64,000 bases of DNA from Nitrosomonas oligotropha. Its GTDB lineage: Bacteria; Pseudomonadota; Gammaproteobacteria; Burkholderiales; Nitrosomonadaceae. A program made the translations under genes and the position numbers. The stretch spans positions 1-64,000 of the forward strand of contig NZ_QRBZ01000012.1 of the NCBI RefSeq assembly GCF_009833085.1, read 5' to 3'. Positions 1-64,000 of this stretch are shown here, piece after piece (within the stretch, counting starts at the first letter, position 1; every line of letters starts with the position of its first letter). Under the pieces are notes generated by a model, which was not told the origin of the DNA, ran no database searches, and was given only the letters and a program-made list of their open reading frames with translations.

Positions 1-2
1 AA

Positions 3-20
3 GATGAGGATGAAGAGTAA
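3..20 (+). CDS. Possible 3' tail of an upstream gene (partial)
   Basis: The first bases can be read as the codons D-E-D-E-E followed by TAA at 18-20, the acidic end of a protein whose body lies left of the window. A strong hairpin terminator starts about 80 bases later, which fits a gene ending here. The product cannot be identified from five codons, and a chance reading is possible. Confidence 0.3.
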   Translation, partial: DEDEE

Positions 21-100
21 TTTAACTTTTTACGCTCAGTTTTTACTTGCTTTTCAGAGTTTTTTAAAATTCTGAATAAGGCTAATGATGTAACTTGAAA

Positions 101-139
101 AGAACCCGCACAAAATAATTTGTGCGGGTTCTTTTGTTT
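101..139 (+). terminator. Rho-independent terminator of the gene left of the window
   Basis: A perfect 14-base-pair stem (101-114 pairing with 119-132, agaacccgcacaaa on the left arm) closes a four-base loop and is followed by the T-rich run ttttgttt. The polarity fits termination of plus-strand transcription before rhlE, so rhlE should have its own promoter in 140-235. Confidence 0.85.
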
Positions 140-248
140 GTTGAAATCGTATAACTATCATTAAAATAATGGATCTTTTTTCTCGAAAACTTCAATGATG
201 AATTATGAATATAGCAAATAAATCAGGAAATTTTCAGGAGCAGTAAAT

Positions 249-1724
249 ATGTCATTCGAGCAACTCGGTTTATCTGCCGAATTATTGCGCGCTATCTCTG
301 ATCAGGGATATATCAATCCGACACCGATTCAAGAACAAGCAATACCAGTCATTTTAGAAAAAAAAGACGTGATGGGAGGAGCCCAAACGGGTACCGGCAA
401 AACAGCGAGTTTTACCCTTCCCATGTTGCAGAGGCTGGGAATTCATGCAAACACCAGCATGTCACCCGCTAAGCACCCCATCCGTGCATTAATTTTAGTC
501 CCGACACGAGAGCTTGCTGTGCAAGTGCATGACAGTGTCAAAACATACGGAAAGCACTTAGCACTCAGATCGACGGTTATTTATGGCGGGGTGAATATCG
601 ATTCTCAGATTGATATTGTTCGTTCCGGCATAGAGATTTTAGTCGCAACACCAGGACGATTGCTGGACCATATCCAACAGAAAACTTTGACGCTGACAAA
701 AGTTGAGATATTGGTTCTGGATGAGGCCGATCGAATGCTGGATATGGGATTCATGCCCGATATCAAACAAATTATTCAATTACTTCCTGAACAGCGTCAA
801 AATTTGATGTTTTCAGCGACTTTTTCGGAAGATATCAAGAAACTTGCAGGCAAGATATTAAAAAACCCGGTACTGATCGAAGTGGCCAAACAAAATTCAG
901 TGAGTGAATTAATAACTCACGTCGTTTATCCGGTCGATGCCACTCGAAAGCAAGAATTACTGATTCAGCTGATTAAACAAAAAGATTTGCAACAGGTGCT
1001 GGTGTTTACGCGTACCAAACAAGGCGCGGATCGTTTAGCGCAGCGGCTCAACAAGCATGACATTTCAAGCGAAGCGATACATGGCGATCGAAATCAGCTG
1101 CAGCGTACCAAAGCATTGGATAATTTTAAACAAGGCCTGATTCGTGTATTGGTTGCAACGGACGTTGCTGCAAGAGGTCTTGATATCGACGAATTGTCTC
1201 ATGTGATTAATTTTGAATTACCCAATAATCCGGAAGATTACGTGCATCGCATCGGCAGAACAGGGCGTGCCGGAACAAAAGGATTCGCCATTTCGTTAAC
1301 CAGCAAGGAAGAAAATACTGCATTGGTTGATATCGAGAAGTTATTGGGAATCAAGATTAAAACAGAACAAATCGAAGGATTTGAATCAAAAGAACCGCAG
1401 ATTCGCGATGCCAATAAAAAATCGATAACCGGCGAACAGAGATCGAAGCATGGCGGATCATCCAAGCAAAATAAGAAACCCAATTCGTGGGTGAAAAGCG
1501 ATGAGAAAGTTGTTCACTTTGGTAGAGAAATAACCCCCCATGCCAGACGTGCAAAGAAGGCTGAAGATCCGCTTTTTACGCAGCCTTATGTTTCTAAATA
1601 TTCCGATGTGAATGCCTTGACGGCCGATTCCAATGGATCACATAAGAAAGCAATGCACCGGCATCATGCCAATAAACCAATTCCAGCTTTGTTTATTACT
1701 CCCGCGGCTAATAAAGAAAAATAG
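249..1724 (+). CDS. rhlE: DEAD-box ATP-dependent RNA helicase RhlE
   Basis: A 491-residue cytoplasmic RNA helicase of the RhlE branch, which unwinds short RNA duplexes in ribosome maturation and RNA turnover. All core motifs are present in order: the Q motif near residues 24-30, Walker A AQTGTGKT at 45-52, PTRELA, DEAD at 158-161, SAT, and HRIGRTGR at 333-340. The last about 100 residues form a basic, low-complexity tail typical of RhlE proteins, which binds RNA. The ATG has a clear AGGAG eight bases upstream (236-240). The gene stands alone between a terminator and alaA. Other DEAD-box paralogues (DbpA, SrmB, CsdA) are less likely because CsdA-type C-terminal domains are missing. Confidence 0.93.
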
Positions 1725-1929
1725 TGCAAATTCCGGGAATGCATGCGCTGTTTTTTCTGAGTGATAGATACCGGAAAGCTACATTCGCATGAGGAACGTA
1801 GCGTATTTCCAGTGTGGAAGTGTGGAGATAACATATATAATGCTGAGATCCATTTGATCTAAGAATTACAGTATTGCAAGGTTTGGGGTTAGGTTTTTTA
1901 TTCCGTCTCAACAGATTCCGTTGCTTATC

Positions 1930-3156
1930 ATGCGTCCAATTTTAAAATCCAGTAAATTAACCAATGTCTGTTATGACATTCGCGGCCCCGTGCTTGAACG
2001 GGCGCGGCAAATGGAAGAAGAAGGGCATCACATTATCAAGCTGAATATTGGCAATCCTGCTACGTTCGGTTTCGATGTACCGGAAGAAATTCTGCAAGAT
2101 GTTATCCGGAATTTATCCGATGCGTCCGGCTATTGCGATTCCAAAGGATTATTTGCCGCGCGCAAAGCGATCATGCATTACACCCAGGAAAAGCAAATTC
2201 CCAATGTGCAATTGGACGACATCTTTATCGGCAACGGTGTATCCGAGCTGGTTGTGTTGACGATGCAAGCACTGCTGGATAATGGCGATGAAGTGTTGAT
2301 TCCGATGCCGGATTATCCATTATGGACTGCCGCGGTAGTTCTGTCGGGCGGTATTGCCAAACATTATCTGTGTGATGAAGCATCGGGCTGGTTACCCGAT
2401 CTGGACGATATCCGCGCGAAAATCAACTCCAGGACGCGCGCCATTGTCATCATCAATCCGAATAATCCAACCGGCGCGCTATATCCCAAGGAACTGTTGC
2501 TGGAGATCATTGAAATTGCCCGTCAGCATCAATTAATCATTTATGCCGACGAGATTTACGACAAGATTTTGTACGAGCATGCCGAGCATACGTCGATTGC
2601 CTCATTGGCCGACGATGTCTTGTTTGTAACATTCAATGGCCTGTCAAAAAATTACCGTGCCGCCGGATTTCGTTCCGGCTGGGCGGTGGTTTCCGGTGAA
2701 AAGAGTCATGCGCGCGATTATATCGCCGGGCTCAATATGCTGGCCTCGATGCGGTTATGCGCCAATGTGCCGTCGCAATTCGGCATTCAGACCGCGTTGG
2801 GCGGTTATCAAAGTATTTACGATCTGACATTACCGACAGGCCGGTTGATGCGGCAGCGCGATGTTGCTTGGAATTTACTGACGGAAATCCCCGGCGTGAG
2901 CTGCTTTAAACCCCAGGCCGCGCTGTACTTGTTTCCGCGTTTGGATCCGGAGATCTATCCGATTGAGGATGATCAGAAATTTGCGCTGGATCTGTTATTG
3001 GAAGAAAAAGTGTTATTGGTTCAAGGCACCGGTTTTAACTGGAAGCGTCCGGATCATTTTCGCGTGGTATTCCTGCCCAATGTCGACGATTTGACCGAGG
3101 CCATGGGACGCATTGCCCATTTCCTGCAACGCTACCGCAAACGGTATGGAACATAA
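1930..3156 (+). CDS. alaA: Alanine-synthesising aminotransferase AlaA
   Basis: A 408-residue class I/II PLP-dependent aminotransferase, closely resembling E. coli AlaA along its whole length. AlaA makes alanine from pyruvate with glutamate as amino donor. Visible motifs are the N-terminal SSKLTNVCYDIRGPVLERA block, NPNNPTGA, the YADEIYDKI aspartate that binds the PLP ring nitrogen, and GLSKNYRAAGFRSGW containing Schiff-base Lys240. An in-frame TTG lies nine bases upstream at 1921, but ATG 1930 matches the family N-terminus (M-x-PI-x-KSSKL) and is preferred. It precedes hom and thrC on the same strand, an arrangement I regard as common in betaproteobacteria. Confidence 0.92.
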   Translation: MRPILKSSKLTNVCYDIRGPVLERARQMEEEGHHIIKLNIGNPATFGFDVPEEILQDVIRNLSDASGYCDSKGLFAARKAIMHYTQEKQIPNVQLDDIFIGNGVSELVVLTMQALLDNGDEVLIPMPDYPLWTAAVVLSGGIAKHYLCDEASGWLPDLDDIRAKINSRTRAIVIINPNNPTGALYPKELLLEIIEIARQHQLIIYADEIYDKILYEHAEHTSIASLADDVLFVTFNGLSKNYRAAGFRSGWAVVSGEKSHARDYIAGLNMLASMRLCANVPSQFGIQTALGGYQSIYDLTLPTGRLMRQRDVAWNLLTEIPGVSCFKPQAALYLFPRLDPEIYPIEDDQKFALDLLLEEKVLLVQGTGFNWKRPDHFRVVFLPNVDDLTEAMGRIAHFLQRYRKRYGT

Positions 3157-3250
3157 TCAAGAAGCTTTCAAGTAATTTTTTCTCGCTTTCCGGTTCCTGT
3201 CATCCGGTAAGTAATACAATCACACACTGTTTTTTATACTGATAAATGTT

Positions 3251-4564
3251 ATGAAACCCATCCATATTGGCTTATTAGGAATTGGCACTGTCGGTGGCGG
3301 CACCTACACTGTTTTGAAACGTAACCGCGAAGAAATTGCCCGCCGCGCAGGCCGGGAAATCATTGTCACAATGATCGCTGATAAGGATCTGGAAAAAGCG
3401 CGCGCGCTGGCGGATAGCAATGTGATTGTCACCGGCGATGCGCATGAGATTACAACCAATCCCGACATCGATATTGTCGTCGAGCTGATCGGCGGACAAA
3501 CCATCGCCAAGGACCTGATCCTGGAAGCGCTGGCGCACGGCAAACATGTTGTAACAGCCAACAAAGCGCTGCTGGCCAATCATGGCACGGAAATATTCGC
3601 AGCCGCGCGCGCCAAGGGCGTGATTATCGCGTTTGAAGCCGCGGTAGCTGGCGGTATTCCGATCATTAAAGCGTTGCGCGAAGGATTGACAGCCAACCGC
3701 ATTACCTGGATTGCCGGGATTATCAATGGCACCTCGAATTTTATTTTGTCGGAAATGCGTGAGAAAGGATTGCCGTTCGAGCAAGTGTTAGCGGAAGCGC
3801 AAAAGCTGGGGTATGCCGAAGCCGATCCGACCTACGATATCGAAGGTATCGATGCGGCGCATAAAATCACCCTGATGTCGGCGATTGCGTTTGGCATTCC
3901 GGTGCAATTCAGCAAAGTGTATACCGAAGGCATTACCAAGTTGACCGGCGAAGATATCCGTTATGCCGAACAACTCGGTTACCGCATCAAATTGCTCGGG
4001 ATTACCAAACGGGTGGAGAAGGGCATCGAACTGCGTGTGCACCCGACATTGATTCCGGTGCGGCGTTTGATCGCCAATGTCGAAGGCGTGATGAACGCCA
4101 TCGTGGTCAAGGGTGATGCCGTGGGCGCTACGCTCTACTACGGCGCCGGCGCCGGAGCGGAACCAACCGCCAGTTCGGTGATCGCCGATCTGGTCGATGT
4201 GACACGTCTGCACACCGCCGATCCGATGCATCGCGTGCCGCCGTTGTCATTCCAGCCGGATTTGCTGTCCGATACGCCGGTGATCCCAATGGAAGACGTG
4301 GAAACCTCGTATTACTTGCGCATACAAGTCATCGATAAACCCGGCGTGATGGCGGAAATCACCCGCATTGTCGCGGATAATCACATTTCCATCAGCGCCT
4401 TGCTGCAGAAAGAAGCCAGCGACGAGTCGGAGCAAGTCAGTGTGATCATGCTGACACATTTGACGGTCGAGAAAAACATCAATGCGGCGATTGCACGCAT
4501 TGAGGCACTGCCGGTGGTCAGCGGCAAAGTATTCCGTCTGCGTATTGAAGAACTGAACAACTAA
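3251..4564 (+). CDS. hom: Homoserine dehydrogenase
   Basis: A 437-residue NAD(P)H-dependent homoserine dehydrogenase that reduces aspartate semialdehyde to homoserine for threonine and methionine synthesis. The Rossmann motif GIGTVGGG lies at residues 10-17, the active-site block KHVVTANKALLA near 100, and GIINGTSNFIL and EADPTYDIEG in the catalytic domain. A C-terminal ACT domain (about residues 350-430, beginning YYLRIQVIDKPGVMAEI) implies feedback control by threonine. This is the stand-alone form, without a fused aspartokinase. It lies 94 bases after alaA and about 90 bases before the thrC start, so the three are probably co-transcribed. Confidence 0.95.
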   Translation: MKPIHIGLLGIGTVGGGTYTVLKRNREEIARRAGREIIVTMIADKDLEKARALADSNVIVTGDAHEITTNPDIDIVVELIGGQTIAKDLILEALAHGKHVVTANKALLANHGTEIFAAARAKGVIIAFEAAVAGGIPIIKALREGLTANRITWIAGIINGTSNFILSEMREKGLPFEQVLAEAQKLGYAEADPTYDIEGIDAAHKITLMSAIAFGIPVQFSKVYTEGITKLTGEDIRYAEQLGYRIKLLGITKRVEKGIELRVHPTLIPVRRLIANVEGVMNAIVVKGDAVGATLYYGAGAGAEPTASSVIADLVDVTRLHTADPMHRVPPLSFQPDLLSDTPVIPMEDVETSYYLRIQVIDKPGVMAEITRIVADNHISISALLQKEASDESEQVSVIMLTHLTVEKNINAAIARIEALPVVSGKVFRLRIEELNN

Positions 4565-4655
4565 AGCGATGGCCGGTCCGGAGAAGGCGGACTGCTTTGC
4601 GGGCGTCTGCCGTGTCCCCGGTCTCGCGCTGTTGCATAACCTGAAGAAACCAGCC

Positions 4656-6065
4656 ATGCGTTATATTTCTACCCGCGGCGGTATGCCGCCCAAAGCTTTC
4701 TCTGAAATCCTGTTGAGCGGTTTGTCGCCGGACGGCGGACTGGCCATTCCGGAAACCTACCCCAAAATCACGGCAGCGGAACTCGCGGCCTGGCGCAATT
4801 TAAGTTATCCGGCGCTGGCGTTTGAGATCCTGTCGCGCTTCGTCGACGACATTCCGGCGGACGATTTGCGCAGCATCATCCATAAAACCTACACCGCCGA
4901 AGTATTCGGCACCCCGGATATCACGCCGCTGAAAACACTGGAACCGGGGCTACATATTTTGGGATTATCCAACGGACCGACGCTGGCGTTCAAAGACATC
5001 GCGATGCAATTGCTCGGCAATCTGTTTCAGTATCAATTGGATAAAACCGGTGACGAATTGAACATTCTCGGCGCAACTTCGGGCGATACCGGTTCCAGCG
5101 CCGAATACGCGATGCGTGGTAAGCGCGGGATTCGCGTGTTCATGTTGTCGCCGCTCGGCAAAATGAGCCGCTTCCAGACCGCGCAAATGTTCTCGCTGCA
5201 AGACAAGAATATTTTCAACATCGCCATTCGCGGCGTGTTCGACGATTGTCAGGACATCGTCAAAGCGGTCAGCAACGATCATGCTTACAAAGAAGCGCAC
5301 CGCATCGGCACGGTCAATTCGATCAACTGGGCGCGCATCGTCGCGCAAGTGGTGTATTACTTCAAAGGCTATTTCGCCGCGACCAAAAGCAATGACGAAC
5401 AGGTTTCGTTCGCCGTGCCGTCCGGCAATTTCGGCAACATCTGCGCCGGACATGTCGCCCGCATAATGGGATTGCCGATCAAGCATCTGATTCTGGCGAC
5501 CAACGAAAACGACGTACTCGACGAATTTTTCCGCACCGGCGTGTACCGCCCGCGTGCCACCACCGAAACCCAGCACACCAGCAGCCCGTCGATGGACATC
5601 TCCAAAGCATCTAACTTCGAGCGTTTCATCTTCGATCTGACCGGCCGTAACGCGCAACAAGTCAAGGAACTTTGGACGGCGGTCGACAAAGGCAATGCCT
5701 TCGATTTATCGCAAACGCCGCTATTCGCCAAAATCAAGGACTATGGCTTCGTATCAGGCAGCAGCAACCACGCTGCGCGTATCAACACTATCCGTGATAT
5801 TTACCAACGCTACCAAGTGCTGGTCGACACCCACACCGCCGACGGCCTCAAAGTCGGCCAAGCGCACCGCGAAACCGGTGTACCGCTGATTTGCTTGGAA
5901 ACCGCGTTACCCGCCAAATTCGCCGAAAGCATCCAGGAAGCGATCGGGCGAGAACCCGAACGGCCAGCAGGTTTCGAGCACCTGGAGAGCTTGCCGCAGC
6001 GGTTTGTGGTTAAGGATGCGGATGTGCAGGTGGTGAAGGATTATATTGATGAGCAGGTAGTATAG
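4656..6065 (+). CDS. thrC: Threonine synthase
   Basis: A 469-residue PLP-dependent threonine synthase of the long class, converting O-phosphohomoserine to threonine. Lys113 in GPTLAFKDIAMQ forms the Schiff base, and the phosphate-binding GATSGDTGSSAEYAM motif follows. The open frame extends to an ATG at 4569, but that 29-codon extension is not family-like. Starting at 4656 gives the conserved MRYISTRGG N-terminus, with GAAG nine bases upstream. The gene follows hom closely and completes the branch from aspartate semialdehyde, apart from homoserine kinase, which is not in this window. Confidence 0.94.
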   Translation: MRYISTRGGMPPKAFSEILLSGLSPDGGLAIPETYPKITAAELAAWRNLSYPALAFEILSRFVDDIPADDLRSIIHKTYTAEVFGTPDITPLKTLEPGLHILGLSNGPTLAFKDIAMQLLGNLFQYQLDKTGDELNILGATSGDTGSSAEYAMRGKRGIRVFMLSPLGKMSRFQTAQMFSLQDKNIFNIAIRGVFDDCQDIVKAVSNDHAYKEAHRIGTVNSINWARIVAQVVYYFKGYFAATKSNDEQVSFAVPSGNFGNICAGHVARIMGLPIKHLILATNENDVLDEFFRTGVYRPRATTETQHTSSPSMDISKASNFERFIFDLTGRNAQQVKELWTAVDKGNAFDLSQTPLFAKIKDYGFVSGSSNHAARINTIRDIYQRYQVLVDTHTADGLKVGQAHRETGVPLICLETALPAKFAESIQEAIGREPERPAGFEHLESLPQRFVVKDADVQVVKDYIDEQVV

Positions 6066-6143
6066 TCATGTAGGTTTCATCTGATAGTATTTACTAGAAT
6101 GAACTGATATTAGATTCATATAGTACTCAAGAGATTTAATGAG

Positions 6144-8201
6144 ATGCTAAAACTTATTCTTAAATCAACGTGGTTCTATAGGTTACCGAAGAAATTACTG
6201 TTCTTTTTTACTGCTTGTATTACCTTTTATGAGTCATATAATGCCTTAAAGGTAGCAGCAATCTTTTTTTCTATTTTAATTACCCCCCTGTGGATACAAG
6301 CGACACTAATTCCAGAACCGGACATGGATTCTGAGATTAATGCTGCTATAGTTAGTCAAGATTCATTCGGCGATAATTACACCGAGATTCGGTACCTTAA
6401 TCAGAACTGGCAACCTGAGGATAGCAACTGGTTTTACAACACTCCGATAGGGTCGAATCTGATGCCTTATGATTTCTTTATGGTGTTAGAAAAGGAAGGT
6501 GGTGGCGAGCTGTTTCGTTCAAACGAGAATATGAATTTCTATCGCTACCTGATCCGTAAAGCATCTTCTGGAAACCCGGATGGATTACCTGTCGGCTGGG
6601 TCAAGAGCGATTACAAAGGACAGAAATATATTGGATTGACTTGCGCTGCATGCCATACCGGTCAAATCAACTATAACGGTGTCGGTATACGCATTGACGG
6701 TGGTCCATCTATTGCAGATATGGAAAACTGCATAATCGGTCTGGCAAAAGCATTGCAGTACACCAGTAATAACGAGGAAACCAAAAAGCAGTTTGTCAAG
6801 AATGTATTGGCGCGAGGTCATTATAAATCTGAAACTGAAGTGCTCGGCGACTTGGTGAAATATGAACAGCAGCTTATTAACTACATCACCATTAACCGTG
6901 GTCCGACACCATATGGTTATGCACGATTGGATGCGTTAGGTCGTACCTACAATCGGGTGCTGGAGCACCTGATCAGCGAAAACGAATTACGGGAACTAGT
7001 GCTTGATCTTAAGACTATGTACGACAGCAACATGGGTGATGAAAAATTTAACAAAATCATGGAAGAGATTCCCAGAATTTCAACTGGAGATCAACGTGAT
7101 CGCATGATGGAATACTTCATTCACAATCAGTATTTAACCAAGCAACAATTAGATCGAATGCGCAAGGAATTGTTTAATCCTGCGGATGCGCCGGTCAGCT
7201 ATCCATTTTTATGGGATACATCACAGCATAATTATGTGCAATGGAATGGGGCGATGATGAATTCCAATTTGGGTCGTATCATATTTAGTACTGAGAAAGT
7301 CATCGGTGTATTCGGCTCATTGGATTGGACTAAAAAAAATTTCAATTCTTCAATCAATATTTTCAATTTGCGCGGATTGGAATTGCATTTGCAGAGACTT
7401 CAATCGCCGCAATGGCCGGAGAAAATTTTGGGTGCGATCGACAAGGAACGTGCGTTGCACGGTAAAAATATTTTTAATGAATATTGTGCAAGCTGCCATG
7501 ACAATACCCTTCCGAGTATGTACCGTGTCAGCGATATCGGCACTGACCCAGTGACGGCTGAGAATAGTTTCAGTCATACCGGTTATTCCGGTATTCTACG
7601 CAATCAATATATCGGTGTAGGCATCGGCAATATTTTGCTTGGTGAAAAAGCTCCAGTGGCGGCTCTGCTGACTAAAGCAGCACTATCTGCTATTGCTACA
7701 ATTGATTCAGACAAAAATTCTTTTGAGCGTCGATTAGATCGAAGCGCTGATTTTTTCAGGACATTATTAGGTAATGCACCTTATCCTTCTATTAAGCAAG
7801 GCAATTACGATCCAGATACTACCGCGAAACCATTCGCTTCATTAAACGCCTATAAAGCTCGCTCATTGAATGGTATATGGGCAACCGCACCGTATCTGCA
7901 CAATGGCTCTATTCCGACATTGTATGATTTGTTATTACCCAAAAAACGTGAGGGGGATCCAGAAGACGGAGAATATCGTCCAGATCAGTTTGAAGTGGGT
8001 TCGAGAGAATTCGATCCAATTAAAGTCGGCTTGAAAAGCAGCGGTTATGAAGGGTTCAAATTTGATACCAGTTTAAAAGGCAACAGCAATGCTGGGCACG
8101 AGTATACAACCGGTAAAACAGCACAACTGAATGGAAGAATTCTTAAACCACTTACCAAAGAAGAGCGGTTAGATTTGTTGGAGTATCTAAAAACTTTATA
8201 A
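6144..8201 (+). CDS. Di-heme c-type cytochrome of the RoxA / MauG / cytochrome c peroxidase superfamily
   Basis: A 685-residue exported protein with two covalent heme sites, CAACH at residues 167-171 and CASCH at 448-452. The N-terminus has basic residues and hydrophobic stretches around 16-30 and 38-54, so it is a signal anchor or uncleaved signal and the body should be periplasmic. The C-terminal WATAPYLHNGSIPTLYDLL block is characteristic of the group holding rubber oxygenases RoxA/RoxB and related di-heme cytochromes, and the length matches RoxA better than the short bacterial cytochrome c peroxidases. The substrate is unknown: peroxide reduction or oxidative cleavage of a polyisoprenoid-like molecule are both possible. 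Base use is more AT-rich than the flanking thrC, suggesting an accessory gene. It has no obvious partner. Confidence 0.75.
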   Translation: MLKLILKSTWFYRLPKKLLFFFTACITFYESYNALKVAAIFFSILITPLWIQATLIPEPDMDSEINAAIVSQDSFGDNYTEIRYLNQNWQPEDSNWFYNTPIGSNLMPYDFFMVLEKEGGGELFRSNENMNFYRYLIRKASSGNPDGLPVGWVKSDYKGQKYIGLTCAACHTGQINYNGVGIRIDGGPSIADMENCIIGLAKALQYTSNNEETKKQFVKNVLARGHYKSETEVLGDLVKYEQQLINYITINRGPTPYGYARLDALGRTYNRVLEHLISENELRELVLDLKTMYDSNMGDEKFNKIMEEIPRISTGDQRDRMMEYFIHNQYLTKQQLDRMRKELFNPADAPVSYPFLWDTSQHNYVQWNGAMMNSNLGRIIFSTEKVIGVFGSLDWTKKNFNSSINIFNLRGLELHLQRLQSPQWPEKILGAIDKERALHGKNIFNEYCASCHDNTLPSMYRVSDIGTDPVTAENSFSHTGYSGILRNQYIGVGIGNILLGEKAPVAALLTKAALSAIATIDSDKNSFERRLDRSADFFRTLLGNAPYPSIKQGNYDPDTTAKPFASLNAYKARSLNGIWATAPYLHNGSIPTLYDLLLPKKREGDPEDGEYRPDQFEVGSREFDPIKVGLKSSGYEGFKFDTSLKGNSNAGHEYTTGKTAQLNGRILKPLTKEERLDLLEYLKTL

Positions 8202-8276
8202 CTTGATTCAGTATAATGCGCCGGGAAATGATGAAATAATTTTGTGAATCTGGCCTGACAAATTCCTTCTGCGGGT

Positions 8277-9488
8277 ATGACGCCTTTTCCATTGAAAGAG
8301 CAAAAGCTAATGTTTGTAGAATCTTTAAAAAACCGGCTCAAGTCATTCTTCTCCGGCAGCGATGAAACTGTGGCGCCAATCAAGGCCTCTTTTTCTCCGC
8401 TTGTTTACCGGCTGGAGTCTCCAAAATATCAATTATTTGATTTGCACGGTGAAAACTGGGTAAGTGGCTGGGTATTTTATTGGGGAGACAAAGTAGTCTC
8501 AGAGCTGGCCGTAACGGCTGATAAGACTTTTGTGGGCAGTTTTTCCGTCAACTTGCCGCGTCCGGATGTAGGTGCGTATGTTCCTTTTATTCCAGCAGCG
8601 AGGACTTGCGGTTTTAACTTCAAGTTACCCGCCCTATCGTCAACGCTCAAAAAAATTCAAATTGATGTTGTTTTCAGCGATCAAACGCATGCGGATTTTC
8701 TGACCTATGATGTCGATGTAGTGCGGTCACAAGCAGCCAAATTCGCTGAGTATCAAAACAAATTGCAGCAGATCCCGGCACCGGATGGCGCGCTGGTTTT
8801 TTTGACGCAGGGGCATTCTCAAACGAAGGAATATCAAAACGGTATTATTCCTGCCGTGCTGACGATGCAATCGTATTTGCAAAAATCCGGGGTAGATATA
8901 GAGCGGATAAAGACGTTGCTTGATTTTGGCTGCGGTTCGGGGCGTTTGCTGGTTGGCTGGCATATGATCACGCCGCTGATCCGGCTTCATGGTTGTGACT
9001 TGAATCCGCAGTTGATACAGTGGGCGCAACAGCATTTGCCTCAACCTATTGATTGCCAGTTAAGCCATCTGAATCCTCCTTTGCCCTATCAAGATCATCA
9101 ATTTGATTTTATCTATTTGATTTCTGTTTTTACGCATTTGTCGCTGGAGACACAAAAGCAATGGATCCAGGAGTTTAAACGTATTCTGCGTAAGGACGGA
9201 TACCTGATGGTGACTCTGCATGGAGAACTTTATGTGAGAAATTCTTTCGATCAACAGCACGTGCATTTTCTGGCATTTGATAGGACTGGTTATGCTGAAG
9301 AAGGACAGGCATCGGTCGAAGGAGAAAATTTCTACAGGGCTTTTCATCGCTTCGATTTCGTTGCGGAATTGTTTGCTGGCTTTGCAATAAAGGGATACTT
9401 TCCAAACGGTAACGATAAACACCGCAATACGCTATTCCAAGTTGCGCAATCGCAAGATGTTTATGTTATGCAATATTTAGGGGAATAA
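8277..9488 (+). CDS. SAM-dependent methyltransferase with N-terminal beta-rich domain
   Basis: A 403-residue protein in two parts. Residues about 35-150 look beta-rich, with many alternating hydrophobic and aromatic residues, and match no family I can name. Residues about 185-340 are a class I methyltransferase: LLDFGCGSGRLL is motif I (SAM binding), HGCDLNPQLI carries the acidic residue that contacts the ribose, and FDFIYLISVFTHLS follows. The layout resembles methyltransferases that act on surface glycans, but that is inference. Two starts are possible: ATG 8277, or ATG 8310 giving MFVESLKN. Neither has a strong ribosome site. It sits between the di-heme cytochrome and a DUF2971 gene with no shared pathway evident. 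Confidence 0.75.
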   Translation: MTPFPLKEQKLMFVESLKNRLKSFFSGSDETVAPIKASFSPLVYRLESPKYQLFDLHGENWVSGWVFYWGDKVVSELAVTADKTFVGSFSVNLPRPDVGAYVPFIPAARTCGFNFKLPALSSTLKKIQIDVVFSDQTHADFLTYDVDVVRSQAAKFAEYQNKLQQIPAPDGALVFLTQGHSQTKEYQNGIIPAVLTMQSYLQKSGVDIERIKTLLDFGCGSGRLLVGWHMITPLIRLHGCDLNPQLIQWAQQHLPQPIDCQLSHLNPPLPYQDHQFDFIYLISVFTHLSLETQKQWIQEFKRILRKDGYLMVTLHGELYVRNSFDQQHVHFLAFDRTGYAEEGQASVEGENFYRAFHRFDFVAELFAGFAIKGYFPNGNDKHRNTLFQVAQSQDVYVMQYLGE

Positions 9489-9573
9489 ATACCAATGGCG
9501 CGCCGGGTTGTTAAGATTCCAATCCGTTGATGTTTCAATTTATTCCTGATGTTAAACGATTTACTCAAGCAGT

Positions 9574-10299
9574 GTGTTCATGATTGTCTACCACTTTATT
9601 TCTTCAGAATTTGCCCTCAGAGCCTTGCGCGACCGCCGTTTGAAAATTGCGCGCATCAATGAACTGAACGATCCTCTTCAATTGTGTGCTGCCGGTTTTT
9701 CCGATGGCGATACCCAAACCAAACTGGAAGCATTCAAGGATTGGGCGAACGAGCGCTATGGCGTGATTTGTTTTTCTAAAAGCTATGACGATCCCGTGCC
9801 GTGGAGTCACTATGCCGATAGTCATCGCGGCGTTGCGTTGGTATTTGAAATTCCTGATGATTATGCGATTGCCATCAATTATCAGCCTGAGCGTTTTCGC
9901 TTGGATGTCGATGCCGCCATGCAGCGCGGCGGTTTTACCGAATCCGATTTAGCCCAATTAATCTCGACCAAATTTTCAAGCTGGCAGTATGAAAACGAGA
10001 TACGAATGACGTGCCACTTGAGCGATCATTTCTGTCAAATCGATGCCAAAGGGAAAAAAGTCTATTTTGAATCGTTGAGCCTGGAATCCTTTGGCGTGGA
10101 TGCGTTGAAGCTCATCGGCTTGATTCGCGGCGTCCGCTGCGATTTGAAACCCGCGGATATCGCGAGCGAACTGCTGGCAGTCGACACGTTGCCGGTTCAG
10201 GACACCCGATTGAATTCATCATCGTTTCAAATCATTGCCGGTGAAACTTACCCGGTCAATGGCGTGCGATCTTTTTCTGCTTGCTGCTTTAGGGTTTGA
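9574..10299 (+). CDS. DUF2971 family protein
   Basis: A protein of about 240 residues matching the DUF2971 family by its N-terminal YHFISSEFALRALRDRRLKIARINELNDP block, the central CFSKSYDDPVPWSHYADSH segment and the WQYENEIRM motif. These conserved charged and aromatic residues recur across DUF2971 proteins, whose biochemical role is not established. Translation may begin at GTG 9574 or at the ATG two codons later (9580), which gives the cleaner N-terminus MIVYHF. It appears monocistronic; a promoter for the following sdhB lies in the downstream gap. Members are scattered in genomes and often sit in accessory regions. Confidence 0.75.
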   Translation: MFMIVYHFISSEFALRALRDRRLKIARINELNDPLQLCAAGFSDGDTQTKLEAFKDWANERYGVICFSKSYDDPVPWSHYADSHRGVALVFEIPDDYAIAINYQPERFRLDVDAAMQRGGFTESDLAQLISTKFSSWQYENEIRMTCHLSDHFCQIDAKGKKVYFESLSLESFGVDALKLIGLIRGVRCDLKPADIASELLAVDTLPVQDTRLNSSSFQIIAGETYPVNGVRSFSACCFRV

Positions 10300-10445
10300 T
10301 CAGGCTGGGAGTGGAATAACTGCGCATTACGTGGTACCTGGTTTGCGCGAATTGGTTTGTAATAAATTGATGGTATCTTCACCATAATCGCGTTATGTTT
10401 TCCAATTCCATGCTTGCTTGTTCGGTCAAAAAGACAGATCAAACA

Positions 10446-10474
10446 CTGTCAATCTGACTTCAAATCTGTATACT
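10446..10474 (+). promoter_or_regulatory. Candidate sigma-70 promoter for sdhB-sdhE
   Basis: A -35 like box ctgtca (10446-10451) and a -10 box tatact (10469-10474) are separated by 17 bases. They lie about 60 bases upstream of the sdhB ATG in the 237-base gap after the DUF2971 gene. The match is four of six and five of six to consensus. Nothing else gene-like is visible in that gap. Confidence 0.5.
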
Positions 10475-10536
10475 TTGCAGTGTTCTGAGTTGTTTCTATC
10501 GATTTAAGCCGTATTCAAACCATCCGGAGCCAGCCC

Positions 10537-11232
10537 ATGAAGTTTTCGATTTACCGCTATGATCCCGATAAAGATGAAAAACCTTACATGCAGGATTACG
10601 ACGTTCAGCTGGCGGCGACCGATAAGATGTTGCTGGATGCGTTGTTGCGCATTAAGTCGATCGATGACAGTTTGAGTCTGCGCCGTTCCTGCCGCGAAGG
10701 GGTGTGCGGTTCGGATGCGATGAATATCAACGGGCGCAATGGATTGGCGTGCATTACACCGATCCGCAGTCTGAAAGAGCCGGTGGAAATACGGCCGTTA
10801 CCCGGATTGCCGGTGATTCGCGATCTGATCGTGGATATGACGCAATTCTTTCAGCAGTACCATTCGATCAAACCTTATTTGATCAACAACGATCCGCCGC
10901 CCGAAACGGAACGGTTGCAGTCTCCGGAGGAAAGAGCGGCGCTGGACGGTGTTTATGAGTGCATTTTATGCGCGTGTTGCACCACTTCCTGTCCGTCGTT
11001 CTGGTGGAATCCGGATAAATTCGTTGGTCCGGCGGGGTTACTTCAAGCGTACCGGTTCTTGGCCGATAGCCGCGATCAGGCGACCGCTGAACGGCTGGAT
11101 AATCTGGAAGATCCTTACCGGCTGTTTCGCTGCCATTCCATCATGAACTGCGCCGATGCCTGTCCTAAAGGCTTGAATCCTACCGAGGCAATCGGCAAAA
11201 TCAAGGACATGATGGTCAAAAGAACGGTATGA
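10537..11232 (+). CDS. sdhB: Succinate dehydrogenase iron-sulfur subunit
   Basis: A 231-residue iron-sulfur subunit of complex II, passing electrons from the flavoprotein SdhA to quinone. The [2Fe-2S] ligands are in SCREGVCGSDAMNINGRNGLAC (Cys52, Cys57, Cys72), with Asp60 in the fourth position as in E. coli SdhB. The [4Fe-4S] and [3Fe-4S] ligands are in CILCACCTTSCPSFWW and in CHSIMNCADACPKGLNP. The protein is full length. Unusually, sdhC, sdhD and sdhA do not precede it: upstream is a DUF2971 gene, so the rest of the complex must be encoded elsewhere. The ATG of sdhE overlaps its last codons, which implies translational coupling. Confidence 0.96.
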   Translation: MKFSIYRYDPDKDEKPYMQDYDVQLAATDKMLLDALLRIKSIDDSLSLRRSCREGVCGSDAMNINGRNGLACITPIRSLKEPVEIRPLPGLPVIRDLIVDMTQFFQQYHSIKPYLINNDPPPETERLQSPEERAALDGVYECILCACCTTSCPSFWWNPDKFVGPAGLLQAYRFLADSRDQATAERLDNLEDPYRLFRCHSIMNCADACPKGLNPTEAIGKIKDMMVKRTV

Positions 11233-11462
11233 AGGAATTCGAACGCGCCCGCTGGCGTTGCCGGCGCGGCTTGCTCGAATTGGATATTATTTTGCAGCGT
11301 TTTATGGATCAGCATTACGCGCAGCTGGATCAGCAAGGACTGGAGCAATTTGAACGATTACTGTCCTTACCGGATAATGACCTGTGGGATTTGATTGCAG
11401 CAAAACAAATCAACCGCGATAGTGACTTGCAGGCAGTTTTGGAATTACTACAAAAGAGTTAG
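11229..11462 (+). CDS. sdhE: FAD assembly factor SdhE
   Basis: A 77-residue small helical protein of the SdhE/YgfY family, which promotes covalent attachment of FAD to SdhA. The family signature RRGLLELD is at residues 13-20, followed by the usual acidic helical bundle. Its ATG overlaps the sdhB stop by four bases (ATGA), so the two are translated together. Its client SdhA is not in this window. Confidence 0.9.
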   Translation: MKEFERARWRCRRGLLELDIILQRFMDQHYAQLDQQGLEQFERLLSLPDNDLWDLIAAKQINRDSDLQAVLELLQKS

Positions 11463-11544
11463 GTTTCCAGTGGTATTCTGGCAGCTCTGGAACCTGATAA
11501 CAGTGCATACTCATTAAATCATACGCAACAAGTGGAGAAGTCAT

Positions 11545-12846
11545 ATGGCACAAAAAGGCACAGCGACTCTGAATCTGAATAACGGCAGCGCGCCAATCGA
11601 GCTGCCGGTTTTATCCGGAACTATGGGCCCGGATGTGATCGATATCCGTAAGCTGCACGCACAGAGTGGCTTGTTTACTTATGATCCCGGTTTTTTGTCG
11701 ACCGCGAGCAATAGCTCCACCATTACCTTCATCGACGGCGACAAGGGCATTCTGCTGTATCGCGGCTATCCGATCGAACAGCTGGCGCTGCATTGCGATT
11801 TCATCGATGTCTGCTATTTGCTGCTGCATGGCGAATTACCGGCGCCGGAACAGAAAAAAACCTTTGATGGCGCGATCAAAAGCCACTCGATGTTGCACGA
11901 ACAACTGGTGCGGTTTTATAGCGGATTCCGCCGTGACGCCCATCCGATGGCAGTGATGGTGGGCGTGGTTGGTGCGCTGTCGGCGTTTTACCATGACGCA
12001 TTGAATATTTCCGATCCGTCGCATCGCGAACAATCGGCGTTCCGTTTGATCGCCAAATTGCCGACAATTACCGCAATGGCGTACAAATACAATATCGGGC
12101 AACCGTATGTTTATCCGCAAAACAATCTGAGTTACGCGGAAAATTTCCTGCACATGATGTTTTCCGTACCGACGGAAAAATACGAAGCCAATCCCGTCAT
12201 TGTGCGCGCCTTGGACCGCATTCTGATTTTGCATGCCGATCATGAGCAAAATGCATCCACCTCGACCGTGCGTCTGGCCGGCTCCAGCGGCGCCAATCCG
12301 TTTGCCTGCATTTCCGCCGGCATTTCCTGCCTGTGGGGGCCTGCGCATGGCGGCGCGAACGAAGCCTGCCTGCATATGCTGGAGGAGATCGGCGATGTGT
12401 CGCGTATCGATGAGTTCATCCGGCGCGCTAAAAACAAAGACGATAATTACCGGCTCATGGGCTTCGGCCACCGGGTTTATAAGAACATGGATCCGCGCGC
12501 GAAACTGATGCGCGAAACCTGCCACGAAGTGTTGAACGAGCTGGGGTTGCAAAACGACCGCTTGTTCAAACTGGCGCTGCAACTGGAAAAAATCGCCTTG
12601 GAAGACGATTATTTCATTTCGCGCAAGCTCTATCCGAATGTCGATTTTTATTCCGGTATCGTGCAACGCGCATTGGGCATCCCGACCAGCATGTTTACCG
12701 CGATTTTCGCGATGGCGCGTACCGTTGGCTGGGTGGCGCAATGGAGCGAGATGGTGTCCGATCCGGATTATAAAATCGGTCGTCCGCGTCAGCTCTATAC
12801 GGGCACGACGATGCGCGATGTGCCCAGTTCGTACATTAAAAAATAG
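11545..12846 (+). CDS. gltA: Citrate synthase (hexameric type II)
   Basis: A 433-residue citrate synthase condensing oxaloacetate and acetyl-CoA. Landmarks are the RGYPIEQLA segment, the catalytic histidine regions [12 protein letters not shown] and [14 protein letters not shown], and the C-terminal GRPRQLYTG arginine. Length and the N-terminal extension fit the Gram-negative hexameric, NADH-sensitive type. It begins 82 bases after sdhE with AGTGGAGAAG as ribosome site, and lies 29 bases ahead of sucA, so it probably belongs to one TCA-cycle transcription unit. Confidence 0.96.
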
Positions 12847-12875
12847 CCGTTCATTTATTTAAGGCTGCTGACCTT

Positions 12876-15719
12876 ATGAACAAGCCGTTGTTGGATGATA
12901 CGCTCCTGTCCGGCGCGAACGCCGCGTTTGTCGAAGCGGTTTATGACGAGTATCTGCATAATCCCAATTCGGTTGCGCTCGCTTGGCGTGAGTACTTTGA
13001 CCAGCTTGCAAAACAACCGGAAGCTGCCGCAGCGCGGCAAACACAACCGCCGGTGAGCGGCGCGACAGCTGCTGCCCCTACCGCGAAACCTTCCGGTAGA
13101 GAAACACAAACCGTATTACCCGAAGCGGTGGCTGCGGATACGGACGATCGCAAGCAGGTTGCCGTGCTGCAACTGATCAACATGCATCGCTATCTGGGTT
13201 TGAATCTGGCCAAACTGGATCCGCTCGGACTGAAACAGCAAGCGGACGTGCCCGAGCTGAATCCGGCGCATTACGGTTTTACCGAAGCCGATATGGATAA
13301 GGTATTCAACACCGGTTCTCTGGTCGGTCCCGAACATGCCACGTTGCGCGAGATATTGCAGATTCTGCGGGAAACCTATTGCGGTCCGGTTGGCGCCGAA
13401 TATATGTATATCTCTTCAGTGGAGCAAAAACGCTGGATTCAGGCGCGGTTGGAAGGTCAGCGATCGAATCCGGATTATCCTTCGGATTATAAGCGTCATA
13501 TTCTTGAACGGCTCAATGCCGCGGAAGGGCTGGAAAAGTATCTGCACACCCGCTATGTCGGGCAAAAGCGCTTCTCCGGAGAAGGCAATGAAAGCCTGAT
13601 CCCGCTGCTGGATAATCTGATTCATAGAGCGGGTAAAACCGGTATTCAACAGATAATCATGGGCATGGCGCATCGCGCCCGGCTCAATGTGCTGGTCAAT
13701 ACGCTGGGGAAAATGCCCGCCGATCTGTTTCGCGAGTTTGAAGGAAAACAACCGGAAGCGTTACCATCCGGCGACGTGAAATATCATCAAGGATTTTCGT
13801 CTGCGATCAAAACCGCGGATGGCATCGTGCGCTTGGCGCTGGCGTTCAATCCGTCGCACCTGGAGATTGTCAATCCGGTGGTCGAAGGTTCAGTGCGCGC
13901 GCGTCAGCATTTGTTGAACGACAAGCTGGGCGATCGCGTGTTGCCGGTGCTGATCCACGGCGACGCGGCTTTTGCCGGGCAAGGCGTGGTGATGGAAACG
14001 CTGAATTTGTCGCAAACCCGCGGTTACGGCACCGGCGGCACGGTGCACATCATCATCAATAACCAGATCGGTTTTACTACGTCCGATCCGCGCGACAGCC
14101 GTTCGACCTTGTACTGCACCGATGTCGCCAAAATGATCGAAGCGCCGATTTTCCATGTCAACGGCGATGACCCCGAAGCGGTGGTGATGGTAGCCGAATT
14201 GGCGCTGGATTTTCGCATGCACTTTCATAAGGATGTCGTGATCGATATGGTGTGCTTCCGCCGCCTCGGTCACAACGAGCAAGATGAGCCGATGGTGACG
14301 CAACCGCGCATGTATCAAATCATCAACCAGCATCCCGGCACTCGCAAACGTTATGCCGACAAGCTGATTGGCGAAGGCGTGATCAAACCGGAAGACGCGG
14401 AGCAGCTGGTGCAAGTGTACCGCGAAGCGATGGATGAGGGCGTCAATCCGAACAAGACGGTGTGCTATGACTATAAGTCGCCGTATGCCATCAATTGGGA
14501 GCCTTTTGTTCAGCCCTGCAAATGGAATAAGAAGGTTAAAACCGGTGTTGCGCTGCAAACGCTGAAACAGCTTGCATTGCGGCTGACGGATATTCCCGAA
14601 GGTTTCAAATTGCATTCACGGGTGGAAAAAATCATTGCCGACCGGCGCTCGATGGGCAATGGTGAATTGCCGCTGGATTGGGGCATGGCGGAGAATCTGG
14701 CTTACGCGTCTTTATTGAAGGAAGGATATCCGGTCAGATTGTCGGGACAGGATTCGGGCCGTGGCACATTTTTTCACCGCCACGCAGTATTGCATGACCA
14801 AGTGGCCGCCGATCAGAACGAACGGATTTATGTGCCGTTGCGTCATTTGTATCCCGAGCAGCCGGATTTCGTTGTCATCGATTCGATGCTGTCGGAAGAA
14901 GCGGTACTGGGTTTTGAATACGGTTACGCCACCACGCAACCGACCGAACTGGTGATTTGGGAAGCGCAGTTTGGCGATTTTGCCAACGGCGCGCAAGTGG
15001 TGATCGATCAGTTCATTGCATCCGGCGAGGCCAAATGGGGCCGTTTGTGCGGTTTGGTGATGATGCTGCCGCATGGTTACGAAGGGCAGGGGCCGGAACA
15101 TTCTTCCGCGCGGCTGGAGCGTTACCTGCAATTATGCGCGGATTACAATATTCAAGTGTGCGTGCCGTCGACTCCGGCGCAAATGTTCCATGTGCTGCGG
15201 CGGCAGATGATCCGCCCGATTCGCAAGCCGCTGATTATCATGAGTCCGAAAAGCATGCTGCGCCATAAAGAATCGGTGTCCAGCCTGGATGAACTGGCGC
15301 ATGGGCATTTTTATCCGGTCATTTCCGAAACGGAGAATCTGGATTCCAATCAAGTAAAACGTATCATTGCTTGCAGCGGGAAAATTTATTACGAGCTGAT
15401 GGCGTACCGTAAAGAACAGCAGATCTCAAATATGGCCATTATCCGCTTGGAACAGCTTTACCCGTTCCCGCACGAGGAATTTCAAGCCGAGATCGATCGC
15501 TTCGGCAACGCCAAGGAAGTGGTGTGGTGTCAGGAAGAGCCGGGCAATCAAGGCGCATGGCATCGCATTCAACACTATTTATTGCGCCATATGAAACCGG
15601 ATCAAGTGCTGGGCTATGCGCTGCGCGCATCGTCGGCTTCCCCGGCGGTCGGCTACACGGCAAGACACAAATTTACACAGAATGAGTTAATCGTCGCAGC
15701 ATTCCGAGAAAAAATTTAG
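12876..15719 (+). CDS. sucA: 2-oxoglutarate dehydrogenase E1 component
   Basis: A 947-residue thiamine-diphosphate enzyme that decarboxylates 2-oxoglutarate and transfers the succinyl group to the lipoyl domain of E2. The N-terminal E2-binding segment (about residues 8-45, with AVYDEYLHNPNSVALAWREYF) is followed by an Ala/Pro-rich linker, the HRARLNVL block, the TPP-binding region with FRRLGHNEQDEP, and a transketolase-like C-terminal part ending GYTARHKFTQNELI. It is full length. It sits between gltA and sucB, only 12 bases from the latter. Genes for this complex have been found in obligately autotrophic Nitrosomonas, so their presence does not itself prove heterotrophy. Confidence 0.96.
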   Translation: MNKPLLDDTLLSGANAAFVEAVYDEYLHNPNSVALAWREYFDQLAKQPEAAAARQTQPPVSGATAAAPTAKPSGRETQTVLPEAVAADTDDRKQVAVLQLINMHRYLGLNLAKLDPLGLKQQADVPELNPAHYGFTEADMDKVFNTGSLVGPEHATLREILQILRETYCGPVGAEYMYISSVEQKRWIQARLEGQRSNPDYPSDYKRHILERLNAAEGLEKYLHTRYVGQKRFSGEGNESLIPLLDNLIHRAGKTGIQQIIMGMAHRARLNVLVNTLGKMPADLFREFEGKQPEALPSGDVKYHQGFSSAIKTADGIVRLALAFNPSHLEIVNPVVEGSVRARQHLLNDKLGDRVLPVLIHGDAAFAGQGVVMETLNLSQTRGYGTGGTVHIIINNQIGFTTSDPRDSRSTLYCTDVAKMIEAPIFHVNGDDPEAVVMVAELALDFRMHFHKDVVIDMVCFRRLGHNEQDEPMVTQPRMYQIINQHPGTRKRYADKLIGEGVIKPEDAEQLVQVYREAMDEGVNPNKTVCYDYKSPYAINWEPFVQPCKWNKKVKTGVALQTLKQLALRLTDIPEGFKLHSRVEKIIADRRSMGNGELPLDWGMAENLAYASLLKEGYPVRLSGQDSGRGTFFHRHAVLHDQVAADQNERIYVPLRHLYPEQPDFVVIDSMLSEEAVLGFEYGYATTQPTELVIWEAQFGDFANGAQVVIDQFIASGEAKWGRLCGLVMMLPHGYEGQGPEHSSARLERYLQLCADYNIQVCVPSTPAQMFHVLRRQMIRPIRKPLIIMSPKSMLRHKESVSSLDELAHGHFYPVISETENLDSNQVKRIIACSGKIYYELMAYRKEQQISNMAIIRLEQLYPFPHEEFQAEIDRFGNAKEVVWCQEEPGNQGAWHRIQHYLLRHMKPDQVLGYALRASSASPAVGYTARHKFTQNELIVAAFREKI

Positions 15720-15731
15720 TACGAGGGCGCC

Positions 15732-16979
15732 ATGCTAGTTGAAGTCAAAGTTCCCGCATTATCCGAATCCGTAGCGGAAGCTACGCTAATCTCCTGGCAC
15801 AAGAAAGCGGGGGAATACGTCAACCGGTCGGAAAACCTGATCGACATCGAAACCGACAAAGTCGTGATGGAGCTGCCCGCGCCCAGTGCCGGTGTATTGG
15901 CTAAAGTACTGAAAGGGGATGGTGCAACCGTGGCCAGCGGTGAAGTGATCGCGATGATTGAAACCGAAGCGGCCGTGCAACCGGAAAATGAAGTTAAACC
16001 GGCCCCCGCCGCGAGTCAGCAGGCGCAAGCCCCTGTTACGGTGAGCGCAGAAAAGGTGAGTGCTGAAGCAGTCGATACCGCAATCCCGATGCTGATGCCG
16101 GCAGCGCGCAAACTGGCGGAAGAAAATAATCTGAAAGCGACGGAAACGTCGGCGATCAAGGGCACCGGCCTCGGCGGGCGCATTACCAAAGAGGATGTGC
16201 AAGCGTATATGGCGAGCAAGTCCGGCGCGGCTACGAAAGTTGAAGCTGAATCCACAACGGGAAAACTGGCAATAGGAGCGCGCACCGAACGCCGAGTGGC
16301 CATGTCGCGCTTGCGCCAGCGTATTGCGGAACGTTTGGTGGAGTCACAATCGACCGCCGCGATTCTGACCACGTTCAACGAGGTCAACATGCAAGCGATC
16401 ATCGATCTGCGCACGCGCTATAAAGCGGAATTTGAAAAGGAGCATGGCGTCAAGCTCGGCTTCATGTCGTTTTTCGTCAAAGCGGTGATTGCCGCATTAA
16501 AGAAATACCCGATCGTCAACGCCTCGGTGGAAGGCAATGAAATTGTCTACCACGATTACTACGACATCGGTATCGCCGTCGGCAGCCCGCGCGGGCTGGT
16601 GGTGCCGGTAATCCGTGATGCGGACAGACTGTCGCTGGCGGAAATCGAACTGCAAATCGCCGATTTTGCCAAACGCGCGCAAGACGGCAAACTGACCATA
16701 GAAGAACTCAGCGGCGGCACCTTCTCGATCACCAATGGCGGCGTATTCGGCTCGATGCTGTCGACCCCGATCATCAACCCGCCGCAAAGCGCCATTCTCG
16801 GCATTCACGCCACCAAGGAACGCCCGGTGGTCGAAAACGGCCAAATCGTCATCCGCCCGATGAATTATCTGGCTTTATCCTACGATCATAGAATCATCGA
16901 TGGCCGCGAAGCGGTGTTGTCGCTGGTGGCGATGAAAGAGGCGCTGGAGTATCCGATGAGCCCGCTGTTGGAGAAGTGA
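15732..16979 (+). CDS. sucB: Dihydrolipoamide succinyltransferase (E2 of 2-oxoglutarate dehydrogenase)
   Basis: A 415-residue E2 component. It has one lipoyl domain (residues 1-75, lipoylated Lys43 in IETDKVVMEL), an Ala/Pro-rich linker, a peripheral-subunit-binding domain near 112-150 (PAARKLAEENNL, GRITKEDV), and the acyltransferase core with catalytic DHRIIDGREAV near the C-terminus. It follows sucA by 12 bases. The third subunit gene lpdA, often next, is not present; a TIR-like gene on the opposite strand lies downstream instead. Confidence 0.96.
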   Translation: MLVEVKVPALSESVAEATLISWHKKAGEYVNRSENLIDIETDKVVMELPAPSAGVLAKVLKGDGATVASGEVIAMIETEAAVQPENEVKPAPAASQQAQAPVTVSAEKVSAEAVDTAIPMLMPAARKLAEENNLKATETSAIKGTGLGGRITKEDVQAYMASKSGAATKVEAESTTGKLAIGARTERRVAMSRLRQRIAERLVESQSTAAILTTFNEVNMQAIIDLRTRYKAEFEKEHGVKLGFMSFFVKAVIAALKKYPIVNASVEGNEIVYHDYYDIGIAVGSPRGLVVPVIRDADRLSLAEIELQIADFAKRAQDGKLTIEELSGGTFSITNGGVFGSMLSTPIINPPQSAILGIHATKERPVVENGQIVIRPMNYLALSYDHRIIDGREAVLSLVAMKEALEYPMSPLLEK

Positions 16980-17096
16980 AAGAAAACCTGGTGCCGATGA
17001 AATCGATGCACCTCTTTGTATCGACGCATCCTGTCGAGTTAACGCTACTACGCTCACCGATAAGAGTTTATCTGAATAAATGCTTTATTCGAGTTC

Positions 17097-18053
17097 TTAG
17101 GTGCCGAGTTTTACTCTGGCTTTTCTGACTAAATCTTGATGTACTATTATAATTTTACCTGCAGTGTCATGTAATTTTCCAACTACTTCGAGAAAGTGTT
17201 TGGAATTTTTATCTTCCCATTCAGGAGGAACTGTCTGCCAGCCTGGATTGTTTGTAGGAAAAGTATTTGTAGCTATTTGCCCCAAGTAATCTCCAATTAA
17301 ATCATGTAATTTTAGCCGCAACTGTTCTAATTCATTATCTAAAAATTCATGCTCTGCATCATTCCATTCGTAATAAAATTTATCTAAGTCATCAAGTTCC
17401 TTTCTTGGAAAAGAGAATCCTGCCATATTTTGTTGAGCAATAAAGTGGATGCTTCCTTTTGAAGGCAGGACCTCTTTAAACTTTTCAAATAAACTTAGGT
17501 CGATTTTTTTAGTGTCAGACGTAACAAGTGCTTCCCTAGTTGTGATTTCTCTTGTTCCCTCTTTCTCAAAGATAAGCTTTAGTGCAGCAATGAGGGTTTT
17601 CTTTAAAGCATTTCGATCAGGTGCTTTTTCTTCAGTATTAGCTGCAACCGAATAAGTCAATATCCTTTTGGCTCTTAGATCAAAAGGAAGAACTGTAGGA
17701 TCACCAAACTCGGTATTCATTATCATAATGATTCTGTTCCATCCTAAAACCTTTATCGCATAACCAAGCTCAATCAAAACATTTGGATTGGGAGTTCTTT
17801 TCTTAGCTTCTTGTTCAATTATTGAAACATCACATACAAAAACTGATGAGTTTTCAATTTTAGAAAAAATGGATTCGGTAATATCTGGAGATCCTGCAAT
17901 ACCCAAAGTATCCCTATCAATGACAGGTTCTACAGAAATCGAATCGTCGTTCCTTACTTCTTCAATCGCCTTTTCTAATGCTGTCGATATAAAATTTCTA
18001 TTTGTGCTTCCAGGACAATCCGATTGCCAAGAATAAAATATACGATCTGTCAT
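17097..18053 (-). CDS. TIR-like nucleotide-binding domain protein, possible stand-alone defence effector
   Basis: A 318-residue protein. Residues 1-165 form a TIR / deoxyribosyltransferase-like fold: RIFYSWQSD at the N-terminus, RNFISTALEKAI, DRDTLGIAGSPDI, the strand VFVCDVSII, and NPNVLIELGYA, where Glu95 occupies the position of the catalytic glutamate of TIR NADases. Residues about 170-318 are helical and match no family I know; they could be a sensor or oligomerisation part. The gene is clearly richer in A and T than sucB and dnaE on either side, stands alone, and points against sucB. These are signs of horizontal acquisition. An anti-phage NAD-depleting role is an inference from related TIR proteins; another nucleotide-processing function is possible. 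Confidence 0.65.
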   Translation of the reverse strand: MTDRIFYSWQSDCPGSTNRNFISTALEKAIEEVRNDDSISVEPVIDRDTLGIAGSPDITESIFSKIENSSVFVCDVSIIEQEAKKRTPNPNVLIELGYAIKVLGWNRIIMIMNTEFGDPTVLPFDLRAKRILTYSVAANTEEKAPDRNALKKTLIAALKLIFEKEGTREITTREALVTSDTKKIDLSLFEKFKEVLPSKGSIHFIAQQNMAGFSFPRKELDDLDKFYYEWNDAEHEFLDNELEQLRLKLHDLIGDYLGQIATNTFPTNNPGWQTVPPEWEDKNSKHFLEVVGKLHDTAGKIIIVHQDLVRKARVKLGT

Positions 18054-18120
18054 TAATGCCTCTTAAACCCTAATTAAGATTTTACTTTCAAAATGATGTA
18101 GTATATTTCGTCAAATTTTT

Positions 18121-21100
18121 TCAATATCCAACCTCAACATTCCCATCCGCAAAATGCGCTTTCAACGATTCCAGCAAATCGTTGTGCAAATACACCCGCC
18201 AATCGTTCCCTAATTCCAGTTCCCCGCTCGCCAAGTCATTGCGATAGACGACTGTAACCGGGCAGTAATTCGCATAGTTTTTTTGCGCTTGCGGGGAGAA
18301 CGGCGTCAGCAATGTTTTGAGGGTTGAAATTTGACCGAGAGTGACGGAGTCGCAGCGGATTCTGAGCTGTCTGGCGAAACGCGAGCGGATGCCGGCGAGG
18401 TAGTAGAGTTGTTCGGCGGTGATCCGGAGTTCGTCGCCTTCTTCGCCGTTGTAGTTGCGGTTGCTGATTTTGGCTTCGGCGATCAGTAGTTGATCTTCTT
18501 TGAGCCAGGCGCGATTGGCGTCGAACAATTCGCTGAAAACAACCAGCTCGACACGTGCTTTGCCATCGTCCAGGTTGATGACGCACATCCGGCCGCGGCG
18601 CGTCATTTGCACCCGCACCGAGTGGATGATACCGGCGATCAGCTGCGGTTCGCGGCTTGGATTGAGCCGGTCCAGCCGGGTGCGGATGAAGCGTTTCAAT
18701 TCCGCGGCGTAGGTATCGAACGGATGGCCGCTGAAGTAGTAGCCCAGGGCGATTTTTTCCTGGTGCAGCTTTTCCCGCTCGGACCAAGCTTCGGTTTGAA
18801 TCGGTTGCGTTTGCAGATGCGAGGAGTCGCCGGTTTCGCCGAACAAATTGGTCTGACTGGCAGCCCGGCTCATCTGCTCGGCGGATTCGATCGCCACGCC
18901 GACGGAAGCGATCAGGCTGGCGCGGTTGGTGTCGATGCTATCAAACGCGCCGACGCGGATCAGCGATTCCATCACGCGGCGGTTGGCGATGCGCCGGTCG
19001 ACGCGGTTGCAGAAATCGAATAAATCGCTGAATGGGCCGGTTTGTCCACGCACCGCGACGATCGAGTTGACTGCGGATTCTCCGGTGCCTTTGACCGCGC
19101 CGAGACCAAAGCGGATGGTTTTGCCGTCCACGGGAACAAAACGGTAGTCGGACAGGTTGATGTCGGGCGGGAGAATCGTTAAACCGTTGGCGATGCTGTC
19201 CTCGACGAAGATCTGCACTTTATCGGTGTCATCCATATCAGCGGACAAACACGCCGCCATGAATTCGGCCGGGTAGTGTGCTTTAAGGTAGGCGGTTTGG
19301 AAAGCGATCAGGGCGTACGCGGCGGCGTGCGATTTGTTGAAGCCGTAACCGGCGAATTTTTCCATCAAACCGAACAGTTCGGTGGCTTTTTCTTGGCTCA
19401 AGTTGTTGTTGACTGCGCCGGAGACGAAAATATCGCGCTGCTGCGCCATTTCCTCGACTTTTTTCTTACCCATCGCACGGCGCAGCAAATCCGCGCTGCC
19501 CAGGCTGTAGCCGCCGATCACCTGCGCGATCTGCATGACCTGTTCCTGATAAATCATGATGCCGTACGTCGGCCCGAGGATCGTTTCCAGGCGCGGATCG
19601 AGATACTCGATCGTTTTCCGGCCATGCTTGCGGTCGATAAATTCCGGAATCAGATCCATCGGGCCGGGGCGGTACAGCGCGACCAGCGCGATGATATCCT
19701 CAAAGCGATCCGGTCTGGCTTTTTGCAGCAAATCGATCATGCCGCGCGATTCAAACTGGAAGATGCCGACCGCGTTGCCTTTGCGCATCAGTGCATATGT
19801 CGCTTCATCGTCGAGCGGCAGGGTTTCCAGTGAAAAGGGTTGAACAGGGAGCGATCCGCTGTTCTGATGCGACTGCCGGATGTAGCCGACAGCACGATCC
19901 AGGATGGTTAGCGTGCGCAGTCCGAGAAAGTCGAATTTCACTAGACCGATTTTTTCGACATCGTCCTTGTCCAGCTGGCTGACCACCGAGTCGGCGGATT
20001 CTGTGCAATAAATCGGACAGAAATCGGTGATTTCGCTCGACGCGATCAGTACACCACCGGCGTGCATGCCAATGTTGCGCGTAATGCCCTCGAGACTTTC
20101 CGCCAGTTCCAGCAGATTGCGCACGTCTTCCTCTTCGGCGGCGCGCTGATTGAGTTGCGGTTCGAGCTGGCGCGCTTTCTTGAGCGTCATGCCGATCTCG
20201 AACGGTATCAATTTGGCGAGCTGGTCGACAAAGTTGTACGGCAGATCCATCACCCGGCCGATGTCGCGAATCACCGCCTTGGCCGCCATCGTGCCGAAGG
20301 TGGCGATTTGCGAGACTTTGCCGGTGCCGTAACGCTGCTTGACGTATTCGATCACTAATTCGCGCCGGTCCTGGCAGAAGTCGATATCGAAGTCCGGCAT
20401 CGAAATGCGCTCGGGGTTGAGAAAACGTTCAAACAGCAAGTCGTAGCGCAGCGGGTCGAGATCGGTGATGCCCAATGAATACGCTACCAGGGAGCCTGCG
20501 CCGGAACCGCGCCCGGGACCGACCGGCACGTTGTTATGCTTGGCCCAGTTGATAAAATCGGCGACGATCAGAAAATAACCGGGGAATCCCATCTGGATGA
20601 TGGTTTTTACCTCGAAATCGAGGCGCGCCTGATATTTCGGCAGTTTGTCAGCACGTACTTGGGCATCCGGGAACAGATCGGCCATGCGTTTTTCCAGCCC
20701 GATTTCGGCCTGGTCGCGTAAATACGCATCAAGACTTTCGTTGTTGGGCGTGGGGAACAACGGCAGGCGGTTGACGCCTAGCTCCAGCACCAGATTGCAG
20801 CGCTTGGCAATCTCGATGGTATTCACCAGTGCGCTGGGGATATCGGCGAACAGTTGCGTGATCTCGGCCTGGGTTTTGAAATATTGCTGTCCGGTGAAAT
20901 TTTTCGGGCGGCGCTTGTCATCCAAGGTGTAACCTTCGGCGATACAGACGCGGGCTTCGTGTGCGCGGTATTCATCCGCATTGAGAAACTGCACCGCTTG
21001 CGTGGCTACAACGGGTAAATTCAATTGGCGCGCCAGTGCCAGCGATTGCTGCACCAGCATGGCTTCATTCGGGTGGCCGTCGCGTTGGATTTCAAGATAA

Positions 21101-21609
21101 AAACGCCCGGGAAACAAACCGGCCCATTTGCGGGCCTGAATTTCAGCTTGTTGCGGATTATTCTGCAAAATGGCCAGGCCGATATCGCCAAAGCGGGCGC
21201 CCGATAACGCGATGAGTCCATGCGTGCCGCCTTTATCGGGATGCAGCCACGATTCACTGATCTCGGCCCGGCCATGATATTGATTTTCCCGGTAGGCGCG
21301 TGACAGCAGGCGCGACAACAACAAGTAACCATCGCGCGACTGGCACAGCAATAACAACCGGATCGGTTTGTTGCGGTCGGATTCGTTGGTGATCCAGACA
21401 TCGCAGCCGAGTATCGGTTTGATGCCGTTTTTATAGGCGCTTTGGTAAAATTTCACCAGCCCGAACACATTGGCGAGATCGGTTAGCGCCAGCGCCGGCA
21501 TTTGATCCGCTACCGCCTTGGCAATGACATCGGGAATGCGGATGGTGCTATCCAGAATAGAGTATTCGCTGTGCAGCCGTAAGTGAATGAAAGCAGGGTG
21601 AGCGGGCAT
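18121..21609 (-). CDS. dnaE: DNA polymerase III alpha subunit
   Basis: The 1162-residue replicative polymerase of the DnaE1 type. The N-terminal PHP domain begins FIHLRLHSEYSILDS; the palm contains GPGRGSGAGSLVAYSLGI and the catalytic PDFDIDFCQDRR; the C-terminal part has a helix-hairpin-helix and an OB fold (about residues 985-1070, VQMTRRGRMCVINLDDGKARVE). Length matches other proteobacterial DnaE1 proteins. It is transcribed divergently from trhP, with only 62 bases between the two ATGs, so their promoters must overlap there. Confidence 0.97.
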   Translation of the reverse strand: MPAHPAFIHLRLHSEYSILDSTIRIPDVIAKAVADQMPALALTDLANVFGLVKFYQSAYKNGIKPILGCDVWITNESDRNKPIRLLLLCQSRDGYLLLSRLLSRAYRENQYHGRAEISESWLHPDKGGTHGLIALSGARFGDIGLAILQNNPQQAEIQARKWAGLFPGRFYLEIQRDGHPNEAMLVQQSLALARQLNLPVVATQAVQFLNADEYRAHEARVCIAEGYTLDDKRRPKNFTGQQYFKTQAEITQLFADIPSALVNTIEIAKRCNLVLELGVNRLPLFPTPNNESLDAYLRDQAEIGLEKRMADLFPDAQVRADKLPKYQARLDFEVKTIIQMGFPGYFLIVADFINWAKHNNVPVGPGRGSGAGSLVAYSLGITDLDPLRYDLLFERFLNPERISMPDFDIDFCQDRRELVIEYVKQRYGTGKVSQIATFGTMAAKAVIRDIGRVMDLPYNFVDQLAKLIPFEIGMTLKKARQLEPQLNQRAAEEEDVRNLLELAESLEGITRNIGMHAGGVLIASSEITDFCPIYCTESADSVVSQLDKDDVEKIGLVKFDFLGLRTLTILDRAVGYIRQSHQNSGSLPVQPFSLETLPLDDEATYALMRKGNAVGIFQFESRGMIDLLQKARPDRFEDIIALVALYRPGPMDLIPEFIDRKHGRKTIEYLDPRLETILGPTYGIMIYQEQVMQIAQVIGGYSLGSADLLRRAMGKKKVEEMAQQRDIFVSGAVNNNLSQEKATELFGLMEKFAGYGFNKSHAAAYALIAFQTAYLKAHYPAEFMAACLSADMDDTDKVQIFVEDSIANGLTILPPDINLSDYRFVPVDGKTIRFGLGAVKGTGESAVNSIVAVRGQTGPFSDLFDFCNRVDRRIANRRVMESLIRVGAFDSIDTNRASLIASVGVAIESAEQMSRAASQTNLFGETGDSSHLQTQPIQTEAWSEREKLHQEKIALGYYFSGHPFDTYAAELKRFIRTRLDRLNPSREPQLIAGIIHSVRVQMTRRGRMCVINLDDGKARVELVVFSELFDANRAWLKEDQLLIAEAKISNRNYNGEEGDELRITAEQLYYLAGIRSRFARQLRIRCDSVTLGQISTLKTLLTPFSPQAQKNYANYCPVTVVYRNDLASGELELGNDWRVYLHNDLLESLKAHFADGNVEVGY

Positions 21610-21671
21610 GGTGGTACAATTCGAGTTCGCGGAAACTCTGTCATTTATACAATCGAGCGTTATTCTACCTT

Positions 21672-23039
21672 ATGTTGAAATCACCTGAACTTTTACTTCC
21701 AGCCGGTTCTTTGGACAAAATGCGCATTGCCTATGCGTTTGGCGCTGACGCGGTGTACGCCGGGCAGCCGCGCTATTCACTGCGTGCGCGTAACAATGAA
21801 TTTGCCTTGGAGCAAATTAAAACGGGCATTACCGAAGCGCACGCTTTAGGGAAGAAATTCCTGGTGGCCAGCAATGCCATGCCGCATAACGCCAAGATTA
21901 AGACCTATCTGGACGATATGGCGCCGATTATTGACATGAAACCGGACGCGCTGATCATGGCCGATCCGGGATTGATCATGATGGTGCGCGAAAAATGGCC
22001 GGACGTGCCGATTCACCTGTCGGTGCAGGCCAATACCGTGAATTACATGGGCGTTAAATTCTGGCAGAAAATCGGTCTGACGCGGGTGATTTTGTCGCGT
22101 GAATTGTCGCTCGATGAAGTGGCGCAGATCCGCGATTATTGCCCCGACATGGAGCTGGAAGTTTTCGTGCATGGCGCGCTGTGTATTGCGTATTCCGGAC
22201 GCTGTCTGCTGTCGGGCTATTTCAATCACCGCGATCCGAACCAGGGCACCTGCACCAATTCGTGCCGCTGGGATTATAAAGTCAAATCCGCCGAAGAGAA
22301 TCCGAGTGGCGACATCCAGGAGATCGGCAAAATCGATTTTGATTTCGGTCAGGCGATGCAGCAATCCGAACAATCGGCGCTGTCTGGCGGGTGCGGTTCG
22401 ATTCCACGGCATCCGGCCGCCGATCAGGTGTATTTGATCGAAGAAAAAGAGCGTCCTGGCCAGCTCATGCCGATCATGGAAGACGAGCACGGCACGTACA
22501 TCATGAATTCCAAGGATTTGCGCGCGGTCGAGCACGTCGAGCGGCTGGTCAAGATCGGTGTCGATTCACTGAAAATCGAAGGGCGTACCAAATCGCTATA
22601 CTATGTGGCGCGTACGGCGCAGGTTTACCGTAAGGCGATCGATGACGCCGTGGCAGACAAACCGTTTGATCTGGCCTTGTTAGGCGAGCTGGAAGGTCTG
22701 GCCAATCGCGGCTACACCAGCGGTTTTTATCAGCGCCATAGCACGCAGGAAACGCAAAATTATCTGCGCGGGCATTCGGAATCCAACCGCAGCCAGTACG
22801 TCGGCGATATCACCGGTTTCGATGAAACCAACGGTATGGCGGAAATATTGGTGAAAAACCGCTTTCAAGTGGGCGACCGATTGGAGATTATTCATCCCGA
22901 AGGCAACCAGGTTGTCGAGTTATCGCATATGCTGGACGGTGCCGGACGGCCGGTGCAGATTGCGCCCGGCAGCGGCCACCGCGTCAAGATACCGTTAGCC
23001 GGAAATGTGCAGAACGCTTTTGTCGCGCGCTTTTTCTGA
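21672..23039 (+). CDS. trhP: U32 family tRNA hydroxylation protein TrhP (YegQ)
   Basis: A 455-residue member of the U32 'peptidase' family, collinear with E. coli YegQ/TrhP, which is needed for prephenate-dependent 5-hydroxylation of uridine 34 in tRNAs. Visible are ELLLPAGSLDKMRIAYAFGADAVYAG at the N-terminus, LSVQANTVNYMGVKFW, and the cysteine-bearing stretch HGALCIAYSGRCLLSGYF followed by GTCTNSCRW, proposed Fe-S ligands in this family. The C-terminal about 90 residues form the usual beta-barrel extension. The last 45 bases overlap the end of the convergent hydrolase gene. The old annotation 'collagenase-like protease' is unlikely. Confidence 0.88.
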   Translation: MLKSPELLLPAGSLDKMRIAYAFGADAVYAGQPRYSLRARNNEFALEQIKTGITEAHALGKKFLVASNAMPHNAKIKTYLDDMAPIIDMKPDALIMADPGLIMMVREKWPDVPIHLSVQANTVNYMGVKFWQKIGLTRVILSRELSLDEVAQIRDYCPDMELEVFVHGALCIAYSGRCLLSGYFNHRDPNQGTCTNSCRWDYKVKSAEENPSGDIQEIGKIDFDFGQAMQQSEQSALSGGCGSIPRHPAADQVYLIEEKERPGQLMPIMEDEHGTYIMNSKDLRAVEHVERLVKIGVDSLKIEGRTKSLYYVARTAQVYRKAIDDAVADKPFDLALLGELEGLANRGYTSGFYQRHSTQETQNYLRGHSESNRSQYVGDITGFDETNGMAEILVKNRFQVGDRLEIIHPEGNQVVELSHMLDGAGRPVQIAPGSGHRVKIPLAGNVQNAFVARFF

Positions 23040-24068
23040 GTCGGCCTGCTGGCACTGGTGATGGAAGAAACTGAGAATCTTTTGCGGTAGCCAGCTTAGT
23101 TTTCCCGGGAACGGGCCTTGCATGAATCCGGCATGACCGCCTTCTTCCGGAAATTCCAATGTAACCATGGGCGATACTTCAGTCTGCGCGGGCAGTACCG
23201 ATGCAGGCATGAATGGGTCGTTACGCGCATTGATCACCAGCGTGGGCACCTGTACATGCGGCAGCCATTGCTTGCTGCTGGATTGCTGCCAGTAATCATC
23301 GGTATCGCGGAAACCGTGCAAGGGTGCTGTGACGATATTGTCAAAATCATAAATCGACGCGCATTTTTTCAGTGCATTGGCATCGAACAAACCGGGAAAC
23401 TGCTGCAATTTATCAAAGGCTTTGTCTTTGAGTGTATCCAGGAAATGGCGCGTGTAGACTTGATTGAAGCCCTTGTCCAGCGCCGAACCCGCTGCCGCCA
23501 GATCGAGCGGTACGGATACGGTTGCAACCCCAGCTACAAGTTCTTTGGCGCGTTCTCCTTGTTCGCCCAGCCATTTTAATAGCGCATTGCCGCCCAGCGA
23601 AACGCCCATCACATACACCGGTTGCGCTGTACCGGCTGTTTGCGCCTGAGCCGTGATCCGCCGCAGCATCCAGTCGATTTCGGTGGAATCACCGGCGTGA
23701 TAAGCGCGCGATAAGCGGTTAGGTTCTCCGGAACAACCGCGGAAATGAATCACGGCGCAACGCCAGTGATGGCGCTTCAGGCTGTTGATCATGCTCAGAA
23801 TATAGTGGCTTGATGAACCGCCTTCCAGACCATGAAAAAACACCACCAGAGGCGATTCGTCCGAGCCATCGCTCCAGTCGACATCGATAAAATCCCCGTC
23901 ATCCAGTTCCCAGCGCTCGCGCCGGTAAGTGAACCGTTGCGCCGGTTTATTGAAATAGGGGTAGAGTGTTTGCAGGTTGCCACCGGGCAGCCAGGATGGT
24001 GCTGTGTAATGCTTTGTATACAAGGGAATTGTGTTTCCGTGCATGGGTATTATTTTACGCTGCGGCAT
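22995..24068 (-). CDS. YheT-type alpha/beta hydrolase
   Basis: A 357-residue alpha/beta hydrolase of the YheT/ABHD1-3 group, whose members are esterases or lipases of uncertain natural substrate. Landmarks are WLPGGNLQTLYPYF at the N-terminus, the oxyanion region FFHGLEGGSSSHY, the nucleophile elbow GVSLGGNALLKWLGE, the acid region NARNDPFMP, and the catalytic histidine in GGHAGFM. Two starts are possible: the first ATG at 24068 or an ATG eight codons later (24044), which begins MHGNTIPLY. Its 3' end overlaps trhP tail-to-tail by 45 bases. It is likely monocistronic. Confidence 0.85.
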   Translation of the reverse strand: MPQRKIIPMHGNTIPLYTKHYTAPSWLPGGNLQTLYPYFNKPAQRFTYRRERWELDDGDFIDVDWSDGSDESPLVVFFHGLEGGSSSHYILSMINSLKRHHWRCAVIHFRGCSGEPNRLSRAYHAGDSTEIDWMLRRITAQAQTAGTAQPVYVMGVSLGGNALLKWLGEQGERAKELVAGVATVSVPLDLAAAGSALDKGFNQVYTRHFLDTLKDKAFDKLQQFPGLFDANALKKCASIYDFDNIVTAPLHGFRDTDDYWQQSSSKQWLPHVQVPTLVINARNDPFMPASVLPAQTEVSPMVTLEFPEEGGHAGFMQGPFPGKLSWLPQKILSFFHHQCQQADSEKARDKSVLHISG

Positions 24069-24123
24069 TCGGGTTATTGATCGCTGTTTAATTTCAGTGA
24101 ATATACCCTAACTTGCGCGGATT

Positions 24124-24165
24124 CTAAAACAACAATGGCCAGCTGTTCAGGCTGACCATTGTTGT
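24124..24165 (-). terminator. Terminator downstream of the Aer-like receptor gene
   Basis: A 10-base-pair stem, acaacaatgg (24129-24138) with ccattgttgt (24156-24165), encloses a smaller cagc/gctg pairing. Read on the minus strand the stem is followed by TTTTAG, and it begins about 40 bases after the stop codon of the chemoreceptor gene. The T-run is short, so efficiency is uncertain. Confidence 0.6.
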
Positions 24166-24203
24166 GAGGCCGGAGCAAAACTAAAGAAGGGGCGCGACTT
24201 CTA

Positions 24204-25946
24204 CTAGAATTCACTCCATTGGTTATTGTGATCGCCGACAGCGATTTTATTTCTTGAAGATTTTGATCTGGTGCTATGCGCTGTAGCATGGCCAGCCGAT
24301 CCATCCTGTTCCGCGTTGTTCTTGCCAGCCAATTGAGTCACGGTTGCCGGTCTTTTGCTGCTGCTTTGCGACAGGTGGAAAATGGAAATTGCGCCAACCA
24401 ATTCGTACGCTTGCTGTTCCAAAGATGCGGCTGCTGCGGCGGCTTGTTCGACCAAAGCTGCATTTTGCTGCGTGACTTCATCCATTTGCGATACCGCTTG
24501 CGTGACTTGCTCGATACCGGTGTTTTGTTCTTTGGAAGCGGAAGTGATGTCCGACATGATTTCGGTTAGGTTTTTGATGGACATGACAATTTCATTCATG
24601 GTTTGCCCGGTTTTGTTGACAAGTGCAGCGCCTTGATCGACCTTTTTTACCGAGTCATCGATCAAGGTTTTAATTTCTTTCGCCGCTGTTGCGCTTCGCT
24701 GCGCCAGATTGCGCACTTCGGTGGCCACCACGGCGAATCCACGGCCTTGTTCTCCGGCCCGTGCAGCCTCAACGGCGGCATTGAGTGCCAGGATGTTGGT
24801 TTGAAACGCTATGCCATCAATGACACTGATAATGTCCGCAATTTTGCTTGAGCTTTCACTGATGGATGACATGGTCGCGACCACTTCTTGCATCATTTCA
24901 CCGCCTTTGGTGGTGATATTGCTGGCGGTCATCGCGATTTGATTGGCATTGATTGAGTTATCCGTATTTTGACGCACGGTCGCGGTGAGTTCCTCCATAC
25001 TGGATGCGGTTTCTTCCAGCGAAGAAGCTTGCTCTTCGGTGCGCTGCGAGAGGTCCAGGTTACCCGAAGCAATTTCTCCGGTTGCCAAGCGTACCGAGGC
25101 AGCATTTTTCTGTACATCCAGCACCGTTGCGCGCAGATTAACCCCCATCTGACTCAATGCTTTCAGTAATTCGCCAAATTCATCGCTGCGGTTCACCGAG
25201 AATTTATGCGTCAAATCGCCACCGGCCAGTTTATTGGCGATATCAATCGCTTGCTGTAGCGGTGTCAGGGTATTCTTGACCATGCCGTAGGCCAGATAAG
25301 CTATCAATGCGATTCCGGCTGCTGTTATTGCGGCGATCATGCTACCGAGGGATGCGTGCGCCTGAGTTTGCGACAACCCCCACCAGCCGATGCCGCCGGC
25401 CGTCAATAAAAATAGAGCGGGTATTGTCATGGCCAGTGCAATGCGTTTTCTGGTGGTCATTTTGACAAAAGCTTGCAGTTTTCCGATGAAATCGGTCCGC
25501 ACAATTTGCCCTTTCTCGATTTTCAGGTTTTTTGCTTTGCCTTCGAGAATTTGCTGATAAGCTGGCGCTGCTTGTTCAATTGCCGCCGGTGATGCTTTGG
25601 TGCGGACCGATAAATAACCGGTGATCTGACCGTTTTCAATTAAAGGGGTTGCATTGGCGTTGATCCAGTAGAAGTCGCCATTTTTACGGCGGTTTTTAAC
25701 CAAGCCGGTCCAAGGCAAACCCTGTTTTAATGTGGCCCATAAATCTTCAAATGCTTCGGGAGGCACGTCCGGATGACGCACGATATTGTGTGCTTTACCG
25801 ATCAGTTCTTCTTCTGAAAAACCGCTGACCTCGACAAATGTGGAATTGATATAGGTAATCCTGCCTTTAGTATCCGTTGTCGATACGATTAACGTATCAT
25901 CGTCGATGGGATACTCGGTGTTTGTCACCGGAAGATTCAGTCTCAT
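24204..25946 (-). CDS. Aer-like methyl-accepting chemotaxis protein with N-terminal PAS domain
   Basis: A 580-residue chemoreceptor laid out like the aerotaxis sensor Aer. A cytoplasmic PAS domain occupies residues about 15-125 ([42 protein letters not shown]), with no periplasmic ligand domain. Two membrane segments lie near 170-215, then a HAMP-like linker (about 215-270) and the signalling hairpin, whose tip is [16 protein letters not shown]. Aer-type PAS domains bind FAD and report redox or electron-transport state, which is expected but not shown here. A ribosome site AAGGAT precedes the ATG. No che genes lie nearby. Confidence 0.88.
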
Positions 25947-26512
25947 GATTTATCCTTGAGGTTTGTTCGTATGAGACTGGACTTACGGTATATAAAAAAA
26001 TAGATTCTGTCGGTGATTTCTTTTTTCTAAGGAAAATATTCCGTATATTTTGTAGGAATTATCTTATTGATCTGAAAAGCTTTTGTGAAGCAGAAATAGA
26101 GGAATACTTAGCATATGTTTTATCAGCGGAATTTCTTACGTTGCTTATAAATAAGTTGATAAATTACCTTATTTCTGGACGATAGCTTGGTAATTTTTTA
26201 GGTTAATATGTCATTGAGAAAATGTTATCGAAATTGCTGATAAAAGAAATTTTGATGAACGGAATTTTGATTTGATCGATTCTCGCAATGCTAAGACGTT
26301 AATATTTAGATCATCTTTATTAGGTATGATGTAGAGAATTAACTCAGTGATCAGAAAATACAATCAGAATATTCCTATAGTTTTTAACGCTCCAGGCAGA
26401 TACTATTAACGGCTATCAATATTAGTAAGTATCCAACCGGAAATGGGCAGCTAATAATTGCAATGATAGCGATGATCGGTGATCTGAATATATGCATATG
26501 GATTGATGGCGA
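25947..26512. other. AT-rich intergenic region between two divergent signalling genes
   Basis: A 566-base gap, strongly AT-rich, between the minus-strand chemoreceptor and the plus-strand histidine kinase. It must hold both promoters. I find no open frame with a ribosome site, no tRNA and no hairpin terminator. No convincing sigma-28 motif (TAAA followed by GCCGATAA at the right spacing) is seen upstream of the chemoreceptor gene. Confidence 0.6.
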
Positions 26513-28156
26513 ATGAATGCACGCAAAGAGTCCGGTTGGATAGAAAAATTTTCTCCAGATGTGCTCTGGGATGCGCCAGATAATCAAGGAATTCATTCCG
26601 GAGTAAAATCAACTGCAACAATGCCGGCGCACGGAATGCAACTGCTTTCATGTATATCGCATGATGGAAGCGATTATTCCGCAATCGCCGGGATCAGAAC
26701 TCAGGAGAGACTGACTAAACTGGCGTGTTTATATGAAATTTCGCGCGCCTTGCTGAGGACACGTTCTGTTGAAGAGTTGTGTCAGCAGTTGATTGAACAC
26801 ATGCGGCTCGCGTGGCAGTCGTATGATCTGATTTTTCCTTTCATAGAAATTGATGGCAATTATTATGCAGCAGGCGAACCCGAATCTTTGTTGATGCATA
26901 AATTTTCTGTTCCGCTGCTGGTACATGGCGAAGTGGCCGGTCAAGTAGGCGTACTTTCCAAGGATATAAGCGTTACCAGCTGGCCGGAAAATGAAGACAC
27001 GTTATTTTTAAAAAATATCGCCAGCGATCTCGGATTATGGCTGGAGCAAAAAAAGCTTGCTGACGCCCAAAATGCATTACTGCATGATGTCCGGATGATC
27101 GAAAGCGCATTTAATGCGCATTCCATCGTTGCGATAACCGATCAATCCGGAAAAATACGCTACGTTAATGAAAAGTTTTGCCTGGTTTCCCAATACTCAG
27201 CCAGTGAATTAATCGGTCAAGATCATCGCATTGTCAATTCCGGTTATCATTCTAAAGAATTCATGGAGGACTTATGGGTTACTATCACCCAAGGTCAGGT
27301 CTGGCGCGGAGAAATCAAGAATCGCGCCAAAGACGGCACGTATTATTGGGTCGACACGACGATAGTGCCATTTCTTGATGGTGATGGATTACCCTATCAA
27401 TACGTGGGGATACGAACTGAAGTAACGAATTACAAGCAGCTGGAACATAAAATGGAAGAGCAGGTAGCGGAATTAGCCCGCTCTAATGATGAGCTGGAAC
27501 AATTCGCGTACGTCGTCACGCACGATCTGCAAGAGCCGCTCCGCGCCATTAACAGCTTTGTTCAGCTACTAAAAAAGTATTGCGATCAGCAGCTGGATGA
27601 ACGCGCCAGGGAATTAATTACACATGCGGTGGCCGGTACCAACCGGATGCAAATCCTCATTGATGACTTGCTGACCTATGCCCAGGTCAATGCATGCCAA
27701 ACGCTCGCGGAAATCGATTGCGAGCTGCTGTTGGAGAATGTGTTGACTGACTTATCCGTCATTGTGGGCGAATGCAATGCGGTAGTGACGCACGATAAAC
27801 TGCCCGTGATCAAAGGTATCCGCTTCCAGTTGATTCAGTTGTTTACCAACTTGATCAACAATGCGCTCAAGTTTCGCAGAGACCAATTGCCTCAAATCCA
27901 TGTCGGGGTTGAAGAAAATCAAAGTGAATGGATTTTCTCGGTCACCGATAACGGCATTGGCATTGAAGAGCAGTATCTGGACCGTATTTTCCGGGTATTC
28001 CAACGTTTGCACAGCCGCCGGGAATATGCCGGCACCGGAATCGGTTTGGCCATCTGCAAGAAGGTGGTGGAACATCACGGCGGGAAAATCTGGGTCAAGT
28101 CAGCGCCCGGTATCGGTTCTTCGTTCTATTTCACAATTCCGAAAGTTGATTATTAA
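26513..28156 (+). CDS. GAF-PAS sensor histidine kinase
   Basis: A 547-residue soluble-looking histidine kinase. Residues about 65-185 form a GAF-like sensor region, about 200-310 a PAS domain with PAC extension (HRIVNSGYHSKEFMEDLW; WRGEIKNRAKDGTYYWVDTT), then a short coiled coil. The HisKA dimerisation helix has the phospho-acceptor His337 in VTHDLQEPLRAINSF, and the ATPase domain shows N-box NLINNALKF, DNGIGI and GTGIGLAICKKVVEHHGG. It has no membrane segment. The phosphorelay part resembles the bacteriophytochrome Cph1 class, which commonly pairs with small single-domain regulators, and such a gene follows immediately. The first ATG has a poor ribosome site; ATG 26621 is an alternative start. 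Confidence 0.87.
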   Translation: MNARKESGWIEKFSPDVLWDAPDNQGIHSGVKSTATMPAHGMQLLSCISHDGSDYSAIAGIRTQERLTKLACLYEISRALLRTRSVEELCQQLIEHMRLAWQSYDLIFPFIEIDGNYYAAGEPESLLMHKFSVPLLVHGEVAGQVGVLSKDISVTSWPENEDTLFLKNIASDLGLWLEQKKLADAQNALLHDVRMIESAFNAHSIVAITDQSGKIRYVNEKFCLVSQYSASELIGQDHRIVNSGYHSKEFMEDLWVTITQGQVWRGEIKNRAKDGTYYWVDTTIVPFLDGDGLPYQYVGIRTEVTNYKQLEHKMEEQVAELARSNDELEQFAYVVTHDLQEPLRAINSFVQLLKKYCDQQLDERARELITHAVAGTNRMQILIDDLLTYAQVNACQTLAEIDCELLLENVLTDLSVIVGECNAVVTHDKLPVIKGIRFQLIQLFTNLINNALKFRRDQLPQIHVGVEENQSEWIFSVTDNGIGIEEQYLDRIFRVFQRLHSRREYAGTGIGLAICKKVVEHHGGKIWVKSAPGIGSSFYFTIPKVDY

Positions 28157-28158
28157 AG

Positions 28159-28605
28159 ATGCAACAGAAAAGAAATATTGATCGCAGAATGATCCTGATG
28201 ATCGATGATAACCCGACCGATGTGTTATTGATCAAAGAAGCGTTTGCGTTCTGTGAAGGAAATTGTGAGGTGTATGTCGCTGAAGATGGCGTTTATGCGC
28301 TGGAGTTTCTAAGGCGGCAAGGCGAATTTCTACATGCGCCGCGTCCGGACATCATCCTGCTGGATTTGAATATGCCGAGAAAGAGCGGATTGGAAGTGTT
28401 AACCGAACTGAAATCAGACCCCGATTTCAAGAGAATTCCTGTCATCGTTTATACCTCTTCCGTGACAAAAGAAGATATCAAAGCGGCGTACAACCATCAT
28501 GCAAATAGTTATATCAGAAAATCGGTGGATTTTGACGACTGTATAAAAACTGCGAAATCGATCAAGGACTTCTGGTTTACTTCTTCAGTTTTATCAGAGC
28601 CTTGA
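28159..28605 (+). CDS. Single-domain response regulator, Rcp1 type
   Basis: A 148-residue protein that is only a receiver domain. MIDDNPTDVLLIKEAF supplies the acidic pocket, IILLDLNMPRKSG the phospho-acceptor Asp69, and VIVYTSS plus the later lysine the switch residues. No DNA-binding or enzymatic output is attached. It starts two bases after the upstream kinase stops and ends just before the next hybrid gene, so it is almost certainly the kinase's partner, as Rcp1 is for Cph1. It probably acts as a phosphate shuttle or by protein binding. Confidence 0.88.
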   Translation: MQQKRNIDRRMILMIDDNPTDVLLIKEAFAFCEGNCEVYVAEDGVYALEFLRRQGEFLHAPRPDIILLDLNMPRKSGLEVLTELKSDPDFKRIPVIVYTSSVTKEDIKAAYNHHANSYIRKSVDFDDCIKTAKSIKDFWFTSSVLSEP

Positions 28606-28611
28606 TTGATC

Positions 28612-30069
28612 ATGACTTCATCTAAAATTCATATTTTGCTGATTGAAGATAATGAAACGGATGCCATCCTGGTGCAAAGTGATTTGCAGCTCGCGATGGG
28701 CGATCAGATTACCGTGGTACATACCGAACGCCTGAGTTCCGCGCTCGAATTAATCCGCAAGCAGCCGTTTGATTTAATTTTGTCCGATCTGACATTACCG
28801 GATAGCGATGGGATTACGACAATCAATCAGCTGCGTGAAAGCGCCGCGAGTATTCCCATTGCGGTTCTGTCATTTAGAAACGATGAAAAACTGGCGATCA
28901 AAGCGATCAAAGCCGGTGCGCAGGATTATCTGGTGAAAGGCAGTCTGACCGAAGGGGTTCTGGCCCGTGTCATCCGCTATTCGATCGAACGGAAGCGCTT
29001 GGAAGAGGGGAGCAGAAAAGCGCAAAAGCGGTTCCAGACCGTGTTTGAGAAAGCGCCGCTGGGAGTTGCCCTAATCAACTTGCAGACTGGAAAATACTAT
29101 GATGTCAATCCAATGTATGCCTGCATTGCAGGCCGCAGCGTAGACGATCTTCTCCACCTCAATCAATCGGACATTATCCACCCGGACGATGTGCTGTCTT
29201 ACCGGAAGGAGATTGAGCTGTTCATTCATCATCAATCTCACGATAGCAAAATAGTCAAAAGAGTGTTGCGGCCGGATATGTCCATTATCTGGATCGAAAT
29301 GTCCTTGGTGCCGTTTGAATCCATGGATGGCCAGGAAATCTGTTATCTGTGCATGATTGAAGACATTACGGAACGTAAACGGATGATCGAGAATCTGCGG
29401 CATTTAACAACGCATCTGCAGGATGTCCGGGAAGAGGAAAGAACCCGGATCGGCCGGGAAATACACGATGTCCTGGGCGGCACGTTGACCGTTCTGAAAA
29501 TGGATCTGGATTGGCTGTCAAAAAAAATCACGGTCGATCCCATGCATGAGCGGGTCAAGTCGTTGTATGCCTTAACCGGCGAAGCCATTGAGACTGCACG
29601 CCGGGTGTCAGTCAATTTGCGGCCTAATGTACTGGATAATCTCGGGCTGTACGGCGCCATCGAGTGGCTGGTGCGTGAATTCGAACAGCGTACTAATATA
29701 AAATGCTACTTGGAATCCGTCATATCGGCCATATCTTGTAATAACAAGAACTTTGAAACCAGTATTTTTAGAATTATTCAGGAAATATTTATCAATATCA
29801 CCCGGCATTCGCGCGCCACGAGAGTGGATATCGAACTCATTGAAGACGATACGGATATTGTGATTACCATTAGAGATAATGGTGTTGGCATTACGGAATC
29901 CCAACTATTGAATCCCGAGTCATTTGGAATTATAGGCATGAAAGAGAGAACACAACAGTTTGGCGGTACGCTGGAAATAGATGGCACTCCCCTTAGGGGC
30001 AGTGTCGTAACACTCAAAATACCGCTGACCATTGCGGTAACCAATGTCGGGGAATTAATCCATGATTAA
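28612..30069 (+). CDS. Receiver-PAS-histidine kinase hybrid (NarX/DegS-type kinase core)
   Basis: A 485-residue protein with an N-terminal receiver domain (residues about 5-120; ILLIEDNETDAILV, phospho-Asp in LILSDLTLPDSDG), a PAS domain (about 140-260), then a HisKA_3 dimerisation helix with His285 in RTRIGREIHDVLGG and a HATPase with RDNGVGI and GIIGMKERTQQFGG. HisKA_3 kinases phosphorylate NarL/FixJ regulators, and such a gene overlaps its 3' end by eight bases. A TTG two codons upstream (28606) is open, but ATG 28612 is the sensible start. The N-terminal receiver suggests it receives phosphate or a signal from the upstream kinase pair. Confidence 0.87.
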   Translation: MTSSKIHILLIEDNETDAILVQSDLQLAMGDQITVVHTERLSSALELIRKQPFDLILSDLTLPDSDGITTINQLRESAASIPIAVLSFRNDEKLAIKAIKAGAQDYLVKGSLTEGVLARVIRYSIERKRLEEGSRKAQKRFQTVFEKAPLGVALINLQTGKYYDVNPMYACIAGRSVDDLLHLNQSDIIHPDDVLSYRKEIELFIHHQSHDSKIVKRVLRPDMSIIWIEMSLVPFESMDGQEICYLCMIEDITERKRMIENLRHLTTHLQDVREEERTRIGREIHDVLGGTLTVLKMDLDWLSKKITVDPMHERVKSLYALTGEAIETARRVSVNLRPNVLDNLGLYGAIEWLVREFEQRTNIKCYLESVISAISCNNKNFETSIFRIIQEIFINITRHSRATRVDIELIEDDTDIVITIRDNGVGITESQLLNPESFGIIGMKERTQQFGGTLEIDGTPLRGSVVTLKIPLTIAVTNVGELIHD

Positions 30070-30694
30070 AGTTCTGATCGCGGACGATCATGCGCTATTT
30101 CGTGATGGGCTCAAAAGAATATTTAATGAAACGGACGATATCGATGTCGTTGCGGAAGCCATAGACGGTAAGGATATTCTAAAGAAAACACGGGAATTCG
30201 ACTGGGACATTGCGCTGCTGGATATTAACCTGCCCGATATCAACGGTCTGGATATCCTGAAAAGAATTTTAACGACCAACGCGTCGTCATGTGTTTTGGT
30301 GCTCAGTATGTATCCGGAAGAGGAATATGCAATCCGCGCGATCCGTTCCGGAGCCTCTGGGTATCTAACCAAAGACAGTCCGACCGATCAGCTGATTACG
30401 GTGATTCGCCGTTTGGCCAAAGGCGGTAAATACGTCAATCCTGAACTGGCGGAAAAGCTGCTGTTTAATCCGGTGATGGAATCGGATAAATTAACCCATA
30501 CGACCTTCTCGGACCGTGAATTTCATGTGTTTAAACTGATCGTTGCCGGAGAATCGTTGACATCGATCGCCAATAAACTGTCGCTCAGTGTCAAAACGGT
30601 CAGCACCTACCGCTCGCGCATTCTGGAAAAAATGAACATGAAGAACAATGCGCAGCTGGTGCGGTACGCGATACAGCATAAGCTGGTGGAATAA
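30062..30694 (+). CDS. NarL/FixJ family response regulator
   Basis: A 210-residue transcription regulator. The receiver domain (residues 1-120) has IADDHALFRDGLKRIF and the phospho-acceptor in IALLDINLPDINGLD. The C-terminal LuxR-type helix-turn-helix (about 145-205) contains FSDREFHVFKLIVAGESLTSIANKLSLSVKTVSTYRSRILEKM, here quoted only as its span with key residues SVKTVSTYRSRI forming the recognition helix. It overlaps the upstream kinase by eight bases, which indicates coupled translation and a kinase-regulator pair. Its target genes are unknown. Confidence 0.9.
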   Translation: MIKVLIADDHALFRDGLKRIFNETDDIDVVAEAIDGKDILKKTREFDWDIALLDINLPDINGLDILKRILTTNASSCVLVLSMYPEEEYAIRAIRSGASGYLTKDSPTDQLITVIRRLAKGGKYVNPELAEKLLFNPVMESDKLTHTTFSDREFHVFKLIVAGESLTSIANKLSLSVKTVSTYRSRILEKMNMKNNAQLVRYAIQHKLVE

Positions 30695-30711
30695 AAAGTC
30701 CGTTCCCGGTG

Positions 30712-31374
30712 CTACAGCCGGTGAGAGAAGTAGTTGCGTATCAGTTGTTTCAGTATCACCAGCTTGCCATGAAAGAAATGCTCGGCGCCCGGTATGAACA
30801 CAATGGGCTGCGACGCAGGTTCCGCCCATGTCAGCACCGTTTCAGGTAATACGATATCGTCCTTGTCCCCTTGCACGATCAAAGCGCATTGCGTTGTTTC
30901 AGGCACTGGCGGTGCTTGCAGATTCACCACCGAGGGTGCGACCAGAATCAGAAACTCCGGAGCCAGCCGCTCGGCAACGTGCAGTTGAATCGCTCCGCCG
31001 AATGAAAATCCCGCCAGCAGCAGCGGAATATCCGCTACCTGATGACTGAATTGATCACGGATTGTCTGTGTGACCGCCACTACATCGTCGATCTCACCGT
31101 TGCCATGATCGAACTGACCTTCGCTCAGACCGACTCCCCGGAAGTTGAATTTAGCGGTGAGGAATCCAAGTTCCAGCAAGGTCGTGAATAAAGTATGCAC
31201 CACTTTGTTGTCCATGGCTCCGCCGTGCAGCGGGTGCGGATGCGCGATGACGGCAAGGCCCTTGGGGATGGATTGGGGTTCGCCCAGAACGGTTTCGAGT
31301 TTACCCGCGGGGCCATCGATAAAAAATTTTTGCGTAACCGGCGCCAAGTCATCGGCCTCAATGTGTGTCAGCAA
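30712..31374 (-). CDS. Alpha/beta hydrolase (COG2945 type)
   Basis: A 220-residue small alpha/beta hydrolase. It shows AVIAHPHPLHGGAMDNKVVHTL near residue 40, FNFRGVGLSEGQFDHG, the nucleophile elbow LAGFSFGGAIQLHVA, the acid in QGDKDDIVLP and the histidine in PGAEHFFHGKL. These fit the COG2945 group, whose substrates are unknown. It lies six bases after the thioredoxin-like ferredoxin gene on the same strand, so the two are probably co-transcribed. It converges with the NarL-type regulator across 17 bases. Confidence 0.85.
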   Translation of the reverse strand: MLTHIEADDLAPVTQKFFIDGPAGKLETVLGEPQSIPKGLAVIAHPHPLHGGAMDNKVVHTLFTTLLELGFLTAKFNFRGVGLSEGQFDHGNGEIDDVVAVTQTIRDQFSHQVADIPLLLAGFSFGGAIQLHVAERLAPEFLILVAPSVVNLQAPPVPETTQCALIVQGDKDDIVLPETVLTWAEPASQPIVFIPGAEHFFHGKLVILKQLIRNYFSHRL

Positions 31375-31380
31375 GGTGGA

Positions 31381-31689
31381 TCAGATTTTCAGCCGCTCGA
31401 CGATATTACCTTTGATCAGGTGTTCGTCGATGATTTCATCGATGTCGTCTTTATCGATGTAGGTATACCAAGTCTCTTCCGGGTAAATGACAATCACCGG
31501 CCCTTCGTCGCAACGATCCAGACAACCGGCGTTGTTGATGCGGACTTTTTTCTGGCTGCTCAGCTTCAGCGATTTAATGCGTTGCTTGGCATAATCGCGC
31601 AGTTCCTGCGCACAGAAATTATTGCAACATTTCGCGCCGCCTTCGCGCTGGTTGGTGCAGAAAAAAACGTGATATTGGTAATAACTCAT
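31381..31689 (-). CDS. Thioredoxin-like [2Fe-2S] ferredoxin
   Basis: A 102-residue protein of the thioredoxin-like ferredoxin family (COG3411). Cluster ligands appear as Cys11, the CC pair at 21-22 with further cysteine at 26, and the C-terminal GCLDRCDEGPVIVIYPEETWY block, which is diagnostic of the family. It is expected to be a cytoplasmic electron carrier of unknown partner. It starts the two-gene unit with the downstream hydrolase and lies 36 bases from the end of the polyamine-binding protein gene. Confidence 0.87.
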   Translation of the reverse strand: MSYYQYHVFFCTNQREGGAKCCNNFCAQELRDYAKQRIKSLKLSSQKKVRINNAGCLDRCDEGPVIVIYPEETWYTYIDKDDIDEIIDEHLIKGNIVERLKI

Positions 31690-31725
31690 GAGTGGTCCAA
31701 AAAAAGAATTTGAAATAGCGTAAGT

Positions 31726-32838
31726 TTAACGCAATTTTATTTCCGTCCACATGCGGCTGAGCACCCGGCGTTGTTTATGATTCAAATCCGTGATCATCTC
31801 CAGCCGCGGCAACGTTTCCTCATCCGGAAAGATCACGTTATTGCGCACTAATTCGGGTCGAATAAATGGTTTCGCCGCCACGTTTGGATTGCCCGATCCG
31901 ATCAGATTGGTCAGCTCCGCCGAGTTTCTCCCGTCGAGCATAAAATTGATAAACTGATGCGCCAGATCCGGGTGCTTTCCGCTCTTATGCAGCACCATGC
32001 TGTCCAGCGACATGACCGCGCCTTGCTTGGGAATGGCGTAATCGATGGTGAAGTGACGCCCGGTTTTCTGCGCATCCAGCGCTGCTTGAAATAAATCGTT
32101 GGAATAACCGTGCACCACCCACAAATCGCCGATGGCAATTTCGCGGATGTAACTGGTATTACTGAACGCAGCCCAATAAGGCTTGGCGCGGATGATCAGT
32201 TCCTTGGCCTGATTCCAATGCGCTTCATCTTGATCATCCGCGGCATAACCCAGGTATAACAACGCAGCCGCCATCAACTCGCGCGGACTATCCAGCACGG
32301 TCACGCGCCCTTTGATTTTCTTCAGGTATTCCGGTTCGAAGATAACTGCCCAGGTATCCACCGGCAACCCCAGTTCGCGCATTTTATTGGCATTGAATCC
32401 CAGTAATGTCAGCGTGTAAGCATACGGGACAGAATAGCGATTGTCCGGGTCGAAACGCGTTTTCAGATACGCGGGATGAATGTTTTTCAAATTCGGCAGC
32501 AATGTGTTATCCAACGGAATCAGAACGCCTTGGCGTATCAAAGTATCCATGGCATTGCCGGTCGGTACGATCAAATCATAGCCGGTTGCGCCAGCGGCCA
32601 GTTTTGCGAGCATTTCCTCGTTATCGGAAAAATAATCCTGCTCGACGTGGCAATCGCACATGGTTTCAAAGCGCTCAACCGTTTCCGGCGCGATGTAATT
32701 ATTCCAGTTGAATAATTGCAGGACGCGCGTAGCCGCTTCATTGCGAGCGGCATCGTTGGATTGCGGCGCGCATCCGGTCGCTAGGACGCAGAATAACGCC
32801 ACACTCAAGCCAACCCAACGCGGCAACGGATCAAGCAT
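31726..32838 (-). CDS. potD: Spermidine/putrescine ABC transporter, substrate-binding lipoprotein
   Basis: A 370-residue periplasmic binding protein of the PotD/PotF family. The N-terminus is a lipoprotein signal with lipobox LATGC and lipidated Cys23. The mature part begins LQLFNWNNYIAPETVERFE, the usual PotD/PotF opening, and retains the acidic and aromatic residues that bind polyamines (SDNEEML, NTSYIREIAIGDLWVVHGYSND). It is last in the minus-strand order potB-potC-potD, six bases after potC. Whether it prefers putrescine (PotF-like) or spermidine (PotD-like) cannot be decided from sequence. Confidence 0.88.
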   Translation of the reverse strand: MLDPLPRWVGLSVALFCVLATGCAPQSNDAARNEAATRVLQLFNWNNYIAPETVERFETMCDCHVEQDYFSDNEEMLAKLAAGATGYDLIVPTGNAMDTLIRQGVLIPLDNTLLPNLKNIHPAYLKTRFDPDNRYSVPYAYTLTLLGFNANKMRELGLPVDTWAVIFEPEYLKKIKGRVTVLDSPRELMAAALLYLGYAADDQDEAHWNQAKELIIRAKPYWAAFSNTSYIREIAIGDLWVVHGYSNDLFQAALDAQKTGRHFTIDYAIPKQGAVMSLDSMVLHKSGKHPDLAHQFINFMLDGRNSAELTNLIGSGNPNVAAKPFIRPELVRNNVIFPDEETLPRLEMITDLNHKQRRVLSRMWTEIKLR

Positions 32839-32843
32839 GACGA

Positions 32844-33665
32844 CTAGGATTTACCCAGCATGCTGTTATCGAATCGCGTGGCGATGATAATCAGCGTTAA
32901 CGTCAGCAACATCAATAAAGTCGAAACGGCGTTTACTTCCGGTGTGACCGCGACTTTGATCATCGTGTAGATTTGAATCGGCAGAATCGGCTCGCCGATG
33001 CCTTTGGTGAAGAAGGTGATGACGAAATCGTCGATCGACAGCGTGAACGACATTAAAGCCCCGGCGATGATGGCCGGTCTGATCAGCGGCAGGGTGATTT
33101 GCCGGAAAGTCTGCCACGGTGTTGCACCGAGATCGCGTGCCGCTTCAAAAATGGACTCGTCCATTCCCTGTAACCGCGCACGCACGATAATCGCGACAAA
33201 TCCAATGCTGAAAGTGGTATGGGCAATGATGATCGAAAGCATGCCCAGCGTCAGGTTGAGCACTTGCAGAAAAAACAGCAGCAATGAAACGCCCAGCAGG
33301 ATTTCCGGCATGGCCACCGGCGTGAATGCCAGAACCGGCAATACTTTCAGTTTGTAACGGTGAATCGCCAGACCGGCCATGGTGCCCAGCACGGTGGCAA
33401 GAAAACTGGCGCTGACGGCGATGATCAGCGAATTACGCGCGGCCAGCAGCATTTCATGATTGTGCAATAACGCGTTATACCAATGCAGCGTAAAGCCTAC
33501 CCACTCGGCATTGAGTTTCGAGTCGTTGAAGGAAAACACAATCACAATGATCAGCGGAATGTACAAAAAGGCATACACCAGAATCGCGACGACCCACAGC
33601 GCTGCCGGTTGTTTTGCACGGAAGCTGGGCATGGCTTTATGTAATCCTGGTGAGCGGTTTGGCAA
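32844..33665 (-). CDS. potC: Polyamine ABC transporter permease PotC
   Basis: A 273-residue inner-membrane permease with six predicted membrane segments and the cytoplasmic EAA loop EAARDLGATPWQTFRQITLPLIRPAI that contacts the ATPase (span about residues 175-200; key residues E-A-A and G). SMSLDDFVITFF-type sequence appears as SIDDFVITFF, typical of PotC. Its 5' end overlaps potB by 29 bases when the first ATG is used; a start at the internal MPSFRAKQP methionine is also possible and would shrink this overlap. It forms a heterodimer with PotB. Confidence 0.9.
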   Translation of the reverse strand: MPNRSPGLHKAMPSFRAKQPAALWVVAILVYAFLYIPLIIVIVFSFNDSKLNAEWVGFTLHWYNALLHNHEMLLAARNSLIIAVSASFLATVLGTMAGLAIHRYKLKVLPVLAFTPVAMPEILLGVSLLLFFLQVLNLTLGMLSIIIAHTTFSIGFVAIIVRARLQGMDESIFEAARDLGATPWQTFRQITLPLIRPAIIAGALMSFTLSIDDFVITFFTKGIGEPILPIQIYTMIKVAVTPEVNAVSTLLMLLTLTLIIIATRFDNSMLGKS

Positions 33666-34533
33666 GCCAGGAAAATAATCCGGCGATTCCCAGCACCGCC
33701 AGTGTCAGCATGATGGAAAGTGTCGAACCGAACGGCCAATCGCGCGTGCCGAGAAATTGATCCTTGATCAGATTGCCGATCATGATGTCGCCGGTTCCGC
33801 CCAGAATATCGGGAATGGCGAACATGCCGAGAACCGGAATAAAAACCAGCGCCGAACCGGAAAATATGCCGGGCAGTGACTGCGGCCAGGTGACATACCA
33901 GAAGCGCTGCCAGCCGTTCGCACCTAAATCCTGCGCGGCATCGAGCAGAATCGGATCGTGTTTTTCCAGATTGGTGTACAGCGGCAGGATCATGAACGGT
34001 AGGTGGACATAAATCATCCCGATCAGCACCGCGAACGGGGAAAAGAGCAGTGTCACCGGTGCGATGCCGAAAACCGCCAGCACGTTGTTGATCATGTGAC
34101 TGAGCACCGATTCGGGGCCGAGAATGATCATCCAGGCATAAATGCGGATCAGAAAATTACTGGCAAACGGCAGCACCACCAGCATGATCATCAGATTACG
34201 GAATTTCTTCTCGCTGCGGGCGATCAGCAACGCCAGCGGATAAGCCATAGCGATGCAAATGACCGTGGTGAGGGCAGCCACCGTGAACGATTTGAGAAAT
34301 ATCTCGAAGTAGATGAAATCGCTGAAGAAGAATTGATACGTTTCAATCGTCAAACCGGAATCTACGGTTGTATCTCCCGGCAGAACATGAACCGGCGCCA
34401 GCCCGCCAAATTCGCCCGGCAGGCGGAAGGAAGTAAAGATCATGATCAAGCTCGGCGCGGCGAAGAATATCAGCAAGAAAGCGAGTGGCGGTGCGCTGAT
34501 GAGCCATTTGACGAGGCGGCTGGATGTTTGCAT
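33637..34533 (-). CDS. potB: Polyamine ABC transporter permease PotB
   Basis: A 298-residue inner-membrane permease, partner of PotC. Six hydrophobic segments are visible, with the EAA-type loop LLDAAQDLGANGWQRFWYVTWP near residues 195-215. It is first of the contiguous minus-strand set potB-potC-potD. The ATPase gene potA is about 880 bases further upstream on the same strand, separated by a plus-strand methyltransferase gene, so potBCD may need its own promoter in the 34534-34765 gap. Confidence 0.9.
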   Translation of the reverse strand: MQTSSRLVKWLISAPPLAFLLIFFAAPSLIMIFTSFRLPGEFGGLAPVHVLPGDTTVDSGLTIETYQFFFSDFIYFEIFLKSFTVAALTTVICIAMAYPLALLIARSEKKFRNLMIMLVVLPFASNFLIRIYAWMIILGPESVLSHMINNVLAVFGIAPVTLLFSPFAVLIGMIYVHLPFMILPLYTNLEKHDPILLDAAQDLGANGWQRFWYVTWPQSLPGIFSGSALVFIPVLGMFAIPDILGGTGDIMIGNLIKDQFLGTRDWPFGSTLSIMLTLAVLGIAGLFSWLAKPLTRIT

Positions 34534-34765
34534 ATTTTTAGTTTGGCGATTAATCCAGTGGAATGATGCTTGAAGTTTCCGTGTGGTTATTTTACACGAG
34601 GGTCATGCAAGAGATTTTTAATTAATTCAGGCATCGATTTGCTGCGCAGCGCAGCGCCGCGGCCGGTACATTTTTTGGTATAAAACGCATTTATTTTTCC
34701 CCTATACTTAGACCCCGTGAAAACTGATCAATCAATTGATGTGAATCCCAGCAAAGGACAAGAAA

Positions 34766-35341
34766 ATGCCATTTAGCTATAGTAATCAGCTCAGCACAAT
34801 CGTTGGTTTCGCTGAGCAGCAGAATCCGGAATCAATTCTCGATATTGGCATTGGAATGGGCCAGTATGGATTTTTGCTGCGCACAAATTTGGAAAATGTA
34901 AATCTTTTTGAAATTGACGGTGCAAATGCACGCCAACGCAGCAGAGATCAATGGAAGGTTAGAATCGACGGGATTGAAGGTTTTGCAGGCTATATCACTC
35001 CGGTGCACGAGTATTCATATACTAATCTGTACATCGGTGAAGCACTGGAATTGCTGGCGGGGCTGGGAGATAAAATTTACGACTTAGTGCTTGCGATCGA
35101 TATTCTGGAGCATTTTGAAAAAGAGCAGGGCGCTATTTTTCTAAGAGAATGTCAGCGGGTATGCAAGGGTTCTGTCCTTGTCAGCACACCGAAGGAATTC
35201 ATTGAACAAGAAGTCCAGGCAAATCCCTTGGAGAATCATCGATCGCATTGGACTGAGGAAGATTTCAGACTGTGTGGTTTCGATTATTTTTTACCGGATT
35301 CATTGAGCCTGATCGCGATCGCAAACAGTAAGAGCGAATAA
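34766..35341 (+). CDS. Class I SAM-dependent methyltransferase
   Basis: A 191-residue protein with the SAM-binding motif SILDIGIGMGQYGFLLR at about residues 25-41, an acidic residue at the end of strand 2 (NLFEIDGAN), and DLVLAIDILEHFEKEQG as motif IV. A C-terminal GFDYFLPDSLSLIAI strand pair completes the fold. It is compact and has no extra domain, so the substrate cannot be guessed. It is encoded opposite to the pot genes and splits potA from potBCD. AAAGGACAAG before the ATG is a good ribosome site. Confidence 0.75.
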   Translation: MPFSYSNQLSTIVGFAEQQNPESILDIGIGMGQYGFLLRTNLENVNLFEIDGANARQRSRDQWKVRIDGIEGFAGYITPVHEYSYTNLYIGEALELLAGLGDKIYDLVLAIDILEHFEKEQGAIFLRECQRVCKGSVLVSTPKEFIEQEVQANPLENHRSHWTEEDFRLCGFDYFLPDSLSLIAIANSKSE

Positions 35342-35415
35342 TATCGCGGCGGATGCAATCCGGCCTGCGCAGAATCTTGTTTCTTGTGCTTGCAACGAAT
35401 AAACCCGGGATTGGG

Positions 35416-36528
35416 TTAATCAGGCAAAAATTGCGCGGATTGTTCTTGCCAGCTGATAACTACGGAATCGCCAATGTCAAAAAGCTTGGCATGACCCGGC
35501 ACGGAATTGGGAAGCAATGCTTCGATTAACGTGCCGTTGGTCAGTTCGATGATATACGTGGTGACATCGCCGATGTACAGGAAATCCTTTATTTTCCCGA
35601 GTAGTTGCGTTTCAGTCGCTGTCGCCGGGGATTGCGCAACGATACGGACTTGTTCCGGCCGCACGGCGAAAACGCCCTGATCGCCCGCTTTGACATCGCC
35701 GTTGACCGGCACAATGACTTCACCCAGCCCCGTCACTGTTAGTTTTAAATGCGAGGCGGAAACTTCGATTACCCGGGCGCTCAGCAGATTGATTTTGCCG
35801 ATGAAATCGGCGACGAAACGGTTCACCGGGAAATTGTAGATACGCGACGGTTCGTCGATCTGTACTATTCTGCCTCGGTTCATCACGGCGATGCGGTGCG
35901 ATAGCGCCAAGGCTTCGTTCTGGGCGTGCGTGACATAAATGAACGTGACACCGGCGCTGGCCTGCAAATTGATCAGCTCGCGTTGCATATTCTCGCGCAA
36001 CTTTTCGTCCAGAGCGCCTAATGGCTCATCCAGCAATAATAAGCGCGGCTGATTGATGAGTCCCCTAGCAAAGGCCACGCGTTGTTTTTGTCCACCGGAT
36101 AATTCATGCGGGTAGCGATCGGCGAATGGCGTCAGCTCCACTTCCGCCAAGGTCTCGGTAACCCGGGTTTTAATTTCCGCCGGTGTTTTGCCCGCCATTT
36201 TCAGCGGGAATCCGATATTGCCGGCGACCGTCATGTGCGGGAATAGGGCGTAGCTTTGGAAAACCGTATGAAACGGGCGTTGCTCCGGCGGTAAACCGGC
36301 GATGTCTTCTCCGTCCAGCAAAATTTGCCCGCTATCGGGTGCGTCGAATCCCGCGATCATGCGTAACAATGTCGTTTTGCCGCAACCGGATGGGCCCAGC
36401 AGCGTAAAGAATTCACCGGCTTCGATGGCGATCCTGATGTTATCGACGGCGGTGAAATTGCCAAACCGCTTGGTCACATTCCTGATTTCGAGCAGTGCCA
36501 TTACGTTTCCCGGTGAGAAAACCGACAC
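35416..36528 (-). CDS. potA: Polyamine ABC transporter ATPase PotA
   Basis: A 370-residue ATPase of the PotA type. Walker A is GPSGCGKTTLLRMIAGF near residues 43-58, the Q-loop VFQSYALFPHM, the ABC signature LSGGQKQRVAFARGL, and Walker B LLLLDEPLGALDEKLR. The C-terminal TOBE domain (about 285-360) is present. It should energise import through PotB-PotC. The first ATG gives MSVFSPGNVMALLEI; starting at the internal MALLEIRNV (36501) is equally plausible and more usual. Confidence 0.9.
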   Translation of the reverse strand: MSVFSPGNVMALLEIRNVTKRFGNFTAVDNIRIAIEAGEFFTLLGPSGCGKTTLLRMIAGFDAPDSGQILLDGEDIAGLPPEQRPFHTVFQSYALFPHMTVAGNIGFPLKMAGKTPAEIKTRVTETLAEVELTPFADRYPHELSGGQKQRVAFARGLINQPRLLLLDEPLGALDEKLRENMQRELINLQASAGVTFIYVTHAQNEALALSHRIAVMNRGRIVQIDEPSRIYNFPVNRFVADFIGKINLLSARVIEVSASHLKLTVTGLGEVIVPVNGDVKAGDQGVFAVRPEQVRIVAQSPATATETQLLGKIKDFLYIGDVTTYIIELTNGTLIEALLPNSVPGHAKLFDIGDSVVISWQEQSAQFLPD

Positions 36529-36654
36529 TGTATCAAAGTTTATACCCGTGCTGAATGTATAAATTCAATGGCGGATCGTACTGTTTATATTGATGAAGCA
36601 GGGGTCAAACCAGCCAGCATTGCTGTTATTCCTGGTCACACGGACCGGGAATAA

Positions 36655-37644
36655 TTAAGCCGATTCATTATTCAGTGATGTGCCATTGGCAGCAGAGGGT
36701 GAATCAGGGGGTGCTGTTGCGGCGTTCCGTTTTTCGTTGCGCGCGCTATTCCGCTTGAGACTTTCCGGTCCATTGATCATCGCGTCCAAGAAAACCGCAC
36801 AGTAGCTTTGATCGACAATGGCATTCTGGCGGTTAATTTCCGGCAGCATGAGCACATGCAGTTTCTGAAGATTGTACCAAGGCACCGCAGGGTATACATG
36901 ATGCCCGATGTGATAGTTAATATTGTTCCAGAACCATGAATTCATCGGATTGCTGATAATGGTGCGTGTACCGGCAAGTTGACCGGCGTCCCAGGGGGTT
37001 CCATAGTGTTCCGCCACAAAACGGACGCTATTGAAAAATCCAAAGAAAATGAGCGGCCAGAACCAAAGCGCGAAAACCTCAGCTGCGATTCCCTGACTGC
37101 TGGCCCATTCAAAAATCATCACGGTAACCACCGCATGCAGCGCTATTTCACTCCAATGCGCGAGTGCTTTTGTGCCCCGTAATTTTTGGATGGGGAAAAT
37201 AATAACGAACTGGATGGCTGTCAGCAGGACGCCAATGACGGCATAAGCATAAAAGAGAATGTAATCGCCGATCCCTCGCTTACCCATGGTAAAGGCGTCC
37301 GGATCTTTAGTGGAACGGTTGAAACGATGATGAAGAAGGTGATCTTCTTTGAATGCGGTGAATGAAATGACCAGCGGTATCATGGTGAAAACGCCGAATA
37401 CCCAATTCTTCCACTTGGCCTTAAACAGCACGCTGTGTGTGCAATCGTGCATAAAAGTCACGATACCCATCTGCATGTAACCCATCGCCAGATAGCAGAG
37501 CCAAACGATGGACCAATGCGGGGCGTGCCAGGCGATGATACCGAGCCCTATCCATATGCCGTAAAACAGAGGAATTTTTAGGTTGGGTTGCCAGCGATGC
37601 TGATAGAGTGCTTTCAGCTCGGCTTTATCAATAGAATTTGCCAT
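36655..37644 (-). CDS. Membrane fatty-acid desaturase family protein
   Basis: A 329-residue integral-membrane di-iron enzyme of the fatty-acid desaturase/hydroxylase family. The three histidine boxes are visible: HDCTH, DHLLHHRFN and NYHIGHHVYP. Between them are long hydrophobic stretches forming about four membrane segments. The frame is open up to an ATG at 37725, but the start at 37644 (MANSIDKAEL) is preferred because the preceding 27 residues are cysteine-rich and unlike the family. The substrate (acyl lipid, carotenoid or other) is not resolved. The C-terminal 40 residues are low complexity, rich in Asn, Ala and Pro. Confidence 0.82.
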   Translation of the reverse strand: MANSIDKAELKALYQHRWQPNLKIPLFYGIWIGLGIIAWHAPHWSIVWLCYLAMGYMQMGIVTFMHDCTHSVLFKAKWKNWVFGVFTMIPLVISFTAFKEDHLLHHRFNRSTKDPDAFTMGKRGIGDYILFYAYAVIGVLLTAIQFVIIFPIQKLRGTKALAHWSEIALHAVVTVMIFEWASSQGIAAEVFALWFWPLIFFGFFNSVRFVAEHYGTPWDAGQLAGTRTIISNPMNSWFWNNINYHIGHHVYPAVPWYNLQKLHVLMLPEINRQNAIVDQSYCAVFLDAMINGPESLKRNSARNEKRNAATAPPDSPSAANGTSLNNESA

Positions 37645-37852
37645 AGCGATGCAGGGACTGTAACACAGTAATGACCCGGAAACCCTGCATCCGGAAAATA
37701 AACTTTCACAGCCGGATTGCAGCATGCGATTTTTTTAATGATGACGGTGAAGCGGAGAAAGCAGGAAGGGCGTGTCGATACAGGGGGAAAGGGTGTGTTC
37801 TTAAGTTTACGGTCAGGCTCCGGTGTTTGGAATTTCCGGGTGTGTTTAAACT

Positions 37853-39367
37853 TTACTGAAATATCTGCCAAGCCAGCAATCCGGCCAGCAGAATCGCGAT
37901 GAGCGCCAGCAGACGGTTCTGCCGTTTCTCTTCAATGACCAGATCGGTCATTCTTTTTTCCAGTTCGTGATTGCGGTTCTCGGACAGCATCTGATGGACC
38001 AGGCGGGGAAATTCCGGCAGGATGACAGCCCAGTTGGGCGCTTCTTTTTGTACCCGGCTGGCGAATCCGCGCAAGCCGATTTGTTCCGACATCCAGTTTT
38101 CCAGGAAAGGCTTGGCGGTTTTCCATAGATCCAGATTGGGATCCAGGTCGCGCCCCAGGCCTTCGATATTGAGCAGGGTTTTTTGCAGCAATACCAATTG
38201 TGGCTGGATTTCGACGTTGAATTGCCGCGATGCCTGGAATAATTGCAGCAGAACCCGTCCGAACGAAATTTCTTTCAGCGGTTTGTCGAAAATCGGTTCA
38301 CAGACAGCCCGGATGGCGGACTCGAAATCGTCCACCCGGGTATCCTTAGGCGCCCATCCGGCCTCGACATGCGCTTGCGCAACGCGCGCGTAATCGCGGC
38401 GGAAAAACGCCAGGAAGTTTTGCGCCAGATAATTTTTATCTTCATCGCTGAGCGTTCCCATAATGCCGAAGTCGACCGCGATGTAGCGGCCATCCTTGCC
38501 GACAAAGATGTTTCCCGGGTGCATATCGGCATGGAAATAACCATCGCGGAATACCTGGGTGAAGAATATTTCCACCCCGACGCGCGCCAGTTGCGGGATA
38601 TCGGTGCCTTGCGCGATTAATTCGTCGACATGGCTGATCGGAATGCCTTTGACGCGCTCCATCACCATGACGCTGTTGCGGCAGTAGTCCCAATACACTT
38701 CGGGCACCAGCAAGAGCGGAGAATCCAGGAAATTGCGGCGTAGCTGGCTGCAATTGGCGGCTTCGCGCATCAAATCCAGCTCGTCGTCCAGATGCCGGGC
38801 GAACTCTGAAACGACCTGGCGCAATTTCAGGCGTTTGCCGTCGGCCCACAGCGCTTCAGCCAGCCAGGCGCCGGTGTCCATCAAGGCAATGTCGTGGGCA
38901 ATCACTTCCGCGAGATTGGGGCGCAATATTTTGACAGCGACTTCGGTGCCGTCATGCAACACCGCCAGATGAACTTGCGCGACCGATGCGCTGGCGATGG
39001 GGGTCGAATCAAACTTGAAAAAAACTTCTTCAACCTTCTGGCCGTATTCTTTTTCCAGAATGGTAAATACCAGGTCGGAAGCAAACGGCGGCACCTGATC
39101 CTGAAGCTTGGCCAATTCGTCGGCGATATCATGGGGCAATATATCGCGCCGGGTCGACAGCATCTGACCGAATTTCACAAAAATCGGGCCTAATGTCGCC
39201 AAAGCCAGCCGCAACCTTACGCCGCGTGGTTTATCCAGATTCCGCCAGAACGTTAATGTCTTGACAATGACGCGCAGGAACCTTAACTGGCTGTGGCTCA
39301 GGACAAATTCGTCCAATCCGAATTGGAACGCGACGTATTGAATTTTTAGGAGGCGGAATAGGCGCAT
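37853..39367 (-). CDS. ubiB: Ubiquinone biosynthesis protein kinase-like UbiB
   Basis: A 504-residue UbiB/ABC1 atypical kinase-like protein needed for ubiquinone synthesis. It has the family's [14 protein letters not shown] motif near residues 63-80, the Ala-rich loop [22 protein letters not shown] with the conserved lysine, the catalytic FFHAD-like stretch [14 protein letters not shown] and the metal-binding VDFGIMG. The C-terminal about 20 residues ([18 protein letters not shown]) form a membrane anchor. It lies downstream of ubiJ on the same strand, the common ubiJ-ubiB arrangement; ubiE is not adjacent here. Confidence 0.93.
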
Positions 39368-39460
39368 GGTTGATGAGAAATCGGTGGTGAGAGAAGCCTG
39401 GCGGGGCCGTTAAAACAGCGCCAATGGATTGTTATTCATGTCTGATGATTTTTCAATGTG

Positions 39461-40048
39461 TTAGATGTTTTGCCGGGTAAGCCGGTTTAATCGTTGTTCC
39501 AATTGTCCGGTATCGGACTGCAAGTTTTGCACTTCCTGCGCAAAGTGCTCGATAGCCGCGGGTTTTGTCAGAAAACCGCTTTCCTCGGTCCAATATTCGG
39601 CCAGCGCCTGCGACAAGCGGTCAACATTTTCAACCGGCCACCTTATGAGATGCTCGCTTGCTTGCGCAACCCGATGGGCGGGAATATCACCGATCGTTTT
39701 GCTCAGATCCTGCTCAAAAATGATACGAAGATCGATTTGCTTGCCAATCGCGATCAATTCATCCGCCAGCGATTGGTCGCCGGTAATGGCGATCGAATCG
39801 AATGCGCTTGTTTCCCGTGTCAGCAGCTTGGAGACAATTAACGGTGAAAAAGTAAGCGTCGCGTCCGCGCACATAGCATTGCTGGCTTGTTGCATTTCTC
39901 CCGCTGCGTCGATGAGCACACTGAAGTTAACCAACGGCGGCACCCGGATACCGATCGTTTTGCCGGTAAAAGTTTGCAATCGCTCGCATGCCCACCGCTC
40001 ACTGCGTAAAACATGATTGATGGACGTGGTTACAACGGATGTCAGCAT
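39461..40048 (-). CDS. ubiJ: Ubiquinone biosynthesis accessory factor UbiJ (SCP2 domain)
   Basis: A 195-residue protein with an N-terminal SCP2-like lipid-binding domain (about residues 15-105; CADATLTFSPLIVSKLL) and a C-terminal helix ending in a coiled coil (QNLQSDTGQLEQRLNRL). This matches UbiJ, which with UbiK holds ubiquinone intermediates for the soluble Ubi complex. Placement 93 bases upstream of ubiB supports the call. Sequence conservation in this family is low, so confidence rests partly on context. Confidence 0.82.
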   Translation of the reverse strand: MLTSVVTTSINHVLRSERWACERLQTFTGKTIGIRVPPLVNFSVLIDAAGEMQQASNAMCADATLTFSPLIVSKLLTRETSAFDSIAITGDQSLADELIAIGKQIDLRIIFEQDLSKTIGDIPAHRVAQASEHLIRWPVENVDRLSQALAEYWTEESGFLTKPAAIEHFAQEVQNLQSDTGQLEQRLNRLTRQNI

Positions 40049-40251
40049 TATATTTAACGTTAGAAGATGTAATAAGCGGAATAAAAGAAAAAGCGCCGGT
40101 TATTTAATTCAGCGTTTGATGCCACTGACGCAGCGGTTATTTCTTCCACCCTTACAACAGGCTCTCGAGTATAGCACTATAACCGCTATCCATTATACCG
40201 GTCTGCATGTCTTCTCGTAGCGCCTGAAAAAGCTTGATTTTAGATTATGCT

Positions 40252-41691
40252 TTAGCCGTCCAGCTTTTTCTTCAACATGGCATTTACTTGCGCGGGATTG
40301 GCTTTGCCTTGGGTGGCTTTCATGATCTGGCCGACCAGCGAGTTGAAGGCTTTTTCCTTGCCGGCGCGGTAATCGGCGACTTGCTGTGCATTGGCGGCGA
40401 GTACCTGATCGACGATTTTTTCGATGGCGCTGTCGTCGGAAATTTGTTTCAGTCCCTTGGCTTCGATGATGGCGTCGGCATTCTTGTCCAGTTCGCCGTT
40501 CCATAGGCTCTCGAACACCGTTTTGGCGGCTTTGCCGGAGATTGTGCCGTCGCCGATGCGTTTCAGCAGCGCGGCGAGCTGCGCCGGGTTGATCGGGCAG
40601 GCGGTGATGTCGATGCCTTCCTTGTTCAGTTGCGCGCTGATTTCACCCATGATCCAGTTGGCGCATAGTTTGGCTTGTGTTGGCAATTCCCGGATGGCGG
40701 CTTCAAAGTAATCCGCCATTTCGCGCGAGCCGGTCAGCACGGCGGCATCATAGGCGGACAATGCGAATTCCGATACATAACGATCGCGCCGCGCTTGCGG
40801 CAATTCCGGCAGGGCCGATTTGACCTGCTCGATCCAGCTGGTGGAGATTTCCACGGGCAACAAATCCGGATCGGGGAAGTAGCGGTAATCGTTGGCGTCT
40901 TCCTTGCTGCGCATGGTGCGCGTTTCGTCTTTGTTGGCGTCGTACAGCCGGGTTTCCTGGCGGATCGAACCACCGTCTTCGAGGATTTCGATTTGCCGCC
41001 GGGCTTCGTAATCGATGGCTTTTTCCAGAAAGCGGAACGAGTTCAAATTCTTGATTTCGCAGCGCGTGCCGAGTTTTTCCGTGCCGCGTGGGCGCACCGA
41101 GACATTCGCATCACAGCGGAACGAGCCTTCCTGCATGTTGCCGTCGCAAATACCGATCCAGCGCACCAGTGCGTGCAACGTTTTGGCGTACGCCACGGCT
41201 TCGGCGCTGCTGCGCATGTCCGGCTCGGAGACGATTTCCAGCAATGGCGTGCCGGCGCGGTTCAGATCGATGCCGCTCATGCCGTGAAAATCTTCGTGCA
41301 ATGACTTACCGGCGTCTTCTTCCAAATGCGCGCGCGTCAGGCGGACGATTTTCTCAGCGCCGTCGACTTGAATCGCAATCGTACCGCCTTGCACCACCGG
41401 CAATTCGTACTGGCTGATTTGGTAGCCTTTCGGTAAATCGGGGTAAAAATAATTCTTGCGCGCGAAAATCGACGGCGAATTGATTTTTGCGCCGACCGAC
41501 AGGCCGAATTTGATCGCCCGTTCCACCGCGCCTTTGTTCAGCACCGGCAGCACACCGGGCAGCGCCAGGTCGATCACGCAGGCTTGCGTGTTGGGCGGCG
41601 CGCCATAGGCGGTGGAAGCGCCTGAGAAGATTTTGGAGTGCGTTGAAAGTTGCGCATGTACTTCAAGACCGATGACAATTTCCCACTGCAT
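40252..41691 (-). CDS. gatB: Asp-tRNA(Asn)/Glu-tRNA(Gln) amidotransferase subunit B
   Basis: A 479-residue GatB subunit. It binds mischarged tRNA and activates the carboxyl group for amidation. The start [17 protein letters not shown] and the [19 protein letters not shown] and [13 protein letters not shown] blocks are diagnostic. The C-terminal YqeY-like tail domain (about residues 330-479) ends [15 protein letters not shown]. It is third in the minus-strand order gatC-gatA-gatB, 46 bases after gatA. Confidence 0.97.
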
Positions 41692-41737
41692 AATAAATTT
41701 TCCAGCTAAATAGGTATTTCACAAATGAAGGTTGATT

Positions 41738-43186
41738 TTAAACGGGCGACCGGCTATGCCAATCGGTGGCCAATTGGTATTGGTGCGCAACGTTGAGCAT
41801 TTGCGCTTCCTTAAAGTAATTGCCAATGATGTGCAAGCCGATGGGGCGGTTTTTATCGCCAAAACCAACGGGAATCGACATGGCCGGCATGCCGGTCAGG
41901 TTGGCCGCGCTGGTGTAGATATCCGACAAGTACATCTGGATCGGATCGCCGCTTTTCTCGCCCAGATTGAAGGCGACCGTCGGCGTCGTCGGACCCATGA
42001 TGATGTCGCATTGCTGGTAGGCTTCGGCAAAATCCTGCGCGATCAGGCGGCGCAGCTTTTGCGCTTTGATGTAGTAGGCATCGTAGTAACCGTGCGATAA
42101 CACGTATGTGCCGATCAGAATGCGCCGTTTCACTTCGGGGCCGAAACCTTGCGCGCGCGATTTGCGGTACATGTCGGCCAGATCGCTGTACGATTCGGCG
42201 CGATGACCGTAACGCACGCCGTCAAAGCGGGATAAGTTGCTCGATGCTTCGGCGGGGGCCAGCACATAATAAACCGGGATTGCCAGCGGTGCATTCGGCA
42301 AGGAAATCTCGACCGTTTGCGCACCCAGTTTGCGGTATTCATCCAGCGCTTTGTCGATTGCGCTGGCAACGTCGTTGCTCATGCCCGCGGCGAAATATTC
42401 CTTCGGCAGGCCGATACGCAAGCCTGCTAACGGTTTTTGCAGATCGCGCGCATAATCTTCAACATCGCGTTGCAGACTGGTGGAGTCGCGCGGATCGAAG
42501 CCAGTCATGACATTCAGCAACAGCGCCAGGTCTTCCGCCGATTTGGCCATCGGACCGCCTTGATCCAGGCTGGAAGCGAAAGCGATCATGCCGTAGCGCG
42601 ACACCAGTCCGTAAGTCGGTTTGATTCCCGAAATACCGCACAGCGCGGCGGGCTGGCGGATCGAACCGCCGGTATCGGTGCCGGTCGCTGCCGGGGCCAA
42701 TCTGGCGGCTACCGCGCAGGCTGCGCCACCTGAGCTGCCGCCGGGTACCGCGGCCTGATCCCAGGGGTTTTTCACCGGGCCGTAATAGGAGGTTTCATTA
42801 CTCGACCCCATGGCGAATTCGTCCATGTTGGTCTTGCCGATATTTACTGCGCCAGCTTGATTGAAACGCTCGATGACACCGGCGTCGTACGGTGAAACGA
42901 AATTCGACAGCATTTTTGAACCGCACGTGGTCAACCAGCCTTTGGCGCAGAAAATGTCTTTTTGCGCAATCGGGATACCGGTTAACGGACCGGCTTGTCC
43001 GGCCGCGATCATTTGGTCGGCTGCGCGCGCTTGCGCCAGACTTAGGTCTTCGTTGACGGTGATAAAGGCGTTGTATTCCGGGTTGAGCTGCTTGATGCGT
43101 TGCAGGAATTCGCTGGTCAGTTCAGTGCTGGAAATTTTCTTTCCGGCAAGCTGAATCGAGAGCTGTTTAAGGCTGGCGTTAAACAT
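41738..43186 (-). CDS. gatA: Asp-tRNA(Asn)/Glu-tRNA(Gln) amidotransferase subunit A
   Basis: A 482-residue amidase-signature enzyme that releases ammonia from glutamine for GatB. The Ser-cisSer-Lys triad is present: the lysine in [11 protein letters not shown], and the serines within [18 protein letters not shown] and [16 protein letters not shown]. It is full length and lies between gatC and gatB. Related allophanate hydrolases share the fold, but the operon context and the GatA-type C-terminus settle the assignment. Confidence 0.97.
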
Positions 43187-43283
43187 GGATTTACTGATGA
43201 GAGAAAAATAAAATGTTGCGTATAATGGCGGTTTTCTAAATTCTATGCTTTCTTTGCTTCAATTCGCTACTGCTGTTCCTGGT

Positions 43284-43571
43284 TTATTCAATAACTTGTG
43301 GAACGAGATAGAGACCCGCTTCGACTTGCGGTGCTATTGATTGATATAATTCGCGTTGGTCGGTTTCAGTAACTTCATCTTCACGCAAACGCTGCACGAC
43401 ACTTTGCGCATGAGACATGGGTTCCACTGTCGATGTATCAACTGCTTGCATGGATTCAATCAAATTGAAAATACCGGACAACTGAGTCAAAGTTTCTTTG
43501 GCTTCATTGTCGTCAATTTCGATATACGCAAGATCAGCAATGCGTTTTACGTCGCTAACAGATAAAGTCAT
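43284..43571 (-). CDS. gatC: Asp-tRNA(Asn)/Glu-tRNA(Gln) amidotransferase subunit C
   Basis: A 95-residue GatC subunit that wraps around the GatA-GatB interface. It begins [19 protein letters not shown] and ends with the conserved [20 protein letters not shown] region. The frame is open eight codons further to 43595, but the family start is the ATG at 43571. It heads the gatCAB unit and is divergent from mreB across about 130 bases that must hold both promoters. Confidence 0.94.
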
Positions 43572-43676
43572 TTTAATCGGTAACCTTATATTCAAATAAC
43601 TATTAGAGTATCATGCCCCGTTTTAACCGGCGTATTATTTTTTGATGGTTTTATTTATTATTCGCTCTCATCATAA

Positions 43677-44759
<1,083 letters not shown>

Positions 44760-44837
44760 TCGATTGGCGGGTTAATTATTTTTATCTCTTTCCTTATATT
44801 GGTTGAAAAATAAATCGATACTTGAATACGGGACGTA

Positions 44838-45728
44838 ATGGAAACAGTTCCTCAGTTTTTCAGACATGGCCCTGGCCCGTTCACGCGGCTGTTTGTATTC
44901 ACCTTATTGTCTTGTTTGCTCATCGCCGAAGATACGCGTCTCAAATATTTCCCGCAATTCCGCCAGACTATCGGGGTGATCATCTTTCCATTGCAGAAAA
45001 TCGCTTATATTCCCGCCAGCATTTACGATCAAATCGGCGAATTCATCGCTAGTTTCTATTTGCTGGAGGAAAATGAGAAGCTCAGGCGGCTCTATCTGGA
45101 CAATCGTGAACAACTGCTGAAATTGCACGCCTTGGAAGCCGAGAATGTGCAATTGCGCAAACTGCTGGGCGCGGTGCAGCAAATTGAAACAGCCACAAAA
45201 ACCAAAGCAGTCCTGGCGGAAATTCTGTACACGCCGCGCGATCCGTTCAGTCATAAGATTACTTTGAATAAAGGCAGTCAGCATCATATCCAGCTGGGTC
45301 AAGCGGTGATTGACGATCAAGGCATCGTCGGACAAATCACGCAGTTGTATCCCTGGTCATCGGAAGTCACGCTGCTCACCGATAAGGATCATTCGGTGCC
45401 GGTGCAAGTGGTGCGCAACAGTTTACGTTCGGTGGTGTCCGGCACCGGTAGAAACGATGAATTGGAATTGCGCTATTTATCCGTGAACACCGATATTCAA
45501 CGTGGCGATCTGCTGGTTACCTCCGGAATCGGCGGGGTTTATCCTCCCGGTATTCCTGTTGCGGCGGTGTTAAGAATCGAGCGCGATCCGACCGGTGATT
45601 TCGCGCAGATTATCAGCACACCCGTTGCCGGTGTGGACCGGAACCGGCAAGTTTTGATTCTGGCACTGGTGCAACCCGAATCCAATGAATCTCAAGAGAC
45701 GCCTGCAATTGAACCCGGGAAAAATTAA
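44838..45728 (+). CDS. mreC: Rod shape-determining protein MreC
   Basis: A 296-residue periplasmic scaffold with one N-terminal membrane segment (about residues 15-35), a coiled coil (about 70-115, LEENEKLRRLYLDNREQLLK) and the two-barrel MreC domain ending near residue 275 (VLRIERDPTGDFAQIIS). It links cytoplasmic MreB to PBP2 and RodA. The stop lies inside the 5' end of mreD, giving a 44-base overlap. Confidence 0.94.
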   Translation: METVPQFFRHGPGPFTRLFVFTLLSCLLIAEDTRLKYFPQFRQTIGVIIFPLQKIAYIPASIYDQIGEFIASFYLLEENEKLRRLYLDNREQLLKLHALEAENVQLRKLLGAVQQIETATKTKAVLAEILYTPRDPFSHKITLNKGSQHHIQLGQAVIDDQGIVGQITQLYPWSSEVTLLTDKDHSVPVQVVRNSLRSVVSGTGRNDELELRYLSVNTDIQRGDLLVTSGIGGVYPPGIPVAAVLRIERDPTGDFAQIISTPVAGVDRNRQVLILALVQPESNESQETPAIEPGKN

Positions 45729-46260
45729 AGCGGGCCATGCCAACAAGGACCAGTTCATCAGACAGGATGTGTTCGTGCCTGCCAGTAATTGGTTTGTCGC
45801 CGCCAGTTTGATTGTTGCATTGATTCTGAATTTCTTGCCGCTAGAGGGCGAATTCCTGTTGTTACGCCCGGACTTTTTAGCGATTACGATCGCGTATTGG
45901 AATATTAATTATCCGCACAAAATGGGTATGAGCGTTGCTTTCGGCCTGGGATTGATGATGGATGTCGGCAACGCCGGTATACTGGGGCAGCACGCCTTGG
46001 CTTATTGTATCGTGGTCTATCTCACTCTGGTTTTTGGCCGCCGATTGCGGCTGTTTACGCCGGTAAAACAAGCGCCGCAGATTGGTTTGGTGCTGCTGAT
46101 GATGCAATGGGTCATTGTCTTGGTAGCGCTATCGACGGATTCTTTATTGCCGGATTGGCAATATTATTTAGCTACGGTGGCGGGGGCGCTGCTCTGGGTG
46201 CCTGTTTCTTATCTGTTTACGCTGCTGCTGCGGCAAAAACCAGATCCTGATGCGTTATGA
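45685..46260 (+). CDS. mreD: Rod shape-determining membrane protein MreD
   Basis: A protein of up to 191 residues with five or so hydrophobic segments, including SLIVALILNFLPLEGEFLLLRPDF and the family's MDVGNAGILGQHALAY motif. The first ATG overlaps mreC by 44 bases and adds a basic 30-residue lead not typical of MreD, so a later start remains possible. The stop overlaps the mrdA start by four bases (ATGA), so translation is coupled. Confidence 0.9.
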   Translation: MNLKRRLQLNPGKIKAGHANKDQFIRQDVFVPASNWFVAASLIVALILNFLPLEGEFLLLRPDFLAITIAYWNINYPHKMGMSVAFGLGLMMDVGNAGILGQHALAYCIVVYLTLVFGRRLRLFTPVKQAPQIGLVLLMMQWVIVLVALSTDSLLPDWQYYLATVAGALLWVPVSYLFTLLLRQKPDPDAL

Positions 46261-48182
46261 AGCAGCATGTTGAACTGAGAAATCATCCGGCCGAATTACA
46301 TAAATTCCGTCTTCGCCTCAGCATCAGCGCGGGTTTTGTATTGATCCTGTTTTTGATTTTGTATGCGCGTTTCTACTATTTACAGGTTATGCAACAGGAG
46401 CACTATCAAACGCTGGCGGAAGCGAACCGGATTTCCATTTCGCCGCTGGTGCCCAACCGCGGGCTGATTTATGACCGCAGCGGCAGGATACTGGCGCAGA
46501 ATTATTCAGCCTACACGTTGGAAGTCATACCCAGTCAGATCAAGGATCTTGAAGCGACGTTGAATGAATTGGCGGACATTATCGAGATCACACCGACCGA
46601 CCGCCAGCGTTTCAAAAAATTGCTGAAGGAAAGTAAGCGCTTTAAAAGTTTGCCGGTTCGAAGCCGCTTGACCGATGAGGAAATCGCCACTTTTGCGGTG
46701 AACCGTTACCGTTTTCCGGGGGTTGAAATTAAGGCGCGCGTGCTGCGGCAATACCCGGAGAAAGAGATTGTGTCGCATATTGTCGGCTATATCAGCCGCA
46801 TCAACGATCAGGATCTCGATCAACTGGAAAATAACGGCGAGCTGCATAATTATCGAGGTTCCCAGCACATCGGCAAAATCGGCATCGAACAAAGTTATGA
46901 AAAACAATTACACGGCATCACCGGTTTTGAGGAAGTCGAGACCGATGCGGCGGGGCGCTCCATTCGGGTATTGTCACGCACGCCGCCGCTTTCCGGCAGT
47001 AATCTGATCCTATCGCTCGATCTCGGGTTACAGGAAGCCGCGGAAAAAGCATTCGGCGACCGCCGCGGCGCCCTGGTTGCGCTGGATCCGAATAACGGTG
47101 AAGTGCTCGCATTTGTCAGCAAGCCGGGGTACGACAACAATCTTTTTATCGGCGGTATCGATCAGGAAAACTGGAATCTGCTCAACAAGTCGATTGACCG
47201 GCCACTCAACAACCGGGCGCTGCGCGGTGTGTATCCGCCCGGTTCGACATTCAAACCGTTCATGGCGCTGGCGGCGCTGGAACTGGGAAAACGCACGCCG
47301 GAATATAGCATGAGCGATCCCGGTTTCTTCTCCCTGCCGGGCGTCGACCGCCGTTACCGCGACTGGAAACCGGGCGGGCATGGCCGGGTCGATTTGCATA
47401 AATCGCTGGTTGTTTCATGCGACACCTATTACTACAGTCTCGCCAACGATCTCGGAATCGACAATATCCATAGCTTTATCGGTCAATTCGGTCTGGGCAA
47501 AAGAACCGGGATCGATATCGAAGGCGAAGTGGCTGGATTGCTGCCATCGTCGGCCTGGAAGATGAGTCAATATAAACAAAAGTGGTACGCTGGCGATACC
47601 ATCTCGGTATCCATCGGGCAGGGCTATAATCTGGCCACGCCGCTCCAGCTGGCGTTCGCCACCATGGTCATTGCGAATAACGGCAAAGCGTATGCGCCAC
47701 GTCTGGTGAAACAGATTCAAAACAGCCAGACCGGGGAAGTGGAGGATATCCCGGCGAAGCTGCTGTACAGCCTGAATCTCAAACCGAAGAATCTGGAAGT
47801 GGTCAAGAACGCACTGGTGGATGTGACCCGTCCCGGCGGCACCGCGGCAAAAGCCGGGGCCAATGCGGCGTATACTTTCGCCGGTAAAACCGGCACGTCG
47901 CAAGTGATCGCCATCAAGCAAGGGGAGCGCTACAATGAAAAAGCGATCAACGAGCGGCATCGCGATCATGCGATGTTTATCGCTTACGCACCGGCCGAGA
48001 ATCCTAAGATTGCGCTGGCGGTGCTGGTGGAAAATACCGGAACCGGCGGGTCTACCGCAGCGCCGATAGCCCGGCAAGTGTTCGATTATTTCCTGTTGGG
48101 AAAACCATCCGAAGCGGCGATTGCGCAATTGGCCGAACCGGCCGCGGATCATGATCATCATCACCATCATGAACATTTATAG
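46257..48182 (+). CDS. mrdA: Peptidoglycan transpeptidase PBP2
   Basis: A 641-residue class B penicillin-binding protein specific for the elongasome. One N-terminal membrane anchor (residues about 22-45), the dimerisation/pedestal region, and a transpeptidase domain with Ser330 in STFK, an SCD box (SCDTYYYSLAND) and KTGT (AGKTGTSQV). It partners RodA, encoded next. The C-terminus ends in an unusual histidine-rich tail, DHDHHHHHEHL, after the folded domain; a metal-binding effect is conceivable but unsupported. Confidence 0.95.
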   Translation: MKQHVELRNHPAELHKFRLRLSISAGFVLILFLILYARFYYLQVMQQEHYQTLAEANRISISPLVPNRGLIYDRSGRILAQNYSAYTLEVIPSQIKDLEATLNELADIIEITPTDRQRFKKLLKESKRFKSLPVRSRLTDEEIATFAVNRYRFPGVEIKARVLRQYPEKEIVSHIVGYISRINDQDLDQLENNGELHNYRGSQHIGKIGIEQSYEKQLHGITGFEEVETDAAGRSIRVLSRTPPLSGSNLILSLDLGLQEAAEKAFGDRRGALVALDPNNGEVLAFVSKPGYDNNLFIGGIDQENWNLLNKSIDRPLNNRALRGVYPPGSTFKPFMALAALELGKRTPEYSMSDPGFFSLPGVDRRYRDWKPGGHGRVDLHKSLVVSCDTYYYSLANDLGIDNIHSFIGQFGLGKRTGIDIEGEVAGLLPSSAWKMSQYKQKWYAGDTISVSIGQGYNLATPLQLAFATMVIANNGKAYAPRLVKQIQNSQTGEVEDIPAKLLYSLNLKPKNLEVVKNALVDVTRPGGTAAKAGANAAYTFAGKTGTSQVIAIKQGERYNEKAINERHRDHAMFIAYAPAENPKIALAVLVENTGTGGSTAAPIARQVFDYFLLGKPSEAAIAQLAEPAADHDHHHHHEHL

Positions 48183-48244
48183 GTAATACAAACCGGCAGG
48201 CGATTACGGATGATGCATCCGCCAATATACTGAAACTCTCCAGC

Positions 48245-49345
48245 ATGGACGACATTAAAAAAATCTGGCATTTTCTGACACGCTATATCGATAGTTTTTT
48301 ATTGATCGGGCTGCTGACATTGATGGCTGTCGGATTGATCGTGCTGTACAGCGCCACCGGGGCGAATATGGCCAGGGTCAGCAATCAAGTGATCAACATG
48401 CTGATTGCGCTGGTGATCATGTGGCTGGTTGCGAATATTCCATTGCAGCAGATTATGCGGCTGGCTTTGCCCATGTATATCCTGGGATTGGTTTTACTGG
48501 TCGGCGTGGCTTTGTTCGGTGAAATCAACAATGGCGCGAGACGCTGGTTGAACATCGGCGTGACACGCATTCAGCCGTCCGAATTGATGAAAATCGCTAT
48601 ACCGCTGATGATGGCCTGGTATTTCGATAAACATGAGATCACGTTGCGTCTGAAAGACTATATCGGTGCAACGGTGCTGCTATTGTTGCCGGTTTTGCTG
48701 ATTCTGCGCCAGCCCGATCTTGGCACCGCCATTTTGATTGCCTCGAGCGGTTTTTACGTGCTGTTTCTGGCGGGGTTGTCGTGGCGCATTATTGCCGGAT
48801 TAATGGTGACGGTGGCGGGCAGTTTGCCGGTATTCTGGACGGTCATGCATGATTACCAGCGGCGGCGCATCATCACGCTGCTTGATCCTTCACAGGACCC
48901 ACTCGGTGCAGGGTATCACACCATCCAATCGTCCATCGCCATCGGTTCCGGCGGAGTTGTGGGCAAAGGGTGGCAGAACGGCACGCAGACGCAGCTGGAT
49001 TTTCTGCCGGAACAAAGCACTGATTTTATCTTTGCAGTTTTTTCCGAAGAATTCGGTTTAATGGGGAATACGGTATTGCTGCTGCTGTATTTATTGGTGA
49101 TCGGCCGGTGCCTGGTGATTACCGCCAATGCCTCGACACAGTTCACGCGCTTGATTGCCGGTTCAATTACACTGACTTTTTGTACTTATATCTTCGTTAA
49201 CATGGGCATGGTTAGTGGTATCCTTCCGATCGTCGGTGTTCCGCTGCCATTGATCAGCTATGGCGGCACGTCGATGGTGACAATGTTGCTTGGTTTTGGT
49301 ATTTTGATGAGTATTCAGACACATCCTAAACTTGTAAAGACATGA
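48245..49345 (+). CDS. rodA: Peptidoglycan glycosyltransferase RodA
   Basis: A 366-residue SEDS-family polymerase with about ten membrane segments. Conserved stretches include VLYSATGANMARV, GARRWLNIGVTRIQPSELMKIA, LDPSQDPLGAGYHTIQSSIAIGSGG and PLPLISYGGTSMVTMLLGFGI; the catalytic aspartate region lies in the loop with the EQSTDFIFAVFSEEFG segment. It polymerises lipid II together with PBP2. The stop overlaps the rlpA ATG by four bases. Confidence 0.96.
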   Translation: MDDIKKIWHFLTRYIDSFLLIGLLTLMAVGLIVLYSATGANMARVSNQVINMLIALVIMWLVANIPLQQIMRLALPMYILGLVLLVGVALFGEINNGARRWLNIGVTRIQPSELMKIAIPLMMAWYFDKHEITLRLKDYIGATVLLLLPVLLILRQPDLGTAILIASSGFYVLFLAGLSWRIIAGLMVTVAGSLPVFWTVMHDYQRRRIITLLDPSQDPLGAGYHTIQSSIAIGSGGVVGKGWQNGTQTQLDFLPEQSTDFIFAVFSEEFGLMGNTVLLLLYLLVIGRCLVITANASTQFTRLIAGSITLTFCTYIFVNMGMVSGILPIVGVPLPLISYGGTSMVTMLLGFGILMSIQTHPKLVKT

Positions 49346-50316
49346 CAAACCTGTATTCAAGATTTCACAAGGCGCATCACTATTTGTCCGGAAGAACCGC
49401 GCCGGGCGCTGGAATGGCCTCGGTGATGGTGTTAGCGTTATTGACCGCTTGCAGCACTACACCGCAGTACCCCGGCACTACCGCCTCGAAGCAAAAAAAC
49501 AAATGGGTTGCGTCCCTACCGGATACCGGCAAGGGCCCCGGTTCAGCCGCCAGAAAAGGCGGAGGATATTATCTGGACGATGGCCCGGAGGATAATCCCC
49601 CGGCTGACTTGCATCTGATTCCGGATGCCGTGCCCAAGGCTGAACCGTTGCGGCAGGCCAATATGCAACCCTATGTCGCATTGGGAAAGAATTTCAAACC
49701 AATGACGGAATTGAAGTCGTATAAAAAACGCGGAATCGCTTCCTGGTATGGCCGCCGTTATCATGGCAATAATACCGCTTCGGGCGAAGTCTACGATATG
49801 TATGCCATGACCGCGGCTCACCCTACCTTGCCCTTGCCCAGTTATGTCCGGGTGACCAATCTGGATAATGGTAAATCCGTGATCGTGCGTTTGAATGACC
49901 GCGGGCCGTTTTTGTCCGACCGTTTGATCGATTTGTCGTATACCGCAGCCTATAAATTGGGCATTCTGGCGGGCGGCAGCGGCCGTGTTGAAGTCGAAAG
50001 CATCGTGCCGGAAGGTTCCGCCGTATTGGCCAGCAGCGCCAAACCCTCCGCATCGCTGCCCGCAGCCGATAGCGATGCGATGATGAATATGGTTTACCTG
50101 CAATTGGGCGCATTTGGCTCATCCGATAACGCGCATAATTTTCTCACGCAAGTCAGGCAGAAGCTTCCGTCGCTCAAGAATGCCGTCAGTATTACAAAAG
50201 ATAACGGCTTGTATAAAATTCACGCCGGTCCTTATCCCGACCAAACGGTTGCGAAACTGGCAGCCAACACCATCAGCCAGCAACTGGCGATAACACCCGT
50301 ACTGGTGACCGACTAA
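49342..50316 (+). CDS. rlpA: Septal ring lytic transglycosylase RlpA (lipoprotein)
   Basis: A 324-residue outer-membrane lipoprotein. The lipobox LLTAC places the lipidated cysteine at residue 37. A double-psi beta-barrel domain (about 130-225) carries GIASWYGRRYHGNNTASGEVYDM and RLNDRGPF, with the catalytic residues of RlpA transglycosylases, and a C-terminal SPOR domain (about 245-324, MVYLQLGAFGSSDNAHNFL) binds denuded septal glycan. Its start overlaps rodA by ATGA. It closes the rod-shape operon. Confidence 0.93.
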   Translation: MTNLYSRFHKAHHYLSGRTAPGAGMASVMVLALLTACSTTPQYPGTTASKQKNKWVASLPDTGKGPGSAARKGGGYYLDDGPEDNPPADLHLIPDAVPKAEPLRQANMQPYVALGKNFKPMTELKSYKKRGIASWYGRRYHGNNTASGEVYDMYAMTAAHPTLPLPSYVRVTNLDNGKSVIVRLNDRGPFLSDRLIDLSYTAAYKLGILAGGSGRVEVESIVPEGSAVLASSAKPSASLPAADSDAMMNMVYLQLGAFGSSDNAHNFLTQVRQKLPSLKNAVSITKDNGLYKIHAGPYPDQTVAKLAANTISQQLAITPVLVTD

Positions 50317-50324
50317 GCCGGGGC

Positions 50325-50356
50325 AAAAAAAATCCCTATTGCAAGCAATAGGGATT
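50325..50356 (-). terminator. Strong minus-strand terminator after the zinc-ribbon remnant
   Basis: A perfect 12-base-pair stem (50331-50342 with 50345-50356) is followed, reading on the minus strand, by an eight-base T-run. On the plus strand there is an A-run before the stem and no T-run after it, so its polarity is against rlpA. It starts at the stop codon of the small minus-strand reading frame described next, which explains it. Confidence 0.75.
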
Positions 50357-50501
50357 AAAGGGCCTCGTCATAAAATCATTCATCGCACAAGCTACGGTCG
50401 AATGTAAAAACATCTTCCTCAGTAAAAGTATCACGACAATTTTTACATTCCGGCTTCGATATCTCTATCGATATTGCGATAACTGATTTTAAGTTTAATA
50501 C
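50355..50501 (-). pseudogene. Small zinc-ribbon gene remnant with TGA in place of the fourth cysteine
   Basis: Read on the minus strand this stretch encodes a short peptide containing PECKNCRDTFTEED, then VFTFDRSLCDE, then TGA (50378-50376), then FYDEAL and TAA. The cysteines at 50447, 50438 and 50387 and the TGA form C-x2-C-x16-C-x2-stop, which is a zinc-ribbon pattern with the fourth cysteine codon changed to TGA. The in-frame TAA overlaps the base of a strong minus-strand terminator. Upstream the frame is open only to a TAG at 50504-50502 and has no ATG, GTG or TTG start before the cysteines. It is probably a decayed gene; selenocysteine or a base-calling error are less likely alternatives. 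Confidence 0.5.
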
Positions 50502-50853
50502 CTACTGAGTACCTTTGAAGATGAAAACAGAGAGGAAATATACCCATATATTCAAATTATGCTTGTGACTTTTGTCACATGCGGGTGTAATCTTGATATA
50601 AAGATTCATTAACCGGTTAATTTGAAAGTATTTACATCCTGAAATTGGTATATCGGATGATTTACTGTTAAATACCCTCAACGCGGTGTATTTTCAGCGC
50701 TGGCCTGCTTTTTGCAGCATTTATGCCGTGCCGCTGAGTATGGTAGCGCTGCTTTGATGCCGGTCACCGGTTTTTGCGGCGAGTGATAGTAGCCGTTAAT
50801 TCAACCTATTTCTATAGGATATATTCCCTATTTTTTAACAGCCGCATATACGC

Positions 50854-50859
50854 TATAAT
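50854..50859 (+). promoter_or_regulatory. Candidate -10 box for the PAS/GGDEF/EAL gene
   Basis: A perfect TATAAT lies 100 bases upstream of the ATG. No good -35 box is found at normal spacing (TTAACA is only 13 bases away), so it may need an activator, or the match may be chance. Confidence 0.4.
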
Positions 50860-50958
50860 TCGCAGGCATTTGTATTTTAGAGAGAAATTTTATCTCTCAC
50901 TATCCGAAGATTAAGCAGCAGCACGGCTCCGAATTTTTTCTTATTGTAAGTTCATTGC

Positions 50959-53900
50959 ATGAATAGTGATGGTTTTGTTCCGAAGGACCCTTTAGATTGT
51001 GATGTGGCAATTCTCGCTTCGATTGTTCTGAGTGAAAAACAATTGAGAGAGTTGTTCGATGATACGAAAGACTTAATTCAGAGCGTTGCACCGGATGGCC
51101 GTCTTCTTTTTGTCAATCGCGCCTGGCGCGAAGCGCTCGGTTATACAGCCGGCGAAGTGGCGACATTGACTATCTTCAATGTCGTTCATCCCAATCACCA
51201 TGCGCAGTGTCAAGCGTTCATTCAGCGGATCATGGCGGGAGAGAATGCCGGATTAATCGAGATCCCCTTTCAGACTAAGGATGGGCAAACCATCATGGTC
51301 GAAGGCAATGTCAGCCTGTACGCTACAGATGGCCAGCCGGTTGCGACGCGCGGCATTTTCCGGAATATTACCGAACGCAAAGCGGCCGAAGCGGAAAGTC
51401 TGGCATTGAAGCAAAATCTCGAACACACCGTAATTCAGCGGACTGCCGAGCTGCAAGCCAGTGAAAAGCGTTTCCGCAATTTGGTCGCCAGCATACCGGG
51501 CGCAGTGTATGAATTTTGTGTCGATGCCGCCGGATGCCGTTCGCTTCCGTTCATGAGTGACGGGATAGAAAATTTAGTTGGACGCACGCCGGCCGACTGC
51601 ATGGCGGATGTTGAAATTTTGTTTCAAATGATACCCGGCCATGCGGTACCGGCTTTGGAAGAATCCATCCGGGATTCCATGGAAAAGCTAACCCCCTGGT
51701 TTTATGAATTTCCCGTGCAAACCCCGATGGGGATGAAATGGTTGTGCGGTTATTCGATACCGCAGCGGGAAACCGATGGCAATACGCGTTGGCACGGTGT
51801 ATTGGTTGACGCCACCCCGCAGAAACAAATGGAGACCGCATTACGGGAAAATGAGCAGCTTTTCCGCAGTCTGACCGAAGCCGCGTCGGTCGGTATCTTC
51901 CGCACCGATGCGGCGGGTAAATGCTTATATGTGAATGAACGCTGGCGCCATATGACCGGCCTGGATGCTGGTGCAGCGGCAGGTCATGGATGGATTGCAG
52001 CCATTCATCCGGAAGACCGGGAAAGAGTCATCGCGGCATGGAATGAAGCCGTGCAATTGCAACAGCCGTTCATGTGCGAGTATCGTTTTCAAACTAATAA
52101 ACAGACAACGGCCTGGATTCTGGGACAGGCGCAGGCGGAACGCGATCAGAATGGTAATGTGCGGGGTTTCGTCGGCACCATCACCGACATTAGCGACCTG
52201 AAAATAAAGGAAGCCGAGCTGGCGGAATCGCGCAATCTGCTGAAAACGATTGTCGATACGGTTCCGGCGCGGATTTTCTGGAAGGATGAGCAGTCGTGTT
52301 ACCTCGGTTGCAATCCTATTTTTGCGCGGGATGCCGGGATGACATCGCCGCAGGAAATTATCGGTAAAGTTGATTACGATCTGAGCTGGACAAAGGAACA
52401 AGCGGACCGCTATCGTAATGACGACAAGCGGGTGATCAGTTCGGGAAAATCCATGCTGTATTACGAAGAACCGTTGAATAATGCCGCCGGTGAAAAGCTT
52501 TGGATAGAGACTTCCAAGGTGCCGCTGCTCAGTACCCAGCAGGAAATCATCGGCGTGCTCGGAATTTATCAGGATATTTCCAAGCAAAAGCAGGCGAGTG
52601 ACTCGATGCGCCTGGCGGCGGCGATTTATCAGTCGAGCAATGAAGCCATTATGGTCATGGATGAGAATAACCGGATTATTCAGGTTAATCCGGCCTTCAC
52701 CCGCATGACCGGCTACGAGATGGCGGATGTACTGGGTAAAGATCCGGCCATGTTCCGCTCAAACCGGCATGATGAAGCCTTTTATCAGGAAATGAAGCGC
52801 AAGCTTCTGGATGAAGGCCATTGGCAGGGAGAAATCTGGGATCTGCGCAAGGATGGCTCGATTTATGCCAAATGGCTCAATATCAGTGTGATCCGTCATC
52901 CATCCGGGCATGTCCATTATTATGTTTCGCAGTTTTCCGATATCACCGAGAAAAAGAAAAAAGACGAAATCATTCTGTTTCAAGCCAATTACGATCCATT
53001 AACCGGATTGCCCAACCGCAATTTGTTTAAGGAGCTGCTGGATCAGGAAATCAAGAAGTCGCAGCGCAGCAAATTACCGTTGTCGTTATTACTGATGGAC
53101 TTGGATCATTTCAAGGATATCAACGATACGCTGGGGCATGACAAAGGGGATGAACTGCTGAGAGAAGTTGCCTCGCGCATTAAATCCTGCGCCAGCAAAA
53201 CCGATACCGTTGCGCGTTTGGGCGGGGACGAATTTGCGATTATTCTGTCGAAGTGCGGTGACAATAAGGCGGCGGAAACAATCGCGCAACAGGTTACACA
53301 GAAACTGAACAAACCTTTTAAACTCCGTCATAACCGGGCTGATCATTACATTTCCCCCAGTATCGGTATCGTTTTTTATCCGCAAGACGGCGCCGACCGG
53401 AAAAGCCTGATGAAGCATGCGGATCAGGCGATGTATGCGGCGAAACTGGAAGGGCGTAACCGTTTTTGCTACTTCACTCCTTCCATGCAGCAAGCGGCGC
53501 ATGAAAAAATGCTGTTGATGCAAGATTTGCGGCAGGCCATCGTCAAGAATGAACTGCGTGTTTATTATCAACCGATCCTGGAGTTGTCCAGCGAACGCAT
53601 TGTCAAGGCCGAAGCACTGCTGCGCTGGAATCATTCGAAACGAGGCATGATCAGTCCGGCCATCTTCATCCCGCTGGCGGAGGAGAGTGGTCTCATTCTG
53701 GAAATCGGTGAAATGGTATTCCGGGAATCGATCGATCTGATCGATCAATGGCGGAAGAGACTGGGTTATGTTATACAAATCAGCGTGAATATTTCGCCGG
53801 TCCAGTTCAAGCACATGAACGATTACCGCTGGCTCGACAGTCTGATCCAGCTGGGATTGCCCGGTGACTGCATCAACGTGGAAATTACCGAAGGCTTGTT

Positions 53901-54285
53901 GCTAAAGGATTCCACCGTGGTGCAGCAGAATTTGCTGGAACTTCGCAATAATGGCATTGAAGTTTCCATCGATGACTTCGGCACCGGGTTTTCCTCATTG
54001 TCTTATCTGAAAAAGTTCGATATCGATTTTCTAAAAATCGATTACTCCTTTGTGCATCAGTTAATGGGCAATGCGACCGATCGCGCGCTGGTGGAGGCTA
54101 TCATCGTCATGGCGCATAAATTGGATATCAAGACCATCGCGGAAGGGGTTGAAACCGAGGCGCAGCAGGATCTGCTGACGCATTTCGGTTGCGATTATGT
54201 GCAGGGCTTTCTTTATTCGGTCGCAGTTCCCCAGCAAGAATTTGAGCAATTATTGATCGATCAGGAAAACCGCAAAAAAGCGTAA
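50959..54285 (+). CDS. Multi-PAS diguanylate cyclase / phosphodiesterase
   Basis: An 1108-residue cytoplasmic protein. Four or five PAS/PAC modules fill residues about 30-670 (for example VAPDGRLLFVNRAWREALGY, TDAAGKCLYVNERWRHMTGL, MDENNRIIQVNPAFTRMTGY). A GGDEF domain follows with GGDEF intact at 755-759 and DLDHFKDINDTLGHD upstream. The EAL domain begins EALLRWNH at 885 and keeps the metal and catalytic residues seen in ISVNISPVQF, EITEG, DDFGTGFSSLSYL, KIDYSFV, EGVET and QGF. Both cyclic-di-GMP synthesis and breakdown could occur; in such proteins one activity often dominates. No membrane segment is seen. It is apparently monocistronic and converges with the guanidine operon. Confidence 0.9.
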   Translation: MNSDGFVPKDPLDCDVAILASIVLSEKQLRELFDDTKDLIQSVAPDGRLLFVNRAWREALGYTAGEVATLTIFNVVHPNHHAQCQAFIQRIMAGENAGLIEIPFQTKDGQTIMVEGNVSLYATDGQPVATRGIFRNITERKAAEAESLALKQNLEHTVIQRTAELQASEKRFRNLVASIPGAVYEFCVDAAGCRSLPFMSDGIENLVGRTPADCMADVEILFQMIPGHAVPALEESIRDSMEKLTPWFYEFPVQTPMGMKWLCGYSIPQRETDGNTRWHGVLVDATPQKQMETALRENEQLFRSLTEAASVGIFRTDAAGKCLYVNERWRHMTGLDAGAAAGHGWIAAIHPEDRERVIAAWNEAVQLQQPFMCEYRFQTNKQTTAWILGQAQAERDQNGNVRGFVGTITDISDLKIKEAELAESRNLLKTIVDTVPARIFWKDEQSCYLGCNPIFARDAGMTSPQEIIGKVDYDLSWTKEQADRYRNDDKRVISSGKSMLYYEEPLNNAAGEKLWIETSKVPLLSTQQEIIGVLGIYQDISKQKQASDSMRLAAAIYQSSNEAIMVMDENNRIIQVNPAFTRMTGYEMADVLGKDPAMFRSNRHDEAFYQEMKRKLLDEGHWQGEIWDLRKDGSIYAKWLNISVIRHPSGHVHYYVSQFSDITEKKKKDEIILFQANYDPLTGLPNRNLFKELLDQEIKKSQRSKLPLSLLLMDLDHFKDINDTLGHDKGDELLREVASRIKSCASKTDTVARLGGDEFAIILSKCGDNKAAETIAQQVTQKLNKPFKLRHNRADHYISPSIGIVFYPQDGADRKSLMKHADQAMYAAKLEGRNRFCYFTPSMQQAAHEKMLLMQDLRQAIVKNELRVYYQPILELSSERIVKAEALLRWNHSKRGMISPAIFIPLAEESGLILEIGEMVFRESIDLIDQWRKRLGYVIQISVNISPVQFKHMNDYRWLDSLIQLGLPGDCINVEITEGLLLKDSTVVQQNLLELRNNGIEVSIDDFGTGFSSLSYLKKFDIDFLKIDYSFVHQLMGNATDRALVEAIIVMAHKLDIKTIAEGVETEAQQDLLTHFGCDYVQGFLYSVAVPQQEFEQLLIDQENRKKA

Positions 54286-54318
54286 GTTGACCGGCAATTC
54301 TGGCGGTTTTCCGTACCG

Positions 54319-55008
54319 TCACCGCGGCAATGTTTTCAGCAGAACCGCGCTTTCCTCCAAGCGGCTGACTCCGCGCTCACTGAAACGCGGATTTTGTGCC
54401 AGTACATTGTGCTGCGACAGCAGGGTAATTCCGGCATGCGCCCGGAACAGCGAAGTTACTTCATGCAAGGATACCGCAAAGGGCGGGCCGGTCATTTCAT
54501 ACTGCGGATAATCGAGTTTGATGAGCAGGATTTGCGTATTCGCCGGAACAATCCGCAGCAGATGCTCCACATAACGTTTGCGCAGATCGGGCGGTAACGC
54601 GATTAACGCGGCGCGGTCGTATACAGCGCTGACATTGCGCATGTCTTCTGTGCTCAGATCGAAAAAATCGCCGCACAAAATAGCGATATCATCCGCTTCC
54701 CAACGCATGAACCGGCCATGCGAATGGCTTTGCGCTGTCAAAGCGTTTTCGCTGAAAAATGCCTGCGCCGCCGTGGTGCTTAACTCGACACCCCGCACCG
54801 CATGTCCCTGTTGACGCAGCCACAGCATATCCTGACTCTTGCCGCACAGCGGCACGAAGATGGTACTGTCACGGCTCAGTTGCAATGTGTGCCAGAATTC
54901 AAGCAAATACGGATTGGTCCCGTTCTGATGAAAACCGGTGTCATTCCGCTCCCACCGTTCCAGCCAGTATGTTTTTCTGCTGTGTTGTTGCGGATTATCG
55001 TCAATCAT
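54319..55008 (-). CDS. Thiopurine S-methyltransferase family protein, last gene of the guanidine operon
   Basis: A 229-residue SAM-dependent methyltransferase of the TPMT family. It starts [20 protein letters not shown], followed by [10 protein letters not shown], the SAM-binding [26 protein letters not shown] and [17 protein letters not shown], all family landmarks. The start chosen (55008) makes a four-base ATGA overlap with the carboxylase gene, so it is translationally coupled; a longer frame to 55071 would lie inside the carboxylase. Bacterial TPMTs methylate thiols, selenium or tellurium compounds, or act in natural-product pathways. A link to guanidine metabolism is not known to me. 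Confidence 0.82.
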
Positions 55009-58000
55009 GGCGCAGTCTTCTTCAGTACGGCGAGCAATTGCCCGGCGGAGACACCATCTCCCTGGCGGCACAGAATGCGTTCGACGGTGCCGCTGAGCGG
55101 AGCTTCCACGGCAATTTCCATTTTCATCGCTTCGATGACGATCAAGACATCGCCAGCCTTAACCTGCTGGCCTTCCTGGGCCAGTATTTTCCACACGGTG
55201 CCGGTGACCGGCGAGGCGATGGCGTGACTGCCTTCGGGTAAATCCAGCTCGCTTTGCGCATCGGCTTCATCGAGATCCGATTCACTGGCGAACTCCATTT
55301 GCCCGTTGATGCTCCAGCGTTCGCGCTCGGCTTCAAAGGCGGCTTGCTGCCGGGTTTTGAAGTCATGGATCGCCGCTTGGTTTTGTTGCAGAAACTGGTG
55401 ATGTTGCTGCAAACTGAACGTGGTTTCTTCAACGCGCAGTTGAAATTGCCCGCGGATGAAATCCTTGCGCAATTTCAGCAGCTCGCTTTCGCTGACCGGA
55501 TAAAAACGGATCTGGTCGAAGAAACGCAGCAGCCAAGGTTTGCCATCCTTGAAATCGGCGGTTTGACGGTAGCGGTTCCATACCGGCAGCGTGCGCCCGA
55601 CGAATTGATAACCGCCCGGGCCTTCCATGCCATAAATGCATAAGTACGCACCGCCGATGCCCACGGCATTTTCCGGTGTCCAGGTTCGCGCCGGATTGTA
55701 CTTGGTGGTGACCAGGCGATGCCGCGGATCGGCCGGTATCGAGACCGGCGCGCCCAAATACACATCGCCCAAACCCAGAACCAAGTAACTGGCGTCAAAC
55801 ACGATACGATGCACCGCCTCGATACTATCCAGCCCATTGATACGGCGGATGAATTCGATATTGCTCGGGCACCACGGCGCGTCGCTGCGCACCGATTGCA
55901 TATATTTCTCGATCGCAAGGCGCGTCGCCGCATCGTCCCAGGATAGCGGTAAATGCACGATACGCGACGGCACGGACATGCTGGCGCTGTCCGGCAGCGA
56001 CTGTTCCGCGGCGAGCAAGGTTTGCAGCAGGCTGTCGCGCGGCAGAATTTGCGCATCGAAATGAATTTGCAGCGAGCGGATTCCCGGCGTGAGATCGATA
56101 ATGCCGGGCAAATTGACGTGTTGCAGCCATTCCATCAAGGCATGCGCGCGAAAGCGCAAGTCCAGATCCAGCACCATCGGACCGTATTCCACCAGCAAGT
56201 TGTGATCGCCCGATTGGCGGTACGTCACCGCCATTTGTTGCGGGCCTTCGGCGATCTGATGCAGAATCGGGCTCGGCAATGCTGCAATCGCACCGCTGGA
56301 TGCTAATGCGGGCGGCGCATGCAACGACCGGATCGATTCGTTCTGCTGTTTTTCCAGCGTTTGCGCTTGTTCCATCGTCAGCGGGCGGAAGCGGATCTGG
56401 TCACCCGGTCTGAGTTGTCCGACCTTCCATAATTCGGCATGAGCCACGGTCACGGGACAGACAAAACCGCCCAGGCTCGGGCCATCCGGCCCCAGAATGA
56501 TCGGCATGTCACCGGTAAAATCGACCGCGCCGATGGCGTACGCGGTATCGTGAATATTGGACGGATGCAAACCGGCTTCGCCGCCGTCACTGCGCGCCCA
56601 CTGCGGTTTCGGGCCGAGCAGGCGCACGCCGGTGCGGCTGGAATTGTGATGCACTTTCCAATCCGTGTTGAAGAACGTTTCGATATCCGCAGCGGTGAAA
56701 AAATCGGGCGCGGCGTGCGGGCCGTACAAAACACCGATTTCCCATTGATGCGTGTAGTGAGGAATCAATTCCGGCACCAGCACGGTTTGCGCCGGTTCGT
56801 ATTTTGCCGTGATGTGCAGCACATCGCCCGCCCGCAGCGCACGCCCGGCGTGGCCGCCGAATTGCCCCAGCGTGAAAGTCGATTTACTGCCCAGATAGTC
56901 CGGCACTTGAAATCCGCCTTGCACCGCGAGGTATGCCCGGCAACCCTGATCCTTGATTTTGCCCAATTGCAGCACCGCCCCGGCCTTGATTTCGTGCGAC
57001 TGCCATAGGGGCAGCGGCGCGCTGTCCAGATAGACTTCGATCGCCGCGCCGGTCACGGCGATCAGGCAATCGCTGTTGAAACGCAACGTCGGGCCGGTCA
57101 AGGTGATTTCCAGCGCCGCTTGGTTTGCGGCATTATTCACCAGCCGGTTGGCCAAGCGGAACGCGAGCGCATCCATCGGCCCGGAGGGCGGCACGCCGAT
57201 CTGCCAGTAACCGAGCCGTCCAGGGTAATCCTGCACGGTGGTCTGCACGCCGGGGACTAAAACGTCCAAGGTATGCGCGCGATAATGAAAGCCATTGAGA
57301 AAGCCGGTGGTGTATTGCCCGTTGCGGAATTGCGCGCTGCTGAGAATTTGCTGCAAGTAATCCAAATTGGTTTCGATGCCTTGTAACGAACTGCTTTCCA
57401 ATGCACCCTGCAACCGCGCGATGGCTTTTTCCCGGTCCGGCGCGTGCGCAATGATTTTCGCCAGCATCGGATCGTAAAACGCGGATACATCGATGCCGCG
57501 CTCGACCCAAGTTTCAACGCGCGCCGCTGCGGGAAATTCCGCCGCCGTGAGTGTGCCGCTGGAAGGTTGAAAGTCTTTGGCCGGATTTTCGGCGTAAACC
57601 CGCGCTTGAATCGATACGCCACGGGGTTCGATGCTGAAGGAATCGAGCGGCGGCAAATCGCCCGCGGCTTGCCGCACCATCCATTCCACCAGGTCAATGC
57701 CAGTTACTTCCTCGGTCACGCCATGTTCCACCTGCAAGCGCGTGTTGACCTCGAGGAAATAGAACTGGTTGCTGGCAGCGTCAAAAATATATTCCACCGT
57801 ACCGGCGGATTGATAATTGACCGCTTGGCCGAGACGCACCGCCGTGTCCAGCAGCGCCCGGCGCAATGGCGGGGCGAGATGAGGCGCCGGGGTTTCCTCG
57901 ATGACTTTCTGGTTGCGCCGTTGCATGGAGCAATCGCGTTCGCCCAATGCGACGACTTGGCCGTAACCGTCGCCGAAGATTTGTACTTCGATATGGCGTG

Positions 58001-58613
58001 CCTGGTCGACAAATTTTTCCAGAAACAAACCGGCATCCTTGAAATTATTTTGCGCAAGATTCTTGACCGATTCATAAGCGCCGCTCAGCTCATCCTGGTT
58101 CCAGCACAAACGCATGCCGATGCCGCCGCCACCGGCGGTGCTTTTCAGCATCACCGGATAGCCGATGTGCTTGGCTTGATGGCAAGCATCGTCGAGATTC
58201 GCCAGCAAACCGGTGCCGGGCAGCAGCGGCACTTGATTTTCCAGCGCCAGCGCCCGGGCCGTATGCTTCAGACCGAACGCGCGCATTTGCTGCGGCGTCG
58301 GACCGATGAAACAAATACCGTGCGCCGCGCACTGTCCGGCAAAATCGGCGTTTTCGCTGAGAAACCCGTAGCCGGGATGAATCGCCTGCGCGCCGGATTG
58401 CTGCGCGATGGCCAGGATCTTATCGGTGCGCAGGTAACTGTCGGCCGCGACGCCTTCACCGATGCAATAAGCTTCATCGGCCTCATTGACATGCCGCGAT
58501 AATGCATCGGCTTCGGTGTATACCGCGACGCTGGTGACGTTCATGCGGCGCAGCGTGCGTATGATGCGGCAGGCAATGGCGCCGCGGTTGGCGATGAGCA
58601 CTTTATTGAACAT
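55005..58613 (-). CDS. Biotin-dependent guanidine carboxylase (urea carboxylase family)
   Basis: A 1202-residue enzyme of the urea carboxylase family. The biotin carboxylase part (about residues 1-450) has [26 protein letters not shown] and [20 protein letters not shown]. The carboxyltransferase part comprises a KipA-like half (about 470-770, [22 protein letters not shown]) and a KipI-like half (about 800-1010, [18 protein letters not shown]). The C-terminal biotinyl domain carries EAMKME with biotin on Lys1164. The family includes true urea carboxylases and guanidine carboxylases. The guanidine-I riboswitch and two DUF1989 genes in the same operon favour guanidine, giving carboxyguanidine. 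No allophanate hydrolase domain is fused. The substrate call is inference from context. Confidence 0.82.
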
Positions 58614-58640
58614 ACGATCCTCCGGAATCCGAAACTAGCG

Positions 58641-59300
58641 TTAATCCCAAATCAGTAAACGTATCGGTGTCGGATTATAGGCATTGCACGGATTGTTCAG
58701 TTGCGGACAATTCGAGATCAATACCACGACATCCATTTCCGCGCGCATTTCGACATACTTACCGGGCGCCGAAACACCATCGGCAAACTCCAATCCGCCC
58801 GATTCCGTGACCGGCACGTTCATGAAGAAATTGATGTTGCTGGGCAGGTCGCGCTTGCTCATGCCCAATTGCTGGCACAGCGGATCGTGCGCCAAAGCGT
58901 GCAGAAAATTGTCGCGGCAACTGTGCATCGGAAATTTCTCCAGGGCATAGCGCACGGTATTACTTTCTGCTGCACAAGCACCGCCGAGCGTGTCGTGCCG
59001 CCCACAGGTATCGGCAACGATCGTGAGCATGACATTGCCGGAGTTGGAATACAGCTTGCTGCCGGTGGTCAGGTACAGTTTATTCTGCCGGTTGATGGTA
59101 TCGGTCGCGCTGTAGCGTTCTTGCGCGTCGTGCGCATTGTAAAACAGCGTATCGACCGCTTGATTGCCTTCCAGATCGACAATGCGGAATGTTTGTCCGC
59201 GTTTGATTGCTTTGACCCACGGCTCACCGGCCGGGCAAATTTCATTGATCAGCGCTTGGCTGGGATCGAGCGGACTGGCAAATTGAGTAGAGGTATTCAT
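58641..59300 (-). CDS. DUF1989 protein, UAAP2 type; probable carboxyguanidine deiminase subunit
   Basis: A 219-residue protein long called urea amidolyase-associated protein 2. It begins after a short lead with [20 protein letters not shown] and contains [34 protein letters not shown], the cysteine in MHSCRDNFL and [16 protein letters not shown]1989 pairs in guanidine operons have been shown to form a carboxyguanidine deiminase (CgdAB), releasing ammonia and leaving allophanate. Its ATG overlaps the stop of the preceding DUF1989 gene by four bases. The assignment of CgdA versus CgdB to this gene is not made here. Confidence 0.85.
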
Positions 59301-60022
59301 TGTTTACCCTCGCAATAAAAGTGTTGCGCGTTCTGCAGCGCGCGGATATTTTCGGCGATATGCAGGCATTCGCTGGCTGCATCCGCTGGCGTATCGAATA
59401 GTTCCAGATTGACCGCGCCGGGCTGATACGGTTTCCCCGGATCCAACGGATGCGGTGCGGCGGACAATATCATCAAGGTATTCATGACAAAACTGAGGTC
59501 GACATAATCGCCCGCTTTGCTGTGATTGACTTGATATTGCAGTTCCCCCAAGTGATCGGCGGTCACTTTACTGAAAAAATTGATGTTGGCGACCACATCG
59601 CGCATGCCCAGCCCCCATTTCCCCAGTTCGATCAGCATGCCGTCCAGGCCGCTGCGGAACATTTGATTGCGGTGCTCCTGATAACGCGCGGTGCCGTATT
59701 TTTGCTGGATCAGATTGGCGTCGCTCAGGCCGCATACGGTGTCGTTCCAACCGGCGGTATCGGCTGTGATGCAACAAAATATCCGTCCCATATCGGAATG
59801 GCACGCATGGCCTTTGGTGAGGCGGAAAGTATGCTGCGATTTCAGGGTGTCCGCCATGTTATAGCGCTCCAGCTTTTCTTCCTGATTGAAGAATAGCACA
59901 GCAGCATTCGCGCCTCCGCTGACATCGGTGAGACGCAGCGTGGTGCCGCGCCGCAGTACCCCGGACCAGTGGCATCCGCCTGGAATGAGTTGTTGCCAGA
60001 TGGGTTTATTGTGTTGATTCAT
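59297..60022 (-). CDS. DUF1989 protein, UAAP1 type; probable carboxyguanidine deiminase subunit
   Basis: A 241-residue paralogue of the next gene, long called urea amidolyase-associated protein 1. Landmarks are [66 protein letters not shown] and ANINFFSKV. The conserved aspartate, histidine and cysteine residues recur in both paralogues, consistent with a heteromeric enzyme. It lies 13 bases after the permease and overlaps the UAAP2 gene by four bases, so the two should be made in equal amounts. Confidence 0.85.
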
Positions 60023-60035
60023 GATGAATTCCTCA

Positions 60036-61484
60036 TTAAAAATGGGTTGACTTGCTGGGCATCCATTTTTTGCACAGGATGTACAGTGTGGTGCAGGTTA
60101 AAATACATCCCAGCACCAGAGGCGTCGCCCATAACTGCCACCACGGCGCATCCGCGGAAATGGCATAAGGGCGCGGCCAGGCAATGTTGATGAGCTCAAA
60201 CAATGACCAGATAAACGCCAGGCCATTGATGATCAATCCCCACGCGCCCAGCTTTAATTCGCCCAATGCGGGATTCCACCGTCCTGTGAGCCGGGCAAAC
60301 AAGGCAAAGCCGGTGGTGAACGTGAACATGGCGTATAAACCGCCGGTGCCGAACGCGATGATGGTGGCCACGGCATCGTCATTGAGCCCGAAAATCAACC
60401 CGCAACCCGCCAGCAGAACGGTAAAGAGAACCGCGTTACGCGGCGTTTTGCTCGCCGTGACTTGACTCAATACTGCGGGCATATTGCCTTCGCGCGCCAT
60501 GGAAAAAACAATGCGCGAGGTGTATTTGACCATCGATGCGCCGCAAGCCAGGAAAGCCGTCATCACGATGGCCAGAAACGGTTTCTCAAACCAATCGCCG
60601 ATGCTGCTGGCGATCAAGGGCGTGACCGGATCGGCGGTATGGCTGGAATTTCTCAAGGTGTCATGTTCAAAGGCCAGAATCAGCGCGGCTGAATTGAACA
60701 AGACGACTGTGCCGACGACGAGTAGCGACATGAAAATGGCGCGGGGCACCATGCGCTTCGGTTGATGCGTTTCTTCCGCGGTGGTGGAGCAGGCATCGAA
60801 ACCGATAAAAGCCCAACCGGCAATGGCCAGTGCGGCCAGAAAAGCAGCCATTTCGCTGGGAGCTGTGCCGGTGCCCATGTGCTGGAACAATTCCATGACA
60901 GGATGCTGGCGGAAGAAAAAGAATAATAACAGCGCCACGCCGAATGACCCGGCGACTTCCGCGTAAACACCCAGTTTGATGACCAGATTGAAAATACTGA
61001 CCGGGGCTAGATTGAGGAATGTGCAAAGCAGCAGAAATAGGGCACCCCACAGCACCATCATACCGCCGCCAGCCCCCGGCGATCCGCAAAAGGTGGCGAG
61101 CCAGAAGCCGCCGGTATAAGCGGTCGTGGTGACCATGGCGATGGTGGAGCAAATATAAATCACACCGGCATATTGCCCGGCGATCGCGCCGCCGAGTTGC
61201 CGCGCCCACTTATAAGCGCCGCCGGCAATCGGAAATTGTGAAGACAATTCGGCGTAAACGGTAGCCACCAATAACTGCATGAGCAAACAAACCGCCAGCG
61301 CGGCAAACCAGCCGCCACCGGCGACCACCGTTTGTACGCCGATGATGGCATACAGTCCGGCCACCGGTGAGACCACCGCAAAACCGAGCGTGAAACTGTG
61401 CCATACACTCATGCTGCGGCTCAGCGTATCGCTTGCCACAGGGGCATTTTGCGCAGCAGAGATTTGTTTTGTTGAATCTGACAT
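60036..61484 (-). CDS. APC-superfamily permease, probable guanidine importer
   Basis: A 482-residue integral-membrane transporter of the amino acid-polyamine-organocation superfamily with about twelve hydrophobic segments, in the group annotated as urea carboxylase-associated permease. Near the N-terminus TLGFAVVSPVAGLYAIIG is the unwound first membrane helix of the family, and PIAGGAYKWARQLGG and WAFIGFDACSTTAEETHQPKR are further landmarks. The chosen ATG (61484) is preceded by ATGGAGAC; a longer frame to 61538 would run into the riboswitch leader and is rejected. As first gene under a guanidine riboswitch it most likely imports guanidinium. Confidence 0.85.
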   Translation of the reverse strand: MSDSTKQISAAQNAPVASDTLSRSMSVWHSFTLGFAVVSPVAGLYAIIGVQTVVAGGGWFAALAVCLLMQLLVATVYAELSSQFPIAGGAYKWARQLGGAIAGQYAGVIYICSTIAMVTTTAYTGGFWLATFCGSPGAGGGMMVLWGALFLLLCTFLNLAPVSIFNLVIKLGVYAEVAGSFGVALLLFFFFRQHPVMELFQHMGTGTAPSEMAAFLAALAIAGWAFIGFDACSTTAEETHQPKRMVPRAIFMSLLVVGTVVLFNSAALILAFEHDTLRNSSHTADPVTPLIASSIGDWFEKPFLAIVMTAFLACGASMVKYTSRIVFSMAREGNMPAVLSQVTASKTPRNAVLFTVLLAGCGLIFGLNDDAVATIIAFGTGGLYAMFTFTTGFALFARLTGRWNPALGELKLGAWGLIINGLAFIWSLFELINIAWPRPYAISADAPWWQLWATPLVLGCILTCTTLYILCKKWMPSKSTHF

Positions 61485-61518
61485 AACCAGTCTCCATACC
61501 AAAGGGTTTAGCGGGATT

Positions 61519-61541
61519 GTAATGTACTTCGAGCACATTAC
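61519..61541 (-). promoter_or_regulatory. Hairpin between riboswitch aptamer and permease start
   Basis: The stretch folds as gtaatgt with acattac (seven pairs), extendable by G-U, C-G and U-A pairs to a tight three-base loop. It lies between the aptamer and the ribosome site and has no T-run after it on the minus strand. It may be part of the switching platform, more likely acting on translation than as a terminator. Function is inference. Confidence 0.45.
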
Positions 61542-61546
61542 GCTTA

Positions 61547-61645
61547 ATCTCCCGGGCTTTTATCCCTCCGTGGAGCCTCGTTATCACGAGACCGGAAACT
61601 CTTGGACCTGACGCCTTTTATTACACTGGCCGGAACCCTAGTTTC
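61547..61645 (-). ncRNA. Guanidine-I (ykkC) riboswitch aptamer
   Basis: On the minus strand the leader contains the hallmark blocks of the ykkC guanidine-I class in the right order: CTAGGGTTCCGG (61641-61630), GGTCCAAGAG (about 61609-61599; the usual form has G at the sixth position), and ACGGAGGGATAAAAGC (61571-61556) running into CCGGGAGA. Between them a variable hairpin CTCGTGATAACGAG is seen. The aptamer ends about 64 bases before the permease ATG. Members of this class bind guanidinium and turn on downstream genes. This is the main evidence that the operon handles guanidine rather than urea. Confidence 0.93.
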
Positions 61646-61722
61646 CCATTGCGTTACCGCTTTTTGAGTTGCTACGCCACCAATCGTTCAACGGGCATTT
61701 TAGAAAGCGAGTAACGAGTGGC

Positions 61723-61751
61723 ATTTTAAGTTTGAATTTTGGAAAAAGCAA
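61723..61751 (-). promoter_or_regulatory. Candidate promoter of the guanidine operon
   Basis: Minus-strand boxes TTGCTT (61751-61746) and TAAAAT (61728-61723) are separated by 17 bases. They would start transcription near 61716, about 70 bases before the aptamer. The -35 match is weak. Confidence 0.4.
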
Positions 61752-61792
61752 TGGAAAGCTATAAAGTGGTTATGCTTGAAGTGATGACTGAG

Positions 61793-61829
61793 AAAATAAA
61801 GAAGCCGCACTTTTTTGAAGTGCGGCTTC
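61793..61829 (-). terminator. Terminator of the VWA/PEP-CTERM gene
   Basis: A 12-base-pair stem, gaagccgcactt (61801-61812) with its complement (61818-61829), has a five-base loop and is followed on the minus strand by TTTATTTT. It lies about 20 bases after the stop of the VWA gene and separates it from the guanidine operon. Confidence 0.88.
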
Positions 61830-61849
61830 AGTTTATGTTGCGCGCATAA

Positions 61850-62845
61850 TCAAGCGATGCGGCGACGGTATGCACAGCCTACTAACACAAGACCCAATCC
61901 GAGCATTGCGTAGGTGCTGGGTTCGGGTACTGCAGTGAGGATCAATTCTGCAGTAGCACTATTACCTAGCGTATCGTATGCAACAGCAGTAAACACATTA
62001 GCGCCGAAGAATAGCGTAGCATCGGGTAATACGAAGTTTCCTAGACCATCGATAGCGATATGGCTGATGAACGAACCGTCATTCATCGTCACATCCACGT
62101 AATCAATACCCACTAGATTACCAGCCGTGCCATTGAACAAGTCTACTAAACTAGTTAGATCGCTGGCGTTGGTATAGATGCCGTTTCCTGCGGTAGCGAT
62201 ACTCTGCATTGTCAACACGTTATGGCCGGGAATGCCTACGGTATGGATAGCGTCGACACCCAAACCCAGTGCGGCGGTGGCGCTGGCGACCGCAGCAGCA
62301 CGGTTGCTTTCACCGTCAGACACTACTACCATCATTTGGGTGCGGCCGTCGATATGGTTGGAGCCAGTAAGCTCGGTACTTGCACGGTCAATACCAGCGT
62401 CAATGGCAGTTCCACCTGAAGCGTCTATTGCTGTGATTGCTGAAAGCACCGAAGCTGAGCCACTGGATAACGGTGTGAGCCCTTGCAATAGCGAGGCACT
62501 ACTGTCGAAATCGATGACAGCTACCGAAGTGCTATCCACCGGCAGAGCGTTTACCAGTGCGGCAGAAGCTTCCTCCAACCAAGCGTTGCGGGACTTTCCG
62601 CTGTTTATAGTGCTCATGCTGCCCGATGAATCGAGGACTAAGGCCAGATCAAGGCCTGTGCCACCGATGATGCCGCTGGCGTTGGCATTGCCAAATGGGT
62701 TGACTATTTCGCCTACAGAATAGGTCGCCAGAGGAGAAGGTCCCGTCCACGATACTGCTACCGCAGCTATGGATGTACTCGATACACCTAATCCGATTGA
62801 TGCTACCGCAGAAACTACAAGCCATTGTCTAATGATTTTTGTCAT
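61850..62845 (-). CDS. Secreted VWA-domain protein with PEP-CTERM sorting signal
   Basis: A 331-residue surface protein. A signal peptide (residues 1-28, ending SIAA) is followed by a von Willebrand factor A domain (about 65-235). Its metal site is DSSGS at 72-76, with a second block VVSDGES. A beta-rich region follows (235-300), then the C-terminal PEP-CTERM signal: VPEPSTYAMLG, a hydrophobic stretch and the RRR anchor. Proteins of this kind are processed by exosortase and associate with extracellular polysaccharide. AAGGAT precedes the ATG. It is monocistronic, with its own terminator. Confidence 0.9.
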   Translation of the reverse strand: MTKIIRQWLVVSAVASIGLGVSSTSIAAVAVSWTGPSPLATYSVGEIVNPFGNANASGIIGGTGLDLALVLDSSGSMSTINSGKSRNAWLEEASAALVNALPVDSTSVAVIDFDSSASLLQGLTPLSSGSASVLSAITAIDASGGTAIDAGIDRASTELTGSNHIDGRTQMMVVVSDGESNRAAAVASATAALGLGVDAIHTVGIPGHNVLTMQSIATAGNGIYTNASDLTSLVDLFNGTAGNLVGIDYVDVTMNDGSFISHIAIDGLGNFVLPDATLFFGANVFTAVAYDTLGNSATAELILTAVPEPSTYAMLGLGLVLVGCAYRRRIA

Positions 62846-63373
62846 TTTTTATCCTTTTATTAAGATTTAACAAGTTTAAAAAATGGCCCTCATTGGCGTA
62901 CTCTATTATGATTTTGACTGATAATGCAATTTACCTCTTATACTTTATGATCGTAAGAGTAAGAAATAATCTGCTGAATACGTAAGCATATTCTAGCATG
63001 TACTTAAAGTATGAGATAAGTTTTAATATGCAAGAAAATGATTATTTGGGGATCATGGATAGATGATGCATGCCAGCCGAGAGCTGTGGCGGATTGAGAT
63101 GAAGAAAAGAATTCCGTCATCACCTTTGTATATGCAGCAACCTCAATACTCCACTCAGGAAAAAACAATACCGCAGGGTGATCTCGCATGTTTTATGGGC
63201 GAGTTGATATTCATTCTTCAGCGATAAATTCAGTGAGTTGTGAGAATCGCTTAGTCTATCCATAAGGATAATTTATTGAGTATGTCTTTGCTTATAGTAA
63301 ACTCTGCTTTCAATTGTTAGAATCACTGTTTTTCAAAAATAAATCAGACTCTATTATTAACTTAGGATTGTTC
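62846..63373. other. AT-rich gap before the aminotransferase gene
   Basis: A 528-base gap holding the promoters of two divergent genes. A frame of 54 codons on the plus strand (63063-63227) and a 61-codon frame on the opposite strand over the same bases have no ribosome site and no recognisable product. No hairpin terminator or RNA gene is visible. Confidence 0.5.
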
Positions 63374-64000
63374 ATGAATACCGAAGATTTTCGCCCCGAA
63401 AAAGAAGTTAAAGTTTTTTATCCGCCGCAACGTGTTTTGATGGGACCTGGTCCGTCGGATACGCATGCGCGCGTGCTGAACGCCATGGCGCGTCCGACCT
63501 TGGGTCACTTGGATCCTGTTTTCACCGAGATGATGGAAGAAATCAAAGGCTTGATGCGCTATGCATTCCAAACCAAGAACCGCATGACCTTCCCGGTTTC
63601 CGGGCCTGGCTCGGTGGGGATGGAAATGTGTTTCGTCAATATGATCGAACCGGGCGATAAAGTCATCGTGTGCCGTAACGGCGTGTTTGGCGGCCGTATG
63701 ATCGAAAACGTCGAGCGTCATGGCGGTGTTGCCGTGGTAGTTGACGATAAATGGGGTGAGCCGGTTGATCCGCAGAAAGTGGAAGATGCGCTGAAAAAGA
63801 ATCCCGATGCCAAAATTATCGCGTTTGTTCATGCCGAAACTTCTACCGGTGCGCAGTCGGATGCTAAAACATTGTGCGAAATCGCACGCAAATACAATTG
63901 TCTGACCATCGCCGATACCGTGACTTCGCTGGGTGGTACACCGATCAGAGTGGACGAGTGGGGCATCGATGCGATTTATTCCGGCAGCCAGAAATGTTTG
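63374..64000 (+). CDS. Serine-glyoxylate aminotransferase (5' part, cut by window end)
   Basis: The first 209 codons of a class V PLP-dependent aminotransferase, open to the last base of the window. It begins MNTEDFRPEKEVKVFYPPQ, followed by MGPGPSDTHARVLNAMARPTLGH, FPVSGPGSVGMEM, HAETSTGAQSDAK, the PLP-binding aspartate in IADTVTSLGG, and SGSQKCL, containing the Schiff-base lysine. These fit serine-glyoxylate or alanine-glyoxylate aminotransferases, which recycle glyoxylate to glycine. In autotrophs this removes photorespiratory-type glyoxylate. AGGAT precedes the ATG. The rest lies outside the window. Confidence 0.88.
   Translation, partial: MNTEDFRPEKEVKVFYPPQRVLMGPGPSDTHARVLNAMARPTLGHLDPVFTEMMEEIKGLMRYAFQTKNRMTFPVSGPGSVGMEMCFVNMIEPGDKVIVCRNGVFGGRMIENVERHGGVAVVVDDKWGEPVDPQKVEDALKKNPDAKIIAFVHAETSTGAQSDAKTLCEIARKYNCLTIADTVTSLGGTPIRVDEWGIDAIYSGSQKCL

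Follow-up and report, generated by a model that had tools for sequence, protein, structure and literature searches.

The window, a 64,000-nucleotide stretch of Nitrosomonas oligotropha DNA, contains an operon that would conventionally be read as a urea carboxylase operon serving urea use. It raises the questions of whether guanidine rather than urea is the substrate and how the nitrogen of this substrate is set free. The features of the locus are the following:

61801..61829, called on both strands: terminator-like hairpin (terminator scan) with a 12-13-bp stem, between the upstream PEP-CTERM gene and the operon
61547..61652, minus strand: Guanidine-I (ykkC-yxkD) riboswitch aptamer (RF00442 match)
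61484..61546, minus strand: leader from the aptamer to the likely permease ATG (61484-61482), with a 10-bp hairpin and a GGAGA Shine-Dalgarno-like site
60036..61538 (likely start ATG 61484), minus strand: APC-superfamily permease, presumed guanidine importer (PF13520, 113.8 bits, cut-off 27)
59297..60022, minus strand: DUF1989 / UAAP1, putative carboxyguanidine deiminase subunit (TIGR03425, 320.1 bits, cut-off 206)
58641..59300, minus strand: DUF1989 / UAAP2, putative carboxyguanidine deiminase subunit (TIGR03424, 351.6 bits, cut-off 285)
55005..58613, minus strand: predicted biotin-dependent guanidine carboxylase, annotated as urea carboxylase, 1202 aa (TIGR02712, 1963.7 bits, cut-off 1304)
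54319..55008, minus strand: thiopurine S-methyltransferase (TPMT) family gene (TIGR03840, 267.5 bits, cut-off 223)

Behind the aptamer, the APC permease, the two DUF1989 genes, the TIGR02712 carboxylase and the TPMT-type methyltransferase follow each other on the minus strand. The junctions (in gene order a gap of 13 bases, an overlap of 4, a gap of 27 and an overlap of 4) agree with the one-strand series with four-base overlaps or short gaps described in the initial annotation, and because of this spacing the genes would form a single transcript. The permease reading frame opens at 61538, but the likelier start is the ATG at 61484, which lies behind GGAGA. For the TPMT gene, the list of open reading frames gives a start at 55071, and the ATG at 55008 shares bases with the stop codon of the carboxylase (ATGA). 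No promoter was identified, and 2 promoter-like sites compare with 5.1 expected in shuffles. Terminator-like sites numbered 29 in the region versus 10.3 expected; the hairpin at 61801..61829 has the longest stem and probably sets the operon apart from the upstream PEP-CTERM gene.

The initial annotation had recognized a ykkC guanidine-I aptamer and proposed to verify it with the Rfam covariance model. Here, we found that the leader matches Guanidine-I (RF00442) over the full model (positions 1-107) at 61652-61547 of the minus strand with 88.9 bits (gathering score 63, E 1.3e-14), upstream of the guanidine genes, and these data bear out the claim. The originally delimited stretch ended at 61645, which is 7 nt inside the aptamer. 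An Rfam scan of the whole window gave no other match over cut-off, and a single Guanidine-I aptamer, the one at the operon, was found in the 3.12-Mb genome. Since 73 of the 85 genomes of the genus carry the aptamer over cut-off and the core gene order is kept across the fetched loci, the arrangement is not a matter of chance. Between the aptamer and the likely permease start, no intrinsic terminator was seen (longest U run of 3). In fold predictions with no ligand modelled, a structure pairing the 3' half of the aptamer with the Shine-Dalgarno/AUG region was favoured by 11 kcal/mol over the forced aptamer fold; access to the Shine-Dalgarno site was equal in both folds (0.22, 0.23), whereas the AUG was more accessible in the aptamer fold (0.79) than in the alternative one (0.43). 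Compared with shuffles, the leader fold had a z of -2.2.

The carboxylase carries an AMKM biotin site and is 96% identical to the corresponding enzyme of Nitrosomonas oligotropha Nm75, a strain with an operon of the same type. When it was aligned to the K. lactis urea amidolyase (positions counted by hand), D698 aligned with N1330 and D950 with D1584; of 89 aligned rows, 86 have D950 and three a gap. The enzyme belongs to the TIGR02712 family and has Asp at K. lactis positions 1330 and 1584, the published guanidine-carboxylase residues, and its sequence predicts guanidine, not urea, as substrate. As a prediction, the guanidine-over-urea reading of the initial annotation is thus supported. The two DUF1989 genes form an adjacent pair with one member from each subfamily, and both exceed the cut-offs of the curated models TIGR03424 and TIGR03425, which supports the earlier proposal that they encode a carboxyguanidine deiminase (CgdAB). 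We take the UAAP1 gene to be CgdB and the UAAP2 gene to be CgdA. The assignment was made by the curated TIGR models, whereas PMC11410670 uses a tree-based definition. The permease scored below the TIGR03428 cut-off (157 vs 740 bits), and guanidine import by this APC protein is presumed. The genome also encodes AmoA (PF02461, 395.6 bits, at G000:C53), as expected from the earlier suggestion that the host is an ammonia oxidizer.

The methyltransferase had been listed among the operon genes. Its position in the series was confirmed, but its status as a core part of the guanidine operon was not: TPMT genes with at least 190 bits occur in 64 of the 85 genomes (counted among the matches listed), yet only 13 genomes, the window included, have one directly after the operon, and in 10 of these 13 the same convergent PAS-GGDEF-EAL gene adjoins it. 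TPMT was therefore rejected as a core guanidine-modifying enzyme. It is a lineage-limited, probably co-transcribed neighbour, and a role in guanidine metabolism is unsupported.

The published guanidine carboxylase pathway ends with allophanate hydrolase (AH) (PMC11410670). A profile search of the genome gave no AH match (TIGR02713) over 511 bits, and the only PF01425 amidase found was GatA (TIGR00132, 604 bits, cut-off 481), which lies beside GatB. By tblastn, no AH remnant was found between the carboxylase and the TPMT gene. The assembly, given as 100% complete, encodes no AH, so the complete guanidine carboxylase pathway is absent from it. It does encode urease alpha (UreC, 986 bits) with UreA, UreB, UreD, UreE, UreF, UreG and the yut urea transporter alongside, so that the structural, accessory and transporter genes of a urease route are present. 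Since AH was found neither in the operon nor in the genome, full ammonia release needs another route, for instance via urea and urease. The initial reading as a guanidine assimilation operon therefore stands for the riboswitch, the predicted substrate, the deiminase and the host, but is incomplete on ammonia release.

Our best explanation, which we consider fairly probable in its entirety, is that a guanidine-sensing leader RNA controls guanidine import and breakdown in Nitrosomonas of the N. oligotropha lineage, and that the operon operates without AH, the remaining nitrogen being freed through urea and urease. Judging from families and residues, guanidine would enter the cell via the APC permease, the biotin enzyme would carboxylate it to carboxyguanidine at the expense of ATP, and deimination by the DUF1989 heteromer would yield allophanate and one NH3. 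Allophanate may then form urea by spontaneous decarboxylation, a reaction stated in PMC3944691, and the cell's urease would yield two more NH3. The freed NH3 could serve both assimilation and ammonia oxidation.

Across the genus, AH over cut-off was detected in 34 of 85 genomes. Because it immediately follows the carboxylase in 31 of these 34, and also in Nitrosospira L226 and Gallionella L210, AH at the operon is probably ancestral. It is absent from 38 of the 67 good-quality genomes that bear the carboxylase. In two relatives, G045 and G084, DNA comparison showed that AH had been deleted in place, leaving a scar. When 50 AH-less downstream regions were searched by tblastn (five more were left out as too short), we found a real split AH gene in G004, a 53-aa match lying partly inside the carboxylase overlap in G013, and weak matches, in part inside the carboxylase overlap, in G005, G045 and G084. 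The operon was shortened in more than half of the genus through repeated AH loss, which is shown in two relatives and presumably applies elsewhere. In some outside relatives (e.g. Steroidobacter L213, L218, Erwinia L220-L222, Nitrospira MAG L169), AH is not within the fetched flank, so it may sit elsewhere or may in places have been gained rather than lost. The fetched AH-less loci share no common 3' gene that might replace AH beside the carboxylase. AH loss was not associated with urease, the ratio of urease present to absent being 20:9 with AH and 21:16 without it (good genomes).

The names of the TIGR02712 and UAAP models are what speaks for the conventional urea reading. We regard it as extremely improbable: a guanidine aptamer lies upstream, the carboxylase bears the Asp signature, the genome lacks AH and has urease, and Nitrosomonas sp. 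Is79, with an annotated urea carboxylase and AH and no urease, forms no nitrite from urea according to PMC3764937. Hardly more credible is replacement of AH by an unrecognized enzyme, such as the stand-alone AH C-terminal-domain proteins (PF21986) of this genome. These proteins occur in 16 of 51 genomes without AH but in none of the 34 with it (Fisher 1e-4; the carrier G060 was pieced from two contig ends). In the set of 37 AH-less good genomes, urease is present in 11 of 12 carriers versus 10 of 25 non-carriers (Fisher 0.004). However, the association was not significant on independent tree pairs, and PF21986 fragments (31 to 54 model positions) are also found in three AH-less genomes (G031, G058, G042) and one AH-bearing genome (G051). 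Neighbouring genes (14 loci, inspected by eye) recurred only inside small groups, and no recognizable guanidine or urea gene was among them. The relatives of these proteins include 5c5z and plasmid proteins. The His of the GAHLSG motif, which we assume to be catalytic in AH, is present in 31 of 31 AH rows but is Leu in all 13 aligned carriers covering the position (the alignment did not include G015, G042 or the second stand-alone copy in the window genome, and G060 does not cover it). The literature search found no paper on the mechanism of the AH C-domain. With a raw association lost after tree correction and the conserved His missing, stand-alone AH_C was rejected as AH substitute.

More weight, although it is still unlikely, must be given to detoxification or one-nitrogen harvest, in which guanidine, taken up or leaking into the cell, would be converted to allophanate and one NH3 and urea would leave the cell as waste. 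Consistent with this, 16 of the 67 good carboxylase-bearing genomes have neither AH nor urease, which rules out the urease step as a general solution. These 16 include G008 and the closest relative, G067, whose operon is almost identical to that of the window (carboxylase 97%). Moreover, the carboxylase tree shows at least nine AH changes without urease compensation. On the other hand, the presumed dedicated permease encoded within the operon favours uptake over defence, and the window genome encodes urease together with a urea transporter. In four Nitrosospira-lineage MAGs the operon consists of just the riboswitch, the permease and the carboxylase, and DUF1989 was not matched anywhere in the genome. 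A bolder proposal, which we put forward as rather doubtful, is that the operon has been cut back stepwise in much of Nitrosomonas and its kin, losing first AH and then, in these four MAGs, the deiminase. What is left would turn guanidine into urea, or simply remove it, and would release no more than one ammonia if urease is absent from both the strain and its neighbours; ammonia oxidizers would thereby feed urea to ureolytic community members.

Guanidine-I riboswitch operons with a guanidine carboxylase, APC permease included, were published for most beta-proteobacterial ammonia oxidizers (Palatinszky et al. 2024, PMC11410670) and share with ours the riboswitch, the permease, the Asp-signature carboxylase, the deiminase pair and the ammonia-oxidizing host. 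This kind of operon is already known. The five beta-proteobacterial strains tested in that study all carry AH, whereas our operon has no AH and a TPMT gene behind the carboxylase. Their behaviour bears on the suggestion of the initial annotation that guanidine could feed energy metabolism, which is tentative: none of the five used guanidine as sole substrate, and three turned a fraction of it into nitrite, only with ammonium present. Compared with the guanidine carboxylase pathway (Schneider 2020, Sinn 2021, via PMC12186494, PMC12508155), the carboxylase and CgdAB steps are common, but our operon carries an APC permease where that pathway has an ABC importer, and it lacks allophanate hydrolase. 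With the comammox guanidinase route, it has the riboswitch and APC permease in common and, if our preferred reading is right, a second half via urea and urease; the comammox enzyme, a Ni guanidinase, forms urea in a single reaction that needs no ATP (PMC11410670), and the operon here contains no such gene. PMC12625717 describes separate atzF clades, and its own MAGs are presented without guanidine genes. Guanidine operons of ammonia oxidizers that lack AH were not discussed in the literature searched, to which the supplement of PMC11410670 did not belong.

Guanidine is a newly recognized nitrifier substrate, and most beta-proteobacterial ammonia oxidizers are counted as carrying guanidine-degradation genes (PMC11410670). 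If 38 of 67 carboxylase-bearing genomes indeed lack AH and 16 of 67 lack urease as well, gene presence may overstate the nitrogen that can be released, and the differences in AH and urease among named cultures allow a direct test.

We scanned the window with the Rfam covariance models and recovered the guanidine-I aptamer claimed by the initial annotation at 61652-61547 on the minus strand (88.9 bits). It was the sole Rfam match over cut-off in the whole window and the single guanidine-I match found across the genome. The claimed gene order and spacing were also found: permease, two DUF1989 genes, carboxylase and TPMT (thiopurine S-methyltransferase family) follow each other with junctions of +13, -4, +27 and -4 bases, the TPMT start being taken as the ATG at 55008. 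Two further features adjoin the operon:

61850-62845, minus strand, same as the operon: the gene directly upstream of the operon, encoding a PEP-CTERM protein that contains a von Willebrand factor type A domain
61801-61829: long-stemmed hairpin from the scan for terminator-like sites, between the PEP-CTERM gene and the operon, 3' of the former

Between the aptamer and the probable start codon no U run was longer than three bases. When the leader was folded without ligand, the aptamer 3' half paired with the start region, and this structure was 11 kcal/mol better than the forced aptamer fold. Computed access to the Shine-Dalgarno site was equal in both folds, but that to the AUG was 0.43 in the start-region-pairing fold versus 0.79 in the aptamer fold. 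The leader may act by translational or Rho-dependent control; the available text of PMC11410670 describes the guanidine-I class as transcription-acting.

The carboxylase, initially read as a guanidine rather than a urea carboxylase, matched TIGR02712 with 1964 bits. According to the available text of PMC11410670, Asp at K. lactis position 1330 splits the two activities and Asp at 1584 is required. When the carboxylase was aligned to 5i8i, the K. lactis enzyme, and positions were counted by hand in the alignment blocks, Asn1330 corresponded to its D698 and Asp1584 to its D950. Position 950 was Asp in 86 of 89 aligned rows, the remaining three being gaps. Position 698 was Asp in 102 of 105 rows, a gap in two (fragments) and Thr in one; the Thr row, like two of those with Asp, is a distant carboxylase misaligned at that site. 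Because Asp occupies both signature positions, guanidine is the predicted substrate, as had been proposed. The DUF1989 genes matched TIGR03425 and TIGR03424 over cut-off, one each, in line with the proposed deiminase pair (CgdB, CgdA). Taken together, we consider the guanidine reading of the operon highly probable. The supposed ammonia-oxidizing host was borne out by an encoded AmoA (PF02461, 395.6 bits), and the carboxylase shares 96% identity with the Nitrosomonas oligotropha Nm75 enzyme.

The published guanidine carboxylase pathway requires allophanate hydrolase (AH). When we searched the window genome, given as 100% complete, with TIGR02713, nothing exceeded the cut-off of 511. Sub-cut-off matches were the amidase at window 41750-43069 (207 bits) and two stand-alone AH C-terminal domain genes (L003:1507-1881 and L004:1513-1863, the latter interrupted by a stop). 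The amidase, for which a PF01425 search of the genome gave no second match, was rejected as AH; it is GatA and adjoins GatB. The C-domain proteins, which are related to 5c5z and to plasmid proteins, were treated as a separate family. The 13 aligned carriers have Leu at a position that is His in 31/31 AH rows. Among 85 Nitrosomonas genomes, full or near-full PF21986 proteins outside AH occurred in 16 of 51 AH-less genomes (for G060, assembled from the ends of two contigs) and in none of 34 AH-bearing ones (Fisher 1e-4), a strong raw association that was not significant on independent pairs. Fragments were present in G031, G058, G042 and AH-bearing G051. In G005 the stand-alone gene and urease alpha are about 19 kb apart; no link was seen in the other carriers.

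AH loss was seen directly in G045 and G084, close kin of G016 and G037. The latter two have the order carboxylase, AH, TPMT; by DNA comparison G045 and G084 have the same flanks, and AH is mostly gone. About 50 bases from the start of AH and at most about 64 from its end, counted from alignment coordinates (the G045-G016 alignment covers only the last 5 end bases), are joined at a TGCTGCA stretch. In the window genome, its closest relative G067 and G015, the carboxylase stop and TPMT start overlap by four bases.

Across the genus, 73 genomes exceeded the cut-off for the riboswitch, 78 for carboxylase, 50 for urease alpha and 34 for AH, the last including G057 (barely over, broken into several frames) and G020 (contig-end fragment). 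AH lies directly 3' of carboxylase in 31 of these 34; that of G043 (L079) has its own guanidine-I riboswitch apart from the main operon, and those of G020 and G052 lie outside the fetched loci. Carboxylase was present in 67 of 70 good genomes (at least 90% complete, at most 5% contaminated): 20 carried AH and urease, 9 AH only, 21 urease only, 16 neither, and one AH-less genome a urease fragment. Among those scored AH-less, G004 has an AH split over two frames, and the carboxylase of G038 sits at a contig end. On a quick-method carboxylase tree of 78 rows (72 genomes whose carboxylase reaches 1000 aa or more, another copy from G070, five outside loci), good genomes showed at least 9 state changes for AH and 12 for urease, this being a gene tree on which transfer could mimic loss. 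Independent pairs gave no AH-urease association. In other genera, AH lies immediately 3' of carboxylase in Nitrosospira (L226) and Gallionella (L210), among others; it was absent from the fetched flanks of Steroidobacter (L213/L218), Erwinia (L220-L222) and a Nitrospira MAG (L169). The latter carries permease, CgdB, CgdA and a carboxylase 77% identical to that of the window; its locus gave no aptamer match, and the 6 kb that follow contain no AH.

Urease alpha is encoded in the window genome, adjoined by UreA, B, D, E, F, G and a urea transporter. According to the available text of PMC3944691, allophanate undergoes spontaneous decarboxylation that yields urea, so urease could complete nitrogen release: allophanate would turn to urea, which urease would then cleave. 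We regard this finish as somewhat favored.

TPMT (at least 190 bits in 64 of 85 genomes) lies 3' of the operon in 13 including the window, directly after carboxylase in 11 and after AH in two. It is probably co-transcribed with the window operon; with linkage in 13 of 64 bearers, we rejected it as a pathway part.

Reduced, split and duplicated arrangements were also observed. Four MAG loci (L185, L189, L199, L200; Nitrosospira, Nitrosovibrio or Nitrosomonadaceae) contain only riboswitch, permease and Asp-signature carboxylase, with no CgdAB between the latter two and no further pathway gene nearby. DUF1989 gave no match in 4/4 of these genomes and a match in 3/3 comparison genomes, an apparent absence as the MAGs are 1.6-2.1 Mb without completeness figure. 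N. eutropha and kin (G006-G009, G023, G024, G040; L072, L073, L082-L085, L093, L096, L116) have two guanidine-I aptamers, one of the G009 pair scoring below cut-off. The two stand back to back in 5 of 7 genomes, whereas G023 and G040 have them on different contigs. Downstream of one is a full carboxylase; downstream of the other come permease, CgdB, CgdA and a carboxylase of 771-795 aa that has the carboxyltransferase and the biotin site but lacks the biotin-carboxylase domain (domain scan in 3/7). In G042 (MAG_20; L153/L204, L235), whose chromosome is a single contig, the carboxylase lies in two distant pieces. Permease and deiminase genes accompany the N-terminal piece and TPMT the remainder, a split that reflects either rearrangement or assembly error.

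The central claim of the initial annotation is already published, since according to the available text of PMC11410670 135 of 145 genomes of beta-proteobacterial ammonia oxidizers have guanidine genes, exclusively of the carboxylase route, and most ammonia oxidizers with guanidine genes have an APC permease in that region as well. There, five beta-proteobacterial strains carrying all of the genes did not use guanidine as sole substrate, and three of them converted a fraction of it to nitrite when given ammonium. What goes beyond gene identity here we infer; the operon itself is a real guanidine operon of the published kind, in a variant without the last enzyme.
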